A stretch of 64,000 nucleotides of DNA from Microvirga arsenatis (GTDB lineage Bacteria; Pseudomonadota; Alphaproteobacteria; Rhizobiales; Beijerinckiaceae). A program made the translations under genes and the position numbers. The notes beneath the pieces are model-generated. The model was not told the DNA's origin, searched no databases, and saw nothing but the letters and a program-made list of their open reading frames with translations. This document shows, piece after piece, positions 1 through 64,000 of this stretch (position 1 is its first letter; each line of letters opens with the position of its first letter). The stretch is from positions 372,001-436,000 of the forward strand of contig NZ_JAAAXJ010000004.1 in NCBI RefSeq assembly GCF_009910705.1, read 5' to 3'.

Positions 1-404
1 TGGCGCGGCGCCTGGGGCTCTCCTATGAGACCCATGAGGATCTGGGCGAGAACGACCGCTCCTCCACGGGCTTCATCGCGCCGCCGGAATTCTGGGAGGT
101 TGTGCGAGCGTTCTTCGGACGCCCGCACGAGAGCATCCGCGGCTGGGAGCGCGCCGTCGATGCGCAGGCCCGCATCGTGAAGGCCGTCGGGCGCATCCTG
201 CGCGAGGAGGAAACCTCCGGCGACATCGTGGTGGTCTCGCACGGGGCCGTCGGCTGCCTGCTCACCGCCCATCTGCAACAGGTGGAGATCGGCCGGGAGA
301 GCCGGCCGCGGCATCCGGGCGGCGGATGCTTCATCGTCATCGACCGGGCTTCGTTCACGCTGACGCAGGACTGGCGCGCGATCGAGGATGGGTTTGCGGA
401 TTAG
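1..404 (+). CDS. Histidine phosphatase family protein, 5' end outside window
   Basis: Only the 3' part is present: the frame is open from base 3 to the TAG at 402-404, about 133 residues. The visible part looks like the C-terminal half of a phosphoglycerate-mutase-like histidine phosphatase. The motif VVSHGAVG, with the second active-site histidine codon at 240-242, follows a predicted strand. The phospho-accepting RHG loop would lie upstream of the window, so the branch (broad phosphatase, sugar phosphatase or mutase) cannot be decided. The protein ends with an ordinary C-terminus, so it is cut only by the window edge. Confidence 0.75.
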   Translation, partial: ARRLGLSYETHEDLGENDRSSTGFIAPPEFWEVVRAFFGRPHESIRGWERAVDAQARIVKAVGRILREEETSGDIVVVSHGAVGCLLTAHLQQVEIGRESRPRHPGGGCFIVIDRASFTLTQDWRAIEDGFAD

Positions 405-532
405 GTGATGTTCTCCCCCGCCATTCCGGGCCTGGGCAGCGGGCGCGGAAGGACGATCGATGCGGTTGAGCTTGCATCCCGCCTGCTCTGCAAGTAGCCC
501 CTCGCTGACAAGCTGCAGGACAACAAGCTTCC

Positions 533-1549
533 ATGATCCGCAACCGCATCGCTGAACTGGCGTCCGGCATCGCCCTTTGCGCGGTGATCGCCCTCGCGGC
601 CGTCATGCTTCAGTGGCTCGAGGAGCATTGGACCGGAAGGCCCTGGCTCGAAGCCCTCGTGATCGCGATCCTGATCGGCACCGCCGTGCGCACCCTCTGG
701 ACGCCCGGGCCCCGCTGGGCGCCGGGCATCGGCTTCTCCGCCAAAACCCTGCTCGAGATCGCCGTGATGCTGCTCGGTGCCTCGATCAGCTTTCAGGCGG
801 TGCGCGATGCGGGCCTGAGCCTCGTCCTCGGCATCGCTGCGGTGGTGGCGCTCGCCATCGGCGCGAGCTACGGGCTCGGGCGGGTGCTCGGCCTGCCGAA
901 GCGGATGGCGGTTCTGGTGGCCTGCGGCAATTCCATCTGCGGCAACTCGGCCATCGCGGCGGTTGCGCCGGTGATCGGCGCCAGACCTGAGGACGTGGCC
1001 TCTGCAATCGCGTTCACCGCCATCCTCGGCGTGGTCGTGGTGCTCGCCCTGCCGCTGCTGGTGCCGCTCCTCGACCTCTCCCCCACCCAGTACGGCGTGC
1101 TCGCGGGGCTCACCGTCTATGCGGTGCCGCAGGTGCTCGCCGCGACCGTGCCGGTGGGCCTCGTCAGCGTGCAGCTCGGCACCCTGGTGAAGCTCGTGCG
1201 CGTGCTGATGCTGGGGCCGGTGGTGCTTGCGCTCTCGGTGCTGGCCGGCCGCGCGACGGAAGGGCCGCGCTCGGGCGTGCCCCTGAACCGGCTCGTCCCC
1301 TGGTTCATCCTGGGTTTCCTGGGCCTCGCCCTCCTGCGCTCCCTCGGCGCCGTTCCGGAGGTGCTCCTGCAGGTGGCGATGCCCGCCGCCACCCTGCTCA
1401 CCATCATCGCCATGGCGGCTTTGGGGCTGGGCGTGGACCTGAAGGTGCTGGGACGGGTCGGCGGGCGGGTGACGCTCGCGGTCACGCTCTCGCTCCTGGT
1501 GCTGCTGGCGATCAGCCTCGGCCTCATCCGCCTGCTCGGCATCGCCTGA
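533..1549 (+). CDS. YeiH/UPF0324 family putative sulfate exporter, inner-membrane protein
   Basis: A 338-residue, very hydrophobic protein with about ten membrane segments. The family signature is the polar stretch CGNSICGNSAIAAVAPVIGA near residues 124-143, between membrane helices, which matches the YeiH/PSE family. The family is annotated as putative sulfate exporters, but the substrate is not firmly established. The length is usual for the family. It stands alone: the preceding gene ends 128 bases upstream, and phhB starts 64 bases downstream on the same strand. No regulator of the LysR type that often accompanies yeiH is visible. Confidence 0.85.
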   Translation: MIRNRIAELASGIALCAVIALAAVMLQWLEEHWTGRPWLEALVIAILIGTAVRTLWTPGPRWAPGIGFSAKTLLEIAVMLLGASISFQAVRDAGLSLVLGIAAVVALAIGASYGLGRVLGLPKRMAVLVACGNSICGNSAIAAVAPVIGARPEDVASAIAFTAILGVVVVLALPLLVPLLDLSPTQYGVLAGLTVYAVPQVLAATVPVGLVSVQLGTLVKLVRVLMLGPVVLALSVLAGRATEGPRSGVPLNRLVPWFILGFLGLALLRSLGAVPEVLLQVAMPAATLLTIIAMAALGLGVDLKVLGRVGGRVTLAVTLSLLVLLAISLGLIRLLGIA

Positions 1550-1613
1550 GGCCTTGAAACCGGTCGGTCCTGCCTCATCACTAGAGAGCCCTTGTCCACG
1601 GTGAAGCCCGCCC

Positions 1614-1916
1614 ATGCCCCGCCTGACCGACAGCGAACGCTCCGAGCTCCTGCCCGCCCTCGACGGCTGGGCGATGGTGGAGGGCCGCGATGCCATCACC
1701 AAGCGCTTCGTCTTCGACGATTTCAACGCGGCCTTCGGCTGGATGGCCCGCGTCGCGCTCGCGGCGGAGGCCATGAACCACCATCCCGAATGGTCGAACA
1801 GCTACAACCGGGTCGATGTCACCCTCTCCACCCACGATGCCAAGGGCCTCACGCGCCGCGACGTCGAGCTCGCGCAGCGCATGGACCAGATGGCGGCGGG
1901 GCTGGTGAGGCGGTAG
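1614..1916 (+). CDS. phhB: 4a-hydroxytetrahydrobiopterin dehydratase (pterin-4a-carbinolamine dehydratase)
   Basis: A 100-residue cytosolic protein of usual PCD length. The family motif E-x3-H-H-P-x5-Y-x9-H-x8-D is complete, with E52, H56, H57, P58, Y64, H74 and D83. The enzyme dehydrates the 4a-hydroxy-tetrahydropterin left after aromatic amino acid hydroxylation, so the cofactor can be recycled. No phenylalanine hydroxylase gene lies nearby. The GFA-family gene starts 2 bases after its stop codon, so the two are probably co-transcribed. Confidence 0.93.
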
Positions 1917-1918
1917 CC

Positions 1919-2323
1919 ATGGCGGAGAAGCCCATCCGGACCGGCGGCTGCGCCTGTGGGCAGCTGACCTTCGAGGCCCGCGGCGAGCCGAAGCGCGTGG
2001 GCCTGTGCCACTGCATGACCTGCCGCAAGATCAGCGGCGCGCCCTTCAACGCCTTCGCGATCTATCCCGTCGATCAGGTGACGATCTCCGGGGCGGTCAA
2101 GACCTGGTCCGCCACGCCTGAATCCGAGCGCTGCTTCTGTCCGGTCTGCGGCTCCCAGGTCTTCGACCGCGATGCAGGCGACGAGATCGAGATCAAGCTC
2201 GGCGCCTTCGACGAGCCCAACCTGTTTACGCCCACCTACGAGGCCTGGACCAAGCGCCGCGAGCATTGGCTCTGCACCCCGGATCTCAAGGGCTTTCCCG
2301 AGAACCGGGGCGAGGTGCCGTGA
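1919..2323 (+). CDS. GFA (CENP-V) family zinc-binding protein
   Basis: 134 residues from the ATG just after phhB; an upstream in-frame extension overlaps phhB and is not used. The GFA-fold zinc ligands are visible: C11 and C13 in GGCACG, C30/C32/C35 in CHCMTC, and C72/C74/C77 in CFCPVCG. The family contains the glutathione-dependent formaldehyde-activating enzyme, but many members have no known reaction, so no substrate is claimed. It runs convergently towards the SDR gene, whose stop lies 6 bases away. Confidence 0.85.
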   Translation: MAEKPIRTGGCACGQLTFEARGEPKRVGLCHCMTCRKISGAPFNAFAIYPVDQVTISGAVKTWSATPESERCFCPVCGSQVFDRDAGDEIEIKLGAFDEPNLFTPTYEAWTKRREHWLCTPDLKGFPENRGEVP

Positions 2324-2329
2324 AGGCGC

Positions 2330-3115
2330 TTACTTCGGCTGCATGCGCAGGGCGCCGTCGAGGCGGATGCCTTCGCCGTTGAGCATGTCGTTCTCGATGA
2401 TCGCCTTCACGAGATTCGCGTATTCCTCGGGCCGGCCCAGGCGCGAGGGGAACGGCACGTTGGCTTCCAGCGCTTTGCGGTAGTCTTCCGCGATGCCCTC
2501 GAAGAGGGGTGTGTGGAACAGGCCCGGCATGATCGTCATCACCCGGATGCCGAAGCCCGACAGGTCGCGGGCGACCGGGAGCGTCAGGCCGAGCACGCCG
2601 CCCTTGGAGGCGGCATAGGCCGCCTGCCCGATCTGGCCGTCCTGGGCCGCCACCGACGAGGTGTTGACGATGACGCCGCGCCCGCCATCCGGCGTGACGG
2701 GGTCGAGCCCGGCCATGGCGGTGGCGCATTTCGCGACCATGGCATAGGTGCCGATCAGGTTGATCTCGACCGCGCGGCGGAAGCTTGCCACGTCGTGCGG
2801 GATCAGTTCGCCCGTGTCGCGCTTCTTCGACACCGTGCGCTTGCCCGGCGCGATGCCGGCGCAGTTGACGAGGATGCGCTCGATGCCGTTCTGCGCACGC
2901 GCTTGGGCCAGTGCCGAATCGATCGAGGCCTCGTCCGTCACGTCGGCCCTGCAGAACACGGCGCCGATCTCGCGGGCAACCTGCTCGCCGCGCTCGGCGT
3001 TCATATCGAGAATGGCCACCTTCGCGCCGTGGGCTGCGAGCATCCGGGCCGTGGCCTCGCCCAGACCCGAGGCGCCTCCGGTGACGATGGCTGCCATCAA
3101 TTTGTCGAGCTTCAT
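2330..3115 (-). CDS. SDR family oxidoreductase, 3-hydroxyacyl-CoA dehydrogenase type-2-like
   Basis: A 261-residue classical short-chain dehydrogenase. The cofactor motif TGGASGLG is at residues 12-19, NCAG follows near 84-87, and the catalytic set is S153/S154, Y167 and K171. The C-terminal part (PGLFHTPLFEGI, GRPEEYA, NGEGIRLDGALRM) is typical of the HSD17B10-like 3-hydroxyacyl-CoA dehydrogenases of fatty-acid and branched-amino-acid catabolism. The substrate is inferred from this resemblance only. The start is the ATG before KLDKLMAAIVTGG; the open frame upstream runs through unrelated sequence. Confidence 0.88.
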   Translation of the reverse strand: MKLDKLMAAIVTGGASGLGEATARMLAAHGAKVAILDMNAERGEQVAREIGAVFCRADVTDEASIDSALAQARAQNGIERILVNCAGIAPGKRTVSKKRDTGELIPHDVASFRRAVEINLIGTYAMVAKCATAMAGLDPVTPDGGRGVIVNTSSVAAQDGQIGQAAYAASKGGVLGLTLPVARDLSGFGIRVMTIMPGLFHTPLFEGIAEDYRKALEANVPFPSRLGRPEEYANLVKAIIENDMLNGEGIRLDGALRMQPK

Positions 3116-3196
3116 CGGTTTTCTCCCTTGGTGCGCGGGTGTCTTACGGTATCCTCGCCGCAACGGGAACCAGACGATAGTCAGGAGTGCATCATC

Positions 3197-3577
3197 ATGA
3201 GCGAGCCCTTCATGAAGCCTTTTACCAAGGCCGAGATGGAGGCCATGCGGCAGGCCACCCGCGACGAGGAGGGCCTGAAGCGCCGGTTCTGGGACAAGCT
3301 CAAGCGCGTGGCGGGCAAGATCCCCTTCGCGGAGGATCTCGTGGCCGCCTTCCTCTGCGCCACCGACCCCGCAACGCCGAGCCGCGTGAAGCTGATTCTC
3401 CTGGGCGCCATCGCCTATTTCGTGTTCCCGACCGATGCGGTGGCCGACCTCCTGCCCCTGATCGGCTTTGCCGACGATGCGGCCGTGCTCGCCGCGGCCA
3501 TCACCCAGGTGGCCGGTTCCATTACGGACGAGCACCGGGAGAAGGCCCACACCATCTTGAGGGATCCTCTGGGCTAA
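3197..3577 (+). CDS. DUF1232 (YkvA-type) small membrane protein
   Basis: 126 residues. The DUF1232 core is a hydrophobic segment around LLGAIAYFVFPTDAVADLLP (about residues 71-90) followed by the GFADDAAVLAAAI stretch. The N-terminal 60 residues are charged and probably cytoplasmic. The ATG at 3197 is preceded by TCAGGAG. DUF1232 proteins are widespread and of unknown function. The gene is divergent from the SDR gene, with an 81-base intergenic space. Confidence 0.82.
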   Translation: MSEPFMKPFTKAEMEAMRQATRDEEGLKRRFWDKLKRVAGKIPFAEDLVAAFLCATDPATPSRVKLILLGAIAYFVFPTDAVADLLPLIGFADDAAVLAAAITQVAGSITDEHREKAHTILRDPLG

Positions 3578-3626
3578 CCTAGCGATAGTCGTCGAGACTT
3601 TATTCAGCCCAGGGAATATCGACTTA

Positions 3627-3655
3627 TTGCAATGTTATTTCCAGCCGCTATAAAT
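3627..3655 (+). promoter_or_regulatory. Candidate sigma-70 promoter for a small RNA
   Basis: TTGCAA at 3627-3632 and TATAAAT at 3649-3655 with a 16-base spacer, in an A/T-rich patch unlike its GC-rich surroundings. It would start transcription near 3661-3663, with an intrinsic terminator about 90 bases further on. Confidence 0.5.
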
Positions 3656-3660
3656 GATCT

Positions 3661-3751
3661 CCGTTAGCAGCAAGTGATTTTCTCCTCCGGCCTTTTTCAA
3701 GAACGACAAGCTTTGAAGGATACTGACCGGGTCGCCTTGGCGGCCCTTTTT
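3661..3751 (+). ncRNA. Candidate trans-acting small RNA (unnamed)
   Basis: An approximately 90-base stretch bounded by a good promoter-like sequence (3627-3655) and a GC hairpin with a T5 tract (3729-3751), containing no convincing reading frame. Its 5' third carries CTCCTCC, the complement of a Shine-Dalgarno sequence, as seen in several alphaproteobacterial small RNAs that block translation. The boundaries are inferred from the signals. It could instead be an untranslated leader of the gene at 3861, but the terminator argues against that. Confidence 0.45.
3729..3751 (+). terminator. Rho-independent terminator
   Basis: GGG-t-CGCC, a two-base loop, GGCG-g-CCC, then TTTTT. It ends the candidate small RNA and lies 109 bases before the next gene. 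Confidence 0.6.
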
Positions 3752-3860
3752 ATTGTCGAACCTCGGCTGAAGGGGCATGTCCCGCCGCGTTTCGACGCAT
3801 CGCCAATCCTCAACCGCAGCCTTAACGGAGATGGTGAAGAGTTCTTAACCATCCGCCTGT

Positions 3861-4586
3861 ATGGTCCGCCCCATGATTACTGCATCTTTCCAGCGCGGCA
3901 TCGCCGCGGGCATGTTTTCCGCGATTCTCGCGATCGGAACCGGGCCTGCAGCTCTGGCCCAGGCCCAGCGTTCGGCGCAGCCCTCGACCCGCCCGGCGCC
4001 GGCCAAGCCTGCGCCGGTCAAGCCGGCCCCTGCTGCGGCCAAGCCTGCAGCGGCCAAGCCTTCTTCAGCCAAGCCCGCAGCCGCGGCTGCCGGAGCGGCG
4101 GCAGCGGCAGCTGCCAAGCCGGCCCAGGCCGCCACCGGCCCGGGCGGCGCCTCGCTGCTCACGTCCTATGGCGACTGGGGCGTCTACACGGCCCAGACCG
4201 GCCGCTCGAAGATCTGCTACGCCCTGAGTCAGCCTCAGGACCGGCTGCCGAAGAATGTCACCCGGGACCCGGCCTATCTCTTCGTGTCCTTCCGCCCGGC
4301 GGAGAACGTGAAGAACGAGGTCGCCCTTGTGCTCGGCTTTGCTGCCAAGGAGAACGGCCCCGCGGAGGTCTCCGTCGGCAACACGTCCTATGCGCTCATC
4401 ACCAAGGCCGCCAATGCCTGGCTGAAGAACCCCGCCGAGGAGGGCCAGGCCATCGCCACCATGGCGAAGAGCGGCACCATGACGGTGAAGACGCAGTCGG
4501 CCCGCGGCTCGAACCTCACCGATCGCTATTCCCTCAACGGCTTCAGCAAGGCCCTGGAGCACGCCCGCAAGGAATGCGCCTCGTAA
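3861..4586 (+). CDS. Invasion-associated locus B (IalB) family periplasmic protein
   Basis: 241 residues. A signal peptide (hydrophobic core about residues 15-30, cleavage near ALAQA) is followed by a low-complexity Ala/Pro/Lys linker with repeated AKPA units (about residues 36-88), then an IalB-like domain beginning SYGDWGVYTAQ and containing KICYALSQPQ. In Bartonella IalB is linked to erythrocyte entry; in free-living alphaproteobacteria the family is common and its function unknown. The alternative ATG at 3873 would shorten the N-region by four residues. A clear terminator follows. Confidence 0.8.
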   Translation: MVRPMITASFQRGIAAGMFSAILAIGTGPAALAQAQRSAQPSTRPAPAKPAPVKPAPAAAKPAAAKPSSAKPAAAAAGAAAAAAAKPAQAATGPGGASLLTSYGDWGVYTAQTGRSKICYALSQPQDRLPKNVTRDPAYLFVSFRPAENVKNEVALVLGFAAKENGPAEVSVGNTSYALITKAANAWLKNPAEEGQAIATMAKSGTMTVKTQSARGSNLTDRYSLNGFSKALEHARKECAS

Positions 4587-4627
4587 GGCTTCCAAACGGT
4601 TGAAAATCAATCAGCCAATATGCATCT

Positions 4628-4651
4628 TCCGGGCCTCAGGCCCGGAATTTT
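4628..4651 (+). terminator. Rho-independent terminator of the IalB-family gene
   Basis: A perfect 8-bp stem TCCGGGCC / GGCCCGGA with loop TCA, followed by ATTTTG, 41 bases after the stop codon. Confidence 0.8.
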
Positions 4652-4729
4652 GCGTTTTGAAGCTCACTTTTCCGGCGCAATCGTGCTATAGGGCACGCCG
4701 ACTCCCAACAACGAGGCTCGTGATCTCCC

Positions 4730-6043
4730 ATGGCGACGGTGCTCGACATCGCCAAGCGCAACCCCAATGCGGCCCCCGTCGCCGTGAGCGATGCCGCGCG
4801 CGCGGCCGGATTCGTTGAAAAGACGGCGGAGCTGACCGTTGCGGCAGGCGCCGCTCCCGGCGGCGCCTCCCTCGTCGGCCTCACCCGCGACCAGCTGAAG
4901 GACTCGCTGTCTGCCATCGGCGTGCCGGAGCGCGAGCTCAAGATGCGCGTGGCCCAGCTCTGGCACTGGATCTATTTCCGCGGCGCCAAGGATTTCGCCG
5001 AGATGACCAATGTGGGCAAGGAGCTGCGTGCCAAGCTGGCGGCCGCTTATACCCTTGCCCGTCCGCAGGTGGTCTCCGAGCAGGTGTCGAAGGACGGCAC
5101 CCGCAAGTGGCTGATCCGCATGGCCTCCACGGGGCCCCTCGACAAGGGTGCGGAGATCGAGTGCGTCTACATTCCGGAGGTCGACCGCGGCACGCTCTGC
5201 GTGTCGAGCCAGGTCGGCTGCACGCTCACCTGCTCCTTCTGCCACACGGGCACCCAGCGCCTCGTGCGCAACCTGACCTCGGCCGAGATCGTGGCGCAGC
5301 TCATCGTCGCCCGCGATGCCATCGGCGACTGGCCCGGCGCCACGCCGCCGGAAGGGGCGTTCGTTCCCACCGACGGCGGACGCTTCGTGTCCAACATCGT
5401 GTTCATGGGCATGGGCGAGCCGCTCTACAACACCGACAACGTGATCGCCGCCATCGACGTCATGTCCGACGGCGAGGGCCTGACCCTGTCGCGCCGGCGC
5501 ATCACCGTCTCCACCTCCGGCGTCGTGCCGCAGATGGAGCGCCTCGGCGCCGAGGCCAACACCATGCTGGCGATCTCGCTCCATGCCGTGCGCGACGAAC
5601 TGCGCGACGAGCTGGTGCCGATCAACCGCAAATACGACATCAAGCAGCTGCTCGACGCCTGCCGCGCCTATCCGGGCCTGTCGAACGCGCGCCGCATCAC
5701 CTTCGAATACGTGATGTTGAAAGGCGTGAACGACTCGGATGCGGATGCGCGCGAACTCGTGCGGCTCTTGAAGGGCATACCGGCCAAGATCAACCTGATC
5801 CCGTTCAACCCCTGGCCCGGCTCGAAATACGAGTGCTCGGACTGGGAGCGGATCGAGCGCTTCTCCGAGATCGTCTTCCGCGCCGGCTACGCCTCGCCGG
5901 TGCGCACCCCGCGCGGCCGCGACATCCTCGCCGCCTGCGGCCAGCTCAAGAGCGAGACCGAGAAGCTGCGCGCCCGCGCCCGCATGATGGCCGAACAGGG
6001 CATCGGGGCCGAGGGCGTGTATGCGCTCGGCGACAGCGAATAG
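4730..6043 (+). CDS. rlmN: Dual-specificity 23S rRNA/tRNA adenine C2-methyltransferase RlmN
   Basis: 437 residues, a radical-SAM enzyme that methylates A2503 of 23S rRNA (and A37 of some tRNAs). The 4Fe-4S motif CX3CX2C is C164, C168 and C171. The RlmN-specific cysteines are also present: C157 in TLCVSSQ and the methyl-carrying Cys near 403 in [16 protein letters not shown] and the conserved [10 protein letters not shown] are seen. The N-terminus carries about 45 extra residues before the RlmN domain. A GC-rich hairpin (6053/6080) without a T tract follows the stop codon. Confidence 0.96.
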
Positions 6044-6133
6044 GCCCGAAGAGCGCCGCGTTCGACCCTCGGCGCGGCGCCGTCATCCACAGCCTGCTGG
6101 CGCATGCCGTGAGCTTCCCTTAGCGTGTGCGCC

Positions 6134-6631
6134 ATGATCCGCTGGCTCATCCTCATCCCCTTCGCGCTTCTCATCGCCATCGGCGCGAGCGGCACGTTCT
6201 TCCTCATCGCCTCCATCGTCGACCCCGTGATGAGGCTGCTCACCGGCGACACGCTGTTCATGGGCTTCTGGTCGCTGATCGACGCGGTGTTCGCAGCGGA
6301 CGACCCCGGCCCGGTCGTGGCGGATGCCTTCCTGACCGTCGGCCGGATCATGTTCACGCTGCTGATCTTCCCGCCGCTGCTTGTCGCCATCGTCAGCGAG
6401 GTGCTGGGGATGCGCAGCCTCCTGTGGCACACGCTTGCCACCGGCATGCTCACGGCGGCGGTGCCCTGGATCCTGCGCGGTCAGGCCCGGATCGCCACAG
6501 CCGAGGAGCTGCATATCAGCTTCGTGCTCGGGCTGACCGGAGCGGTCGCCGGCCTCGTCTACTGGGCCATCATCGGCGGGCGCGAGCCGCGGCGACGGGA
6601 GCCTACCGAGCCGATGTCGTCAGGATCTTGA
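6134..6631 (+). CDS. Conserved membrane protein, unknown function
   Basis: 165 residues from the ATG at 6134; a GTG nine bases earlier is also possible. Four membrane segments can be seen (about residues 3-25, 68-88, 95-115 and 128-148), ending in a short basic, Pro/Arg-rich tail. No catalytic motif or known domain is recognised. The last 29 bases overlap the 3' end of the convergent LysE-family gene. Confidence 0.7.
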   Translation: MIRWLILIPFALLIAIGASGTFFLIASIVDPVMRLLTGDTLFMGFWSLIDAVFAADDPGPVVADAFLTVGRIMFTLLIFPPLLVAIVSEVLGMRSLLWHTLATGMLTAAVPWILRGQARIATAEELHISFVLGLTGAVAGLVYWAIIGGREPRRREPTEPMSSGS

Positions 6632-7244
6632 CCGCGAAGACCGAGAACAGGCCGGCGAAGGAATAATCGATCCCCCGCATCAGCTTCGGATGGCCGCGCA
6701 GCAGCGCGATCACCTTGTCGGCGCCCAGGATCATCAGGGCGCCCATGGGGGCGGTGAGCGCAATGAAGTAGAGGCCCAGGAACAGCAGCTTGTCGGCCGC
6801 ATGCGGGTCCGCGGCGCTCACGAATTGCGGCAGGAAGGTCACGAAGAACAGCACCACCTTCGGATTCGTGAGGTTGATGCCCACCCCCATGAAGAAGGTC
6901 CTCCAGAACGGGATCTCCGCCCGGCCCTCGTCCTTCAGGCTCAGGGCCGAGCCGTGGCGCACCGCATCGAAGGCCATCCACAGCAGGTAGAGCGCGCCGA
7001 CGACCTTCAGCACCGTGAAGGCGGTGACGGAGGCCGCCAGCAGTGCCGAGAGACCCAGCGCCGCAAGCAGCGTGTGAACGCAGCAGCCCGCCATGGCGCC
7101 GAGCATGGAGGCCATGCCCGCCTTGCGCCCGCCCGCCATGGTCTTGGCCAGGAACAGGCTCATGTCCGGCCCCGGCGTGATGAAGAGCAGGGTGGCGGCG
7201 AGCGAGTAGGTGAGGAGGGTGCTGGCGTCGGGCAGAAAGGTCAT
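6603..7244 (-). CDS. LysE/RhtB family amino-acid exporter
   Basis: 213 residues with about six membrane helices. The family hallmark near the N-terminus is TPGPDMSLFLAKTMAGG, and NLTNPKVVLFFVTFLPQF is the second conserved block. LysE/RhtB proteins export amino acids such as lysine, homoserine or threonine; the substrate cannot be read from the sequence. The start is the ATG before TFLPDAS, because the longer frame upstream lacks family similarity. Its 3' end overlaps the opposite gene by 29 bases. Confidence 0.88.
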   Translation of the reverse strand: MTFLPDASTLLTYSLAATLLFITPGPDMSLFLAKTMAGGRKAGMASMLGAMAGCCVHTLLAALGLSALLAASVTAFTVLKVVGALYLLWMAFDAVRHGSALSLKDEGRAEIPFWRTFFMGVGINLTNPKVVLFFVTFLPQFVSAADPHAADKLLFLGLYFIALTAPMGALMILGADKVIALLRGHPKLMRGIDYSFAGLFSVFAVKILTTSAR

Positions 7245-7392
7245 CGGGCAAGTCCGGATGCGGAAGACGGCGGGATCATGCCTCAATCCCGTGTGCACGG
7301 CTACCGGAAAGGCGCTTGTTGAAACGCCGCCCGTGCTCCATCTGTTGATCCGGGCGGGGTAAGAAGAACCAAGAACCGCGAGAAGGACAGAC

Positions 7393-7998
7393 ATGACGGC
7401 TTTGCTCTCAACCGCTCGGATCCGCTCGGGCCTCATCGGCTTGATCCTGGCGTTCGGCCTGTCTGCCTGCGGCATCAACAACGTCCCGACCCTGGAGGAA
7501 CAGGCAAGGGCTGCCTGGAGCGAGGTGCAGAACCAGTATCAGCGCCGGGCCGACCTCATCCCCAACCTCGTGGAGACCGTGAAGGGCTTTGCCCAGCAGG
7601 AGCGCGAGGTGCTGACCCAGGTGACGGAGGCCCGCGCCCGCGCCACCCAGGTGCAGGTCGATGCCTCCACCGTCACGGATCCGGACAAATTCCGGCAGTT
7701 CCAGGAGGCGCAGAACCAGCTCTCCGGCGCGCTGGGGCGTCTGCTCGCCACCGTGGAGCGCTACCCGGAGCTGAAGTCGAACGCCAACTTCCTCGCCCTG
7801 CAGTCTCAGCTCGAGGGCACGGAGAACCGGATCGCGGTGGCGCGGCGCGACTACATCGCGGCGGTGCAGGCCTACAACACGGAGCTGCGCACCATCCCCG
7901 GCCGCTGGATTGCGGGCATTCTCTATCCGGAAGCCAAGCCGATGGAGACCTTCACCGCCACATCCGGCTCCGAGCGCCCACCGCAGGTGAAGTTCTGA
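7393..7998 (+). CDS. LemA family lipoprotein
   Basis: 201 residues. A lipoprotein signal ends in LSAC with the lipidated Cys at 26. The LemA domain follows: NQYQRRADLIPNLVETVKGF is the conserved early block, then long helices (VTEARARATQVQ and a later NFLALQSQLEGTENRIAVAR). LemA proteins are helical, membrane-attached and of unclear function, and are often encoded with TPM-domain proteins as here. The two following genes are TPM proteins on the same strand. Confidence 0.92.
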   Translation: MTALLSTARIRSGLIGLILAFGLSACGINNVPTLEEQARAAWSEVQNQYQRRADLIPNLVETVKGFAQQEREVLTQVTEARARATQVQVDASTVTDPDKFRQFQEAQNQLSGALGRLLATVERYPELKSNANFLALQSQLEGTENRIAVARRDYIAAVQAYNTELRTIPGRWIAGILYPEAKPMETFTATSGSERPPQVKF

Positions 7999-8025
7999 CG
8001 GGATGACATGCGCCCAAGTTTTCCC

Positions 8026-8131
8026 CTCCCCCCTTGTGGGGGAGGGCCAGGGAGGGGGGTGCTGGCGCCAGACCTTCATAGGCCATCGCTCACACCCCCC
8101 TCTCCAACTCTCCCCCACAAGGGGGGAGAGG
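8026..8131. repeat. Palindromic intergenic repeat (C-rich/G-rich family, called C here)
   Basis: Two inverted C-run/G-run units (near 8026-8058 and 8095-8131) flank a 35-base middle part. Related copies occur at 27471-27641, within rimM (50806-50917) and within the pseudouridine synthase gene (59735-59869). A frame through the repeat could extend the next gene upstream, but the protein domain does not need it. Confidence 0.75.
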
Positions 8132-8872
8132 GTGCTGGTGCTCCTCATCGCTGCCTTCCTCATCCTCCTCCCCCTCCCCGCCCTCGCCCAGGCCTTCCCG
8201 CCCCTCACCGGCCGCGTGGTCGATGCTGCCAATCTCCTCAAGCCAGAGGAGCGCGCGACCCTTGAAGCGAAGCTCAAGGCGCATGAGGACAGGACCACGG
8301 ACCAGGTGGTGGTCGCGACGGTTCGCTCTCTCGAAGGCACCACGATCGAGGACTACGCCAACCGCCTCTTCCGTCATTGGCGGCTCGGCCAGAGGGACAA
8401 GGACAACGGCGCCCTTCTGCTGGTCGCGCCGCAGGAGAGGAAGGTGCGCATCGAGGTAGGCTACGGGCTGGAGGGGGCGCTCACGGATGCCCTCTCGAAG
8501 GTCATCATCGCCACCGCCATCGCGCCCCAGTTCCAGAAAGGCAACTTTTCGGGCGGCATCGATGCGGGCGTCGACGCCATGCTCTCGATCCTCACCGGCG
8601 ACGCGGAGGAGTGGCAGCGCCGGGCGCAGGTGCGCGAGGAGAGCACCGCCTCCATCGATCCCGTCGTCGCCTTCATCATCCTCCTGATCCTGTTCTTCCT
8701 CGTCTCGCGCCTGATGGGCGCGGGCCGCTCGCGCGGCATCCGGCGAAGCCGCCACGGGCCGTGGATCGTCACCACCGGCGGCTGGTCCGGCGGCGGAGGG
8801 TGGTCCGGGGGAGGAGGCTTCTCCGGCGGCGGGGGATCGTCCGGCGGCGGCGGCGCCTCGGGGAGCTGGTAG
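8132..8872 (+). CDS. TPM-domain membrane protein (YgcG type)
   Basis: 246 residues from the GTG at 8132, preceded by GGGGAGAGG. The in-frame upstream region is a palindromic repeat and is excluded because the signal peptide begins right at this GTG (hydrophobic run, then PALAQA). The TPM domain (about 20-150) starts TGRVVDAANLL and contains RIEVGYGLEGALTD. A single membrane helix lies at about 175-192, and the C-terminus is a Gly/Ser-rich tail of GGGWSGGGGFSGG type. TPM proteins act in the envelope; an acid-phosphatase role is known in plant thylakoids and a photosystem-repair role in cyanobacteria, neither implied here. Confidence 0.85.
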   Translation: MLVLLIAAFLILLPLPALAQAFPPLTGRVVDAANLLKPEERATLEAKLKAHEDRTTDQVVVATVRSLEGTTIEDYANRLFRHWRLGQRDKDNGALLLVAPQERKVRIEVGYGLEGALTDALSKVIIATAIAPQFQKGNFSGGIDAGVDAMLSILTGDAEEWQRRAQVREESTASIDPVVAFIILLILFFLVSRLMGAGRSRGIRRSRHGPWIVTTGGWSGGGGWSGGGGFSGGGGSSGGGGASGSW

Positions 8873-9484
8873 ATGATTTCAGCCGAGGAACAGGCCCGCC
8901 TGGCTCAGGCGATCGGCGACGTGGAGGACGAGACCTCCGGCGAGATCGTGCTCGTCGTCGCGCAGCAGGCCGACCGTTACCGCGCCGTTCCGGTGCTCTG
9001 GGGGCTCCTGGCTTCCCTCGCCACGCCCTGGCCGCTGATCTGGCTGACGGACATCAGCGCCGCGCGGATCTTCCTGATCCAGCTCGCCACGGCCCTGGCC
9101 TTGAGCCTCGTCCTCTCCTGGCCGCGGCTGCGCTTTGCCCTGGTGCCGCGCTCGCTCAAGCGCGCCCAGGCCCACGAGGCCGCCGCGCGCGAGTTCCTGC
9201 GCCGCGGGCTCACCCGCACGCGGGAGAAGACAGGGGTTCTGATCTACCTGGCCCTCGCCGAGCGCCACGCGGAGATCCTGGCGGATACGGGCATCGCGGA
9301 CCGGGTCGATCCCGAGGTCTGGGCCGGCATCGTGGCGGACCTGACGGCGGCGATCGGGTCCGGGCGCATGACGGAGGGGCTGATCGAGGCCATCCGGCGC
9401 ACGGGCGCGATCCTGGCCGAGCACGCGCCGCCCCGCCTGGACGACGTGGACGAGCTGCCCAACAAAATCATCGTGCTCGATTAG
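8873..9484 (+). CDS. Second TPM-domain membrane protein
   Basis: 203 residues. The ATG follows the previous TAG directly, so the two genes are translationally close. The start ISAEEQARLAQAIGDVEDETSGEIVLVV is the first part of a TPM domain, then two membrane helices (about residues 42-62 and 67-85) split the domain, and the second half follows (REKTGVLIYLALAERHAEILAD). This split layout is common for the partner TPM gene of LemA clusters. The TAG stop overlaps the TAA stop of the opposite gene in the four bases TTAG at 9481-9484. Confidence 0.8.
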   Translation: MISAEEQARLAQAIGDVEDETSGEIVLVVAQQADRYRAVPVLWGLLASLATPWPLIWLTDISAARIFLIQLATALALSLVLSWPRLRFALVPRSLKRAQAHEAAAREFLRRGLTRTREKTGVLIYLALAERHAEILADTGIADRVDPEVWAGIVADLTAAIGSGRMTEGLIEAIRRTGAILAEHAPPRLDDVDELPNKIIVLD

Positions 9485-10218
9485 AGGCCCGGCCCCTTCG
9501 CGGCGCCCAGGATCACGCCGGGACGGGCCGCATCGGTGCTCTGGAGCAGCACCACATAGCCGTCCCCGCCCTTGAGGGCGGTTTCGAGGGGCACCTCGAA
9601 GCGGGCGGAGCCGCCGCGCCATTCGCCCACCCGGTTCAGGCCGCGCACCACATTGGCATAGGTGATGGTCTTGCCCCGATTCTCGCCACGCTCGATGGGC
9701 ACCGTCTGCGACCTCAGCACGGGCAGCACCCAGATCTCGCCCTCACGCTGGGCAGTATCGGGGGTCTCCTCGACCGCAATCGTCACGGTGCCGTTCGTCT
9801 CGCTGAGCTTCACCTGAACCGGCAGGGCCTTCCGGCCCTTCGTGGTGGCCTGGATCGCCTGCTCGATCTGGTCGCGGTCGGAGCCGATGGAGGACTTCTT
9901 GCCGTTGACGATCATCTGCGGCGTGAAGACCTGCCGGTCCTTGCGGGAATGGGCATAGGCCTTCTGCCGCTCGGTGAAGGCCACATGGGCGAGGGTGTCC
10001 TTCCAGCCGAGATAATCCCAGTAGTTCACCGGCAGGGACAGGGCCACGATGTCGGGCTGGCGGGAATATTCGACGAGGAGCGCGTCCGCCGGCGGGCAGG
10101 ACGAACAGCCCTGGCTCGTGAACAGCTCCACGACCGCACGCGGCTGCTCCGCGCGTGCCGGCTGCAGGAGAGCGGCCAAGGCGAGCGCCGCCGGGAAGAA
10201 TCTCAAACGCGATGCCAT
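9481..10218 (-). CDS. DUF1223 family thioredoxin-like periplasmic protein
   Basis: 245 residues with a signal peptide (cleavage near ARAEQ, residue 23), then a thioredoxin-like start VVELFTSQGCSSCPPADALL with C38 and C41 as a CxxC pair. This is the hallmark of the DUF1223 family, annotated as secreted and otherwise unknown; a redox role is inferred. The chosen ATG gives a normal signal peptide. An ATG 18 bases upstream (10236) would add MFHGGI. Downstream of lpxXL by 28 bases, same strand. Confidence 0.82.
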   Translation of the reverse strand: MASRLRFFPAALALAALLQPARAEQPRAVVELFTSQGCSSCPPADALLVEYSRQPDIVALSLPVNYWDYLGWKDTLAHVAFTERQKAYAHSRKDRQVFTPQMIVNGKKSSIGSDRDQIEQAIQATTKGRKALPVQVKLSETNGTVTIAVEETPDTAQREGEIWVLPVLRSQTVPIERGENRGKTITYANVVRGLNRVGEWRGGSARFEVPLETALKGGDGYVVLLQSTDAARPGVILGAAKGPGL

Positions 10219-10246
10219 GATCCCGCCATGGAACATGAATTGGGCC

Positions 10247-11194
10247 TCAAGGTGAACTCACGTTACCTTGAGCGGTTGCAGGCACCCGCCAGCGGCGGTG
10301 CATCCACAGCCACTGCTCGGGATGTTCCCGCACCCATTCCTCCACCACGGAGGTCATGGCCTGCATGGCGCCCTGCACGTTGATCTGGCCGTCGGGATCG
10401 CGCGGCAGGTCGAGGGGCGGGGTGAGCTGCAGGCGGAACCGGTGGCCCGGCAGCCGGATCACCCGCACCCCGTGGACCGGGCAGTCGAACCGGCGGGCGA
10501 ATTTTCCCAGGATCGGGTTCACCAGGGCCGGGCGGCCCATGAAGTTCACGATCACCCCGCGGGTGAAGTGCTGGTCGATGAGCATGCCGAGATGCCCGCC
10601 CTTCTCCAGCGCTCCCTGCATGGCGAAGGCCGCGCCCTGGCGCGCGGCCTCGAGATTGCCCATGGTCTCGCTGCGGATCTCGTGCAGGACGCGGGCGATG
10701 GCCGGATCGTTGGGCGCCCGGAACACCGCCGTGGTGTCGAGCCCGAACCGCGCGGCGCAGATCGCCGGCAGCTCCCAATTGGCCAGATGGGCGGAGAAGA
10801 CGATGCCGGGCCTTCCATCATCCCTCAGGCTCAGGAAGTGCTCGATGCCGTCGACCTCCGTGCGGCCCGGCACCTCGCTGTCCGGATCGAAGTCGAACAG
10901 GCGCCCGAGATGGGGATATTCGCCGCCCGTGCGGCCGAGATTGTCCCAGGCGGCCAGGGCCAGGGCCTTCACCTCCGCCTCGGATTTCTCCGGATAGGCG
11001 GCTCGGATGTTGTTCACGGCTGTTTTGTGAGCCCGCAGGAGCGGCCCGATGGTGCGCGTGAGCGCCGCCCCCACCGCGCCGGAGCGCTCGGGGCCGAGGG
11101 CCCGGGACAGGGCGAAGACCCCGCGCACGACGCCGACCATCACCGTCTCGGTGAGACGCGAGAGAAGGCTGCGGGGGCGGTGGCTGGGCTGCAC
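10247..11194 (-). CDS. lpxXL: Very-long-chain acyltransferase of lipid A biosynthesis (LpxXL), LpxL/HtrB family
   Basis: 315 residues, inner-membrane associated. The acyltransferase motif HX4E is H136-E141 in SAHLANWE, followed by the family blocks FRAPNDPAI, GMLIDQHF and the C-terminal EQWLWMHRRWR. In Rhizobiales the copy next to the zinc-binding dehydrogenase and acpXL genes transfers the omega-1 hydroxylated C28 acyl group from AcpXL to lipid A, so that specific role is inferred from context. A terminator-like hairpin separates it from the upstream dehydrogenase. Confidence 0.88.
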   Translation of the reverse strand: MQPSHRPRSLLSRLTETVMVGVVRGVFALSRALGPERSGAVGAALTRTIGPLLRAHKTAVNNIRAAYPEKSEAEVKALALAAWDNLGRTGGEYPHLGRLFDFDPDSEVPGRTEVDGIEHFLSLRDDGRPGIVFSAHLANWELPAICAARFGLDTTAVFRAPNDPAIARVLHEIRSETMGNLEAARQGAAFAMQGALEKGGHLGMLIDQHFTRGVIVNFMGRPALVNPILGKFARRFDCPVHGVRVIRLPGHRFRLQLTPPLDLPRDPDGQINVQGAMQAMTSVVEEWVREHPEQWLWMHRRWRVPATAQGNVSSP

Positions 11195-11233
11195 GGCGTC
11201 GGGTCCTGTGAGAAGCCGGATGGGCCCGGCTCG

Positions 11234-11266
11234 AAAAGAAAAGGCCCCGCGTCTTTTTCGCGGGGC
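11234..11266 (-). terminator. Rho-independent terminator after the zinc-binding dehydrogenase gene
   Basis: The 8-bp stem GCCCCGCG / CGCGGGGC (11244-11251 with 11259-11266) and loop TCTTTTT; read on the minus strand it is followed by CCTTTTCTTTTCG. It lies between adh2XL and lpxXL. Confidence 0.65.
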
Positions 11267-11323
11267 GCCGGTTTCGTCAAGACCCGGGGTCGCGGCGAAT
11301 GGTTCCGGTGGGGCAGGCTCGGC

Positions 11324-12355
11324 TCAGAACGTCACGAGCACCTTGCCGAAGACCTTGCGGCCCTCGAGCCGCTCCAGGCCCTTCTGAAATTCGTCCAGGG
11401 GGAAGACCGAGTCGATCACCGGGGTCATGCCGCCAGCCATCTTGTCCAGCGACTGGGCGATGTTCTCGATCCGGCAGCCGAAGGAGCCGAAGATGCGGTA
11501 TTGCTGCTGGAAGAGCTGCATCAGGTTCATGGTGGTGGACACGCCCGAGGTGGAGCCGCAGGTGACGAGGCGTCCGCCGCGCTTGAGGCAGAGCAGCGAG
11601 CCGTTCCAGGTCTCGGCGCCCACATGCTCGAACACCACGTCGACGCCCTTGCGCTTGGTGAGGCGGCGCACCTCGCCCTCGAAGCGCTCGGTGCGGTAGT
11701 TGATCACGTGATCGGCCCCGAGCGCCCTCGCCTTCTCCGCCTTCTCGTCGTCGCCCACGGTCGTATAGACCGTGCAGCCGATGGCCTTGGCCATCTTGAT
11801 CGCCGCCGTGCCGATCCCGGAGCCGCCCGCATGGACGAGGATGGACTCGCCGGGCTCCAGCTTGGCGTTGTCGAACAGCATGTGCTGCACCGTGCCGAAG
11901 CCGATGGGCGCGCACGCCGCCTGCTCGAAGGAGACGCCGTTCGGCACCGGGATGACGAGCCGCTCCGGCCGGTTGATCAGCTCGCGGGCGAAGCCGTCGA
12001 TATGGAAGCCCATGATGCCGGCGACGTTCTCGCAGAGATTGTCCCAACCCTTCTGGCAGGCCTTGCAATGGCCGCAGGTCTCGGCCCCGTACATGGTCAC
12101 CGGATCGCCCGCCTTGAACCGCGTGACGCCCTCGCCCACCGCCGCGATCTCGCCCGAGGCCTCCACGCCCACGGCCTGGGGCATCTTGCGCTTGGCGAAG
12201 GCCATTCCGCGAAAGCCCCAGACGTCGAGGAAGTTCAGCGCCAGCGCCTTCACCCGCACCTGGACCTCGCCGGGAGCGGGCGGCGGCGGAGCGTCGATCT
12301 CGGTGATGCGGAGGTCACGGTCGCCGAACAACTGGAGGGAGCGCATGAGGGACAA
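11324..12355 (-). CDS. adh2XL: Zinc-binding dehydrogenase of the very-long-chain fatty acid cluster
   Basis: A 343-residue MDR-superfamily enzyme. The structural zinc loop is C94, C97, C100 and C108 (ETCGHCKACQKG). The nucleotide site is HAGGSGIGTAAIKMAKAIG near residues 166-184. In Rhizobium a dehydrogenase of this kind lies between fabF1XL and lpxXL and is taken to act on the long acyl chain; its exact reaction is unproven. It may be an enoyl reductase-like step of elongation. Here two unrelated genes separate it from the fab genes. Confidence 0.8.
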   Translation of the reverse strand: MSLMRSLQLFGDRDLRITEIDAPPPPAPGEVQVRVKALALNFLDVWGFRGMAFAKRKMPQAVGVEASGEIAAVGEGVTRFKAGDPVTMYGAETCGHCKACQKGWDNLCENVAGIMGFHIDGFARELINRPERLVIPVPNGVSFEQAACAPIGFGTVQHMLFDNAKLEPGESILVHAGGSGIGTAAIKMAKAIGCTVYTTVGDDEKAEKARALGADHVINYRTERFEGEVRRLTKRKGVDVVFEHVGAETWNGSLLCLKRGGRLVTCGSTSGVSTTMNLMQLFQQQYRIFGSFGCRIENIAQSLDKMAGGMTPVIDSVFPLDEFQKGLERLEGRKVFGKVLVTF

Positions 12356-12454
12356 TCCTGGTCGGCGTCACCGCCGGCAGGTTCAGGAGCGGCGATGACG
12401 GAGAAATCTGTTTCGGGCGGCTTAAAGGGCGACGGAGCTGATGACAAGGTTTGT

Positions 12455-12495
12455 GTCATTCCCGGCCGGAGCGCAGCGGAGGGAAAGGGAATCCA
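12455..12495. repeat. REP-like repeat (family A)
   Basis: A unit beginning GTCATTCCCGGCCGGAGCGC, with related copies at 46201-46236, inverted at 46306-46339, and inverted at 57772-57813. A second short palindrome follows (near 12538-12565, CTCCCCGCTCGGGAG). It fills most of the 217-base gap between adh2XL and the MBL-fold gene. Confidence 0.75.
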
Positions 12496-12572
12496 TCAAT
12501 TCGAGTGTGCGGGAGGATCCTTTTCCGGTCCTGCGGTGCGACCTCCCCGCTCGGGAGAGGTGAGGCTGCGCC

Positions 12573-13379
12573 TCAATCCCGAATGGCTCTCAAGTAACGC
12601 TCGACGGACCGGACCAGAGCCGCCTTTCCGTCCTGCAGGATGTTCCGGTGTGCGGAGGCTCCGAAGATCCGCTGGAACGGATAAGGCGCCAAGGCCGCAC
12701 CGATCCGCTCGACAGCGGAGCGGTTGAGCGGAATGAAGTTCGGGTAGCTGCGCATGAAGCTGACGTGGCGGCGGTCTTGAAGGACCGAGAGAGTATCCCC
12801 CACGAACAGGTCGCCCCCGCCATCCGCGCCGGCGGCATGATGCAGCACCGCGCTGCCCTCGAAATGCCCGCCGGTGCGGATCAGCGTGAAACCCGGCGCG
12901 ATCTCCAGGGTTTCGCCCGACCAGAACCGGATCGCCCCGTGCGGATTCATGACCCATGACCGGTCGTCTTCGTGGAGATAGACCGGCGCTCCGCCGAATG
13001 CTTCGCTCCATTCGGCCATCGCGGAGTAGAAATGCGGATGCGAGATCGCGATGGCCTTGAGGCCGCCCATGCGCCGGATGCGCTCGACCGCTTCCTCCTT
13101 CACCAGGGAGACGCAGTCCCACAGGATGGCGCCATCGCCCGTAGGAATCGCGAGCGCCCGCTGCCCGATGGCGAAGTCCGGCTCGATCCCGATGCCGATG
13201 GGGCCGCCTTCCTCGGTGAAGACGTTGCGGTGCTTGGTGCGCAATTCCTCGACGGTGGTCCATTCCTGTCCGGACCAGCGAACGTACTGGCGCTCGTCCT
13301 CGCAGATCGGACATGAGGGCGGCGGTGCAGGCGTCTCGGCGAATTGAGTGCCGCATTGAACGCAGATGAAGCGGGTCAT
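12573..13379 (-). CDS. MBL-fold protein with N-terminal zinc ribbon
   Basis: 268 residues. The N-terminus is a rubredoxin-like zinc ribbon (C6, C9, C23, C26). The rest reads as a metallo-beta-lactamase fold: SHPHFYSAMAEW (H114, H116), GGHFEGSAVLHH and FVGDTLSVL. The usual HxHxDH signature is incomplete, because the D-H pair after H116 is absent (F-Y-S instead), so one metal site may be altered or missing. No substrate is claimed. It interrupts the lipid A acyl-chain gene set together with the divergent membrane gene at 13486. Confidence 0.78.
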   Translation of the reverse strand: MTRFICVQCGTQFAETPAPPPSCPICEDERQYVRWSGQEWTTVEELRTKHRNVFTEEGGPIGIGIEPDFAIGQRALAIPTGDGAILWDCVSLVKEEAVERIRRMGGLKAIAISHPHFYSAMAEWSEAFGGAPVYLHEDDRSWVMNPHGAIRFWSGETLEIAPGFTLIRTGGHFEGSAVLHHAAGADGGGDLFVGDTLSVLQDRRHVSFMRSYPNFIPLNRSAVERIGAALAPYPFQRIFGASAHRNILQDGKAALVRSVERYLRAIRD

Positions 13380-13485
13380 GAAGGCTCCTGGCTAGGCGAA
13401 AAGCTCTTTGTCATGGCTGCCCAAGGGGCAGACTTCCTGTCCGAACGCTGTATGATGATATATCTTTCGGGCTGAGGATACGCAC

Positions 13486-14004
13486 GTGCAATCTGTCCTG
13501 TCGGTCATCAGCGGCACCCCTCTATGGGTTTGGGGCATTCTCGTGCTGATCGTCTATCTCGGCATGACGGCCATGCGCCCCGGCCGCAGAAGCCCTGCCC
13601 GCCTCAGCCTTGTTCCTGGAATCTTCCTGGCCGTGGCGCTCGGCACGCTTCTCAATTCGGCGCCTCTTGCCGATAGTCTCCCGCTCTGGCTGGCGGGTTG
13701 TCTCCTGGGGCTTGGGGTCGGGGCAACTTGGGCGATGGTTCTGCGGATCGGCATCGACCGGACGCAAGGGCTCATCCACATGCCCGGCACCGCGTTCTGG
13801 CTCGTGACCGGCCTCATCCTGTTCGGGATGCGTTATGCCATCGAAGTTTCGATGGCCGTCAACCGTGACTTGGTCGAGGAGAGCCTTCGGTCCACCCTGC
13901 CCTATGCCGTCGCCGGTCTCGGAACGGGCATGAGCGTCGGCTGGTGGGCTGCCCTCATGATGCGCTACTTTCGCGCTACCGATGCACGCCCAGCATCGAC
14001 GTGA
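13486..14004 (+). CDS. Conserved membrane protein, DUF6622-like
   Basis: 172 residues from a GTG with TGAGGA seven bases upstream. About five membrane helices: 12-28, 45-62, 70-88, 102-118 and 138-160. The opening (a ISGTPLWVWGILVLI-type helix, then a basic MRPGRRSPARL loop) resembles DUF6622-type proteins of unknown function; this is a by-eye impression. Divergent from the MBL-fold gene, and its last 29 bases overlap the convergent FabG-like gene. Confidence 0.65.
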   Translation: MQSVLSVISGTPLWVWGILVLIVYLGMTAMRPGRRSPARLSLVPGIFLAVALGTLLNSAPLADSLPLWLAGCLLGLGVGATWAMVLRIGIDRTQGLIHMPGTAFWLVTGLILFGMRYAIEVSMAVNRDLVEESLRSTLPYAVAGLGTGMSVGWWAALMMRYFRATDARPAST

Positions 14005-14722
14005 GGCCGCCGTCGATGGGAAGCACCGCGCCGGTGATGTAGGCGGCGGGCTCGCTCAGGAGGAAGGCGGCGAGCCCCGCGATCTCCTCCGGCTTGGCGA
14101 AGCGCCCGGCCGGAATCTGCTTTTCCATGTTGTCGCGGTAGGCCGCGTAGGGCGCCATCATGTCGGTGTCGATGAAGCCCGGCGCGATCACGTTCACGGT
14201 GACACCCCGCTTGGCGGTCTCGACGGACAAGGTGCGGCAATAGGAGATGAGCGCGCCCTTGGAGGCCGCATAGGCCGCGTTTCCGGGATTGCCCTGCAGC
14301 GCCGCCACCGAACCGATGGCGACGATGCGCCCGGCCTTCGCGCGGATCATCCCGCGCATGAGCGCCTTGGCGATGCGGGTCAGCGACCAGAAGTTCACCT
14401 GCATGGCGGCCTCGGCCTTGTCCTGCTGCATCATGGCGGCGAGCGCATCGTAGGGCTGGCCGGCATTGTGGATGAGCCCGAAGAAGCTCTCGCCCTCGAT
14501 GCTCTCGCAGAAGGCCTCGAGCGCCGCCTTGTCGGCGAGGTCGAGCGAATGCGCCGTGACGGTGCGGCCCGGGTTGGCTGCCACTAATTCATCGGCGAGC
14601 GCCTTCGCAGCCTCACCCGACGAGCGGTAGGTGAAATCCACATCATGGCCTGCGGCGACAAGCGCCCGCACGATGGCGGCGCCGACGCCCTTAGCCCCGC
14701 CCGTCACCAGAACCCGGGTCAT
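13976..14722 (-). CDS. FabG-like 3-oxoacyl-ACP reductase (SDR) of the very-long-chain cluster
   Basis: 248 residues. The SDR cofactor motif TGGAKGVG is at 7-14, NAG at 86-88, and the catalytic residues are S138, Y151 and K155. The gene starts 4 bases after the fabF1XL stop, so it belongs to the same transcript. With the ketosynthase pair, the dehydratase and the zinc-binding dehydrogenase, a ketoreductase completes an elongation cycle on AcpXL. This role is inferred from position; the sequence alone only says FabG-like SDR. Confidence 0.85.
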   Translation of the reverse strand: MTRVLVTGGAKGVGAAIVRALVAAGHDVDFTYRSSGEAAKALADELVAANPGRTVTAHSLDLADKAALEAFCESIEGESFFGLIHNAGQPYDALAAMMQQDKAEAAMQVNFWSLTRIAKALMRGMIRAKAGRIVAIGSVAALQGNPGNAAYAASKGALISYCRTLSVETAKRGVTVNVIAPGFIDTDMMAPYAAYRDNMEKQIPAGRFAKPEEIAGLAAFLLSEPAAYITGAVLPIDGGLTSMLGVHR

Positions 14723-14726
14723 GATC

Positions 14727-16007
14727 TCAAGCCCCTTTCGGATCGGCCCCGAAGACGAGGCAGGTGTTCTGGCCGCCGAAGCCGAAGGAGTTGGAGAGCA
14801 CGTAGGACACCCGCGCGTCGCGGGCGACGTTCGGCACCACGTCGAGGGGGATCGCGGGATCGGGCACCTGGTAGTTGATCGTCGGCGGGATGCGACCGGT
14901 GCCGATGGTCATGAGCGACATCACCGCCTCGACCGCGCCGGCGGCGGTGAGCGTGTGGCCGATCATCGACTTGTTGGAGGAGATCGGAAGGCTCGCCATG
15001 CGCTCGCCGAACACGGCGGTGCAGCTCATGGCCTCCATCTTGTCGTTCTCCGGCGTCGAGGTGCCGTGGGCGTTGATATAGTCGATGTCCTCCGGCGAGA
15101 GGCCCGCATCCTCGAGCGCCTGGCGGATCGCCATGATGGCCGGCATGCCGTCGGGCGAGGAGCGGGTGCGGTGGAAGCCGTCGCCCTTCTCGCCGCAGCC
15201 GAGCACATAGCCGAGGATCCTGGCGCCGCGCGCCCTGGCCTTCTCCGCGTCCTCCAGCACGAGCGCCGCGCCGCCCTCGCCCATGACGAAGCCGTCGCGG
15301 TTCTTGGAGAAGGGCTTTGAGGCGCCCTCCGGGTTCTCGTTCTGCGTCGAGAGCGCCGAGAGCAGGGAGAAGCGGATGAGGGATTCCGGATTGACCGAGC
15401 CGTCGGTGCCGATGCACAGGGCGGCATCCGTCTCGCCCCGGCGGATCGCCTCGACGCCGAGCTGGATCGCGGTGGCGCCGGACGAGCAGGCGGTGGAGAG
15501 CGAGATCGGCGAGCCCCGGGTGCCGAAGCGGTCGGCCACCCGGTCGGCCACGGTGCCGAAGATGAACAGGTCGTGCCACGCCTTGAAGCGACCGGTGCCG
15601 GCGGCCTTCAGGAGATCCTTGTAGGTGATCTCGCCGGTCTGGCCCGAGGCCTCGGCCAGCGCCTCTCGCTGGGGCCATTCCATCTCCACCGGCGGCACCG
15701 CGATGAAGAGCGCTCCCGGAAAGCTCTCGTGGCTCAGGCCCGACTGGGCCACCGCCTCCTCGGCCGCCAGCATGGCGAGCCGCTCGGAGAGCATGGGCGC
15801 GCAGAAGGGCTCCACGTCCACCGAGTCGATGGTGCCGGCGATCGTGGTGCGCAGGCCCTCCGTGGGAAAGCGCTCGATGCGGTGGATGCCGGATTTTCCT
15901 GCCGTGAGGGCTGCCCAAGTGTCGTCCCTGCCCTGGCCGAGGGACGTGACCGTGCCCATGCCGGTGACGGCGACGAGCGGGCGGCCTTTCGTGTCGCGAA
16001 GCGCCAT
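14727..16007 (-). CDS. fabF1XL: Catalytic beta-ketoacyl-ACP synthase of the very-long-chain cluster
   Basis: 426 residues, thiolase fold. The full Cys-His-His triad is present: C174 in STACSSG, H314 in NAHGTSTPEND and H351 in NKSMIGHTLTAAGA. It condenses malonyl-ACP with the growing chain, here presumably the chain on AcpXL that becomes the C28 acyl group of lipid A. The start is the ATG before ALRDTKGRPLVAVTG; a longer open frame upstream overlaps fabF2XL and is rejected. It lies 11 bases after the fabF2XL stop. Confidence 0.92.
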   Translation of the reverse strand: MALRDTKGRPLVAVTGMGTVTSLGQGRDDTWAALTAGKSGIHRIERFPTEGLRTTIAGTIDSVDVEPFCAPMLSERLAMLAAEEAVAQSGLSHESFPGALFIAVPPVEMEWPQREALAEASGQTGEITYKDLLKAAGTGRFKAWHDLFIFGTVADRVADRFGTRGSPISLSTACSSGATAIQLGVEAIRRGETDAALCIGTDGSVNPESLIRFSLLSALSTQNENPEGASKPFSKNRDGFVMGEGGAALVLEDAEKARARGARILGYVLGCGEKGDGFHRTRSSPDGMPAIMAIRQALEDAGLSPEDIDYINAHGTSTPENDKMEAMSCTAVFGERMASLPISSNKSMIGHTLTAAGAVEAVMSLMTIGTGRIPPTINYQVPDPAIPLDVVPNVARDARVSYVLSNSFGFGGQNTCLVFGADPKGA

Positions 16008-16018
16008 AGCCTTCTCCC

Positions 16019-17143
16019 TCAAGCTCTGGTGATCCGGATGGCGCCCTCGCCGCGCCAGTGCCCGATGGAGGTGACGAGGGCCTCGTTCGCTCCGCCCTGC
16101 GCGACAAGACCCGCCGCCAGCGCGACGCCGGTGTGAGCCTGGGCTTCCATGGTGTGGCCGACGAGATCGCCGGTTGCGTGAATCGTCGCGCCAGGCGCGA
16201 TGTCCTTCAGGGCCGCCTGCTCCTCCTCCGTGATGCCCTTGACGCCCGTGGCGCCCGACAGCACCAGGTCGGGCTTGGCCCCGAGCTGCCGCGACAGGCC
16301 GTGAAGCGCGCCCTCGACGCTGCCGGCCTTGCGGCGGCTGCGGTCGGAGGCGACGCCGGCGATGGCGGCCAGAGGCTTCGCCCCGCGCGAGGCGGCGTGC
16401 TCGCGGGATTCCAGCACCAGGAAGCAGGCTCCGCTGCCCAGGATCATGCCGCCGCCCTCGGGCCCGCGTTTCCAGACGGGACGGTAGGGCTGCTTCCAAA
16501 GGAAGCCGCCCATCTCGTAGATCAGGAGCACGTCGGGCCGCTCGGCGTTGTAGGCGCCGCCCACCAGGAAGATGTCGTCCTGCCCCGAGGCGATGCGTTC
16601 GCGGGCGATGCGGATCGCGTCCACGCCGCTCGATTCCTCGCCCATGAAGGTGCGCGAGGCGCCCGTGACCCCGTGGACGATGGAGATGTTGCCGGCGAGC
16701 AGGTTCGAAAGCTGCGCGAGAAAGAGGGTCGGTCGCAGGTCGCTCATCAGGCGCTCGTTGAGGAAGACGCCCGGGTTGTCGGCCTTGCGGAGCCCGGTGA
16801 GGATCCCCCCGTCGACGGCATAGTCGCGCTCGCCGCCGCCGGCGGAGACGATGAGCTGCATGCGGCCCTTCAAGGCCGCATCATCCTTGGCGCCGGCCGC
16901 GTCGAGGGCAAGGCCCGCCGCATAGCAGCCCAGCTTCTGCCAGGGCTCCATCTGCCGCTGGTCGGATTTCTTGGGGATCTGCCGGTCCCATTCCAGCGGG
17001 GTTGCCGGATGGACCGGGAAAGGCTCGAAGGCGGCCGTGTCGGTCCTGGGCGCCGCCCCGCCGGCGAGCGCCGCCAGATGCGTCTCCAGGCCCTCTCCGG
17101 CGCAGGAGACGATCCCGATCCCCGTGATGACGACGTCCCGCAT
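16019..17143 (-). CDS. fabF2XL: Ketosynthase-like protein without catalytic Cys (second KAS of the cluster)
   Basis: 374 residues, shorter than its neighbour KAS. The N-terminal MRDVVITGIGIVS and the block SSGVDAIRIARERIASGQDD align with the KAS fold, but the active-site Cys position is E170 (GEESSG where FabF1 has ACSSG). The first catalytic His position is also not His (LSGATGVKG); only H330 in GDLVGHT remains. It therefore cannot do normal condensation and may act as a chain-length-factor-like partner (inference). The ATG shares one base with the fabZ stop (TGATG). Confidence 0.85.
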   Translation of the reverse strand: MRDVVITGIGIVSCAGEGLETHLAALAGGAAPRTDTAAFEPFPVHPATPLEWDRQIPKKSDQRQMEPWQKLGCYAAGLALDAAGAKDDAALKGRMQLIVSAGGGERDYAVDGGILTGLRKADNPGVFLNERLMSDLRPTLFLAQLSNLLAGNISIVHGVTGASRTFMGEESSGVDAIRIARERIASGQDDIFLVGGAYNAERPDVLLIYEMGGFLWKQPYRPVWKRGPEGGGMILGSGACFLVLESREHAASRGAKPLAAIAGVASDRSRRKAGSVEGALHGLSRQLGAKPDLVLSGATGVKGITEEEQAALKDIAPGATIHATGDLVGHTMEAQAHTGVALAAGLVAQGGANEALVTSIGHWRGEGAIRITRA

Positions 17144-17604
17144 CAAACGCTCTCCTCCAGGAGGCCGATGCGCCGGGCTTGCGCGCGCATCAGGCCGTCC
17201 ATGCCTTCGGGAAAGGGCATGATCCGGAAGCGCAGCTCCGCATCGCAGATCGGCTTGCCCTCGGCCGTGATCCTGGCCTTGGTCACCGCATAGCCCGAGC
17301 CCTCGTGCTCCAGCTGCGCCGTGACGGCGAGCACCGTACCCGGTCCCACGAAGGTGCGAAAGCGCGCCTTATCGACGCCCATCAGGAACGGCATGTGGGT
17401 GAAGCCCATGAGGCCGAGCACCAGATAGCCGGAGGCCTGGGCCATGGTTTCGGTGAGAAGGACGCCGGGCACCAGGGGATGGCCGGGGAAATGCCCTTCG
17501 AAGACGGGGCTTTCCTGCGGGACGACGGAGGAGACCTCGATCCGCTTGGTCTCGCGGTCGAGGCTCGTCACCCGGTCGATCATTTCAAAATATTCGAGGC
17601 GCAT
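17143..17604 (-). CDS. fabZXL: 3-hydroxyacyl-ACP dehydratase FabZ-like of the very-long-chain cluster
   Basis: 153 residues, hot-dog fold. The FabZ active-site block GHFPGHPLVPGVLLTETMAQ is intact, with its conserved His and the Glu supplied by ETMAQ. It dehydrates 3-hydroxyacyl-ACP in each elongation round. The start is the ATG before RLEYFEMIDRV; upstream in-frame codons lack similarity. The stop codon overlaps the fabF2XL start. Confidence 0.92.
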   Translation of the reverse strand: MRLEYFEMIDRVTSLDRETKRIEVSSVVPQESPVFEGHFPGHPLVPGVLLTETMAQASGYLVLGLMGFTHMPFLMGVDKARFRTFVGPGTVLAVTAQLEHEGSGYAVTKARITAEGKPICDAELRFRIMPFPEGMDGLMRAQARRIGLLEESV

Positions 17605-17728
17605 CCGGATTCCGTACCCTATCGCTCCCGGCGGGTTCAATGGGAAGAGAATCCATGAGGCGGGGCGCTTGATGGATCGCCTCTTCGAGCCGGCCCGTTC
17701 GGCCGGCCCGCCGGGACATATCGTTCGA

Positions 17729-18010
17729 TCAGGCCTGCTTGGCGGCCACCAGCGCGTCGATGCGCGCCACGAGGTTCTTCAGGACGAAGTATTCCTCGGC
17801 CGGGGCCTTGCCCTCGTTCACCTCCTGGGTCCACTGCTCCAGGGGCAGCTTGATCCCGAAGGCCTTGTCGATGGCGAACGCGATGTCGAGGAAGGCGAGC
17901 GAGTCGATGCCCAGATCCTCGATGGCGTGGCTCTCGGGCGTGATCTGCTCGCGCGGGATGTCGGCCGTCTCTGAAATGATGCCGGCGACGGTCTCGAAGG
18001 TGGACGACAT
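17729..18010 (-). CDS. acpXL: Acyl carrier protein AcpXL
   Basis: 93 residues. The phosphopantetheine site is S37 in [18 protein letters not shown], and the protein is acidic. AcpXL is the dedicated carrier on which Rhizobiales build the 27-hydroxyoctacosanoyl group of lipid A. The assignment rests on the ACP motif, the longer C-terminal helix region than in housekeeping ACP, and the downstream fabZ-fabF2-fabF1 order. It is the first gene of the cluster, 124 bases before fabZXL. Confidence 0.92.
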
Positions 18011-18288
18011 GACGCCGTTCTCCTGAATATGCTGGGTCTCAACGATACAGCGCCGGCAAGCGTTAAAGCCCGGTGTCCAGCCGCTCTTTTCGTCAAGGAG
18101 GGTTGTGTCGAACGGCACCCCTTACACGACAGGCGGCAGACCGGCAACCGATTGGTTTCGTCCTCTCCCCCGGCCGGGGGCAACCGCCGGAGGCGCAAAC
18201 GATTGATTAATCGGCCGCCATCGCCGATAAGGGCCGCCTTCGGAGCGCATCCGAATGATCTTACATTGAGACAGATTGCTGGATCGAC

Positions 18289-19011
18289 GTGTTCAACAGG
18301 TTCCTCAAGCCTGAAATCCGCTATGCCCGGCGCATGGCGCGGATCGCCCGCTGGGACCGGCCCGTCGAGGGCGTGGCCGGGCGCCTGCGCGCCTGGGCCC
18401 ACATGCTCGTCGCCGATCACGGGCTGTTCCGCCTCTTCTACCTCAACAAGCACCAGGTCACCGACCGGCTCTGGCGTTCGGCCCAGCCGGCCCCTCACCA
18501 GATCGCCGCCCTGAAGGCGGAGGGGATCCGCACCATCATCAACCTGCGCGGCGGCCGGGAGCACGGCTCCTGGCAGCTCCAGAAGGAAACCTGCGAGCGG
18601 CTCGGCATCCACCTGGTGGAGTTCGTCGTCCGCTCCCGCGGCGCGCCGGACCGGGAGACCCTGCTCTCGGCCAAGGACTTCTTCGACACCATCGAGTATC
18701 CGGCGGTCCTGCACTGCAAGTCGGGCGCGGACCGGGCCGGCTTCGTCGCCGCCCTCTATCTCATCGTCTACGAGGGGAAGTCCATCGACGAGGCCCAGCG
18801 GCAATTGTCGATGCGCTACGGCCATTTCCGCTTCTCGAAGACCGGCATCCTCGACGCCTTCTTCGACCTCTACCGCCGGGAGGGCGAGGCCCGGGGCATC
18901 CCGTTCCTCACCTGGATCGAGACGCAGTACGACGCCGAGGCCCTGGAGCGGAGCTTCCGCCCCGGCTTCTGGTCCCATCTCCTCGTCGACAGGATCATGC
19001 GGCGGGAATAG
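18289..19011 (+). CDS. Dual-specificity/tyrosine phosphatase-like protein
   Basis: 240 residues from a GTG. The P-loop is HCKSGADRAG with C143 and R149 (CX5R), preceded by the strand EYPAVLH. LWRSAQPAPHQIAALKAEGIRTIINLRG is the typical N-terminal half of bacterial DSP-like phosphatases. Such enzymes hydrolyse phosphotyrosine, phosphoinositides or phospholipid head groups. The location next to acpXL and an MsbA-like exporter favours an envelope or lipid substrate (inference only). Divergent from acpXL, 278 bases apart, a stretch holding only a small CGATT/AATCG palindrome near 18200. Confidence 0.82.
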   Translation: MFNRFLKPEIRYARRMARIARWDRPVEGVAGRLRAWAHMLVADHGLFRLFYLNKHQVTDRLWRSAQPAPHQIAALKAEGIRTIINLRGGREHGSWQLQKETCERLGIHLVEFVVRSRGAPDRETLLSAKDFFDTIEYPAVLHCKSGADRAGFVAALYLIVYEGKSIDEAQRQLSMRYGHFRFSKTGILDAFFDLYRREGEARGIPFLTWIETQYDAEALERSFRPGFWSHLLVDRIMRRE

Positions 19012-19021
19012 CCGCCGTGCC

Positions 19022-20803
19022 TCAGGAAGCGGCCAGGCTCGGCTCGCTGTCGTCGGAGAGCTGGAGCCGGTGCAGGCGGGCATAGGCGCCCGCCCGGGCG
19101 ATCAGGGTTTCGTGGGAGCCCGTCTCCGCGATGCGCCCGCCCTCCATCACCACGATCTTCTCCGCATTGCGCACGGTGGAGAGCCGATGGGCGATGACGA
19201 GGGTGGTGCGCCCCTTCATGAGCCGCCGGATGGCGTCCTGGACCAGGCGCTCGGACTCGGAATCGAGGGCGCTCGTGGCCTCGTCCAGGAGCAGGATCGG
19301 CGCGTCCTTCAGGAAGGCGCGGGCGAGCGAGATGCGCTGGCGCTCGCCGCCGGACAGGCGCCCGCCGCCGGGGCCGACCACGGTGTCGTAGCCCTCCGGG
19401 AGCCGCATGATGAAGTCGTGGGCGGCGGCTGCCTTGGCCGCCTCCAGGATCTCCTCCTCGGTCGCCTGCGGCCGGCCGAAGGCGATGTTCGCCCGCACCG
19501 TGTCGTCGAAGAGGATCACGTCCTGGCTCACCACCGCGATGGACCCGCGCAGGCTCGCCAGGGACACGTCCCGGACATCCTGGCCGTCGATCAGCACGGC
19601 TCCCCCGGTGACATCGTAAAGACGCGGCACGAGGGAGAGCAGGGTGGACTTGCCCGAGCCCGAACGGCCCACGAGGGCGGTCGTCTGGCCCGCCTCCGCA
19701 ACGAGGTCCACATGGCTGAGGGCCGCGGCGTCCCCGGTATAGGAGAAGGACAGGTTCGAGAAGCGGATCTCCCCGCCCGCCAGCTGGAGCGGCCGGGCGC
19801 CGGGCCGGTCCTGGATCCGGGGGGCCTCGTCCATCACGTCGAAGGTGCGCTGCAGGGCGGCTGCGGCCTCCTGCACGATGGCATTGAGGTTTCCAAGCGC
19901 CCGGATGGGCTGCGCCGCCATGACGAGGGCGCTGACGAAGCCCGTGAAGTCGCCGACCGTGCTGCTGCCGGAGAGAATCCGCTGGCCGATCAGCATCAGC
20001 ACGATGGCCACCGCGACGCCGCCGCCGGTCTCGAGCAGGGGATCCATTCGCCCGCGGGCGTTCGCGGCCTTCATCTTCAGGTCGCGCACATCGTCGAAGG
20101 TCTTGGCCGCCCGGCCCTTGAGGTAGCTCTCGAGCCGGTAGGTCTTGGCGATGCGGGTGCCGGCGAGGCTCTCGGTGATGAGGCTCGCCATCAGCCCCGT
20201 CTGCTCCTGGGTGGAGGCCGCCACCCGGCGCAGCTTGCGGCCGATCTTTTCCACAGGATAGGCGAAGAAGGGCGCGACGACGGCCGCCACCAGGGTCAGG
20301 ACCGGGTCGATCCAGAGCATCGCGGCAACCAGGGCGATGATGGTGGTGATCTCGCGCAGGAACACGGTCGAGAGGCGGGTGAGGGCCTCCCGGATGAAGG
20401 CGAAGTCCGTGGTGAAGCGCTGGGTGAGCGCCGCCGGGCTCTCACGCCCGATCTGGGCGAGGTCGGCCTCGATCATGTGCCCGTAGAGGGCCGTCTGCAT
20501 GTCGGCTTCGATGCGCGTCACCACCTTGTTGGTGAGGATCGTGAGCGCGAGCAGGGAAAAGCCCTTCACCGAGGTGACGGCGATCACGAAGAGCGGCGCC
20601 AGCATGATCGCATGGGCGTCCTTGGCGTCGAAGGCGTCGAAGGCCGCCTTGATCAGCACCGGATAGAGGCCCGTCGCCCCCGAGACCAGGGCCACCAGCA
20701 GCAGCACGAGGCCGAGCGTCTTCCTGTGCGGGCGCATCCAGTCGCGCCACAGGCGGCCGATCAGGGGAAGGGTGTCGCCTCGCAGGAGGCTCTTGCGCGC
20801 CAT
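19022..20803 (-). CDS. ABC exporter (MsbA-like, fused membrane and ATPase domains)
   Basis: 593 residues. The N-terminal half has six membrane helices (about residues 20-310); the C-terminal half is an ATPase with Walker A ALVGRSGSGKSTLLSL, signature LSGGERQRISLARA, Walker B ILLLDEATSALD and the switch His in VIAHRLSTV. The half-transporter works as a homodimer. It is of the lipid/multidrug type, and location beside lipid A genes suggests lipid A flipping, but Rhizobiales carry several such exporters. Ends 10 bases from the convergent phosphatase gene. Confidence 0.88.
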   Translation of the reverse strand: MARKSLLRGDTLPLIGRLWRDWMRPHRKTLGLVLLLVALVSGATGLYPVLIKAAFDAFDAKDAHAIMLAPLFVIAVTSVKGFSLLALTILTNKVVTRIEADMQTALYGHMIEADLAQIGRESPAALTQRFTTDFAFIREALTRLSTVFLREITTIIALVAAMLWIDPVLTLVAAVVAPFFAYPVEKIGRKLRRVAASTQEQTGLMASLITESLAGTRIAKTYRLESYLKGRAAKTFDDVRDLKMKAANARGRMDPLLETGGGVAVAIVLMLIGQRILSGSSTVGDFTGFVSALVMAAQPIRALGNLNAIVQEAAAALQRTFDVMDEAPRIQDRPGARPLQLAGGEIRFSNLSFSYTGDAAALSHVDLVAEAGQTTALVGRSGSGKSTLLSLVPRLYDVTGGAVLIDGQDVRDVSLASLRGSIAVVSQDVILFDDTVRANIAFGRPQATEEEILEAAKAAAAHDFIMRLPEGYDTVVGPGGGRLSGGERQRISLARAFLKDAPILLLDEATSALDSESERLVQDAIRRLMKGRTTLVIAHRLSTVRNAEKIVVMEGGRIAETGSHETLIARAGAYARLHRLQLSDDSEPSLAAS

Positions 20804-20909
20804 GGGCTCTATGAAACTCTTGTCCGAAGGCTTGCGGTTAGCATGTGAACCGTCGCTCCGCAAACCCCGAGCCGGGCCTCCCGCGCGAAGCGACGAGGAA
20901 TCGCACCCT

Positions 20910-23306
20910 TCAGACGGCCCGCAGGTGCCGGATCGGCCGGCCCGGCGCGATCATCTCGGCGGCGGCGATGATGCCCTGGGCGTCGATGCCGAAATGCCGG
21001 TAGAGGTCGCGGATCGTCCCTGTCTGGCCGAAATGCTCCACGCCCAGCGAGCGGGTGCGGTGGCCCATCACGGAGCCCATCCAGGCGAGCGTCGCCGGAT
21101 GGCCGTCGATCACCGTCACGAGCCCGCAATGGGCCGGCACCTCGGCGAGAAGCCGCTCCACATGGGAACGGGCGTGGACGAGGCCGCGCTCGCGGGCGCG
21201 CTGGGCCGCCGTCCAGCCCGCATTGAGCCGGTCGGCCGACGTGATGGCCAAGAGCCCGACATCGCGCCGGTCCTCGGCCATCAGCCCCACCGCCTCGATC
21301 GCCTCGGGCGCCACCGCACCGGTATAGGCAACGACGACCTGGGCGTTCGGCCCGGGCTTCCGCAGCCAGTAGGCGCCGGCCATGATGTCGTCGGCCAGCT
21401 CTGCTGTCATTTCGCGCTGCGGCTGCTCGAGGGTGCGGGTGGAGAGGCGAAGATAGACCGAGCCGCCGGTCTCGTCGCGCAGCCAGGTCCTCTCGTTCGG
21501 CTCCCCCTCCCCGCTCTTCTGCATGTAATCGAAGGCCCAGCGCATGATGACGGCGAGTTCGTCCACGAAGGCCGGTTCGAAGGAGGCGAGCCCGTCCTGC
21601 GCCATGCCCACCAGGGGCGTGCCGATGGATTGATGCGCGCCGCCCTCCGGCGCCAGCGTCACGCCCGAGGGCGTGGCGACGATCATGAAGCGGGCGTCCT
21701 GGTAGCAGGCATAGTTGAGCGCATCGGCGCCGCGATAGATGAACGGATCGTAGAGGGTGCCGATGGGCAGGATCCGCTCGCCGAAGAGGGAGTGCGACAA
21801 CCCTAAGGCCGAGAGCACGATGAACAGGTTCATCTCGGCGATGCCGAGCTCGATATGCTGGCCGGACGGGGAGAATTCCCAGTTGTAGGTGGAGGGAATC
21901 CGCTCCTTCTTGAAGGTGTCGACCAGGCTCTCTCGGGCATAGAGCCCGCGCCGGTTCACCCAGGCGCCGAGATTGGTGGAGACGGTCACGTCCGGCGCCG
22001 TGGTGACGACGCGGGAGGCGAGCGGGTGATCGGAACGGGCGAGCTCGTTGAGGATGAGCCCGAAACCCTGCTGGGTCGACATGGCCGGATTGGCCGGGAA
22101 GGCAAGCTTTTCCGGCACCGGCACGGGCGGCGCGGAATAGCGGCGGGTGCCCTTCTGGACGAACGGCACCGCGGCCAGGAAACGCTCGATCTCGGCCTGC
22201 GGAACCTTAAGGCCTTCGAACTTGTCCCATTCGTGCCCCGGCCGCACCCCTTGAGTCCTCTGCCAGGCCTCCATCTGGGAGGGCGTCAGCATGCCGGAAT
22301 GGTTGTCCTTGTGGCCGGCGAGCGGCAGCCCGAAGCCCTTGATGGTGTAGGCCAGGAAGCAGACCGGCCGGTCGTGCTCCCGCGCCTTTTCGAAGGCATC
22401 GAGCAGGCTCGGCAGGTCGTGGCCGCCGAGATTGGTCATGAGCGCGGCCAGTTCCTCATCCGAGCGCTTCTCGATGAGGCGGGTCACCGGTCCCTGGTCG
22501 CCGAGATCGTCGAGGAGGCGCTTTCTCCAAGCCGCTCCTCCCTGGTAGGTCAGGGCGGAATAGAGCTGGTTGGGGCAGGAATCGATCCAGTCGCGAAGCT
22601 TCTCGCCGCCGGGCTCGGCAAAGGCTTGCTTCATGAGCGAGCCGTGCTTGAGCACCACCACGTCCCAGCCGAAATTGCGGAAGAGCGCCTCGAAGCGCTC
22701 CCACAGGCCTTCCCGGATGACGGCATCGAGGCTCTGGCGGTTGTAGTCGATGATCCACCAGGTATTGCGGATGCCGTGCTTCCAGCCCTCGAGCAGGGCC
22801 TCGAAGATGTTGCCCTCGTCCATCTCCGCATCGCCCACGAGGGAGATCATGCGGCCCTCGGGCTTGTCCTTGGCCCAGCCATGCGCCTTGACGTAGTCCT
22901 GCACGAGGCTGGCGAACAGCGTCTGGGCGACGCCGAGGCCCACCGAGCCGGTGGAGAAGTCCACGTCGTCGATGTCCTTGGTGCGGGAGGGATAGGACTG
23001 CGCGCCCTTGTAGCCGCGGAAGTTCTCGAGCTTGTCCCGCGTCTGCCGGCCGAAGAGGTACTGGATCGCATGGTAGATCGGGCTGGCATGGGGCTTCACC
23101 GCCACCCGGTCCTCCGGCCGCAGCACCGAGAAGTAGAGGGCCGTCAGGATCGTGGAGAGGGAGGCGGAGGAGGCCTGGTGTCCGCCGATCTTGAGCCCGT
23201 CCCCGTTGGGGCGCAGGTGGTTGGCGTTGTGGATCGTCCAGGTGGAGAGCCAGAGCACCTTGCGCTCGAGTTCCTTCAAGATGCTCAGGTGCCGTTGATC
23301 CGCCAT
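20910..23306 (-). CDS. AceE/transketolase-like thiamine diphosphate enzyme (homodimeric E1 type)
   Basis: 798 residues. The TPP/metal motif is GDAEMDEGN followed by IIDYNRQ. KIGGHQAS, FSTGSVGLGVAQTLFASL and AYTIKGFGLPLAGHKDNHSG resemble the homodimeric pyruvate dehydrogenase E1 (AceE) more than ordinary transketolase, though the protein is shorter than AceE (about 890). The pyrimidine-binding part with ELGIAEMNLF follows near residue 490. No E2 or E3 gene is nearby, so the substrate 2-oxo acid is unknown. The start is the ATG before ADQRHLSIL, with GGAGGAACC-like sequence upstream. Confidence 0.8.
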   Translation of the reverse strand: MADQRHLSILKELERKVLWLSTWTIHNANHLRPNGDGLKIGGHQASSASLSTILTALYFSVLRPEDRVAVKPHASPIYHAIQYLFGRQTRDKLENFRGYKGAQSYPSRTKDIDDVDFSTGSVGLGVAQTLFASLVQDYVKAHGWAKDKPEGRMISLVGDAEMDEGNIFEALLEGWKHGIRNTWWIIDYNRQSLDAVIREGLWERFEALFRNFGWDVVVLKHGSLMKQAFAEPGGEKLRDWIDSCPNQLYSALTYQGGAAWRKRLLDDLGDQGPVTRLIEKRSDEELAALMTNLGGHDLPSLLDAFEKAREHDRPVCFLAYTIKGFGLPLAGHKDNHSGMLTPSQMEAWQRTQGVRPGHEWDKFEGLKVPQAEIERFLAAVPFVQKGTRRYSAPPVPVPEKLAFPANPAMSTQQGFGLILNELARSDHPLASRVVTTAPDVTVSTNLGAWVNRRGLYARESLVDTFKKERIPSTYNWEFSPSGQHIELGIAEMNLFIVLSALGLSHSLFGERILPIGTLYDPFIYRGADALNYACYQDARFMIVATPSGVTLAPEGGAHQSIGTPLVGMAQDGLASFEPAFVDELAVIMRWAFDYMQKSGEGEPNERTWLRDETGGSVYLRLSTRTLEQPQREMTAELADDIMAGAYWLRKPGPNAQVVVAYTGAVAPEAIEAVGLMAEDRRDVGLLAITSADRLNAGWTAAQRARERGLVHARSHVERLLAEVPAHCGLVTVIDGHPATLAWMGSVMGHRTRSLGVEHFGQTGTIRDLYRHFGIDAQGIIAAAEMIAPGRPIRHLRAV

Positions 23307-23390
23307 AAGGTTCCTCCCGGTTTTGCCGAGATATATGCTGGAAGCTTTTCCGATGCGAGGTCTAAGGCTTGGGAGCGGCCGCAGGAGGTG

Positions 23391-23420
23391 GAAAAACGAA
23401 AAGCCCGCCATCCGGCGGGC
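23391..23420 (-). terminator. Rho-independent terminator of tRNA-Gly
   Basis: On the minus strand GCCCGCC, loop GGAT, GGCGGGC, then TTTTCGTTTTTC. It lies 30 bases beyond the CCA end of the tRNA. Confidence 0.8.
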
Positions 23421-23450
23421 CTTCGTAAGCACTCTCAGATCCTGAGAGAT

Positions 23451-23525
23451 TGGAGCGGGCGAAGGGATTCGAACCCTCGACCCCAACCTTGGCAAGGTTG
23501 TGCTCTACCCCTGAGCTACACCCGC
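23451..23525 (-). tRNA. tRNA-Gly (anticodon GCC)
   Basis: A full cloverleaf: acceptor stem GCGGGTG / CGCCCGC, D-arm GCTCAGGGGTAGAGC, anticodon loop TTGCCAA (GCC), T-arm with GGTTCGAATCC, and an encoded CCA end (TGG at 23451-23453 on the plus strand). No tRNA-borne integration or attachment repeat is seen on either side. Confidence 0.97.
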
Positions 23526-23688
23526 GCTCCGCGATGCCGCAGCATCGTTGCGAGGCCGTTGATGTGCCCCAAAACGGCGCGCTTTGCAAGAGGGTCCGGG
23601 CGATCTTTTCAGCCGGACCCTTGAGCCTGCTTCATCCGGTCGCTAGAAGCCGGGCAGGATTTTCGAAGGTTTCCGTTGGAGTTCTGCC

Positions 23689-24228
23689 TTGGCCCCTCTC
23701 TCCCCGCAGGAGCTTTTGGACCGTCTGTCGTCGCTCGGCATCCAGGCCGAGACGGTGGAGCACGAGCCCGTCTTCACGGTGGCCGAATCGAAAGCCATCA
23801 AGGAGCTGATCCCGGGAGCCCACACCAAGAACCTGTTCGTGAAGGACAGGAAGGGCCGCTTCTTCCTGATCTCCGCCAAGCACGACACCGCCATCGACCT
23901 CAAGCGCGCCCACGAGGCGCTCGGCGCCTCGGGCCGACTCTCCTTCGGCTCCGCCGACCAGCTGCGGGCGCTGCTCGGGGTCGAGCCGGGTTCCGTCACC
24001 GCCTTTGCGGTGGTGAACGACACGGACGGCAAGGTGACCATGGTGCTCGATGCCAACCTGATGGAACATGAGCGGGTGAACTTCCACCCGCTGGTCAATT
24101 CCATGACCACGGGCGTCTCCCGGGAGGATCTGTTGAAGTTCTTGCAGGCCACCGGGCACGAACCCACGATCCTGCGCCTGCCGGAACCCCCGGCGGAATT
24201 GCCAGACAGCGCCCAAGCTCCCATCTAA
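23689..24228 (+). CDS. Prolyl-tRNA editing deacylase (ProXp-ala/PrdX, YbaK-like)
   Basis: 179 residues from a TTG. The YbaK/ProX domain spans nearly the whole protein: VEHEPVFTVAESKAI, HTKNLFVKDRKGRFFLI with the conserved Lys, and the C-terminal LMEHERVNFHPLVNSMTTGVS. Freestanding enzymes of this group hydrolyse mischarged Ala-tRNA(Pro) in the cytosol. The C-terminal 30 residues are Pro-rich and variable. Followed 88 bases later by the thioredoxin-TPR gene. Confidence 0.87.
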   Translation: MAPLSPQELLDRLSSLGIQAETVEHEPVFTVAESKAIKELIPGAHTKNLFVKDRKGRFFLISAKHDTAIDLKRAHEALGASGRLSFGSADQLRALLGVEPGSVTAFAVVNDTDGKVTMVLDANLMEHERVNFHPLVNSMTTGVSREDLLKFLQATGHEPTILRLPEPPAELPDSAQAPI

Positions 24229-24316
24229 GGCATCGGACGCAATCGGCGGATTCCGCTTTCGGGATCCATTTTCCGCACGATGCGCTAAGACGTTCTTCCC
24301 ACGAATCGAGGATCGC

Positions 24317-25213
24317 ATGCTCTCCGACAAACCCGCCCCCTCCGACGATCTCGTGAAGGACACCACCACCGCAGCCTTCCGCCAGGACGTGCTGGCCGAA
24401 TCCATGCAGCAGCCGGTGCTGGTGGATTTCTGGGCACCCTGGTGCGGCCCGTGCAAGCAGCTCACGCCGGCCTTGGAGAAGGCCGTGCGCGCGGCCGGCG
24501 GCAAGGTGAAGCTGGTGAAGATGAACATCGACGAGCATCCGCAGATCGCAGGCCAGCTCGGGGTGCAGTCGATCCCCGCCGTCTTCGCCTTCGTGCGCGG
24601 CCAGCCGGTGGACGGCTTCATGGGCGCCCTGCCGGAAAGCCAGATCAAGGGCTTCATCGAGCGCCTCGTCGGCCCGCTCGGCCCCAGCGCGGCGGAGGAG
24701 GTCCTCGCCGAGGCGGACCGCCTGGCCGCTGCCGGGGACATGGGCGGAGCCGCCGAACTCTATGCCGCCGTGCTGTCGCAGGACCCGGAGAACGTCACGG
24801 CGCTCGCCGCCCTGGTGAAGCTGCACGTGGAGGTGGGCGACCTGGAAGGCGCCAAGCGCTTCCTCGCCATGGCGCCCCAGGCGAAAGCCAATGACCCGGC
24901 CCTGGCCGGGGCCCGGGCCGCCATCGAGCTTGCCGAGCAGGCGGGCTCTCTCGGCGACCTCGCCGAGCTCCAGCGCCGGGTGGAGGCCGATCCTGCAGAC
25001 CACCAGGCCCGCTTCGATCTCGCCATCGGGCTCAACGCCCGCGGGCGGCGTGGAGAAGCGGTCGACCACCTCCTTGAAATCGTCCGCCGCGACCGCAATT
25101 GGAACGATGACGGCGCGCGCAAGCAGCTCGTCCAGTTCTTCGAGGCCTGGGGCCCGATGGACGAGATGACCCTGGCAGGACGGCGCAGGCTCTCCTCGCT
25201 CCTGTTCGCTTGA
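24317..25213 (+). CDS. Thioredoxin-TPR co-chaperone (YbbN/CnoX-like)
   Basis: 298 residues. The N-terminal thioredoxin domain (about 15-120) has a complete active site WAPWCGPC with C43 and C46; E. coli YbbN has lost the motif, many alphaproteobacterial forms keep it. The C-terminal part (about 125-298) is made of TPR-like helices with a fold pattern ALAALVKLHVEVGDLEGAKR. Known YbbN/CnoX proteins protect and hand over substrates to GroEL under oxidative stress. First gene of a four-gene run with 30-, 12- and 18-base gaps. Confidence 0.88.
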   Translation: MLSDKPAPSDDLVKDTTTAAFRQDVLAESMQQPVLVDFWAPWCGPCKQLTPALEKAVRAAGGKVKLVKMNIDEHPQIAGQLGVQSIPAVFAFVRGQPVDGFMGALPESQIKGFIERLVGPLGPSAAEEVLAEADRLAAAGDMGGAAELYAAVLSQDPENVTALAALVKLHVEVGDLEGAKRFLAMAPQAKANDPALAGARAAIELAEQAGSLGDLAELQRRVEADPADHQARFDLAIGLNARGRRGEAVDHLLEIVRRDRNWNDDGARKQLVQFFEAWGPMDEMTLAGRRRLSSLLFA

Positions 25214-25243
25214 GGCCGCCCTGAAACGTTTGGGGAGATCGGA

Positions 25244-25915
25244 ATGGGAATGAACGCGGTATACCGAGGGCCGGAGGATTGCCCGTCGGTCATTCCCGTC
25301 TTTCCCCTTCCCGGCGCGCTGCTTCTTCCCCGCGGGCAGATGCCCCTCAACATCTTCGAGCCGCGCTATCTGGCCATGGTGGACGAGGCGCTGAAAGGCA
25401 GCCGCATCATCGGCATGGTGCAGCCCGATGCGGACAATGACGCGCATGCGACCGTGCCGAGGCTCTACAAGGTCGGCTGCGCCGGGCGCATCACGCAGCT
25501 CGCCGAGACCGGCGACGGGCGCTATCTCATCACGCTCATCGGCATTGCGCGCTTCCGCATCGAGGAGGAGCTGCCGCCGATCAACCTCTTCCGGCAGTGC
25601 CGCGTCACCTTCGAGCCCTTCGCGGCCGATTTCACGGCCCGCGCCGGGGAGAACGAGGTCGACCGGGCCGGCGTGGTGAAGGCCTTGCGCGATTTCGTCG
25701 AGGCGGTGCACGTGAAGGTGGACTGGCGCGGCATCGAGGAGGCGCCCAACGAGGCCCTGGTGAACGCGCTGTGCATGATGAGCCCCTTCGGCATCCGCGA
25801 GAAGCAGGCGCTGCTCGAGGCGCCGGATCTCAAGACGCGGGCGGAGGTGCTGATCGCGCTTACCGAGATCGAGCTCGCCCGCGGCGGCGCCGGCTCCGAC
25901 TCGACCCTGCAATAG
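25244..25915 (+). CDS. LON N-terminal (substrate-binding) domain protein
   Basis: 223 residues. The LON-type start is FPLPGALLLPRGQMPLNIFE, followed by RIIGMVQP and the conserved RIT-x4-G-RYLI part. The protein has only the N-terminal domain of Lon and no ATPase or protease domain. Such freestanding proteins are conserved next to thioredoxin-TPR and Trm112-like genes in Rhizobiales; the function is unknown and a role in protein quality control is inferred. Confidence 0.87.
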   Translation: MGMNAVYRGPEDCPSVIPVFPLPGALLLPRGQMPLNIFEPRYLAMVDEALKGSRIIGMVQPDADNDAHATVPRLYKVGCAGRITQLAETGDGRYLITLIGIARFRIEEELPPINLFRQCRVTFEPFAADFTARAGENEVDRAGVVKALRDFVEAVHVKVDWRGIEEAPNEALVNALCMMSPFGIREKQALLEAPDLKTRAEVLIALTEIELARGGAGSDSTLQ

Positions 25916-25927
25916 GAATTCCCAACG

Positions 25928-26149
25928 ATGGTGCCAGACACGACCCAGAGCGAGACCCCCCAGCCCGTGGAAGCGACGCGGATCGACCCCAAGCTCCTGG
26001 AGCTGCTCGTCTGCCCGCTCACCAAGGAAACGCTGGAATACGACGCGGCACGCCAGGAGCTGATCAGCCGCCGCGCCAAGCTCGCCTACCCCATCCGCGA
26101 CGGCATCCCGATCATGCTGCCGGAAGAGGCGCGGCCGCTGGAGGATTGA
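25928..26149 (+). CDS. Trm112/UPF0434 family small protein (YcaR-like)
   Basis: 73 residues. The core [17 protein letters not shown] and [21 protein letters not shown] is the Trm112-like zinc-ribbon family, although only one Cys remains, so zinc binding is doubtful. In eukaryotes Trm112 activates methyltransferases; the bacterial role is not known. Last of the thioredoxin-TPR/LON/Trm112 set that recurs in this order in Hyphomicrobiales. Confidence 0.87.
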
Positions 26150-26167
26150 GGCGAGGTCTCTTCAACC

Positions 26168-26560
26168 ATGAAGGTGCGCAGCATCGATCACTTCGTCCTG
26201 GTCGTCCGCGACGCGGAGCAGACCTGCTCCTTCTACAGCCGTGTCCTGGGAATGGTGCCCCGGCAAATGCCGTCAGGCCGCTGGGCCCTTCATTTCGGCG
26301 ATCAGAAGATCAACCTGCAGCAGGTGGGATTGAGCGTGGATCCGCTCGCCCGCAGGCCGACGCCTGGAGCGGCCGATTTCTGCCTCCTCACGGATGTTCC
26401 CATTGCGGATGTCGTCCGCCACCTTGAAGGATGTGGCGTCGAGATCTTCGATGGGCCCGTTGAGCGCATGGGAGCAGCAGGACCTATTCTGTCCGTCTAT
26501 TTCTACGATCCAGATGACAACATGGTCGAAATCTCGAATCGGCTCCTCTCGCCTGGCTGA
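26168..26560 (+). CDS. VOC (glyoxalase/dioxygenase superfamily) protein
   Basis: 130 residues with two beta-alpha-beta modules: IDHFVLVVRDAEQTCSFYSRVLGM with H at residue 8, and a second module with GPILSVYFYDPDDNMVEISNR carrying the metal-binding Glu. Resembles VOC virulence-type (YwkD-like) proteins. The substrate is unknown. Codon use is less GC-biased than in the genes upstream, so it may be a later addition to the operon. Confidence 0.8.
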   Translation: MKVRSIDHFVLVVRDAEQTCSFYSRVLGMVPRQMPSGRWALHFGDQKINLQQVGLSVDPLARRPTPGAADFCLLTDVPIADVVRHLEGCGVEIFDGPVERMGAAGPILSVYFYDPDDNMVEISNRLLSPG

Positions 26561-26577
26561 TGCAGATCGAATCGACA

Positions 26578-27459
26578 TCAGGCCTTTGCGGCAATCGCCT
26601 CCGCCAGCGCCAGCACGCGCATTGCCATCTCCGCATGGAGCCGCTCGACCATGCGGCCGCCCAGATTGATCGCCCCTTTGCCCTGATTCTCCGGCTGCTC
26701 GAAGGCCGCCACGATGGCGCGGGCGCTCGCGACCTCCTCCGCTGACGGCGCGAAGATCGCGTTCGCGGCGGCGATCTGGTCCGGATGGATGAGCGTCTTG
26801 CCGTCGAAGCCGCAATCCCGGCCCTGCTCGCACTCGATGCGAAACCCCTCCGCATCGGAGAGAGCGTTGTAGACCCCGTCGAGGATGTCGATCCCATGCG
26901 CCCGCGCGGCGGCGAGGGCCGTCATGAGCCAGGGGAGCATCGCGGCGCGCCCCGGCAGCAGGCGCGCGCGGGTGTCCTTGGCAAGGTCGTTCGTGCCCAT
27001 GACGAGGCAGGCAAGGCGTGTCTCGGGATCCCGTGCGGCTCTGGCGATCGGCTCCGCCTGGAGGATCGCAAGGGGCGTCTCGACCATCGCCCAGACGCGG
27101 GTGCGCTCCGGAGCGCCAAGGTGGCGCAGCCGCCGGCCCACCGCCACGAGCGCCTCCGCAGACGACACCTTCGGCACGAGGATCGCATCGGGCGCCGCCG
27201 CAGCGGCCGCAGCGAGATCCGCCTCGCCCCAGGGCGTGTCGAGGGCGTTGACGCGAATCACCAGCTCACGCCTGCCATAGCCGCCGGTCTGCACCGCCGC
27301 GCAGACCCGCTCGCGCGCCTCCCCCTTCGCCTCCGGCGCCACCGCATCCTCGAGGTCGAAGATCACCACGTCGGCGGCCAGCGTCTTCGCTTTCTCGATG
27401 GCCCTGGCATTGGAGCCCGGCATGTAGAGCGCGCTGCGGCGCGGGCGGATGGCGGTCAT
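26578..27459 (-). CDS. HpcH/HpaI aldolase/citrate lyase family protein (CoA ester lyase-like)
   Basis: 293 residues, TIM barrel. Motifs: RSALYMPGSNARAIEKA, DVVIFDLEDAVAPEAK (metal Glu/Asp), ELVIRVNALDTPW and the C-terminal GFDGKTLIHPDQIAAAN. These fit the CitE-like CoA ester lyases, which include malyl-CoA and citramalyl-CoA lyases; the substrate cannot be told from sequence alone. A palindromic repeat pair separates it from the divergent DUF429 gene. Confidence 0.87.
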   Translation of the reverse strand: MTAIRPRRSALYMPGSNARAIEKAKTLAADVVIFDLEDAVAPEAKGEARERVCAAVQTGGYGRRELVIRVNALDTPWGEADLAAAAAAAPDAILVPKVSSAEALVAVGRRLRHLGAPERTRVWAMVETPLAILQAEPIARAARDPETRLACLVMGTNDLAKDTRARLLPGRAAMLPWLMTALAAARAHGIDILDGVYNALSDAEGFRIECEQGRDCGFDGKTLIHPDQIAAANAIFAPSAEEVASARAIVAAFEQPENQGKGAINLGGRMVERLHAEMAMRVLALAEAIAAKA

Positions 27460-27470
27460 GGCGTCCTCAT

Positions 27471-27641
27471 TTTCCCTCCCCCTTGCGGGGAGGGGTTAGG
27501 GGTGGGGGTGGTCCGACCGGGTGAGGGTTGAAACCAGTCCAATGCTGTATTGATGTTGAGCTCCAGGCATTAGCAAGTAGCAGTCTGACTTTTCGACCCC
27601 CACCCTTTGTCCCTCCCCGCAAGGGGGAGGGAAGATGTGAC
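27471..27641. repeat. Inverted pair of family C palindromic repeats
   Basis: C-run/G-run palindromes at about 27471-27510 and 27597-27641 face each other around an 85-base middle piece. They fill the space between the divergent CitE-like and DUF429 genes, so a promoter for at least one must lie inside or beside the repeats. The plus-strand frame through them (from 27528) is considered untranslated. Confidence 0.75.
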
Positions 27642-27662
27642 GGCAAGACGGAAGGAAAATCG

Positions 27663-28415
27663 ATGTGGGTGGCAGGAGTCGACGGTTGCCGGGCCGGGTG
27701 GATCGCGGTGCTCATGCGGGTGGACGATCCGCAGGCGCACCGCATCGTCACCGCCTCGACGCTCGCCGCCATCGCCGATGCAACCGAAAAGCCCGAGGTG
27801 ATCGCCGTCGATATGCCCATCGGCCTGCCCGAGCGCACGGAAGGCTCGGGCCGGCTGCCGGAGCAGCTGATCCGTCCCCTGCTCGGCCAGCGGCAATCCT
27901 CCGTCTTCGCGATCCCCTCGCGCCGCGCCGTGAAGGCCGAGGATTACGGGCAGGCCTGCTCCATCGCTGCCGCCACGTCCGAGCCGCCTCGGAAGGTGTC
28001 GCGGCAGGGCTTTGCGATCTTCCCCAAGATCCGCGAGATCGATGCGCTCCTGCGCGCCCGGCCCGATCTCATGCCCCGGGTCTACGAGGTCCATCCCGAG
28101 CTCGCCTTCTGGGCACTCAATGGCCGCCAAGCCCTTCCTGAGCCGAAGAAGGTGAAGGGCGTGCCCTACGGGCCCGGCATGGCCCTGCGGCGCGCGCTTC
28201 TCGGCCGATCCGGCCTCCTGCCGGAACCCCTTATCCATGCGTCCCCGCCCCGCGGCGCGGCCCAGGACGACCTGCTCGATGCGCTCGCGGGGTTGACCGT
28301 GGCGCTGGATATCGCAAGAGGTGGGGGACAACCCTTTCCCGACCCGCCCGGCCGCGACGCCCACGGCCTGCCGGTCGCCATATGGACGCTGCGCAGCCCC
28401 AAGGTTCACCCATGA
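27663..28415 (+). CDS. DUF429 domain protein
   Basis: 250 residues from the ATG before WVAGVDGCRAGW, the start of the domain; an in-frame upstream extension runs through a repeat and is rejected. DUF429 has an RNase H-like fold, with acidic residues visible in GVDGCRAGW and IAVDMPIGLPE, and with AAQDDLLDALAGLTVAL near the C-terminus. Its reaction is not known. The last four bases overlap the next start (ATGA), so it is translationally coupled to the dehydratase-like gene. Confidence 0.82.
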   Translation: MWVAGVDGCRAGWIAVLMRVDDPQAHRIVTASTLAAIADATEKPEVIAVDMPIGLPERTEGSGRLPEQLIRPLLGQRQSSVFAIPSRRAVKAEDYGQACSIAAATSEPPRKVSRQGFAIFPKIREIDALLRARPDLMPRVYEVHPELAFWALNGRQALPEPKKVKGVPYGPGMALRRALLGRSGLLPEPLIHASPPRGAAQDDLLDALAGLTVALDIARGGGQPFPDPPGRDAHGLPVAIWTLRSPKVHP

Positions 28416-29350
28416 CCATCACCCGCGCCGAGATCGAACAAGCCCATGCCCGCATCGCGCCGCACGTGCGGCGCACGCCGCTCCTGCATGTGGGCCAGGC
28501 CTTCGGCCATGACGGGCCGGTGAGCCTGAAGCTGGAATTTTTGCAGCATGCGGGCTCGTTCAAGACCCGCGGCGCCTTCAACACCCTGCTGTCGATGCCC
28601 GTTCCCGCAGCCGGCGTGGCGGCGGCCTCGGGCGGCAACCACGGGGCGGCGGTGGCCTATGCGGCGCGCCGGCTGGGGGTGAAGGCGCGCATCTTCGTGC
28701 CGGAGATTTCGAGCCCTGCGAAGATCGCGGTGATCCGCTCGCACGGGGCCGAGGTGGTGATCGGCGGCGCGCGCTATGCGGATGCGCAGGAGGCCTGCGA
28801 CGCCTACGTGGCGGAGTCGGGCGCCCTGCGCATCCATCCCTTCGCGGCGGAAAGCACCATGATCGGCCAGGGCACCGCCGCCCTCGAATGGGAGCAGGAC
28901 GGCCCTGCCCTCGATACGGTGCTCGTGGCGGTGGGCGGCGGCGGCCTCATCGGCGGCGTCGCGAGCTGGTGGGCCGGCCGTGTGAAGGTGGTGGGCGTGG
29001 AGCCGGAAGGCTCGCGGGCGCTCCATGCGGCGCTGGAGGCCGGAGGGCCGGTGGACGTGGAGATCGATTCGGTGGCGGCCGATTCGCTCGGCGCCAAGAA
29101 CACCGGCGATCTGGTCTATGACATCTGCCGCAAGAGCGTCGATCACGTGGCGCTGGTCACCGATGCGGCGATCCGCGACGCGCAGAGGGCGCTCTGGCGC
29201 GACTACCGCATCGCGTCCGAACCCGGCGGCGCGGCGGCTCTGGCGGCCTTGATCTCGGGGGCCTATAAACCCCGTTCGGGCGAGCGGATCGGCGTGCTCC
29301 TGTGCGGGGCCAATGTCGAGCTCGCCCGCCTCGCCGAAATCGCTTCCTGA
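28412..29350 (+). CDS. PLP-dependent threonine/serine dehydratase-like enzyme
   Basis: 312 residues, fold-type II PLP enzyme. The Schiff-base Lys is in GSFKTRGAFN near residue 50; SGGNHGAAVAYAA binds the substrate carboxylate and VGGGGLIGG the phosphate. No C-terminal ACT domain, so it is of the catabolic or racemase-like kind; threonine dehydratase, serine racemase or hydroxyaspartate dehydratase are all possible. The start is the ATG in the ATGA overlap with the DUF429 gene. Confidence 0.86.
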   Translation: MTITRAEIEQAHARIAPHVRRTPLLHVGQAFGHDGPVSLKLEFLQHAGSFKTRGAFNTLLSMPVPAAGVAAASGGNHGAAVAYAARRLGVKARIFVPEISSPAKIAVIRSHGAEVVIGGARYADAQEACDAYVAESGALRIHPFAAESTMIGQGTAALEWEQDGPALDTVLVAVGGGGLIGGVASWWAGRVKVVGVEPEGSRALHAALEAGGPVDVEIDSVAADSLGAKNTGDLVYDICRKSVDHVALVTDAAIRDAQRALWRDYRIASEPGGAAALAALISGAYKPRSGERIGVLLCGANVELARLAEIAS

Positions 29351-29399
29351 AATGCGGCAATTTCTGCCGCAATCCTCTCCCATCCGCAGGTCTGTTGCC

Positions 29400-30380
29400 G
29401 TGAACCTTGTCGACCTTGCCGCCCAGAACTTGCTGTCGCCCACGGTGCTGTTCTTCGCACTGGGCCTGGCAGCGGCGCTTGCCCGTTCCGACCTGACGGT
29501 CCCGGAAGCCGTGGCCAAGACGCTCGCGCTCTACCTGATGCTCTCCATCGGCTTCAAGGGCGGGGTGGAGGTGGCGGCCAACGGCATCACCCTGCGCATG
29601 ATCGGCGTGATGGGTGCGGGTATCGTCCTGTCCTTCGCTCTTCCCATCATCGGCTTCCTGATCCTGCGTGCGGTCTCCAGCCTGTCCACGGTGGATGCGG
29701 CCGCGGTGGCTGCCCACTACGGCTCGATCTCCATCGTCACCTTCATCGCCGCGACCGAGATCGTGCGCGGGCAGAACCTGCCCTTCGAGGGCTATATCGT
29801 CGCCGTGGCAGCGGTCATGGAAACCCCCGCCATCCTCTCAGCCCTGCTGCTGGCCCGCAGCGGGCAGCCGACCAGGAGCGGGAGCGAGGGGCTCGGCCCC
29901 CTGCTGCACGAGGTGGGCCTCAACGGTTCGGTGGTGATGCTGGTGGGTTCGTTCCTCATCGGCTGGGCCACCGGCCCCAAGGGCCTGCAGATGATTGCGC
30001 CGTTCATCGTCGATCCGTTCCGCGGCGTGCTGTGCCTTTTCCTGCTGGACATGGGTCTCGTGGCGGGGCGCGGGATGCGCGAGGGCGTGCGCCATCTCTC
30101 GGCGCCGGTCCTGGGCTTCGGCATCGTCATGCCGCTCATCAGCGCAGCGCTCGCCACCCTCGCCGTCTGGCCGCTGGGCCTGTCCCCGGGAGGTGCGGCC
30201 CTGTTCGTCACGCTTGCGGCTTCCGCCTCCTACATCGCCGTGCCCGCCGCCATGCGCCTTGCCCTGCCGGAGGCGAAACCCGCCATCTATCTCACCCTGT
30301 CGCTCGGGGTGACCTTTCCCTTCAACCTGTCCATCGGGATCCCTCTCTATCTGGCCCTGGCCGGATTTGTGGCAGGATAG
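29400..30380 (+). CDS. sbtA: Sodium-dependent bicarbonate transporter SbtA
   Basis: 326 residues from the GTG at 29400; an ATG at 29352 would add 16 residues. About ten membrane helices. SbtA-type blocks are visible: LMLSIGFKGGVEVA, AAVAAHYGSISIVTFIAA and PAAMRLALPEAKPAIYLTLSLGVTFPFN (given here in pieces of one region). SbtA takes up HCO3- with Na+ in cyanobacteria; homologues in heterotrophs feed carboxylation. It is followed 26 bases later by its PII-like partner, and then by a carbonic anhydrase. Confidence 0.88.
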   Translation: MNLVDLAAQNLLSPTVLFFALGLAAALARSDLTVPEAVAKTLALYLMLSIGFKGGVEVAANGITLRMIGVMGAGIVLSFALPIIGFLILRAVSSLSTVDAAAVAAHYGSISIVTFIAATEIVRGQNLPFEGYIVAVAAVMETPAILSALLLARSGQPTRSGSEGLGPLLHEVGLNGSVVMLVGSFLIGWATGPKGLQMIAPFIVDPFRGVLCLFLLDMGLVAGRGMREGVRHLSAPVLGFGIVMPLISAALATLAVWPLGLSPGGAALFVTLAASASYIAVPAAMRLALPEAKPAIYLTLSLGVTFPFNLSIGIPLYLALAGFVAG

Positions 30381-30406
30381 ACACCTTCCGGAGGAAGAGA
30401 GCGCCC

Positions 30407-30718
30407 ATGCAGACCCATCTGAAGAAGCGCATCGAGATCGTCGTCGAGTATCCGGCACTGCGGCGGCTCCTGGAGCGCCTCGACCGCTCCCAGGTGACGG
30501 GCTACACGGTGGTGCCAGCCCTCGCAGGCCGCGGACACGACGGCCTCTGGAGCAGCGAGGGGCTCGCAGGCGATGCAGGTCGCATGATGATGGTGATCTG
30601 CATCACCGATCCGGCCCGGCTCGATCCCGTTCTGGAGGAGGTCTATTCGGTCGTAGCCCGCCACATCGGCATCGTCACCGTCTCCGACGTGCAGGTGATC
30701 CGCTCGGACCATTTCTGA
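30407..30718 (+). CDS. sbtB: PII-like signalling protein SbtB
   Basis: 103 residues with the PII ferredoxin-like pattern: KKRIEIVVEYPALRRLLERL, a T-loop region with GRGHDGLWSSEGLAGD, and MMMVICITDPARLDPVLEEV. The conserved Tyr-51 uridylylation context of GlnB is absent. SbtB binds adenine nucleotides including cAMP and regulates SbtA in cyanobacteria. The Cys-bearing R-loop tail of cyanobacterial SbtB is missing here. Preceded by GGAGGAAG. Confidence 0.82.
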   Translation: MQTHLKKRIEIVVEYPALRRLLERLDRSQVTGYTVVPALAGRGHDGLWSSEGLAGDAGRMMMVICITDPARLDPVLEEVYSVVARHIGIVTVSDVQVIRSDHF

Positions 30719-30785
30719 TGATGCCAGCCCTGTTGAGGCTTCTGGCCCAGGGGCATATAAGCCCCCGACCCATAGGAGCGACCAC

Positions 30786-31463
30786 ATGTTCCCGACCCGC
30801 CTGACCGAAGGATATCGCGCCTTTCTTGACGGGCGCTTCCCGCGCGAGAAGAGCCGCTTCGAGGCCCTTGCCGAAAAGGGCCAGTCCCCGGAGGTGATGG
30901 TGATCGGCTGCTGCGACAGCCGCGTCTCGCCGGAGGTGATCTTCGACGCGAGCCCGGGCGAATTGTTCGTGGTGCGCAACGTGGCCAATCTCGTGCCGCC
31001 CTTCGAGACGGGCGGCGACTACCACGGCACATCGGCGGCCCTCGAGTTCGCCGTGCAGGCGCTGAAGGTCAAGCACATCGTGGTGCTGGGCCATGCCCGC
31101 TGCGGCGGCGTGCGCGCCTTTGCCGACGAGACGGCGCCGCTCTCGCCGGGCGACTTCATCGGCCGCTGGATGAGCCTGATCAAGCCGGCCGGAGAGCGTC
31201 TCGGACCTCATAACGGCAATCTCGACGAGTACCTGCCGCGGCTCGAACTCGCCGCCATCGAGAACAGCCTCAAGAACCTGATGACGTTTCCCTGCGTGCG
31301 CGTCCTGGTGGAGCGCGGCAAGCTGCATCTCCACGGCGCCTATTTCGGCGTTGCGACCGGAGTGCTGCTGGTGCGCGACCCCGAGACGGGCGAGTTCAAG
31401 CCGGTGGTGGAGAACGTGCCGGAGCGCGTCTCGATGTTTTCCGCGCGCGAGGTCAAGGGCTAG
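30786..31463 (+). CDS. Beta-class carbonic anhydrase
   Basis: 225 residues. Zinc ligands and active-site pair: C42, D44 and R46 in CCDSR, with H103 and C106 in GHARCGG. Catalyses CO2 + H2O to HCO3- + H+. Position after sbtA and sbtB indicates a bicarbonate-supply module, in which the anhydrase either equilibrates imported bicarbonate or traps CO2. Length is normal; no signal peptide, so cytosolic. A GC-rich stem without a T tract follows the stop. Confidence 0.93.
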   Translation: MFPTRLTEGYRAFLDGRFPREKSRFEALAEKGQSPEVMVIGCCDSRVSPEVIFDASPGELFVVRNVANLVPPFETGGDYHGTSAALEFAVQALKVKHIVVLGHARCGGVRAFADETAPLSPGDFIGRWMSLIKPAGERLGPHNGNLDEYLPRLELAAIENSLKNLMTFPCVRVLVERGKLHLHGAYFGVATGVLLVRDPETGEFKPVVENVPERVSMFSAREVKG

Positions 31464-31520
31464 GATCCCGGAGCCGCTCTCGGAGCGGCCCACCTCCCTG
31501 CTCTCCTACCGGAAACACCC

Positions 31521-33131
31521 ATGGCCACGATTCGCAATCCGATCCTGCCGGGCTTCAATCCCGATCCGGCCTTCTGCAGGGTCGGCGACGACTACTACAT
31601 CGCGACCTCGACCTTCGAATGGTATCCGGGGGTGCAGATCCACCATTCCCGCGATCTGGTGAACTGGCGGCTGGCCTGCCGCCCGCTCAACCGCAAGTCC
31701 CAACTCGACATGCGGGGAAATCCCGACAGCTGCGGCGTCTGGGCGCCGGCGCTCACCTATGCGGACGGCCTGTTCTGGCTGATCTACACCGACGTGAAGC
31801 GGCGCCTCGGCAACTTCAAGGACACGCACAACTACCTCGTGACGGCGCCGTCCATCGAAGGCCCCTGGTCCGACCCCGTCTACATGAACTCCTCGGGTTT
31901 CGATCCGTCGCTGTTCCATGACGACGATGGCCGCAAGTGGTTCGTCAACATGGTATGGGATCACCGGCGCCGCCGCAGCTCCTTCGACGGCATCCTGCTG
32001 CAGGAGTATTCGCCCGCGGAGCAGCGGCTCGTCGGCCCCATCAAGAACATCTTTAAGGGCAGCCCGCTCGGCCTCGTCGAGGGGCCGCATCTGTGGAAGC
32101 GCAACGGCTGGTACTACCTGACCGTTGCCGAGGGCGGCACCGCGTACAATCATGCGGTCACGATGGCGCGTTCAAAAACCATCGACGGACCCTACGAGCT
32201 TCATCCCGACACCCATCTCATCACCAGCAAGGACGCCCCGGACGCGCCGCTCCAGCGCGCGGGCCACGGCTTCTACGTGGAAACCTCCACCGGGGAGGTG
32301 TTTCACACCCATCTGTGCAGCCGCCCCCTGCCGGGAACCCGGCGCTCGCCCCTGGGGCGCGAAACGGCAATCCAGCGGGTGGTCTGGAAGGAGGACGGCT
32401 GGCTCTACCTGGCCCAGGGCGGGCAGGTGCCGGCCCTCGAGGTCGAGGGGCCGGATCTTCCCCCGCATCCTTTCCCGCCCGAGCCCGAGCGCCACGACTT
32501 CGACGGGGGCGAGCTTCCCTCCCCGTTCCAGTGGCTGAGGACGCCGGAGCCGGAGCGGATCTTCTCGCTCTCGGCCCGTCCCGGCCATTTGCGGCTCTTT
32601 GGGCGCGAGTCGATCGGAAGCTGGTTCGAGCAGGCCCTGGTGGCCCGCCGCCAGACCTCCTGGACCTACTCGGCCGAAACCGTGGTGGAGGTCCAGCCCG
32701 AGACCTACCAGCAGCTGGCAGGCCTGATCTGCTACTACGACCGCGCCCGCTTCCACTATCTCGCCGTCTCCGCCGATGACGAGGGACGGCGCGTCCTTCA
32801 GGTCATCTCCTGCCTGGGCGATCACCCCGATGCCCTGATGACCTATGCGCTCGAGAGCGATCTGCCCCTGCCGCAGAAGGGGCCTGTTCACCTCGGCGTC
32901 GATGTCCGTCTGGCGGAGCTGCAGTTCCGGTGGTCCGAGGACGGCGTGACCTGGATTCCGGTCGGCCCCGTTCTCGACGCGAGCATCCTGTCCGACGAGG
33001 CGGGTCCCGGCGCCCACGGCTCGTTCACGGGAGCCTTCGTCGGCATGGCCGCCCACGACATGACGGGCCGGGCCCTGCCGGCGGATTTCGACTTCTTCGT
33101 CTATCGCGAGGACGCGTCCGAGACGGCTTGA
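31521..33131 (+). CDS. Glycoside hydrolase family 43 (beta-xylosidase type)
   Basis: 536 residues. N-terminal five-bladed propeller (1-310): the general base is D15 in GFNPDPAF, then SSGFDPSLFHDDDG with the pKa-modulating Asp and GLVEGPHLWKR with the acid Glu. The C-terminal beta-sandwich (about 320-530) has YQQLAGLICYYD, as in xylosidases of the XynB3 type. No signal peptide, so it is likely intracellular and splits imported xylo-oligosaccharides. No sugar transporter or other glycosidase lies in the window. Confidence 0.9.
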   Translation: MATIRNPILPGFNPDPAFCRVGDDYYIATSTFEWYPGVQIHHSRDLVNWRLACRPLNRKSQLDMRGNPDSCGVWAPALTYADGLFWLIYTDVKRRLGNFKDTHNYLVTAPSIEGPWSDPVYMNSSGFDPSLFHDDDGRKWFVNMVWDHRRRRSSFDGILLQEYSPAEQRLVGPIKNIFKGSPLGLVEGPHLWKRNGWYYLTVAEGGTAYNHAVTMARSKTIDGPYELHPDTHLITSKDAPDAPLQRAGHGFYVETSTGEVFHTHLCSRPLPGTRRSPLGRETAIQRVVWKEDGWLYLAQGGQVPALEVEGPDLPPHPFPPEPERHDFDGGELPSPFQWLRTPEPERIFSLSARPGHLRLFGRESIGSWFEQALVARRQTSWTYSAETVVEVQPETYQQLAGLICYYDRARFHYLAVSADDEGRRVLQVISCLGDHPDALMTYALESDLPLPQKGPVHLGVDVRLAELQFRWSEDGVTWIPVGPVLDASILSDEAGPGAHGSFTGAFVGMAAHDMTGRALPADFDFFVYREDASETA

Positions 33132-33153
33132 CCTCCTCACACGTCTTGAAACG

Positions 33154-33179
33154 AAAAGGCCGCCCGGAGGCGGCCTTTT
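33154..33179. terminator. Bidirectional terminator between GH43 and asd
   Basis: AAAAGGCCGCC, loop CGGA, GGCGGCCTTTT. It is A/T flanked on both sides and sits between two converging genes, so it can end both transcripts. Confidence 0.85.
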
Positions 33180-33197
33180 CATTTGGTTTTCGATCGA

Positions 33198-34229
33198 TCA
33201 CGCCGCCTGCTTCTTCGGCTTCAGCAGGCCGCGGTTGGCCATGGCCTCGGCGATCTGCACGGCGTTCAGCGCCGCGCCCTTGCGCAGGTTGTCGGAGACG
33301 CACCAGAAGGACAGGCCGTTCTCCACCGTGATGTCCTCGCGGATGCGGGAGATGTAGGTGGCGTCCTCGCCGGCGGCCTCGTGCGGGGTGATGTAGCCGC
33401 CGGGCTCGCGCTTATCGACCACCATGATGCCGGGCGCCGCGCGCAGGATCTCGCGGGCCTCGTCCGCGGTGATCGGCTTCTCGAACTCCACGTTCACGGC
33501 CTCCGAGTGGCCGATGAAGACGGGCACGCGCACGCAGGTGGCGGTGAGCTTGATCTTCGGGTCGAGAATCTTCTTGGTCTCGGCCGTCATCTTCCACTCC
33601 TCCTTCGTGTACCCGTCCTCCATGAACACGTCGATATGGGGGATCAGGTTGAAGGCGATGCGCTTGGGAAACTTCTTCTCCTGCACGTCCTGGAGCGAGT
33701 AGAGCGCCTTGGTCTGGCGGTCGAGCTCGTCCATGCCGTCCTTGCCGGCGCCGGAGACCGACTGGTAGGTGGCCACCACGACACGCTTGATGGTGGCGGC
33801 ATCATGGAGCGGCTTCAGGGCCACCACGAGCTGGGCCGTGGAGCAGTTCGGGTTGGCGACGATGCCCTTCTTGATCTCGCGCAGGGCCTCGGCATTCACC
33901 TCCGGCACCACCAGCGGCACCTCCGCGTCGTAGCGCCAGGCGGAGGAGTTGTCGATCACGACCGCTCCTTGAGCGGCGATCCTCGGCGACCACTCCTTCG
34001 AGACCTCGCCGCCGGCGGACATGAGGCAGATATCGACATCGGAGAAGTCGTAGGTGTCCAGGGTCTTGGTCTTGAGCGTCCGGTCGCCGTAGGAGACTTC
34101 CGTTCCCTGGCTGCGGCGGGAGGCCAGCGCCACCACCTCGTCGGCCGGGAAGGCCCGCTCGGCGAGGATGCTCAGCATCTCGCGGCCCACATTGCCGGTC
34201 GCACCGACCACGGCGATCTTGAAACCCAT
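33198..34229 (-). CDS. asd: Aspartate-semialdehyde dehydrogenase
   Basis: 343 residues. NADP site GATGNVGREMLSIL at 8-21, and catalytic Cys in NPNCSTAQLVVAL. Reduces aspartyl phosphate to aspartate semialdehyde in the branch to lysine, threonine, methionine and the cell wall. The start is preceded by CAGGAGAAG. A threonine-rich leader peptide with hairpins precedes it (34266-34406), which suggests control by threonine supply (inference). Confidence 0.96.
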   Translation of the reverse strand: MGFKIAVVGATGNVGREMLSILAERAFPADEVVALASRRSQGTEVSYGDRTLKTKTLDTYDFSDVDICLMSAGGEVSKEWSPRIAAQGAVVIDNSSAWRYDAEVPLVVPEVNAEALREIKKGIVANPNCSTAQLVVALKPLHDAATIKRVVVATYQSVSGAGKDGMDELDRQTKALYSLQDVQEKKFPKRIAFNLIPHIDVFMEDGYTKEEWKMTAETKKILDPKIKLTATCVRVPVFIGHSEAVNVEFEKPITADEAREILRAAPGIMVVDKREPGGYITPHEAAGEDATYISRIREDITVENGLSFWCVSDNLRKGAALNAVQIAEAMANRGLLKPKKQAA

Positions 34230-34265
34230 CGATCTTCTCCTGTTGTCGCTCTCCCCGGAAAACTC

Positions 34266-34328
34266 AAAAAACCCTGTTCGGGTGCTGCCTCTCGCCCCGA
34301 CGGGAGAGAGGACCGGGGACGACGAGGC
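34266..34328 (-). promoter_or_regulatory. Candidate transcription attenuator of asd
   Basis: On the minus strand, right after the leader stop, a long hairpin pairs GCCTC-TCG-CCCCG (34287-34299) with CGGGG-CGA-GAGGC (34314-34328, two bulges). A short stem ACCC/GGGT (34271-34283) with a TTTTTT tract (34266-34271) follows. The layout fits a leader-peptide attenuator, although the terminator stem is short and part of the hairpin resembles the C-rich/G-rich repeats. Confidence 0.4.
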
Positions 34329-34406
34329 TTAAGCGGCCGTGGTTTTCACGGTCGTTGCGGCGGTTTTCGTTTTGCTCGTCGTGAGGGTGAGCAGCGCCAT
34401 TGCCAT
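34329..34406 (-). CDS. Threonine-rich leader peptide upstream of asd
   Basis: 25 codons starting MAMALLTLTTSK, with 9 Thr codons out of 25, mostly in TLTTSKTKTAATTVKTT, and a stop directly before a strong hairpin. Thr-rich leaders control threonine operons of enteric bacteria by attenuation. A weak GGATGG precedes the ATG. The asd start is 99 bases downstream. A different 62-codon frame overlaps it and looks random. Confidence 0.45.
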   Translation of the reverse strand: MAMALLTLTTSKTKTAATTVKTTAA

Positions 34407-34618
34407 CGTCCATCCGGAAGCCTGAAGCAGGCTTCGGTGAACTCACCAACACACCAAAGGTTCTCTCCCGTCAAGCATTCTCTTTGCAGCCCTTGGTCTA
34501 AGGCGGCCCGACGGTCTTAAGCTTCGGTTTACCTTGCTTAGCAAAAGCTTTCGAAGCGCTCGGCCTGTCACGGTAGAACATGAGGAGGAAGCAATCACCG
34601 GGCTGGATGGGTTGAGCG

Positions 34619-35413
34619 ATGCCGCGGGCAGTCACCCCAGAATGGGACGAGGACGACATCGCCGACTGGGTCGACGAGCGCCCGGCCCGTCGCCTGAGGC
34701 GCAAGCGCCCCTCCTGGCTGCGGGTGATCGTGATGTCCTCCTGCAGCATCGCGGGCCTCGCCTATCTGGCTCTGCAGCAGGAACCGGCGCGTCGCCCCGC
34801 CGAGCGCGCGAAGGAGGTGCCCTCCTCCGTCCTGGTCGCCCCCGCGCCGGCCTGGAGGCCGCTTCCGCCCTCCCCCGCTCCCTATGCCCTTTCCGGCACC
34901 GCCGGCCCGGTGGCGGCGGAGGCGCGCCAGCATGGCAGCGGCGCCCGGGAGGACACCCTGACCCTCGGGCGCTTCGGCGACTTCCGCTATGCCCAGGTGA
35001 GCCTCGTGCAGGGCACGGCCGAGCCGCCGGGCAGCTTCTACATCGAGATCGTCCGCAGGGCCGCCCGGGCAGGTCTCGCCGTGGCGCACCAGGGGCAGAG
35101 CCGGACGGTGGCGACGAAGTTCGGTCCCCTGGAGGCCGCTCCCCTGACCCTGGCGGCCAAGGCCGAGCAGGCCTGCCAAGCCTTCCGCTTCACGGATATG
35201 GATGCCCATTTCGGCCTCCAGGGCTGGCTGTGCGGGTCCTCCGCCCCCGACGACGCGCAGCTCGCCTGCTTCATCGACGGGATCGTGCCGACAGGCAGCG
35301 CCAGCCCTTCCCTCAAGGCGGCCTTCGCCCAAGCCGAGCGCAGCCGTACCGACGCCTGCGGCCCCTCCGCCCGCACCGCGGCGGTGAGCGTCAGGCCTCC
35401 GGCTCGGCCCTGA
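34619..35413 (+). CDS. Hypothetical single-pass membrane protein with periplasmic Cys-containing domain
   Basis: 264 residues. An acidic start (DEDDIADWVDE), a basic stretch (RRLRRKRP), one membrane helix at about 33-53, then a Pro/Ala-rich linker (to about 95). The C-terminal domain has several Cys (EQACQAF, GWLCGSS, QLACFID, TDACGPS) that could form disulfides in the periplasm. I do not recognise the family. The segment upstream to asd (34407-34618) shows nothing else beyond a short AGCTTCG/CGAAGC inverted repeat. Confidence 0.7.
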   Translation: MPRAVTPEWDEDDIADWVDERPARRLRRKRPSWLRVIVMSSCSIAGLAYLALQQEPARRPAERAKEVPSSVLVAPAPAWRPLPPSPAPYALSGTAGPVAAEARQHGSGAREDTLTLGRFGDFRYAQVSLVQGTAEPPGSFYIEIVRRAARAGLAVAHQGQSRTVATKFGPLEAAPLTLAAKAEQACQAFRFTDMDAHFGLQGWLCGSSAPDDAQLACFIDGIVPTGSASPSLKAAFAQAERSRTDACGPSARTAAVSVRPPARP

Positions 35414-35534
35414 CGCGGGCGGGACGGCACGGCGCGAGGGAACCAAGCGCAGGGGCCTCGCCTTGTTCTGACAGTCTTGGCTTGTGACGACGGCGCGCAG
35501 CACAGGAGCTGGCGCCGCTCCCGGAGGTTTATCC

Positions 35535-35855
35535 ATGCGCCGCTTCGCCCTTCTGGGTCTGGCCTCAATGGCTGCGCTCACGACCGCCCCGATGGTGGCG
35601 GATGCGCAGGCTCAGGACCGGCCCCTCGTTCTCCGCGTGCAGCCCCGCAGCTTCCTCGATCCCGGCCGCGTTGCCACGCCCGGCTCGCTCAACCGCTATG
35701 CCACGCAGCCGATGCTGTCCTACATGACGAATCCGCCCTGGAACCACCAGCGCGACCGCTTCGGCGAGGGCTCCCTGCCCGACCCGATCGGCGGGCCCTT
35801 CGTGGGCGCGCGCAACCCGTTCTCGGATATCGAGACGACCGGATCGATCCGCTGA
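35535..35855 (+). CDS. Hypothetical secreted protein
   Basis: 106 residues from the ATG preceded by CCGGAGG. A signal peptide ends near VADAQAQ (residue 25). The mature part is Pro/Arg/Asn-rich (PWNHQRDRFGEGSLPDPIGG) and has no recognised domain. Unknown function; probably restricted to related Hyphomicrobiales. Confidence 0.68.
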   Translation: MRRFALLGLASMAALTTAPMVADAQAQDRPLVLRVQPRSFLDPGRVATPGSLNRYATQPMLSYMTNPPWNHQRDRFGEGSLPDPIGGPFVGARNPFSDIETTGSIR

Positions 35856-35865
35856 CCCCTTCACG

Positions 35866-35894
35866 AAAAAGCCCCGGAGAAATCCGGGGCTTTT
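35866..35894. terminator. Bidirectional terminator between the secreted protein gene and leuB
   Basis: AAAAAGCCCCGGA, loop GAAA, TCCGGGGCTTTT, located between converging genes. Confidence 0.88.
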
Positions 35895-35900
35895 CTTCTG

Positions 35901-37007
35901 TCAGGACTGTGCCTCCAGCTCCTTGACGATGGCATCGCCGATATCCGCCGTGCCGACCGCGTTCATGCCGGGGCCGGCGATGTCCTTGGTGCGGGTGCCG
36001 GAGGCCAGCACGCTGGCGATGGCCTTGTCCAGGCGGTCGGCCTCGTCGAGAAGGCCGAAGGAGTAGCGCAGGGCCATGCCGAAGGAGCCGATCATGGCAA
36101 TCGGGTTGGCAAGCCCCCTGCCGGCGATGTCCGGCGCCGAGCCGTGGACCGGCTCGTAGAGCGCCTTGCGCTTTCCGGTGGCCGGATCCTCCGCGCCAAG
36201 GGATGCGGACGGGAGCATGCCGAGCGAGCCGGTGAGCATCGCCGCAATGTCGGAAAGGATGTCGCCGAACAGGTTGTCGGTGACGATCACGTCGAACTGC
36301 TTCGGATAGCGCACGAGCTGCATGGCGCAGTTGTCGGCGAGCACGTGCTCGAGCTGCACGTCCGAGAACTCGTTCTTGTGGATGCGCGTGACCACCTGGC
36401 GCCAGAACACGCCGGTCTTCATCACGTTGAACTTTTCGGCCGAGGAGACCTTGTTGCGGCGCTTCTTGGCGAGGTCGAAGGCGACGCGGGCAATGCGCTC
36501 GACCTCGTGCGTGTGATAGACCTGCGTGTCGACCGCGCGCTGGGAGCCGTCCTCCAGGGTCACGATCTCCTTCGGCTCGCCGAAATAGACGCCGCCGGTG
36601 AGCTCGCGCACGATCATGATGTCGAGGCCCTCCACCACCTCGCGCTTGAGGGAGGAGGCATCCGCCAGCGCCGGATAGCAGATCGCCGGGCGAAGATTGG
36701 CGAAGAGGCCGAGATCCTTGCGCAGGCGCAAAAGGCCCGCCTCGGGGCGCACGGCGTAAGGCACGCCGTCCCATTTCGGGCCGCCGACCGCGCCGAAGAG
36801 CACCGCGTCCGCCGCTTGAGCCCGGTCCATGGCCGCTTCGGAAATGGCCGCGCCGTGGGCGTCGTAGGCCGAGCCGCCGACGAGGTCCGTCTCGGTCTCG
36901 AAGCCGACGCCGCGCTTGCGGAACCAGCCCACGATCTTCTCCACCTCGCGCATGACCTCCGGCCCGATGCCGTCGCCGGGGAGAAGGAGAAGCTTGTGCG
37001 TTGCCAT
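35901..37007 (-). CDS. leuB: 3-isopropylmalate dehydrogenase
   Basis: 368 residues of the isocitrate/isopropylmalate dehydrogenase family. Visible: [26 protein letters not shown], the substrate-binding [13 protein letters not shown], and [18 protein letters not shown] with metal-binding Asp. Oxidatively decarboxylates 3-isopropylmalate in leucine synthesis. leuD and leuC lie 4 and 7 kb further on the same strand, so the leu genes are dispersed rather than in one operon. Confidence 0.96.
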
Positions 37008-37108
37008 GGGAGGACCCCTGTTCTGCTGTGATCGGATGCAGGGCTCTTAAAAGGCCGAACAGCCCGCTTGGCAAGCTTTTGTCGCGTCGGACGCCAGGAG
37101 AAATCCAG

Positions 37109-38518
37109 TCACCCGCTACCCGCGCGGCGGTCCTTCGGAGTCCTCACCACGGTCACCGAGCACGGGGCCTCCGCCACCACCTGGGACGAGACGCTTCCCA
37201 GGTAGCGCCTGAGCGCCGAGGAGGCCCGGGCGCCGATCACGATGTGGTCCACGTTGTTGTGCCGGGCATAATCGACGAGGGCCCCCGCCGGATCGGGGGC
37301 TTCGAGCACGCTGTAGGAGATCCGCTCCTTCGGGATGTCGAGGGACGAGCCCCAGTGCTTGAGCTGCACGAGGCGCTGGACGTGGAGGCTGTTGCCCTCC
37401 GCGTCCTCCAGAATGTCCACCGCGATGCGCGAGGTCTTCAGGACGTTGACGCAGGCGATGCGGGCCTCGCCCTCGATGGAGAGGATGCGCTGCACCATCA
37501 GGTGCAGGGCCTCGGCCAGATCCTCGCTGCCCGGGGAGAGATCGACCGCCGCGAGCACGATGGGGGCGCGGGAGAGCTGGCCCGCGATGTTGGGCGTTTC
37601 CAGGGCCTTCGCCTTGCGGGCCTTGAGCCAGCGCCGGAAGGTCTTGAGCCCGCTGTCCCGCTCCAGGCGCTCCGCCCGCTCGGTAAGCGTCACCTGGCCG
37701 GGATTCTCGAGATCGAGGGCGAGCTGGGCGGCCGTGGCGTAGCGGTCCTGCGGGTCGACCTCTAGGCAGCGCAGGATCACCTCCTGCAGCCAGGGCGGGC
37801 ACCCGGGCGCCAGGCGCCGCGGCGGCACCGGATCGCGCCACAGGCGGCGGCGGATCTGCCCGCCGCGCGGGGTGCCGAAGGGGCGCTCCCCGGTGACGAA
37901 GAAATACAGCATGACGCCGAGCGCGAAGAGATCGCTGCGCGGGTCGGCCCGGTCCTGCAGCACCTGCTCGGGCGCCATGTAGGGCGTGGTGCCGAAGGGC
38001 TCGCGGAACTCCTCGGCGAGAAGGTCGGGCAGTTGCTCGTGGCGGGCAAAGCCGTAATCGATGAGCACCGCCTCGCCGGTCTCGCGGATCATCACGTTGC
38101 TCGGCTTGATGTCGAGGTGGATGACCTTCTGCAGATGCAGGTCGTGCAGCGCGCGCGCCACCTTCGCGCCGATGGCGACCGCCTCGGGCCAGGGCAGCGG
38201 CACCTCGTCGAGGCGGCCCTTGAGCGACTCGCCCGGGATCCGCTCCATCACGAGATAGGGCATGGGGTCGAGGGGGCCTGCCGCCACGAAGCGCGGCACG
38301 TGCGGACCGACAAGGCGCGGCATGATCATCTGCTCGGTCTCGAAGCAGACGATGGGAATCGGGTCGTCGCTGTCGAGGAGCAGCGGGATCTTCATGACGA
38401 GCGGGGTCGGATCGTCCGGCCTTGCGACGGACCAGAGAAGCGCCATGCCGCCGGTGCTCAAATGCTCCTTGAGCTCGAAGCCGTCGATCACCAATCCCGG
38501 GCTCAGCCGCCAGCGCAT
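37109..38518 (-). CDS. Ser/Thr protein kinase fused to a universal stress protein domain
   Basis: 469 residues. Kinase domain 10-270: atypical Gly-rich loop LSTGGMALLWSV, ATP-binding K43 (VMKIPL), catalytic loop HLDIKPSN (H134, D136, K138, N141; HLD instead of HRD), D154 in IDYGFA (instead of DFG), and APE at 182-184. A linker (280-315) leads to a UspA-like domain (317-465) with VLAAVDLSPGSEDLAEAL and IVIGARASSALRRYLGSVS. No membrane helix, unlike PknB. The phosphoesterase gene ends 3 bases upstream. Confidence 0.87.
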   Translation of the reverse strand: MRWRLSPGLVIDGFELKEHLSTGGMALLWSVARPDDPTPLVMKIPLLLDSDDPIPIVCFETEQMIMPRLVGPHVPRFVAAGPLDPMPYLVMERIPGESLKGRLDEVPLPWPEAVAIGAKVARALHDLHLQKVIHLDIKPSNVMIRETGEAVLIDYGFARHEQLPDLLAEEFREPFGTTPYMAPEQVLQDRADPRSDLFALGVMLYFFVTGERPFGTPRGGQIRRRLWRDPVPPRRLAPGCPPWLQEVILRCLEVDPQDRYATAAQLALDLENPGQVTLTERAERLERDSGLKTFRRWLKARKAKALETPNIAGQLSRAPIVLAAVDLSPGSEDLAEALHLMVQRILSIEGEARIACVNVLKTSRIAVDILEDAEGNSLHVQRLVQLKHWGSSLDIPKERISYSVLEAPDPAGALVDYARHNNVDHIVIGARASSALRRYLGSVSSQVVAEAPCSVTVVRTPKDRRAGSG

Positions 38519-38521
38519 GGA

Positions 38522-39262
38522 TCAGCGCCCCTGCTCGAGGCGCAGCGCCAGCTTCTCGGGCAGGCCCGCCTCGCGCACCTTGCGGGCGGCCTCGGCCGTG
38601 TCGTAGGGCACCCGCAGGTAGCGCAGGGTCTGGCGGGCCGTGTCGAAGACGGCGTAGTTCGCCGCCGCGACCCCGTCCCGCGGCTGCCCGACGGCGCCGA
38701 TCACGGCAAGCCAGGTGCGGGTCGGCAGCAAGGGAATGTCGTTGTTCGCCACCGGCGAGAAGGCGCCGACCTTGGCGGTGGTGCTCATGTGGTAGAGCAT
38801 GGGCACATGCACATGGCCGCAGAAGGTGATGTGGGCCTCGACCCGGGAGAAATGCCGGATGGCCTCCATGGGCCCGTCCATGTAGTCCCAATTGCGCGGG
38901 GCATAGCCGTTGGCATGCACGTAGAGGACGTTCCCGTCCTCGTGGACGAGAGGCAGATCGGCGAGGAAGCGGCGCTGCTCCGGCCCGAGCTGCCCGCGGG
39001 TCCAGCGGATCGCCTCCCGGGCGGTGCCGTTCATGTCCTCGTCGGAGCCGTCGATGGCTGCGTCGTGGTTGCCGAGAAGCGCCACGGCACCCTCGTCCAC
39101 CATGGCCCTGACCGTGTCGACCACCCAGGCCGGATCGGCGCCGTAGCCGACATAATCGCCCAGGAAGACGAAGCGGTCGACTTTCAACAGGCGAGCATGG
39201 GCGAGGCAGGCGGAGAGGGCCTCGCGGTTGCCGTGGATGTCGGTCAGGATGGCGATGAGCAT
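38522..39262 (-). CDS. Metallophosphoesterase family protein
   Basis: 246 residues with the full metallophosphoesterase set: D8 and H10 in TDIHGN, FLGDYVGYG, LLGNHD and CGHVHVP. Similar small proteins act as phosphodiesterases or protein phosphatases. The start is the ATG before LIAILTDIHGN; the longer frame upstream adds six residues without a better ribosome site. It is transcribed with the kinase-Usp gene (3-base gap), which suggests opposing phosphorylation steps (inference). Confidence 0.88.
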   Translation of the reverse strand: MLIAILTDIHGNREALSACLAHARLLKVDRFVFLGDYVGYGADPAWVVDTVRAMVDEGAVALLGNHDAAIDGSDEDMNGTAREAIRWTRGQLGPEQRRFLADLPLVHEDGNVLYVHANGYAPRNWDYMDGPMEAIRHFSRVEAHITFCGHVHVPMLYHMSTTAKVGAFSPVANNDIPLLPTRTWLAVIGAVGQPRDGVAAANYAVFDTARQTLRYLRVPYDTAEAARKVREAGLPEKLALRLEQGR

Positions 39263-39333
39263 GGGGCAGTACAACCCCAAACAGGCATGCGCTGCAACCT
39301 AGCCGATGGAAGACCGAACGGCTTCGGAAACGG

Positions 39334-39957
39334 TCAGGCGGGACGGCGGGTGAACAGGAGTGCGACGCCGAAGCCGATCATGGTCGCGCCGGAGATGCGG
39401 TTGAGCCATCCGACAACAGGCTTGTTGCGGCTCAAGGCGCTCAAGCGCTGGCCGAGCACGGCGTAGAAGAGCACGGCCACAACCTCCAGCAGGAGAAAGA
39501 CCAGGCCGTTCAGCGCAAAGCTCGTCCAGTACGCTTCGGGTTCGATGAATTGCGGCAGGAAGGCCGTGAAGATCAGGATCGCCTTGGGGTTGCCGATGGC
39601 GGTCCAGAATTCCTGCAGACTCAAGGACCGCAGGGAGCGTCGGGGCGCAGGCTCGAACGAGGCCGTTACCGATCCGGAGGTCCGCAGGATCTTGAAGCCG
39701 AGCCAGACGAGATAGGCGGCGCCGGCCCACTTGAGGATCGTGAACGCCGTTTCAGACGCGGCAAGCACCGCACCGACCCCCAGGGCCGTCAGCCCGATCA
39801 TCAGCGCGAAGGCGATGAGCCGTCCGCCCGAGGCGAGGACGGCCGTGCGCACGCCCTGCTGCAGGCCATAAGTCAGGGACAGCAGGTTGTTGGGGCCGAA
39901 GGCTAGATTGAGAGCAAAGCACGCGGGCACGAACAGAAGAAGCGTACTCACGTTCAT
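39334..39957 (-). CDS. LysE/RhtB family exporter
   Basis: 207 residues, six membrane helices. Hallmark NLAFGPNNLLSLTYGLQQGV near residue 17 (GPNN for the usual GPD/GPN) and LQEFWTAIGNPKAILIFTAFLPQF in the middle (two adjoining blocks). Substrate unknown. Distinct from the LysE gene at 6603. Lies 7 bases after the stop of the lytic transglycosylase. Confidence 0.86.
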   Translation of the reverse strand: MNVSTLLLFVPACFALNLAFGPNNLLSLTYGLQQGVRTAVLASGGRLIAFALMIGLTALGVGAVLAASETAFTILKWAGAAYLVWLGFKILRTSGSVTASFEPAPRRSLRSLSLQEFWTAIGNPKAILIFTAFLPQFIEPEAYWTSFALNGLVFLLLEVVAVLFYAVLGQRLSALSRNKPVVGWLNRISGATMIGFGVALLFTRRPA

Positions 39958-39964
39958 GGCGCTC

Positions 39965-41152
39965 CTAGCCCCGCAGCGCCTGCAGCACCTTGCCGCCGGG
40001 CCGGCCGCGCGGCTCGAGGCCGATGCGGCGCTCCACGTCCTTGATGGCTTCGCGTGTCTTGGCGCCGATCTTGCCGTCCGGCTCGCCCACGTCGTAGCCG
40101 CGGGCGGTCAGCAACTGCTGCAGCTCGCGGCGCTGGGCGCGGGAGAGCGGCGGATCGTCGGTGGGCCAGGCGGTCTGGATGCCGGGCAGGCCTTTCAGCC
40201 GGTCGCCGAGGAGCGCGATAGCGAGCCCGTAGGACTCGGCGGCGTTGTAGGAATAGACCGCGTCGAAGTTCTTGGTGACGATGAAGGCTGGGCCGTTCAC
40301 GCCGGCCGGGATGATGATGCCGGCGGCGTAGTTGCCTTCGAGCGGACGCCCGTCGATCCGGCGCACGCCCATGGCGGCCCACGTGCTCAGCGGCTTCTTG
40401 TTCTTGCGCCCGGCCAGGCCCGGGTTGAAGTTTTCCGGCAGGCGCACCTCGTAGCCCCAGGGCAGGCCGTTCACCCAGCCGGCCTTCTTGAGGAAGTTGG
40501 CGGTGGAATGCACCGCGTCCGGCACGGAGTTCATGATGTCGCGGCGTCCGTCGCCGTCGCCGTCCACGGCGAGGCGCTGGAAGGTGGAGGGCATGAACTG
40601 GGTGTGCCCGAAGGCGCCGGCCCAGGAGCCGCGCAGGGCCGTCGGGTTGATGTCCCCGTCCTGCACGATCTTGAGCGTCGCCATCAGCTCGCCCTTGAAA
40701 TACTCGTTGCGGCGCGGCGCATAGCAGACGAGGGTCGCCAGCGACTGAACCAGGGGCCGCCCGCCGATGTCCTTGCCGAAGTTGGACTCCACGCCCCAGA
40801 CGCCGGCAATCGCATGGCGGTCGACGCCGAAACGCGCCTCGGCCGCGGCAAGCGCCTGGCCCCATTGCCGCATGGCCATGCGACCGTCCTGCACCCGCTC
40901 GTCGTCCACAAGCGCCGCGAGATAGTCCCAGATCGGCGTCTTGAACTCCGGCTGGTTGTTCATGAGGTCGAGGATCGTGAGATCCGGCGCGATGCCGCGG
41001 GTGGCGGCGTCGAAGGCCTGGGCCGAAATGCCCTTGGCGGCGGCCTGGGATCTCAGGCCGGCGAGGCAGGATCCGAAATCGGCCTGGGCCGTGGCCGGCG
41101 TGGCGGCGAGGCCTGCGAGAACGAAAAGAGCGGGGGCAAGAATGTTTTTCAT
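39965..41152 (-). CDS. Lytic murein transglycosylase (MltB family) with peptidoglycan-binding domain
   Basis: 395 residues with a signal peptide (cleavage near TATAQA). The catalytic Glu is E122 in GVWGVESNFGKD; GAFGHTQFMPSTFQRLAVDGDGD (as two neighbouring blocks) and YSYNAAESYGLAIALLGDRL are typical of MltB-like enzymes. The C-terminal 60 residues (QQLLTARGYDVGEPDGKIG) form a PG_binding_1 module. Cuts glycan strands with 1,6-anhydro product in the periplasm. No lipobox, so soluble. Confidence 0.92.
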   Translation of the reverse strand: MKNILAPALFVLAGLAATPATAQADFGSCLAGLRSQAAAKGISAQAFDAATRGIAPDLTILDLMNNQPEFKTPIWDYLAALVDDERVQDGRMAMRQWGQALAAAEARFGVDRHAIAGVWGVESNFGKDIGGRPLVQSLATLVCYAPRRNEYFKGELMATLKIVQDGDINPTALRGSWAGAFGHTQFMPSTFQRLAVDGDGDGRRDIMNSVPDAVHSTANFLKKAGWVNGLPWGYEVRLPENFNPGLAGRKNKKPLSTWAAMGVRRIDGRPLEGNYAAGIIIPAGVNGPAFIVTKNFDAVYSYNAAESYGLAIALLGDRLKGLPGIQTAWPTDDPPLSRAQRRELQQLLTARGYDVGEPDGKIGAKTREAIKDVERRIGLEPRGRPGGKVLQALRG

Positions 41153-41294
41153 GCCGCGCAGATTGCAGGGAATTTGGTTAATCTTGTGAAAACGGGGCTG
41201 GAACGCCCTCTGCGATCCGGTGCGTCGCGTTCACATGATCGGCACGGCCGCACCTGTTGCGGCCATCCAGATCTTCAAACCGCGTAAGCGCGAA

Positions 41295-41315
41295 AGCCCG
41301 GGACGAGCCCAGGCT
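41295..41315 (-). terminator. Possible terminator downstream of leuD
   Basis: Stem AGCC-t-GGG / CCC-g-GGCT with loop CTCGT, followed on the minus strand by TTTCG only, so the T tract is weak. Confidence 0.35.
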
Positions 41316-41338
41316 TGACGCGGGACTTCGCGAAAAGG

Positions 41339-41941
41339 TTAAGCCCAGGCTCGCTCGGACAGCTTCTTCTCGAAGCTGTCGATGGCGGAGGCCTTCTCCA
41401 TGGTCAGGCCGATGCCGTCGAGGCCGTTGAGCAGGCAGTGCTTCTTGAACGGGTCGATGTCGAAATGGATCTTGCCGCCGTCGGGGCCGCGGATCTCCTG
41501 GCTTTCGAGATCGACCGTCAGCGTGGCGTTGGCGCCGCGGCCCGCGTCGTCGAAGAGCTTTTCCAGGTCTTCCGGAGAGACCTTGATCGGCAGGATGCCG
41601 TTCTGGAAGCAGTTGTTGTAGAAGATGTCGGCGAAGCTCGTGGAGATCACGCAGCGGATGCCGAAGTCGAGCAGCGCCCAGGGGGCATGCTCGCGGGACG
41701 AGCCGCAGCCGAAATTGTCGCCGGTGATCAGGATCTTGGCGTTGCGGTAGGCCGGCTGGTTGAGCACGAAGTCCGGGTTCTCCGAGCCGTCCTCGCGGTA
41801 GCGCATCTCGGAGAAGAGGCCCTTGCCCAGCCCCGTGCGCTTGATCGTCTTCAGGTACTGCTTGGGGATGATCATATCGGTGTCGATATTGATGATCCGC
41901 AGCGGCGCCGCGACGCTTTCGAGCACGGTGAACTTGTCCAT
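41339..41941 (-). CDS. leuD: 3-isopropylmalate dehydratase small subunit
   Basis: 200 residues. [21 protein letters not shown] (beginning of the swivel domain) and the active-site loop [21 protein letters not shown] are intact. With LeuC it isomerises 2-isopropylmalate to 3-isopropylmalate. Encoded apart from leuC (2.1 kb), with three unrelated minus-strand genes and one plus-strand gene between. Confidence 0.96.
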
Positions 41942-42038
41942 GGTCCTGTCATCCTTCGGGCGGCCCTCCGGCCGCTGTCCGGTGCCTCATATCAAAGGGT
42001 TTCGGGCGCGGCTAGGGCAACGATAGCCGCATGGTGGA

Positions 42039-42851
42039 TTACCGGCTTACAAAACGGCCGGCCAAGTTGTCCTTTAATTGCGCATAGTCTGCTTCAATGT
42101 GTTCAGGAATGTCCACATGCATGATGAAGCCCGTGCCCCTGGGACCATAGCCATGAGGATCGTCGCGCAACCGGGGGATTTCTCCCATGACGAGAGACAG
42201 GAATCGGTCCATTGACCACAATCCGGCAACCCCGCTCAGATCAAACCGAAGCTCCTCCCCCGCCAAGCACACGCGAGGAGTGAATGTCGGCCAGTTCAGG
42301 ATCGACACATCGGTCTGGTCGCTCCAGACCTTGCGGAATGTGGCATCGGCCCGCCTCTGCATCGTCGGATCCTGCACGAGCAGGATCGTTCTCATGGGTA
42401 GGCCGGCATCCTCAAGGATTCTGCGCGAGAACCGGGCGTTCTCGCCACTATTGGCGGAGCCCGGCTCGATGAGAATGCTTGATCGATCGATGCCCCAGAA
42501 TCGCTCGGCGATGTCCGCGAGCATGTGAGCCTCGGTTCGCGCCTCGGTGGCGACGGACCGGTAGACCGGGTGTGTGGCGATCTTCCGGCACAGAAACTCC
42601 GTGGCATGACCGATGCCGCCCGTAATCAGGAGTCTTGGACTAACTCCGCTCTTTAAGGCACGAAAGGCGCCCTCAGCTGTCTCAAGAACGCAATTGCCGG
42701 CTAGGATGACGCAATCGACGGGCTGGGCCGCCATGTCCTTTGGTAAGCCATTAGGCCCTTTAGGCCCGAAATCGTCCATAGCCAGGAAAGCGGCCAGGTT
42801 GTTGAGAGCCGCTACACTCTGCGGCGTGAACCGGGGGGTATTCTGATCCAT
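42039..42851 (-). CDS. YdcF/DUF218-like protein
   Basis: 270 residues. PVDCVILAGNCVLETAEGAFRAL, LLITGGIGHATEF and ILIEPGSANSGENARFSRRIL match the DUF218/YdcF pattern, and the closest type is the soluble E. coli YdcF (266 residues), which has no membrane helix and binds S-adenosylmethionine. Function unknown. Base and codon use are visibly less GC-rich than the neighbours, which points to horizontal gain. Confidence 0.78.
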   Translation of the reverse strand: MDQNTPRFTPQSVAALNNLAAFLAMDDFGPKGPNGLPKDMAAQPVDCVILAGNCVLETAEGAFRALKSGVSPRLLITGGIGHATEFLCRKIATHPVYRSVATEARTEAHMLADIAERFWGIDRSSILIEPGSANSGENARFSRRILEDAGLPMRTILLVQDPTMQRRADATFRKVWSDQTDVSILNWPTFTPRVCLAGEELRFDLSGVAGLWSMDRFLSLVMGEIPRLRDDPHGYGPRGTGFIMHVDIPEHIEADYAQLKDNLAGRFVSR

Positions 42852-42887
42852 GCGCGGGCTTCACCGATAAGGAAATGTCATAAGGGC

Positions 42888-43295
42888 TTATCCAGCCGCC
42901 GCCTCGATGGCTGCCATGTCCTCGTCGGACAATCCGAAATGGTGGCCGATCTCGTGGACCAGCACATGGGTGACGAGGTGGCCCAAGCTCTCCTCGTGCT
43001 CGGCCCAATAGTCGAGGATCGGGCGGCGGTAGAGCCAGACCATGTTGGGAAACTGGCCCGTCTGCATCATGGCGCCGCCCTGGGCGAGGCCGATTCCGCG
43101 GAAGAGGCCTAAAAGATCGAAGGGCGTCTCGCAGCCCATCTCCCGCATCGTCTCGTCATCGGGAAAATCCTCGACCCGGATCACGACGCCCTCGCACAGG
43201 GCCCGGAACTCCTCCGGCAGGCGGGCATAGGCATCGTGCGCAAGGGCTTCGAGGTCCGCAAGGGAGGGTGCCTGGAGATTGGCCCAGTCGGTCAT
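42888..43295 (-). CDS. Small zincin-like metallopeptidase family protein
   Basis: 135 residues. The minimal zinc site H114-E115-x2-H118 in VHEIGHHFGLSDEDM is present, in the zinicin-like family (DUF1025). FPDDETMREMGCETPFDLLGLF precedes it. Proteolysis has not been shown for the family. Ends 36 bases before the YdcF-like gene and starts 3 bases after the small membrane protein gene. Confidence 0.85.
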   Translation of the reverse strand: MTDWANLQAPSLADLEALAHDAYARLPEEFRALCEGVVIRVEDFPDDETMREMGCETPFDLLGLFRGIGLAQGGAMMQTGQFPNMVWLYRRPILDYWAEHEESLGHLVTHVLVHEIGHHFGLSDEDMAAIEAAAG

Positions 43296-43298
43296 GGT

Positions 43299-43556
43299 CT
43301 AGAGAATGCCAAGCTGGACCAGGAGCCACAAGCCGAGGACGACCACGCCCACGAGAGACAGCGCCCGCCCGATGCGCCGGCCCCAGAGTTCGACCGGATC
43401 GGTGCCGCCGTCCTGGCCCGAGCCGACCGCATCCTTCCCACCGAAGTGATCACCGGCGCGCCGGCCCATGCGGGCGAGGGCTGACGAGCCCAGGGTCTCC
43501 GCATCCCGCTGCACCCGCTCCAGCGCCTCGCGGGCCTCCCGCTCCCGGTCGTTCAT
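43299..43556 (-). CDS. Small hypothetical membrane protein
   Basis: 85 residues. A charged N-terminal helix (DREREAREALERVQRDAE) and Gly-rich middle are followed by one membrane helix at 64-84. Co-directional with the metallopeptidase gene, 3-base gap. No recognised family. Confidence 0.65.
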   Translation of the reverse strand: MNDREREAREALERVQRDAETLGSSALARMGRRAGDHFGGKDAVGSGQDGGTDPVELWGRRIGRALSLVGVVVLGLWLLVQLGIL

Positions 43557-43676
43557 CGGCTTCCTCCCGCCTTAACGGCTGCTTCACCATGCCGCCCGGA
43601 CGGCAGCTTCGCAACGGAACGCCTCCGGCGTCCAGCCGTTAACAGCCCCGGATAACCCATTCTCGGAGAGGCAACA

Positions 43677-43970
43677 ATGCGTACGATTCTTGGTGTCCTG
43701 GCTGTGGCCGGGTTGACTGTTCTCGGCGCCGGTACGGCGTCGGCTCAGGGTGTTGATGTGCGGATCGGCCCGTCGGGCGTTCGTCTGGTGCAGGATCGTC
43801 CGGTCTATCGCGAGCGCATCATCGAGCGCCGCGTGGTGCGTCCTGCCCGCACCCGCACGGTGTGCCGCACGGTGATCCGCGAGCGCGTCCGCCCGAGCGG
43901 CGTGATCGTCCGTCGTCCCGTCGAAGAGTGCCGTCAGGTGATCGCCGGCCGCCGGGTCTACGTGGACTAA
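43677..43970 (+). CDS. Hypothetical secreted Arg-rich protein
   Basis: 97 residues. Signal peptide with cleavage near TASAQG (residue 24). The mature part is rich in Arg and Val (RERIIERRVVRPARTRTV) with two Cys (C63, C85) that may pair. Small periplasmic proteins of this kind are common in Methylobacteriaceae; function unknown. GGAGAGG precedes the ATG. A strong terminator follows. Confidence 0.75.
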   Translation: MRTILGVLAVAGLTVLGAGTASAQGVDVRIGPSGVRLVQDRPVYRERIIERRVVRPARTRTVCRTVIRERVRPSGVIVRRPVEECRQVIAGRRVYVD

Positions 43971-43996
43971 GCTCGACGGGCTTTCCGCATGAAAGA

Positions 43997-44026
43997 GGCC
44001 GTGACTCGCCCGAGTCACGGCCTTTT
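43997..44026. terminator. Bidirectional terminator between the Arg-rich protein gene and leuC
   Basis: Perfect 12-bp stem GGCCGTGACTCG / CGAGTCACGGCC with loop CC, then TTTT, between converging genes. Confidence 0.9.
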
Positions 44027-44047
44027 CGTTTCGTGTGGGGCTGTGAA

Positions 44048-45454
44048 TCAGCCGAAGGTGCGGATGTCCACGAAGCGGCCCGCGATGGCCGCCGCAGCCG
44101 CCATGGCGGGCGAGACCAGGTGGGTGCGGCCCTTGAAGCCCTGGCGGCCCTCGAAGTTGCGGTTCGACGTGGAGGCGCAGCGCTCGCCAGGCGCCAGCCG
44201 GTCCGCGTTCATGGCCAGGCACATGGAGCAGCCGGGCTCGCGCCAGTCGAAGCCGGCCGCCTTGAAGATCTTGTCCAGGCCCTCGGCCTCGGCCTGCATC
44301 TTCACGATGCCGGAGCCGGGCACGATCATGGCATTGACGCTCTCCGCCACGCGCTTGCCCTCGACCACCTTGGCCACCGCCCGCAGGTCCTCGATGCGGC
44401 CGTTGGTGCAGGAGCCGATGAACACGCGGTCCAGCGTGATGTCGGTGATCTTCGTTCCCGGCGTCAGGCCCATGTACTCCAGCGCGCGCCACTTGGAGCG
44501 GCGCTTGTTCTCATCCTGGATGTCGTCTGGGTTCGGCACCACGCCGGTGACCGAGACCACATCCTCGGGAGAGGTGCCCCAGGTGACGATCGGCGGCAGG
44601 TTCGCGGCATCCAGCCGGATCTCGGTGTCGAAGAAGGCACCCTCGTCCGTGCGGAGGCTGTCCCAGTAGCGCACGGCGGCGTCCCAGGCCTCGCCCTTCG
44701 GCGCTTTGGGCTTGTCCTTGAGATAGGCATAGGTCTTCTCGTCGGGGGCCACCATGCCGGCCCGGGCGCCGCCCTCGATGGACATGTTGCAGATCGTCAT
44801 GCGGCCTTCCATCGACAGCGAACGGATCGCCTCACCCGCATATTCGATCACGTGGCCGGTGCCGCCGGCGGTGCCGATCTCGCCGATGATCGCGAGGATG
44901 ATGTCCTTGGCAGTGACGCCGGCGGGCAACTGCCCGTCCACGGTCACGCGCATGTTCTTGGCCTTCTTCTGGATCAGCGTCTGGGTGGCGAGCACGTGCT
45001 CGACCTCCGAGGTGCCGATGCCGTGGGCCAGCGCCCCGAAGGCGCCGTGGGTCGAGGTGTGGCTGTCGCCGCAGACGATGGTCATGCCGGGAAGCGTGAA
45101 GCCCTGCTCCGGCCCGACCACGTGGACGATGCCCTGCCGCCGGTCGAGCTCGTTGTAGTACTCGATGCCGAAGTCGCGGGCATTCTGGGCGAGCGTCTCC
45201 ACCTGGGTGGCGGATTCAGGGTCCTCGATCCCATGCGAGCGGTCGGTGGTGGGCACGTTGTGATCGACCACGGCGAGCGTCTTGTGCGGCTGGCGCACCT
45301 GGCGCCCGGCCACGCGCAGGCCCTCGAAGGCCTGGGGGCTCGTCACCTCGTGCACGAGATGACGGTCGATATAGAGAAGGCATGTCCCGTCATCCTGCTG
45401 ATCGACGACGTGATCGTCCCAGATCTTGTCATAGAGGGTGCGGGCTTGAGCCAT
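44048..45454 (-). CDS. leuC: 3-isopropylmalate dehydratase large subunit
   Basis: 468 residues of the aconitase family. Iron-sulfur Cys are in IGSCTNGR and in [29 protein letters not shown] and the final [19 protein letters not shown] are conserved. The start is the ATG before [16 protein letters not shown]; upstream codons are in the untranslated part. Works with LeuD. Confidence 0.96.
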
Positions 45455-45625
45455 GGTTCTCTTCCAACAATCCAAATCGAGTGTCTGATGTGTCTAGCGG
45501 CTCCCGGCGTCGAGGAGAAGATGCTCTGAGCGCAGGCCGCCTTGAAACGATCGCATAGCAGACAGGACATACGGCGCAATAATATTTTTGTCGCGCCGCC
45601 ACATCCGCAAAGCTTGTGCCCTTAG

Positions 45626-45652
45626 CAAAAAAGCGCGGCTTGGAGCCGCGCT
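45626..45652 (-). terminator. Rho-independent terminator of rplS
   Basis: On the minus strand AGCGCGGCT, loop CCA, AGCCGCGCT, then TTTTT. It separates rplS from leuC. Confidence 0.85.
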
Positions 45653-45683
45653 TTTCAAATTCTGCCTGTGAGCCGGAGAAGGC

Positions 45684-46073
45684 TTACTCGGCCGCGGCCG
45701 GGGTCTCGCCCTTGTCCTGGCGCTCGGCGCGCTCCGCGATGCGGGCCGACTTGCCGCGGCGGTCGCGCAGGTAATAGAGCTTGGCGCGACGGACGGCACC
45801 GCGGCGCACGACCTTGATCGAGTCGACCAGCGGCGAGTAGAGCGGGAACACGCGCTCGACGCCCTCGCCGTAGGAGATCTTGCGGACCGTGAAGCTCTCG
45901 TGGAGGCCGCCGCCGGAACGGGCGATGCAGACGCCCTCATAGGCCTGGATGCGGGTGCGCTCGCCTTCCTTCACCTTCACGTTGACGATGACGGTGTCGC
46001 CGGGCTGGAAATCGGGAATGGTCTTGCCGAGCTTGGCGATCTGCTCCTGCTCGAGCTGCTGGATGAGGTTCAT
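45684..46073 (-). CDS. rplS: 50S ribosomal protein L19
   Basis: 129 residues. [35 protein letters not shown] and the core [30 protein letters not shown] (adjoining blocks) are typical of L19, which sits at the subunit interface. The tail is Ala/Glu-rich. Usually follows trmD directly; here four accessory genes (46345-49573) lie between them. Confidence 0.97.
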
Positions 46074-46200
46074 CGGTCTGTACTCCTGCCGTTGCGAGGT
46101 CTCAGGGCAGCCCCAAGCCTGCGGGATTTCGGCGTCCTGTTTTGAGTTGAGGCCGCGCCTATACAGGAGTTTGGGCGGGTTGTCGAGCCTCCGCCCCCTT

Positions 46201-46339
46201 GTCATTCCCGGACGGAGCGCAGCGGAGATCCGGGATCGTAGGACGAGAGTGGCACTGGTTCGCCTCTTCTTGGGGGAGAGGCAGTTCAGTGCCCTATTCC
46301 GTTGGCGATCCCGGATCGGCTGCGCCGTCTGGGATGACC
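46201..46339. repeat. Inverted pair of family A REP-like repeats
   Basis: GTCATTCCCGGACGGAGCGC at 46201, with its inverted partner at 46306-46339 (reverse complement TGGTCATCCCAGACGGCGC). The 69-base middle shows no gene. It lies exactly at the border between rplS and the accessory block. Confidence 0.78.
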
Positions 46340-46344
46340 AGTCT

Positions 46345-47016
46345 TTACTCCTTCGCAGCAGGCCTGACTTCAGCGAACAGGTACCGCTCGAACCAGCCCG
46401 GAAACGCCTTGGCCAGCGCTCGCGGCCCTTCTACCGTCAGCCCCATCCGCTGCGCCTCGGCAAAGCTCACGTCGCCGCGCCACCAGGCGACCAGGGCGGA
46501 TAGGGAAGTCCGGATGCACAGCGGCTCCGGGAACCCAGGATTCTGCGTGCAGAGCGAGATCTCGCCCTCCTTGAGCAGCAGGAAACGCGGCTGGCGCTGC
46601 CCCTCGATGGCAAAACGGACGACCAGGGGGTCCTGCGGCAGGGCCTTCGCCCGCACCCGCCGCTGCATGTCGACAAGGACAGGCTCGAGCTCGAGATCCT
46701 CGGCTGACGCCTGCCGCGGCAACCAGCGCTGGCCCCAGGTGCCGAGCGCGCCCACGATCTCCATCAGCTCGCGGCCGGCGTCCGTGAGCACGTATTCCGG
46801 CCCATGCTCGCCCTCGATGCGCGACACGGCGCCGACCTGCACCAATGCCTGCAGGCGTTCGGACAGCATCGTGCGGGAGATGCGGGGGATGCCGCGGCGG
46901 ATGTCGTTGAAGCGCCGGCTGCCGCAGAGAAGCTCGCGCACGACGAGAAGCGTCCAGCGCCCGCCGATGGCCTCATGGGCGCGGGCCACGGAACAGAACT
47001 GACCGTAATCTGCCAT
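46345..47016 (-). CDS. HxlR family transcriptional regulator
   Basis: 223 residues. Winged-helix HxlR domain (1-100): [25 protein letters not shown] with the sensing-type Cys near the N-terminus, [22 protein letters not shown] as recognition part and [10 protein letters not shown] as wing. The C-terminal 110 residues are an added SCP2/effector-like part. The start codon lies inside a 47-bp inverted repeat, suggesting autoregulation. Divergent from the cysteine-synthase-like gene. Confidence 0.87.
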
Positions 47017-47047
47017 GGGCCAAGCGCTACCATGGCAGGTTACGGTC
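47001..47047. promoter_or_regulatory. Large inverted repeat, probable operator of the HxlR regulator
   Basis: Arms GACCGTAATCTGCCATGG (47001-47018) and CCATGGCAGGTTACGGTC (47030-47047) match at 17 of 18 positions around an 11-base centre. The left arm contains the HxlR start codon. The 76-base remainder to the next start also holds a small palindrome TCCGGAxTCCGGA. Confidence 0.65.
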
Positions 47048-47122
47048 GAGAAGTCCGGATTCCGGACCTGACGGGAGGCCGGTCTCGGATTAACGAGGTG
47101 GCACGTTCCCCGGACAGCACCC

Positions 47123-48076
47123 ATGACCGCACAGCCCCGCACGATCCTCGACCGCATCGGCAGCACGCCGCTGATCGCCCTGCGCCGCATCGCACCCGCC
47201 AACGGCGCCCGCATCCTGCTGAAATGTGAGAACGAGAACCCCACCGGCAGCATGAAGGACCGGATGGCGCTCGCCATGATCGAAGCGGCGGAGGCCAGCG
47301 GACGGCTCGGGCCCGGCGGCTCGGTGGTGGAATATACCGGGGGCAGCACCGGCGTATCCCTCGCGCTCGTCTGCGCGGTGAAGGGCTATCCGCTCGACGT
47401 CGTGACCTCGGATGCCTTTTCCCGCGAAAAACTCGACCACATGCGGCTGCTCGGCGCGAGGCTGCACATCGTGGAAAGCGACGGCGGGCGCATGACGGAA
47501 AAGCTCACCAGGGACATGATCGAGCAGGCGCGTGTCCTCGCCGAGGCGAAGGGTTCCTTCTGGACCGACCAGATGAGGAACCGGGACCAGCTCGCCGCCT
47601 ATCACCGGATGGCGGACGAGATCTGGAGGCAGACGGAGGGCCGCATCGACGGCTTCGTGCAGAGCGTGGGCACGGCGGCTTCCCTGCGCGGCATCGCCGA
47701 GCGCCTGCGACACCATCGAAGCGGGATTCGCATCGTCGCCGTGGAGCCCGCCGAGTCGTCCGTGCTCTCCGGCGGCCCCTCCGGCGCTCACAGGATCGAC
47801 GGGATCGGCGCGGGCTACGTGGTGCCGCTCTGGCAGGGGTCGAGCGTCGACGGGATCGAGCAGGCCTCGACCGAGGAGGCCATGGCGATGGCCTTCCGCC
47901 TCGCCCGCGAGGAAGGCCTCTTCGCCGGCACCTCCACCGGCGCCAACGTGATCGCGGCCTTGCGGCTCGCCGAACGGCTGGGGCCGGATGCCACCGTCGT
48001 CACGGTGATGTGCGACACGGGCATGAAATACCTGAAGACCTTTGGGGCGAGGCTCGATGCAGGCGCCCAGACCTGA
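47123..48076 (+). CDS. Cysteine synthase-like PLP enzyme
   Basis: 317 residues. PLP Lys K45 in NPTGSMKDRMA, and GGSTGVSLALVCAVKGYPL for the substrate loop. The protein resembles the CysK/CBS superfamily but has GSMKDR instead of GSVKDR and no C-terminal CBS domain. Could use O-acetylserine, O-phosphoserine or a related substrate. Divergent from the HxlR gene, so probably its target. Ends 14 bases from the convergent Lrp gene. Confidence 0.85.
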   Translation: MTAQPRTILDRIGSTPLIALRRIAPANGARILLKCENENPTGSMKDRMALAMIEAAEASGRLGPGGSVVEYTGGSTGVSLALVCAVKGYPLDVVTSDAFSREKLDHMRLLGARLHIVESDGGRMTEKLTRDMIEQARVLAEAKGSFWTDQMRNRDQLAAYHRMADEIWRQTEGRIDGFVQSVGTAASLRGIAERLRHHRSGIRIVAVEPAESSVLSGGPSGAHRIDGIGAGYVVPLWQGSSVDGIEQASTEEAMAMAFRLAREEGLFAGTSTGANVIAALRLAERLGPDATVVTVMCDTGMKYLKTFGARLDAGAQT

Positions 48077-48090
48077 CGCCGAAGCCGCAT

Positions 48091-48567
48091 TCAGGGGATG
48101 GGCGGCAGCCTGCGCTTGACCGGGGAGGCCTTGACGATGGAGGTGCTGGTCTGGGCCCGCTGGGCGATCCTCTCAAGGATCGGGTCGAGCTCGTCGATGG
48201 AGCGCAGGAGATAGCGTGCCACGAAACAATCGTCCCCGGTCACCTTATCGCATTCGATGACCTCGGGCGTCTCGATCAGCAGCTTCTCCACGTGATGCAG
48301 TTGTCCCGGCAGGGGCCGGATGCGCACGATGGCGGTGAGGGTGTAGCCCAAGGCTTTCGGGTCGAGTTCGACCGTATAGGCCTTGACCACGCCCTCCTCC
48401 TCCAGCCGCCGCAGCCGCTCGGCGACGCTCGGGGGCGACAGGCCCACGCTCCTGGCGAGTTCCGCATGGGAGAGCCTGGCATTGTCGCTCAGGAGCCCGA
48501 TCAGCGCCTGATCGATCTCGTCCAGAACCGAATTTTTGCTTTTAAAGTTTCTTGCCGAAATCGCCAT
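48091..48567 (-). CDS. Lrp/AsnC family transcriptional regulator
   Basis: 158 residues. N-terminal HTH (about 15-65): LDEIDQALIGLLSDNARLSHAELARSVGLSPPSVAERLRRL (shown by its parts LDEIDQ and SVGLSPPSVAERL). RAM effector domain after 75 with GDDCFVARY. Divergent from the DMT exporter with 97 bases between starts: the classical layout of an amino-acid-sensing regulator and its exporter. The longer frame upstream overlaps the exporter start and is rejected. Confidence 0.88.
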   Translation of the reverse strand: MAISARNFKSKNSVLDEIDQALIGLLSDNARLSHAELARSVGLSPPSVAERLRRLEEEGVVKAYTVELDPKALGYTLTAIVRIRPLPGQLHHVEKLLIETPEVIECDKVTGDDCFVARYLLRSIDELDPILERIAQRAQTSTSIVKASPVKRRLPPIP

Positions 48568-48664
48568 TGCTTCGAAGGCCAAACCTTGGAACCGCTTTCG
48601 ATCCTGAAAGTACGCCGGTCTCGGCAAAAGATAAAGTTCTGCCCTCGTCACAGGAGGTGCAGCC

Positions 48665-49573
48665 ATGAAATCACCGTTGGGATTGTCGGGACGACTGGAA
48701 ATGATCGCCGCGATGGGGCTTTCGGGCACCATCGGGTACTTCGTCGTCGAATCCGGCCAGAGCGTCTGGAACGTGGTCTTCTTCCGCTGCCTGTTCGGGT
48801 CTTTAAGCCTGTTCGCCTATTGCTGGGCCAAAGGGCTTCTCACGCCTTGGCCGTTCGCAGCCAAGACGCTGATGCTCGCAACCTTGAGCGGCACGGCCAT
48901 CGTGCTCAACTGGGTGCTGCTGTTCTCGTCCTACGGCCATGCCTCGATTTCGATCGCGACGGCGGTCTACAACACCCAGCCTTTCTTCCTGATCCTGCTC
49001 GGGATGATCCTGTTCGGCGAACGACCGACGGGCGATGCGCTGGGCTTCATCGCCCTCGCCTTCGTGGGCCTCCTGATGGTCACCCAGGTCCAGGCCGGCA
49101 GCCTCTCCTGGAGCGGCGGCTATGTGATCGGGCTTCTGCAGGCCTTAGGCGCGGCCTTCCTCTACGCGGTGACCTCCGTCATCGTGAAACAGCTTAAAGG
49201 AATCCCGCCGCATGTGATCGCGCTCGTGCAAGCCATGCTCGGCACCGCGATGCTCCTGCCCTTGGCCGACTTCGCCAGCCTGCCGACGAGCTCCCTGCAA
49301 TGGGGATACCTCGCGGTGCTGGGCATCGTGCACACCGGCATCATGTACATCCTGCTGTACGCGGCGCTCCAGAAGCTGCCGACGCCGGTGGTCGCCGTGC
49401 TCTCGTTCACCTATCCGGCGGTCGCCATTCTCATCGATTACCTCGCCTATGGCCGGGATCTGTCGCTCGGCCAGTGGAGCGGAATCCTGCTCATCCTGCT
49501 CGGCAGCGCCGGGGTGAATCTCAAATGGCGGTTCGGGTTCGGCCGCCCGAGGATCAGCCTCGCTCGGACGTGA
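48665..49573 (+). CDS. DMT superfamily (EamA) transporter
   Basis: 302 residues, ten membrane helices in two EamA repeats (about 12-140 and 150-290). Preceded by CAGGAGG. Likely exports an amino acid or related metabolite under control of the divergent Lrp protein (inference from layout). The last 20 bases overlap trmD, which converges from the other side. Confidence 0.87.
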
Positions 49574-50246
49574 GCAGATCCGGCCTTCTCTCCCGCGTGA
49601 TCCGCTCCGATTCCTCGCGCCGCCAGCGCTCGATGGCGGCGTGGTTGCCCGACAGCAGCACGTCGGGGATGGAGCGTCCCTCCCATTCGCGGGGCCTGGT
49701 ATAGTGCGGGTATTCGAGGCGGTTCGTCTCGAAGCTCTCTTCCGTGCCGGAGGCCTCCTTGCCCATGACGCCGGGCAGAAGCCGCACGCAGGCATCGAGC
49801 ACGATCATGGCGGCCATCTCGCCGCCGGAAAGCACGTAGTCGCCGATGGAGACTTCCTGCAGCCCACGAGCCTCGATGACGCGCTCGTCCACGCCCTCGA
49901 AGCGGCCGCAGACGATGACGACGCCGGGACCCGCCGCAAGCTCGCGCGCATAGGCTTGCGTGAGCGGCCGGCCGCGCGGGCTCATGAGCAGCCTCGGGCG
50001 CGGATCGTTCTGCGCCACCGCCGCGTCGATCGCCGCGCCCAGCACGTCGCAGCGGATCACCATGCCGGGCCCGCCGCCGGCGGGGGTGTCGTCCACGGCG
50101 CGGTGGCGGCCGAGGCCGTGATCGCGGATGTTCCTGGCCTCAAGCGACCACAGCCCGCGCGCCAGCGCGTCGCCGGAGAGCGAGACCCCGAGCGGACCGG
50201 GAAACATCTCGGGGTAGAGGGTGAGGATGGTGGCGGAAAAGCTCAC
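49554..50246 (-). CDS. trmD: tRNA (guanine-N1)-methyltransferase TrmD
   Basis: 230 residues, SPOUT knot. [32 protein letters not shown] and [10 protein letters not shown] build the knotted SAM site. Makes m1G37 in tRNA, which prevents +1 frameshifts. The start overlaps the rimM stop (ATGA). Confidence 0.97.
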
Positions 50247-50926
50247 GCCTCGTCCTCGGGCTCAGGCCTTGCCGGCTCGAACAGGTCGTCGGGGGGAGCC
50301 GCCACGATGCGCCTTCCCGCGATGTCGACCACCGGCACGAAGGCTCTGGTGAAGGGCAGGAGCGCCGTCGGGCCGCTCGGGACGGGTGCGATCTCGAGAA
50401 GGTCCCCGCCGCCGTAATTGGGCACGGCCACCACGGTGCCGATGATCTCGCCGGCTTCGGTCTGAACGGTGAGGCCGATCAGGTCGGCGAGCAGGAACTC
50501 GTCTTCCTCCTCAGGCGGAGGAAGCTTGTCGCGCTCGACGAAAAGCTGCACGCGGTTGAGCGCCTCGGAGGCTTCGCGCGTGGTCACGCCGTCGACGACG
50601 GCGATGAGAAGATCGGGCGCGCCGCCGGGGGCGGGACGCACGGATTTCAGGGAATAGGTTTTGCCGTTGCTTGCGATCAGCGGCCGGTAACGGGCGATCG
50701 CCTGCGGATCGCCCGTATGGGATTTCAGCCGCACCTCGCCCTTGAGGCCGTGAGCGCGGCCGAACTCGCCCACAAGGACGAGATCGTTTCGGAGAGGCGC
50801 CGCCCCACCCCCTCCCCCCTGTGCGGGAGAGGGGGCGTTCTTCGCGTGAGCACGGCCCCTCTCCCGCCCCTCGCTGACGCGAGAGGCACCCTCTCCCGCT
50901 GCGGGGAGAGGGTTGGAGCCACGCAT
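50243..50926 (-). CDS. rimM: Ribosome maturation factor RimM with repeat-derived N-terminal extension
   Basis: 227 residues from ATG 50926 (an ATG at 50947 adds seven). The RimM barrel begins at [19 protein letters not shown] near residue 48 and the PRC domain with [16 protein letters not shown] follows at about 140. Residues 5-41 are encoded by a palindromic repeat, and no ATG, GTG or TTG in frame lies between repeat and domain, so the repeat must be translated. RimM binds S19 and helps mature the 30S subunit. Between trmD and rpsP as usual. Confidence 0.9.
50806..50917. repeat. Family C palindromic repeat inside rimM
   Basis: Three C-run/G-run palindromic segments (near 50806-50833, 50852-50870 and 50888-50911) that match the copies at 8026, 27471 and 59735. 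It lies in frame with rimM. Confidence 0.75.
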
Positions 50927-50955
50927 TGTCGAACGCCCCCGCTTCATATCGAAGC

Positions 50956-51309
50956 TTACGCAGCCTCGCCTTCGCCGGCGGCAGCGGCCTTGGCGGCGGC
51001 GCGCTCCTGGGCCTTCTTGCCCGGAACGGCCTTCTGCGGGTTGTTGCGGGCCGGGCGCTTCAGGAGGCCTGCGGCATCGAGGAAGCGCAGGACGCGGTCG
51101 GTCGGCTGGGCGCCCTTGGCGAGCCAAGCCTGGATCTTCTCGATCTCGAGAACGACGCGGCCGGCATCGTCCTTCGGCTTCATCGGATCGTAGGTGCCGA
51201 CCTTCTCGATGAAGCGGCCATCGCGCGGAGCGCGCGAATCGGCCACGACGATGCGGTAATAGGGACGCTTCTTCGCACCACCACGGGTGAGACGGATCTT
51301 CAGGGACAT
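50956..51309 (-). CDS. rpsP: 30S ribosomal protein S16
   Basis: 117 residues. [36 protein letters not shown] (seen as the start of the chain, parts [20 protein letters not shown] and [10 protein letters not shown]) is S16. The C-terminal 40 residues are an Ala/Lys-rich tail common in alphaproteobacteria. One base separates it from the chorismate mutase stop. Confidence 0.97.
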
Positions 51310-51310
51310 T

Positions 51311-51649
51311 CTATTCTCCTAGTGCTTCAGTTTTTAGCCCGCCAGCCGTGCCGATAGCCTCGTGATGGCGGATGACTTCCTTGACGATGAAGGCCAAGAA
51401 CTTTTCAGCGAAGTCGGGATCGAGCTTCGCGGATTCAGCAAGGGAGCGCAGTCGCTTGATCTGAGCTTCCTCACGGATCGGATCAGCGGGAGGCAGGCCA
51501 TAGCGGGCCTTGTACTCCCCCACTTTCTGTGTGCACTTGAAACGCTCAGCCAGCGTGTGAACGAGCACTGCATCGAGATTGTCGATGGAGTCGCGCAGGC
51601 GCTGCAACTCAGCGCCTACCTCACTTGTCTGGTGCGTCACTGCCGACAT
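51311..51649 (-). CDS. Chorismate mutase (AroQ type)
   Basis: 112 residues, all-helical. [35 protein letters not shown] and the C-terminal [16 protein letters not shown] fit the AroQ mutases that convert chorismate to prephenate; Arg and Lys of the active site are in RLRDSIDN and KVGEYK. Lies between ffh and rpsP with 5- and 1-base gaps, a placement common in Hyphomicrobiales, and thus co-expressed with translation genes. Confidence 0.9.
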
Positions 51650-51654
51650 GCCGC

Positions 51655-53205
51655 TTACTTCTTCTTCCCGAACGGGAAGCCGCCGATGCCCGGCAGGCCG
51701 GGGATCTTGGCTCCGCCCAGGCCGGGCAGGCCCGGCACGCCCTTCGGCATCGGCGGAAGGCCGCCGGCGCCACCGGGGAAGTCGGGCAGCTTGCCGCCCA
51801 TCTGCTTCTGCAGCGCCTCGATCTGCTCCGGGGTCGGCTGGGGCATGCCGCCGCCGATCCCGAACATCTTGCCGAGCGCGCCGGCCATGCCCTTGCCCTT
51901 GCCGCCGCCCATCATCTTCATGACGTCGGCCATCTGGCGGTGCATCTTCAGAAGCTTGTTGACGTCCTCGACCTTCACGCCGGAGCCCGAGGCGATGCGC
52001 TTCTTGCGCGAGGCCTTGAGGATGTCCGGGTTGCGGCGCTCGGCCGGAGTCATCGAATCGATGATGGCGCGCTGGCGCTTGATGATCCTGTCGTCGAGAT
52101 TGGCGCTCTCGAGCTGCGCCTTCATCTTGGCCACGCCCGGCAGCATGCCCATGAGGCCGCCGAGCCCGCCGAGCTTCTCCATCTGGGCGAGCTGATCGCG
52201 CAGGTCGTCCAGGTCGAACTTGCCCTTGCGCATCTTGTCGGCCATGCGCTGGGCTTTTTCGGCATCGAAGTTCTCGGCCGCCCTCTCGACCAGCGAGACG
52301 ATGTCGCCCATGCCGAGGATGCGGTTGGCCACGCGGGAGGGATGGAACTCCTCCAGGGCGTCGACCTTCTCGCCCGTGCCGATGAGCTTGATCGGCTTAC
52401 CCGTAACGGCGCGCATGGACAGGGCAGCGCCGCCGCGGGCATCGCCGTCCATGCGGGTCAGCACGATGCCGGTGACGCCGAGGCGCTGGTCGAAGGCGCG
52501 GGCGGTGTTGACCGCGTCCTGGCCGGTGAGCGCGTCCGCCACGAGCAGGACCTCGTGCGGGTTGGTGGCGGCGCGCACCTCCGCGGCCTCCACCATCAGG
52601 GCCTCGTCCACGGTGACGCGGCCGGCGGTGTCGAGCATCACCACGTCGTAGCCGCCAAGCCGCGCGGCCTCCATGGCCCGCCGCGCGATCTGCACCGCGC
52701 TCTGGCCGGCGACGATGGGCAGCGTGTCGACGCCCACCTGCTTGCCCAGAACCGCGAGCTGCTCCTGGGCGGCGGGGCGGCGGGTGTCGAGGGAGGCCAT
52801 GAGCACCTTGCGGTTCTCGCGATCCTTCAGGCGCCGGGCGATCTTGGCGGTCGTCGTCGTCTTGCCGGAGCCCTGGAGGCCGACCATGAGGATGCCCACC
52901 GGCGGAACCGCGTTGAGGCTGATCACCTCCGCATCGGAGCCCAGCATCTCCACGAGCTGGTCGTGGACGATCTTGACCACCTGCTGGCCGGGGGAGACCG
53001 ACTTGACCACCTCGGCGCCGACCGCGCGGGCGCGCACCTTGTCCGTGAAGGAGCGCACCACCTCCAGCGCCACGTCGGCCTCCAGCAGGGCGCGGCGGAC
53101 CTCGCGCAGGGCCGCGTTGACATCCTCCTCGGTGAGTGCCCCGCGGCGCGTCAGCGAGCTGAGGATGTTGGAGAGCTTATCGGACAGGCCTTCGAACATG
53201 ATCAC
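51655..53205 (-). CDS. ffh: Signal recognition particle protein Ffh
   Basis: 516 residues: N domain, GTPase G domain with GLQGSGKTTTTAKIA, DTRRPAAQEQL, DTAGR and TRMDGD, then a Met-rich M domain ending in a Gly/Pro/Met tail (LPGLGGAKIPGLPGIGG). Recognises signal sequences and works with FtsY, encoded 7 kb away. Its start overlaps the stop of the TRASH-type gene (ATGA). Confidence 0.97.
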   Translation of the reverse strand: MIMFEGLSDKLSNILSSLTRRGALTEEDVNAALREVRRALLEADVALEVVRSFTDKVRARAVGAEVVKSVSPGQQVVKIVHDQLVEMLGSDAEVISLNAVPPVGILMVGLQGSGKTTTTAKIARRLKDRENRKVLMASLDTRRPAAQEQLAVLGKQVGVDTLPIVAGQSAVQIARRAMEAARLGGYDVVMLDTAGRVTVDEALMVEAAEVRAATNPHEVLLVADALTGQDAVNTARAFDQRLGVTGIVLTRMDGDARGGAALSMRAVTGKPIKLIGTGEKVDALEEFHPSRVANRILGMGDIVSLVERAAENFDAEKAQRMADKMRKGKFDLDDLRDQLAQMEKLGGLGGLMGMLPGVAKMKAQLESANLDDRIIKRQRAIIDSMTPAERRNPDILKASRKKRIASGSGVKVEDVNKLLKMHRQMADVMKMMGGGKGKGMAGALGKMFGIGGGMPQPTPEQIEALQKQMGGKLPDFPGGAGGLPPMPKGVPGLPGLGGAKIPGLPGIGGFPFGKKK

Positions 53206-53417
53206 TCAATTCCTCTTGCGATGAGAGGTACATCGCGATCCTCAAGGGCTTTTTCAAAGTGGCTGATGGCCGCCTCGAACTTGTCGCGGCAGCCCGGATT
53301 GCAGAAGCCGACCACTTCGCCGCGATAGAGGGTGAGCGAATCCGCCGCGATCGGCTTCCCCGACCACGGGCAGGTCTCGTTGATCGCGTCCTCGATGCGC
53401 AGGGCTTTGTCCGACAT
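53202..53417 (-). CDS. Small TRASH/YHS-like metal-binding protein
   Basis: 71 residues. C16 in NETCPWSGKPI, then 22 residues, C39, 3 residues, C43 in GFCNPGCRDKFE: this spacing is that of the TRASH domain, thought to bind metal. Often labelled glutathione S-transferase in databases, which the sequence does not support. Translationally coupled to ffh by a 4-base overlap. Confidence 0.75.
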   Translation of the reverse strand: MSDKALRIEDAINETCPWSGKPIAADSLTLYRGEVVGFCNPGCRDKFEAAISHFEKALEDRDVPLIARGIE

Positions 53418-53433
53418 CCGCTACCATCCTGTT

Positions 53434-53530
53434 TCGTCATGGCTGCACTTGATGCGGCCATCCACGTCTTTCAAGCACCAGGGCGGAAGGCGTGGATGAC
53501 CGGCTCGAGCCTGGTCATGACGGTCGAGTA
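53434..53530. repeat. Palindromic repeat (family B)
   Basis: Begins CGTCATGGCTGCACTTGATG and ends with the inverted GGTCATGACGG; related to 59361-59450 and 62391-62609. The rest of the 299-base gap to ridA (53531-53716) shows no gene or convincing signal. Confidence 0.7.
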
Positions 53531-53716
53531 AACCCAAATGAAAGCGCGCCCGAGGGCGCATCGCGCTGTCGGACGTTGACCTCCAGCCTCTCGGGCTGGG
53601 CGGCGGCTCAAAAGGGCTCGCTCTGCAGATTTGCGGTCAGGCGATAGAGGAAAGCGGCCGGCGAGTCAAGAAATTGGCCCAAACAAGCCTCATCCCGCCT
53701 CCACAGCAACAGGTTC

Positions 53717-54133
53717 CTAGCCCCCATCGGCGGCGATCGCTTCGATTTCGATCACGTATTCCGGTCGGGCCAGGGCTGAGACGACGAGAGCGGTGACGGA
53801 GGGTGCTTCACTCATGCTCCAACGTCTGCGCCGGATCTCTCCGAGCATCGGCGCATCGTTAGAGCAAGTCAGGAAGTAGGTGACCTTCACCAGATTGGTC
53901 GTGTTCATCCCGGCTGCGGCCAGCAAAGCTTCAACGTTGTCCATCGCCTGCTCGCACTGGTGTTCGAACTGAGGCGACAGCGCTCCATCGGGCGCGACCC
54001 CGAACTGTCCAGAGATAAACAGAAGGCGCTTCCCGGCAGGAACCTCGAAGGCATGGGAATAGATGGGACGAAAGGGATCCGGCACCTGCCAGACAGAGGC
54101 GGGGTTATGGCTCTTCACCGATGTCTCCAGCAT
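53717..54133 (-). CDS. RidA family protein
   Basis: 138 residues. FISGQFGVAPDGALSPQFEHQCEQAMDNVEALL, MNTTNLVKVTYFLT and a C-terminal EYVIEIEAIA (parts of the chain) fit RidA/YjgF. The Arg that binds the imine product's carboxylate in true RidA is not clearly at its place (ALARPEYVIEIEA contains Arg), so deaminase activity is likely but unproven. Less GC-rich than neighbours. Confidence 0.8.
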   Translation of the reverse strand: MLETSVKSHNPASVWQVPDPFRPIYSHAFEVPAGKRLLFISGQFGVAPDGALSPQFEHQCEQAMDNVEALLAAAGMNTTNLVKVTYFLTCSNDAPMLGEIRRRRWSMSEAPSVTALVVSALARPEYVIEIEAIAADGG

Positions 54134-54328
54134 GCTCGGGGATCGGCAACACCAAATCGACCATTCGACAAGGGTTCTTATGTTATTTCATTCTGTTGCC
54201 TCTATCTTGAGGAGTCAATCTCGAGCGCAGCTCATCAATTAGGGGATTGGGCCATCAAGTCGTTCAGCCCAACCTCTTGCGAAGACAGGTATGGCGCACC
54301 ACGCTTAAGCCTCTTGCACAGGTTTCCC

Positions 54329-55393
54329 ATGAAACGTCGTACATTCCTTAAAGTTGTGAGCTTGCCCGCTCTCACCGCGACTGGGCTGATCGGTTGGGCA
54401 ACGGCTGCCCGGTCACGCAACCGCTACTATGAAGGCCCCGTGAGCGACCATTTCGACGGGGTGCGGTTCTTCACGCCCGGCCAGCCGCAGGACAAGGGTC
54501 TCTTCGAGCTCGCCCGCTGGCGGCTCGGCGGTGGGCGCAGGGATTGGCCGGAGAGCTTCCCGAGCCCGTTCCGGGACAAGCCCCCGGCCGAGGTGCAGGG
54601 CCTGCGCAGCGCGCTGATCGGCCACGCCTCGTTCCTGATCCAGGTGGCCGGCCTCAACATCCTCACCGATCCGGTCTTCTCCGAGCGGGCGAGCCCCGTC
54701 TCCTTCGCCGGCCCCCAGCGGGTCAACCCGCCCGGCATCGCCTTTGAGGATCTCCCGCCCATCCACGTGGTGCTGATCACGCACAACCACTACGACCATC
54801 TCGACACCGAGACCCTAGGGATGCTCTGGCAGCGGCACCGGCCCAAGATCGTGGCGCCGCTCGGCAACGACGCGGTGATCCGGGCCGAGCATCCAGAGAT
54901 CCCGGTCGAGACGCGGGACTGGGGCGGCGCCGTCGACCTCGGCAGCGGCGTCACGGCCCATCTCGAGCCCGCCTATCATTGGTCGGCGCGGGGCATCAAC
55001 GACCGGCGCATGGCGCTCTGGTGCGCCTATGTGCTCACCACGCCGGCCGGCACGATCTACCACGTCGGCGACACGGGCTTCGGCGACGGAAAAATCTTCC
55101 ACGCCGTGCGTGAGCGCTTCGGCAGGCCGCGCCTGGCGCATCTGCCCATCGGCGCCTACGAGCCGCGCTGGTTCATGCAGCCGCAGCACATGAACCCGGA
55201 GGATGCCGTGAAGGTGCTGCGCATCGTCGAGGCCGAGCAGGCGCTGGGCCACCATTGGGGCACGTTCCGGCTCACCGACGAGGGCATCGAGGAGCCGCCG
55301 CAGGATCTCGCCGCCGCGCTCCAGGCCGCCGAGATCCCGGCAGACCGCTTCAGGGCGCTGCGGCCGGGCGAGGCATGGTCGCCGCCCGTGTGA
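54329..55393 (+). CDS. MBL-fold hydrolase (NAPE-PLD-like) with Tat-type signal
   Basis: 354 residues. The start MKRRTFLKVVSLPAL has the Tat consensus (RRTFLK). The MBL signature THNHYDHLD is complete (HxHxDH), with YHVGDTGFG and GHHWGTF as later metal ligands. It resembles the N-acyl-phosphatidylethanolamine phospholipase D and UlaG-like MBL enzymes, so a periplasmic lipid or phosphodiester substrate is possible. Its 3' end overlaps the convergent HAD gene by 44 bases. Confidence 0.85.
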   Translation: MKRRTFLKVVSLPALTATGLIGWATAARSRNRYYEGPVSDHFDGVRFFTPGQPQDKGLFELARWRLGGGRRDWPESFPSPFRDKPPAEVQGLRSALIGHASFLIQVAGLNILTDPVFSERASPVSFAGPQRVNPPGIAFEDLPPIHVVLITHNHYDHLDTETLGMLWQRHRPKIVAPLGNDAVIRAEHPEIPVETRDWGGAVDLGSGVTAHLEPAYHWSARGINDRRMALWCAYVLTTPAGTIYHVGDTGFGDGKIFHAVRERFGRPRLAHLPIGAYEPRWFMQPQHMNPEDAVKVLRIVEAEQALGHHWGTFRLTDEGIEEPPQDLAAALQAAEIPADRFRALRPGEAWSPPV

Positions 55394-56021
55394 GGATCGA
55401 CTCCGCGAGGTCCTGCGGAGCATCCACGAGGCAGGCGACGCCGGCGTCGAGCAGTTCCTGGCGTGAGCCGTAGCCCCAGGTCACGCCGATGCTTGCCAGC
55501 CCATTGGCCTTTGCCCCGATGGCATCGTGCTCCCGGTCGCCGATCATGACGGCGCGTGCCGGGTCGAAGCGCTCCTGCTCGAGGATATGCCGGATGAGAT
55601 CGCGCTTGTCGGCATTTCGGTTGTCCAGCTCCGAGCCGTAGATCCCGGCAAAGAAGCGCGACAGCTCGAAATGGTCGAGGATCCGCCGCGCATAGACATG
55701 AGGCTTCGACGTCGCGACGAAGAGTCGGACGCCCTGGTCCCGCAGATCCTGGAGCAGGGCCGGGATACCCTCATAGACCTCGTTCTCGAACAGGCCGCTC
55801 GCCCCGAACCGCTCCCGGTAGAGGCGCAGGGCCTCCTGTGCATCCTCGGGGCTGCCGAGCAGCTTCGTGAAGCTCGCGATCAGGGGCGGACCGATCATCC
55901 AGGTGAGTTCGTCCGCGTCCGGAACGGGGCGCCCCAGCCTATCCAAGGCATACTGGATCGAGCGGGTGATACCGGTTTTGGGGTCCGTCAGGGTGCCGTC
56001 GAGGTCGAAGAGCGCGATCAT
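55350..56021 (-). CDS. HAD superfamily hydrolase, phosphoglycolate phosphatase-like
   Basis: 223 residues. Motif I FDLDGTLTD (residues 5-13), motif II VATSKPH, motif IV MIGDREHDAIGAKANG. A helical cap fills 15-80. Substrate not decided (phosphoglycolate, pyrophosphate or other). The ATG overlaps the stop of the previous gene (ATGA). Extended overlap at the 3' end with the MBL gene. Confidence 0.86.
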   Translation of the reverse strand: MIALFDLDGTLTDPKTGITRSIQYALDRLGRPVPDADELTWMIGPPLIASFTKLLGSPEDAQEALRLYRERFGASGLFENEVYEGIPALLQDLRDQGVRLFVATSKPHVYARRILDHFELSRFFAGIYGSELDNRNADKRDLIRHILEQERFDPARAVMIGDREHDAIGAKANGLASIGVTWGYGSRQELLDAGVACLVDAPQDLAESILTRAATMPRPAAAP

Positions 56022-56719
56022 TCCTTCGGCTGAACGTAGATGTTCACCTCGAAATTGGTGTCCTGCGAATCCGTGAAGTCGCTCACGTATTCCTCGATGA
56101 AGGCGTCCTTGGCCACGATCTCCTTGATGTCGAGATAGGCCGTGATCGTCTCGTAGGTGCCGTCGATCTCGTCATAGGCATCCTTGTGGACGAAGCGGAA
56201 GGACTTGCCCTCCGGCGTCTTGCCGAACTTGATCTCGGGGGTCAGCTCGGTCTTGCCCCCGGGCACCGCCTCGATCGGCACCATCGCCTCGTATTTGAAG
56301 CCGTCGTCGTCCGTGTCGACGAAGATCGCGAGAGGCCGACCCGCGGGGTTCACCCCCGCCTTCTTCATCTCGGCGTCGAGCCTGGCGAAGGCGCTCTTCA
56401 GGCTGTCGTAGGCCTCGTCCCAGGTGCTGGTGCCGGAGAGCATCACCGCGGGCTTGGAGACGAGCACGCCCTCCTCCACCCCGGTCGGATCGCTCGGGTT
56501 CGGAAAGAGCGTGGCGCGGCCCGGCGGCTGCGCCGGCGCGGGGCTCGCGGGAGCGGCCGGGGCCGGAGTGGAAGGGGCGGCGGGAGCCGGGGGCTGAGCC
56601 GGAGCTTCGGCCGGGGCCGGAGCGGCCGGTGTCGGGGCGGCCGCGGGAGGGGTTTGCGCCAGGGCGACGCCGGAGCAGAGGGCCAGGACAAGAGCCAGAT
56701 GAGAAGAGCGCAGCCGCAT
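56018..56719 (-). CDS. Secreted GyrI-like domain protein
   Basis: 233 residues. Signal peptide (cleavage near ALAQT), Ala/Pro-rich linker (25-70), then an effector-binding-like domain (75-233) with PAVMLSGTSTWDEAYDSLKSAF, RFVHKDAYDEIDGTYETITAYL and EVNIYVQPK. The domain resembles GyrI/AraC effector-binding folds, and Rhizobiales carry secreted forms of unknown role. An ATG at 56746 would add nine residues. First gene of a two-gene transcript with the HAD gene. Confidence 0.72.
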   Translation of the reverse strand: MRLRSSHLALVLALCSGVALAQTPPAAAPTPAAPAPAEAPAQPPAPAAPSTPAPAAPASPAPAQPPGRATLFPNPSDPTGVEEGVLVSKPAVMLSGTSTWDEAYDSLKSAFARLDAEMKKAGVNPAGRPLAIFVDTDDDGFKYEAMVPIEAVPGGKTELTPEIKFGKTPEGKSFRFVHKDAYDEIDGTYETITAYLDIKEIVAKDAFIEEYVSDFTDSQDTNFEVNIYVQPKE

Positions 56720-56884
56720 GGGAAGAACGCCTAACCCGCGAATCATGGAAGGATACCTTGCTGCACCATAGGGGGGTTTCAGGGCAGCGGCGAGAGCATC
56801 GTTGCCCTCGGTTGGGGGACAGATCGCAGCAGGCCGCGCCGACCCCTCTCGCGATTTCCGGCATTTTCAGCCATATACGGCCCC

Positions 56885-57769
56885 ATGAGTGCCCTTTCGA
56901 ACAGCCGCTTCCTGAAGATGAACGGTCTCGGCAACGAGATCACCGTGCTCGACCTGCGCGGCTCCCCCCATCGGGTGAGCCCGGCGGAGGCGCGCGCCAT
57001 CGCGGCCGATCCGCGCTCGCGCTTCGACCAGCTCATGGTGCTGCACGACCCGGTGACGCCGGGCACCGACGCCTACATGCGCATCTACAACACGGACGGC
57101 TCGGAATCCGGCGCCTGCGGCAACGGCACCCGCTGCGTCGCCTGGGCGATGACGTCGGATCCGGTCATGAGCCGCCCTGTGGACCGCGACCTCGTGCTCG
57201 AGACCAAGGCCGGGCTCCTGCCCGTGGAGCGCGTCTCCGACCGGGTCTTCACCGTCGACATGGGCCCGCCGCGGCTTGCCTGGAACGAGATCCCCCTGCG
57301 CGATCCCTATCCGGACACCCGCGTCGTTGCCCTCGACACCAGGCTGCCCGAAGCACCCGAGCTGCAGGGCCCCTCCGCGGTGAGCATGGGCAATCCGCAT
57401 GTGATCTTCTGGGTCGGGGATGCGGCGGCCTACGATCTCGCCGCCATCGGGCCGGCCTTCGAGCGCGATCCGGCCCTGCCGGAGCGCGCCAACATCTCGT
57501 TTGCCCAGGTCGCCGGCCCCGAGCACATCGTGCTGCGCGTCTGGGAGCGCGGCGCGGGCGCCACCCGGGCCTGCGGCTCGGCCGCCTGCGCCACCCTCGT
57601 GGCGGCGGCCCGCAAGGGGCTCACCGGCCGCCGGGCCGTGGTGAGCCTGCCCGGCGGCGACCTCGTCATCGAATGGCGCGAAGGCGACGACCACGTGCTC
57701 ATGACCGGCCCGACCGAGCTGGAGCACGAGGGCACCCTCTCCCCTGCCCTCTTCGCGGAGGTGGCCTGA
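56885..57769 (+). CDS. dapF: Diaminopimelate epimerase
   Basis: 294 residues, two pseudo-symmetric halves. The two catalytic Cys are in [14 protein letters not shown] (C78) and in [13 protein letters not shown] (second half). Interconverts LL- and meso-diaminopimelate for lysine and peptidoglycan. The stop overlaps a possible mtaB start (TGATG). Confidence 0.97.
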
Positions 57770-59079
57770 TGGAACGGGATCCCCTTCCCTCGCTGCGCTC
57801 GCCGGGGATGACCACCTCGACGCAGAATCGCGTCCAAGTGGTCACCTTCGGCTGCCGGCTCAACACCTACGAGTCGGAGGCCATGCAGCGCCATGCGGAA
57901 GAGGCGGGACTCGGCGAGGTGGTGATCGTCAACACCTGCGCGGTCACGGGCGAGGCGACGCGCCAGGCGCGCCAGTCGATCCGCAGGATCGCCCGCGAGA
58001 GGCCCGGTGCGCGCATCATCGTGACGGGCTGCGCGGCTCAAGTCGAGCCCGAGACCTTCGCGGCCATGCCTGAGGTGTCTCAGGTCGTCGGCAACCACGA
58101 GAAGATGAAGGCCGAGACCTGGGCCGGCCTGCGCGATTTCGGCGTGGGCCTCACGGAGAAGGTTCTGGTCAACGACATCATGGCGGTGAAGGAAACCGCC
58201 GTGCACCTCATCGACGGCATGCGCGGACGCACCCGCGCCTTCGTGCAGGTGCAGAACGGCTGCGACCACCGCTGCACCTTCTGCATCATTCCCTACGGCC
58301 GCGGCAATTCCCGCTCCGTGCCCATGGGCGCGGTGGTGGAGCAGGTGCGGACCCTCGTGGAGCACGGCTCCCGGGAGGTGGTGCTCACCGGCGTCGACAT
58401 CACGAGCTACGGCAAGGACCTGCCCGGCGAGCCGAAGCTCGGCACCCTGGTGAAGGGCCTGCTGCGCCACGTGCCCGAGCTGGAGCGGCTTCGGATCTCC
58501 TCCATCGACTCGGTAGAGGCGGACGACGATCTTCTCGACGTGATCGCGACCGAGCCTCGCCTGATGCCGCACCTGCATCTCTCGCTGCAGGCCGGCGACG
58601 ACATGATCCTGAAGCGCATGAAGCGCCGCCATCTGCGCAAGGACGCGATTGCCTTCTGCGAGCAGGTGAAAGCCTTACGCCCCGACATGGTCTTCGGCGC
58701 CGACATCATCGCGGGCTTCCCGACCGAGACCGAGGAGATGTTCGCCCGCTCCCTGGACATCGTCGAGGAATGCGGGCTGACGCATCTGCACGTCTTCCCC
58801 TTCTCGCCCCGCCCCGGCACGCCGGCCGCGCGTATGCCGCAGGTGGCGCGCGACGTGGTGAAGGAGCGCGCAAGGCGCCTGCGCGAGAAGGGCGAGGCCG
58901 CTTTGCTGAAGCACCTGTCGGAGGAGGTCGGCGCGCGGCGCAACGTGCTCGTCGAGACGAACCGGCTCGGCCGCACGGAAGGGTTCACGCTGGTGCGGTT
59001 CGCGGGCGAGGTGACGCCGGGCGAGATCGTGCCGGTGACCATCGCCGGACACGACGGCAAGGACCTGCTGGCGGCGTGA
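57769..59079 (+). CDS. mtaB: tRNA N6-threonylcarbamoyladenosine (t6A37) methylthiotransferase MtaB
   Basis: 436 residues if started at the overlapping ATG; an internal ATG at 57808 gives 423 residues and fits the family better. N-terminal UPF0004 domain with Cys in FGCRLN, NTCAVT and GCAAQ; radical-SAM CX3CX2C in CDHRCTFCIIPYGRG; TRAM-like tail EGFTLVRFAGEV. Forms ms2t6A in tRNA. The first 13 codons are part of a family A repeat, so the true start may be 57808. Confidence 0.95.
   Translation: MERDPLPSLRSPGMTTSTQNRVQVVTFGCRLNTYESEAMQRHAEEAGLGEVVIVNTCAVTGEATRQARQSIRRIARERPGARIIVTGCAAQVEPETFAAMPEVSQVVGNHEKMKAETWAGLRDFGVGLTEKVLVNDIMAVKETAVHLIDGMRGRTRAFVQVQNGCDHRCTFCIIPYGRGNSRSVPMGAVVEQVRTLVEHGSREVVLTGVDITSYGKDLPGEPKLGTLVKGLLRHVPELERLRISSIDSVEADDDLLDVIATEPRLMPHLHLSLQAGDDMILKRMKRRHLRKDAIAFCEQVKALRPDMVFGADIIAGFPTETEEMFARSLDIVEECGLTHLHVFPFSPRPGTPAARMPQVARDVVKERARRLREKGEAALLKHLSEEVGARRNVLVETNRLGRTEGFTLVRFAGEVTPGEIVPVTIAGHDGKDLLAA
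57772..57813. repeat. Family A REP-like repeat over the mtaB start
   Basis: The reverse complement begins GGTCATCCCCGGCGAGCGCA, the same unit as at 12455 and 46201. It spans the first codons of the long mtaB version and covers the ATG at 57808. Confidence 0.65.
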
Positions 59080-59312
59080 TGTCGGATTTTCTGAAAACAA
59101 CGATCTATGTCGAGCTTCTCAATGAAGGGACGCAAGTCTGGCGACCTGTCGAGGCCATTGAGCTACGCTCGAACACCTTCGTCCTCTTGTCGTCGGATGA
59201 TGCTGCCACCGAAGAGTGGCCATTCAAACCCGGTGAAATTGTCTCTTGTGAGAGCCGCGTTTTTGCGGATGGATCATCAGGGCTCGTTGCTACGGTCAAA
59301 ATTGCTCAATGA
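59079..59312 (+). CDS. Hypothetical small protein after mtaB
   Basis: 77 residues. The ATG lies in the TGATG overlap with mtaB. TTIYVELLNEGTQVWRPVEAIEL and EEWPFKPGEIVSCESRVF (parts) suggest a small beta-barrel. No known domain. Base composition is much less GC-rich than mtaB, so it is probably a later acquisition. Confidence 0.6.
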   Translation: MSDFLKTTIYVELLNEGTQVWRPVEAIELRSNTFVLLSSDDAATEEWPFKPGEIVSCESRVFADGSSGLVATVKIAQ

Positions 59313-59360
59313 GCTGATAAGAGCCCGCCGTATCCAGGCTTACTGACGCAACACTCCCGT

Positions 59361-59450
59361 GTCATGGCCGGGCTTGTCCCGGCCATCCCGAGTGGAAAAG
59401 CGTCGCGCTTTCCAGAAGCGAGATCACCGGCACAAGGCCGGTGATGACGA
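59361..59450. repeat. Palindromic repeat (family B)
   Basis: GTCATGGCCGGGCTTGTCCC at the left end and an inverted CACCGGC...GCCGGTG arm with GTGATGACGAA at the right end. It lies between the small gene and the opposite pseudouridine synthase gene. Confidence 0.75.
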
Positions 59451-59458
59451 AGAGGGTG

Positions 59459-60292
59459 TCAGGTCGGACCGTCCACACCGTCTACCATGACGCCGCACGT
59501 CGACACCTGCTCCCGCATATGCGCCGGCACCGGCGCCTCCACGAGGATCGGCGGCTTCCTCGGATAAAGCGGTACGGTCACGCTGCGGGCATGCAGGTGC
59601 AGGCCCGGTCCGCCGAAGCGCGGCGCCGTGCCGTAGATCGGATCGCCCAGGATCGGAAAGCCCGAGGCTTGGCAATGGACCCGCAGCTGATGGGTGCGGC
59701 CGGTGATCGGCCGCAACTCGAGCAGGGTGAGGGGCTTTTCACCCTCCCCTGGAGGGGGAGGGGCAGAGCGCGTCAGCGATCCGGGGTGGGGTGGCAGCAC
59801 CGACGATGGTCGTGCTTCCACCCCCTCCCGCGCCTCCGGCGCGACCTCCCCCCTCGAGGGGGAGGTGTGGCTCCGCCCCAGCACCCGCCACCGCGTCAGC
59901 GAAGGCTGGCCCTTCGGGTCCACCTTCATCCACCAGCCGCGGTCCGGCGATTTCGGGGCGAGGGGGAGGTCGATCTCGCCTTCCTCCTCCTTGGGTCCGC
60001 CCTCGACCACGGCCCAGTAGACCTTGTCGACCTCGTTCGTCCGGAACAGCTCGTTGAGGCGGGCGATGGCCTTGGGATGGCGGCCCAGCACCAGGCACCC
60101 GGAGGTATCCTTGTCGAGCCGGTGCGCGGCCTCCGGGCGGCGCGGCAGGCCGAAGCGCAAGGAATCGAGGTGATGGAACAGGGTTTCGCCGCCCTTGGGT
60201 CCCGGGTGGACGGGCAAACCGGCCGGCTTGTCGATCACGAGCATCAGGGCATCGCGATACAGCAATCGGCTCACTATCTCTTCCGCATTCAT
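59459..60292 (-). CDS. RluA family pseudouridine synthase with internal repeat-encoded segment
   Basis: 277 residues from the ATG before NAEEIVSRLL; upstream in-frame residues lack similarity. Catalytic D60 in AAHRLDKDTSG, LVIDKPAGLPVHPG at the start and LELRPITGRTHQLRVHC at about 191-207. Residues 142-186, between WRVLGRS and PLTLLELRP, are encoded by a palindromic repeat and look disordered (Ser, Pro, Gly, Arg, Glu). Family members lack this insert. The tRNA or rRNA target is unknown. It interrupts the mtaB-ftsY neighbourhood. Confidence 0.9.
   Translation of the reverse strand: MNAEEIVSRLLYRDALMLVIDKPAGLPVHPGPKGGETLFHHLDSLRFGLPRRPEAAHRLDKDTSGCLVLGRHPKAIARLNELFRTNEVDKVYWAVVEGGPKEEEGEIDLPLAPKSPDRGWWMKVDPKGQPSLTRWRVLGRSHTSPSRGEVAPEAREGVEARPSSVLPPHPGSLTRSAPPPPGEGEKPLTLLELRPITGRTHQLRVHCQASGFPILGDPIYGTAPRFGGPGLHLHARSVTVPLYPRKPPILVEAPVPAHMREQVSTCGVMVDGVDGPT
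59735..59869. repeat. Family C palindromic repeat inside the pseudouridine synthase gene
   Basis: Inverted C-run/G-run units near 59749-59763 and 59845-59865 plus a 30-base palindromic middle (59818-59845). The length is a multiple of three and the frame is kept across it. Confidence 0.8.
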
Positions 60293-60438
60293 GGTGCCTC
60301 GGCTAGAGCATCGGACCCGAAAGTGGAACCCGCTTTCGCGATTCATCCGATCCGACGCTTCGTGAGAGCGCATGGTTCGATGCGCGATCGGGGCATCTGC
60401 GTTAATTCAGGCACAGCGTACAAGGCAAAGCGAGACCC

Positions 60439-61782
60439 ATGGCCGAATCGAAGCCCGACAAGCCCGGATTCCTCTCCCGCCTGTTCGGGCGCAAGGCTGA
60501 GCCGGCTCCGCCCCCCGAGCCCGTGCCGGGCACCCCGCAGGCGGGGGGCGAGCCGGAGGCGATGCCCTCCCCGCCGGCGACCGGCGCGGACGATCTCGCG
60601 GCCGCTCCCTCCACCGTGACCGCCGCCTCCCCGGACACCCCGGAGGAAAGCAAGGTCCCGGCCGAACTCGCGGGCGCGGACCTCCAGCCGGTCGAGGGCC
60701 TCGATCCGGAGGGCACCAACCCGCAGGAGCCGCTGCCCCGCGTCGCGACCGAGAGCGGCCCCGCCCTGCGCCCGGACATCACCGCCGCGGACATGGCGGT
60801 GCCCGGACCCGCCCCCGCCGAGGCAGCGCCTGCGCCCGAGGCCGCGCCCGCCCCGGCCCGCGGCTGGTGGCAGCGCCTGACGGAGGGCATGCGCCGCACC
60901 TCCTCGTCGCTCTCCGAGAGCGTCACCGGCCTCTTCACCAAGCGCCGGCTCGACGCCGCGACCCTGGAAGAGCTGGAGGATGCCCTGATCCAGGCCGATC
61001 TCGGCGTGCCCACGGCGATGCGCATCACCGAGGCGATCTCGGCCGGGCGCTACAACAAGGAGATCTCGCCGCAGGAGGTGAAGGCGATCCTGGCGAGCGA
61101 GGTGGAGAAGGTGCTCCAGCCCGTGGCGCAGCCGCTCGCCGTCGACCGCAATCAAAAACCCTTCGTCATCCTGATGGTCGGGGTGAACGGGGCCGGCAAG
61201 ACCACCACCATCGGCAAGCTCTCCCAGAAATTCCGCAGCCAAGGCCTGAAGGTGATGCTCGCCGCCGGCGACACCTTCCGCGCCGCCGCCATCGAGCAGC
61301 TGAAGGTCTGGGGCGAGCGGGTCGGCGCGCCGGTGCTCGCCCGCGAGCAGGGTGCCGACGCGGCGGGCTTGGCCTATGATGCGCTCCAGGAGGCGAAGGC
61401 CAGCGGCAGCGACGTGCTGCTCATCGACACGGCCGGCCGCCTGCAGAACAAGGCCGGGCTCATGGCCGAGCTCGAAAAGATCGTGCGCGTGGTCAAGAAG
61501 TTCGATCCGAGCGCGCCGCACGCCACCCTTCTCGTGCTCGATGCCACGGTGGGCCAGAACGCGGTGAGCCAGGTGGAGCTGTTCCGGAAGGCGGCGGGCG
61601 TGACCGGCCTCGTGATGACCAAGCTCGACGGCACGGCGCGGGGCGGCATCCTGGTGGCGCTCGCCGAAAAATTCCGCCTGCCGGTGCACTTCATCGGCGT
61701 CGGCGAGGGAGTGGAGGATCTGGAGCCATTCACCGCACGGGATTTCGCGAAAGCCATTGCCGGACTGGAAGCAACCTCATGA
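60439..61782 (+). CDS. ftsY: Signal recognition particle receptor FtsY
   Basis: 447 residues. The N-terminal 140 are an acidic, Pro/Ala-rich A domain; N domain with [17 protein letters not shown] domain from about 240 with [31 protein letters not shown] and [10 protein letters not shown]. Docks the SRP-ribosome complex at the membrane. The last four bases overlap yciB. Confidence 0.97.
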
Positions 61783-62375
61783 CCGACGAAAAGCGCCTGC
61801 CTCCCCTCCTCAAGCTCGCCCTCGAGCTCGGACCGCTCGTCCTGTTCTTCCTCGGCAATGCCTACGGGGACCGGTTCGGCTTCGCGGAAAACCAGCGCAT
61901 CTTCGCCGCCACGGGAATCTTCATCGTGGCGACGGTGATCGCCCTCGGCGTGAGCTACGTGCTCACCCGCAAGCTGCCGATCATGCCGGTGGTGTCGGGC
62001 ATCGTGGTGGTGGTGTTCGGCGGGCTCACCCTGTTCCTGCAGGACGAGATCTTCATCAAGCTCAAGCCCACCATCGTGAACGCCCTGTTCGGGCTGGTGC
62101 TGCTGGGCGGCCTCTATTTCCGCAAGCCCCTGCTCCAGATCGTGCTCGACAGCGTGTTCGAGCTCGACGCGGAGGGCTGGCGCAAGCTCACCTTCCGCTG
62201 GGCCCTGTTCTTCTTCGCGCTCGCCGCCCTCAACGAGATCGTCTGGCGCACGCAGACCACGGATTTCTGGGTGAGCTTCAAGGTCTTCGGCATCATGCCC
62301 CTCACCATCGCCTTCGCCCTCGCCCAGACGCCTCTGCTGCTGAAGCACGAGGTCAAGAAGGCGGAAGAGGTTTAG
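61779..62375 (+). CDS. yciB: Inner-membrane septation protein A (YciB/IspZ)
   Basis: 198 residues with five membrane helices. [38 protein letters not shown] and [21 protein letters not shown] (parts) are YciB family blocks. Affects septation and envelope integrity in E. coli and Shigella. Start overlaps the ftsY stop (ATGA). Confidence 0.93.
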
Positions 62376-62390
62376 ACGCCCGACTTCCTC

Positions 62391-62609
62391 GCCATGGCCG
62401 GGCTTGTCCCGGGGGATCCACGTCTTTTTACCCTCAGACCTCATCCTGAGGAGCAGCCGTCAGGCTGCGTCTCGAAGGAGGGTTCAGTGCCCTCCGGATC
62501 CTCCTTCGAGACGGTCGCTCCGCGACCTCCTCAGGATGAGGTTGAGTATATGATGACCGGGCTTGAAGGCGTGGATGGCCGGGACAAGCCCGGCCATGAC
62601 GGTGAAGTA
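62391..62609. repeat. Composite nested palindromic repeat
   Basis: Outer family B arms (GCCATGGCCGGGCTTGTCCC at 62391 and its inverted copy ending near 62609) enclose an inner palindrome (about 62439-62544) with its own arms CCTCATCCTGAGGAG and CTCCTCAGGATGAGG and internal CTCGAAGGAGG/CCTCCTTCGAG. It fills the gap between yciB and the cyclase gene; no other signal seen. Confidence 0.75.
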
Positions 62610-62620
62610 TGCGAGAGTCG

Positions 62621-63964
62621 TCACCCCACCGGCTTCATCAGCACCATCCTGCGCGTGACCCCCGGCAGGGGATCGCACTCCACCTCCGTCCAGAGGTCCT
62701 CCTCGCCGGCCGCCACCACGGTTTCCCGCGAGGCGAGGAGTTCGCAGCCCGTGGTCTTCGTCGCCTGCTCGATGCGCGAGGCGATGTTGACGGTCTCGCC
62801 GACCACGGTGAATTCGAGGCGGCTCTCGTCGCCCACCACGCCGCAGAACACGTCGCCCGTATGGATGCCGATGCCGAGCCGCACCGGCGGGTCGAAGCCG
62901 CGCTTGGCGTTCCAGCGCGCGATCAGGGCGAGCAGGGTGCGGGCGCAGGCGAGCGCGCGGCGCGCATCGCCCTCCTGCGCGCCCGGCACGCCGAAGAGGA
63001 TGAGCGCCCCGTCGCCGGTGAACTTGTCGATGACGCCGCCGTGCCGGGCCGCGGCGCGCAGCACGCGCCGGCGGAACGAGGTGATGAACACGGCGAGCTG
63101 CGCCGGCTCCATGGTCTCGCCGAAGGTGGTGGAGGCGCGGATGTCCACGAACATCACCGTCACCGGGATGCGCCGCCCCTGGCGCAAGGAAGCGAAGGCC
63201 TGGTCCGTGAGGATCGGCGCGAGCTCGCGCGGCAGGTAGCGGGTGAGGTTGGCCCGCAGGGTGGTCTCGCGCACCGCCCGCTCCAGCATCAGCCGCCCCT
63301 GGCGCGCCACCAGGATCAGGATCAGGGCGGCGGCAAAGACCATGACGATGCGGACCATGTTGGCCTGCATCGAGAACAGCCCCACGATCTCGGCGAGGTC
63401 CTGCTGGCGCTCCGCCGGACTGACCAACCCGCCGCCGAAGGCGAGAAGGGACAGCCCGACGACATAGACGGCCGCCACGAAGGCCTGGAGCCGCGGCTGG
63501 TAATGGATCGCGGCGGCCCCCATGGCGATGGGCACCACCCAGACCACGGGAAAGGCGGCAAAGAGGCTGCCGGGAATCCCTAAGCCCCAATGGCTGTAGC
63601 CGAGATTGCCGAGAATGAGGACCGCATCGAGAATGGCCGTGATATAGGGCAGCCTGGCGATGGCGATCCGCTTCGAGGCAAGCCAGGCTCCCACCCAGCC
63701 GAGGGCGCCGAACAGGACGAGGGTGAGCTGCGCCGCATGGATCTGCTTGCGGGCCATCGGGCTGTCGAGCTCGACGCCCGCCGTGGCGAGGATGACGGCG
63801 AGCAGCAGCAGCCCGGCCGTGACCATGCGGGCGAGCCCCGCCCGCTGCAGGGCGCCGGTGTCCGCCTCGCGGATCAGCCGGTGCGTGGCGTCGCTGAGGA
63901 CCGGCGTCGTGCGCAGGGTGTTGAGCAGGCCCAGGGCGGCGCGGGTGCGGGATCGGGGGGTCAC
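62621..63964 (-). CDS. Membrane-bound class III adenylate cyclase
   Basis: 447 residues from the GTG at 63964, preceded by AGGAAG; a TTG at 63985 would add seven codons and an in-frame stop lies just above it. About six membrane helices (50-245), then a class III cyclase domain (250-440): metal Asp in VMFVDIRAST and DKFTGDGALILFG, substrate loop GIGIHTGDVFCGVVG and the transition-state pair in ETVNIASRIEQ. The membrane part could sense an envelope signal; nucleotide (ATP or GTP) is not certain. Confidence 0.87.
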   Translation of the reverse strand: MTPRSRTRAALGLLNTLRTTPVLSDATHRLIREADTGALQRAGLARMVTAGLLLLAVILATAGVELDSPMARKQIHAAQLTLVLFGALGWVGAWLASKRIAIARLPYITAILDAVLILGNLGYSHWGLGIPGSLFAAFPVVWVVPIAMGAAAIHYQPRLQAFVAAVYVVGLSLLAFGGGLVSPAERQQDLAEIVGLFSMQANMVRIVMVFAAALILILVARQGRLMLERAVRETTLRANLTRYLPRELAPILTDQAFASLRQGRRIPVTVMFVDIRASTTFGETMEPAQLAVFITSFRRRVLRAAARHGGVIDKFTGDGALILFGVPGAQEGDARRALACARTLLALIARWNAKRGFDPPVRLGIGIHTGDVFCGVVGDESRLEFTVVGETVNIASRIEQATKTTGCELLASRETVVAAGEEDLWTEVECDPLPGVTRRMVLMKPVG

Positions 63965-64000
63965 GGGCTTCCTTTTGCTCCCCAAGGAGTTGTTGCGTTA

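Follow-up and report, generated by a model that had tools for sequence, protein, structure and literature searches.

Why should a cluster for the very long acyl chain of lipid A carry two adjacent genes for ketosynthase-like proteins, when one of the two products has lost the residues with which a ketosynthase condenses? Very long chain fatty acids (VLCFAs) are part of the outer membrane in rhizobia and other alphaproteobacteria, and matter there for stress tolerance and symbiosis. The question is posed by a 64,000-nucleotide stretch of the Microvirga arsenatis genome (contig NZ_JAAAXJ010000004.1, positions 372,001 to 436,000; hereafter the window), whose genes read on the minus strand in the order acpXL, fabZXL, fabF2XL, fabF1XL, an SDR ketoreductase gene and, after two further frames, an adhA2XL-like gene and lpxXL. 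AcpXL, the acyl carrier protein that serves the very long chain pathway (17729..18010, minus strand), scores 171.4 bits with NF005079 (cut-off 83). It is followed by the open reading frame of the FabZXL dehydratase (17143..17604, minus strand; FabA-like domain in Pfam), whose stop codon has one base in common with the start of fabF2XL. FabF2XL, known from its open reading frame and translation, has 374 amino acids (16019..17143, minus strand; ATG at 17143, stop codon ending at 16019) and scores 547.5 bits with NCBIfam NF005084 (PRK06519; curated cut-off 320); among the matches listed its nearest named relatives are Microvirga species, with identity up to 90%. After a gap of 11 bases comes fabF1XL (14727..16007, minus strand), encoding a catalytic ketosynthase of 426 amino acids with C174, H314, K346, H351, F408 and F410 (NF005076, 754.1 bits, cut-off 629), and directly after it the SDR/FabG-like ketoreductase (13976..14722, minus strand; Pfam adh_short_C2). 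Further along the same strand lie an AdhA2XL-like medium-chain reductase, by family match a candidate enoyl reductase (11324..12355), and the LpxXL acyltransferase (10247..11194; NF005120, 442.8 bits, cut-off 273). From these genes the strain would be expected to produce the C28 acid.

A sequence-only reading of this DNA had assigned C174, H314 and H351 to FabF1XL, and to FabF2XL a Glu in place of the Cys (E170), loss of the first His and retention of the second (H330). Translation and alignment bear out each of these residues, with T299 standing where the first His would be. The loss goes further than that reading had it, since the catalytic Lys (K346 in FabF1XL) corresponds to G325 in FabF2XL, and the F-G-F-G-G gate of ketosynthases is replaced by G-H-W-R-G-E. 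The codons of E169-E170, which take the place of Ala173-Cys174 of FabF1XL, lie at 16634..16639 (minus strand, computed from the ATG at 17143). FabF2XL thus does not show the Cys-His-His and Lys pattern of a catalytic beta-ketoacyl-ACP synthase (KAS I/II), the Cys, first His and Lys being absent.

Conservation of the Cys loss across orthologues had been named beforehand as one of the points on which the reading could fall, and it stood: among 136 FabF2XL sequences that could be paired with a FabF1XL, Cys occurred in none and Glu in all 136. A second set of 107 (the window, 26 from sampled genomes and 80 named loci) gave Glu in 107 of 107, with Thr, Ser, Cys or Ala at the first-His position in 106 and a gap in the remaining one. 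The named loci, taken as the best 80 of 592 stretches, over-represent close relatives. L005, which is the window again, was left out of both counts, L026, with no FabF1XL on its contig, out of the 136 pairs, and second copies in L190-L198 belong to neither set. E105, R106, D107, D111, E169 and E170 were identical in 107/107 and 136/136 sequences, and C174, H314, K346 and H351 in all 136 partner FabF1XL proteins; the Sinorhizobium meliloti FabF2XL orthologue has the same T-F-M-G-E-E motif. The loss of catalytic residues is thus conserved, with invariant charges in their place, and is not drift. H330 is near-invariant (His in 103/107 and 132/136); as a candidate for a surviving catalytic His it is weakened by the four of 136 sequences that do without it.

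FabF2XL is nevertheless needed. According to the available portions of PMC11901934, an insertion in fabF2XL of Agrobacterium fabrum leaves lipid A with no VLCFA, and plasmid-borne fabF2XL alone partly restores it; the phenotype described there is loss of the VLCFA, not a changed length. In Bradyrhizobium ORS278, acpXL, fabZXL, fabF1XL and fabF2XL could not be disrupted (PMC5613085, as far as its text was available). Since the fabF2XL mutant lacks VLCFA, a catalytically empty protein is required even though FabF1XL has all the catalytic residues. The chains named in the available parts of both papers are C26:25OH, C28:27OH and C30:29OH, with the hydroxyl at omega-1. In the portions of the published texts at hand FabF2XL is called a 3-oxoacyl-ACP or beta-ketoacyl-ACP synthase, or an elongation protein. 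We found no chain length factor (CLF) role for it in the open PMC literature, and the available parts of the open literature yielded no account of how VLCFA length is set.

We then asked how strictly the two proteins go together, using samples of genomes from the class and the order (FabF2XL at E <= 1e-60, FabF1XL at E <= 1e-120). In the class sample FabF2XL was present in 18 and FabF1XL in 17 of 385 genomes, the 17 all lying within the 18; in the odd genome FabF2XL is cut by a contig end. The order sample gave 64 of 249 genomes for each protein, in identical sets; in 63 of the 64 FabF1XL follows FabF2XL on that strand, no more than 1.5 kb downstream. The exception, G545 (88% complete), has one FabF2XL match, which is partial, and its two FabF1XL matches lie on other contigs. 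In a phylum sample whose share outside the class is not stated, FabF2XL was found in 28 of 299 genomes (E <= 1e-30), all 28 from the same class or nearer. The pairing is therefore strict and FabF2XL, as is the case for type II polyketide CLFs, is paired with a catalytic ketosynthase (KS).

The pair also persists where the operon does not. FabF1XL adjoins FabF2XL in 67 of the 80 named loci (best 80 of 592 stretches); in the other 13, of which 12 are from Methylobacterium and 11 have at least 5 kb of downstream sequence, no FabF1XL lies beside it. All 13 of these genomes carry, elsewhere, a FabF1XL above the family cut-off with its catalytic motifs intact, so the pair is retained although the operon is broken. 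The split loci are L047-L052, L057, L059, L071, L073 and L088, with L081 and L089 having shorter flanks. Duplication, too, is paired: five genomes of the order sample (G035, G465, G478, G514 and G573) have two matches of each family, and the extra copies that we read kept G-E-E in FabF2XL (G035, G514, G465, G478) and Cys, His, Lys and His in FabF1XL (G035, G514). On a Bradyrhizobium plasmid classed as conjugative, fabF2XL and fabF1XL lie beside a gene for a methyltransferase (L189:5246-8501), and neither acpXL nor fabZXL is listed with them in the 13-kb stretch. A 1.5-Mb genome retains acpXL, fabF2XL, fabF1XL, the reductase and lpxXL (L196:1957-6731); a scan of that locus revealed no fabZXL and placed acpXL just some 30 bases ahead of the fabF2XL match.

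In certain genomes from the order (L190, L191, L195, and also L192-L194) the pair is present a second time, as a divergent set. In the extra FabF2XL of L190, L191, L193 and L195, Met167 is replaced by Lys and G-E-E is unchanged.

An obvious precedent for such a pair is found in type II polyketide synthases, whose CLFs are ketosynthase homologues without the Cys that partner a KS in a heterodimer and shape chain length. Like these CLFs (for example 1tqy_B), FabF2XL has a ketosynthase fold without the Cys and first His, and its gene lies beside that of a catalytic KS. FabF2XL and the CLFs also share an acidic residue immediately ahead of the Cys position, Asp or Glu in four of four full-length Streptomyces CLFs and E169 in FabF2XL. 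In detail, however, the two differ. At the Cys site all four CLFs read x-[DE]-Q-A-G-G-L-D-A, whereas FabF2XL reads M-G-E-E-x-x-G-x-D-A, so that the Gln motif is missing; at the first-His site the four have Asp in place of Thr299; and they keep the Lys and change the second His to Arg, the reverse of FabF2XL, in which the Lys is lost and the second His kept. All four catalytic places thus set FabF2XL apart from full-length type II CLFs, which counts against reading it as CLF-like. The products differ as well, a lipid A fatty acid for FabF1XL-FabF2XL and a polyketide for type II KS-CLF. Because the type II signature is not found, we describe FabF2XL as probably working like a CLF and do not class it among the type II CLFs. 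FabF2XL shares its overall fold with FabF (KAS II) and lacks the catalytic residues; FabF1XL is a catalytic KS that resembles FabF.

Phylogeny was compatible with either relationship. In a tree of 54 rows, from which three short rows (two ApeC and one truncated CLF-like) were left out, FabF2XL, FabF1XL, the CLFs and KS-alpha each formed one group with bootstrap 100, and FabF2XL with the CLFs was split from the KSs at 82/93; a 36-row tree, made from the same set minus two long-branch rows and with the XL rows thinned, was without that split, and the branches are long. The AU test rejected neither the joining of FabF2XL with the CLFs (p 0.394) nor that with FabF1XL (p 0.16).

CLF-type partners in reducing, fatty-acid-like pathways with their own ACP, DH and KR genes are found in the aryl polyene pair ApeO-ApeC (PMC8358021, available portions) and the ishigamide pair Iga11-Iga12 (6kxd). 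By analogy, and on the available portions of PMC8358021, the aryl polyene KS-CLF, from a reducing Gram-negative pathway, provides the nearest functional parallel to FabF1XL-FabF2XL. ApeC is half-length, the E. coli CFT073 protein having 240 aa, in contrast to the full-length FabF2XL; the E/D-Q motif is missing also from the two ApeC proteins compared. A catalogue of type II KS-CLF pairs classes many non-actinobacterial pairs as FAS-FAS and raises a wider definition of CLF (PMC10132072, available portions); its main text has no word starting with 'rhizobi' and no 'lipid A'.

Residues 101-175 of FabF2XL, 20% of its length, hold 28 of its 57 near-invariant positions (5 of 374 circular shifts gave as many), and residues 261-374, the region that holds the His, Lys and Phe residues in real ketosynthases, hold 5 (5 of 114 residues). 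FabF1XL is the mirror image: of its 100 near-invariant positions, residues 94-165 contain 5 (a count that low came up in 13 of 426 shifts), and its catalytic parts are strongly conserved. The shift counts are a guide and not a preset test, because the bounds of the segments were chosen after viewing the alignments. Constraint in FabF2XL has thus shifted away from the catalytic C-lobe, and it appears to have moved to the segment that in ketosynthases forms the dimer face and acyl pocket. The FabF segment matching residues 101-175 starts with an S-G-I-G-G loop, in which Ile108 limits the acyl pocket at the dimer interface; an I108F mutant structure (PDB 4ls6) is among the Foldseek matches listed for FabF2XL. 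At the place of this loop FabF1XL has P-P-V-E108-M-E110-W and FabF2XL G-G-G-E105-R106-D107-Y, the two being mutually aligned by profile comparison (codons G103-G104-E105-R106-D107 to D111 of FabF2XL at 16811..16837, minus strand, computed from the ATG at 17143). Both XL proteins are rebuilt around the pocket loop.

AlphaFold2 gives FabF2XL a full ketosynthase fold with mean pLDDT 90.6; confidence is lowest at about residues 101-150, which might fit a segment that needs a partner, and proves nothing. Fold searches did not separate FabF from CLF, FabF structures ranking equal to or above CLF structures among the 50 matches listed in each. Most of the 50 Foldseek matches are FabF, with the actinorhodin CLF 1tqy_B at rank 39 (E 2.1e-22), and among the 50 from VIA-align (Z 41.3-42.9) one, 6kxf, is a KS/CLF entry. 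The PDB gave no match to a profile search with stricter settings, and a literature search for PDB entry 9s5h found nothing related. Residues 94-142 of the FabF1XL profile are unaligned with its best PDB match, 1j3n, which we considered as evidence for a CLF-like pair and dropped, given that the FabF entries 3o04 and 5sxo are covered continuously through 8-420. Mean-field DCA between FabF1XL and FabF2XL, applied to the 136 pairs (at 85% identity, effective number 66), yielded no signal that could be interpreted: the top pairs were scattered, and the intra-protein pairs were unconvincing too.

On this evidence we think it probable that FabF2XL does no catalysis itself: it would be a ketosynthase homologue bound to FabF1XL in an obligate heterodimer, acting in the manner of a chain length factor. 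A protein that is catalytically empty yet needed, and paired with a catalytically full relative, has the look of a CLF, and for this reason we take the pair to be a heterodimer. FabF1XL, with its full Cys-His-His-Lys set, would perform the condensations on AcpXL, and FabF2XL would contribute its own half of the dimer face as well as the wall at the far side of the acyl tunnel. The C26-C30 chain would be housed in this tunnel, and growth would end once the tunnel is full. The physical heterodimer, the crossing of the tunnel into FabF2XL and the setting of length are thus what we infer. Of the KS/CLF-like pair put forward in the sequence-only reading, the pairing has gained from the published requirement for fabF2XL, the co-occurrence, the paired duplication and the plasmid-borne pair, and the likeness to type II CLFs did not extend to their residue signature. 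Against this reading it may be said that ketosynthase homodimers are also able to make very long chains, as mycobacterial KasA and KasB do, and that the mutant loses its VLCFA instead of making one of altered length. If the CLF-like heterodimer is correct, chain-length control of this kind enters lipid A synthesis, the need for both fabF genes is explained, and the misleading NF005084 annotation is corrected, with a short list of residues for testing.

That annotation is one ground for regarding FabF2XL simply as a second beta-ketoacyl-ACP synthase, now with an unusual nucleophile: NCBIfam NF005084, the record annotation and the papers all name it so. The name rests on homology and implies an activity that the residues do not support. 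A plain second KAS we reject on the residues, and given Glu in place of the Cys in all 136 sequences, with the first His and Lys gone too, a synthase with another nucleophile is very improbable. Alternatively, FabF2XL might have retained or acquired a chemistry of its own. The conserved charged cluster seems to exceed what a mere filler would need and could support a reaction, which speaks against the CLF-like heterodimer; the six charged residues at or close to the Cys and pocket loops occur in 136 of 136 sequences, and H330 in 132, which is unusual for a dead site. One such reaction would be decarboxylative priming by the E169/E170/H330 cluster, in the manner of the KSQ loading decarboxylase domains of type I polyketide synthases, which have Gln at the Cys position and keep both His. 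FabF2XL shares with these domains a polar residue for the Cys, but by that general definition it is not one of them, having Glu, no first His and no Lys, and constraint is weakest in its C-lobe, where 5 of 114 positions are near-invariant. We consider a chemistry of its own unlikely.

FabF2XL could instead be a scaffold or stabilising subunit of FabF1XL, or a platform for docking of the carrier protein, with no contact to the acyl chain and no effect on its length. Total loss of VLCFA in the mutant is what losing a stabilising subunit should produce (PMC11901934, available portions), but conservation, judged by position along the chain, seems strongest in the segment from the pocket loop to the Cys loop and not surface-wide, and we find such a purely structural role rather doubtful.

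A bolder form of the CLF-like heterodimer concerns the hydroxyl of the chain. The omega-1 OH of 27-hydroxy-C28 may be the un-dehydrated hydroxyl of the first cycle, derived from a 3-hydroxybutyryl primer, since omega-1 is where the oxygen of a first-cycle 3-hydroxybutyryl would stay if that cycle skipped dehydration. E105, R106, D107, E169, E170 and H330 of FabF2XL, and with them E108 and E110 of FabF1XL, would then form a polar tunnel end that recognises this hydroxyl, and FabF2XL would measure the chain from its far end. The idea of hydroxyl-end recognition is drawn from biosynthetic logic and we hold it to be a long shot. The cluster supplies genes for ACP, KS, CLF-like protein, DH and ER, and the KR gene (13976-14722) is found in 57 of the 80 named loci (best 80 of 592 stretches).

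The surroundings of the pair are less constant. Between the ketoreductase and reductase genes of the window lie two frames without a Pfam match (12573-13379, minus strand, and 13486-14001, plus strand), which at the thresholds used are present in 0 and 1 of the 80 named loci (best 80 of 592), respectively. The AdhA2XL-like reductase is found in 55 of the 80 (best 80 of 592 stretches; flanks of at most 6 kb). The FabG-like ketoreductase gene, 4 bases after fabF1XL in the window, is not listed in the S. meliloti cluster; given its presence in the 57 named loci, the cluster differs in gene content between lineages.
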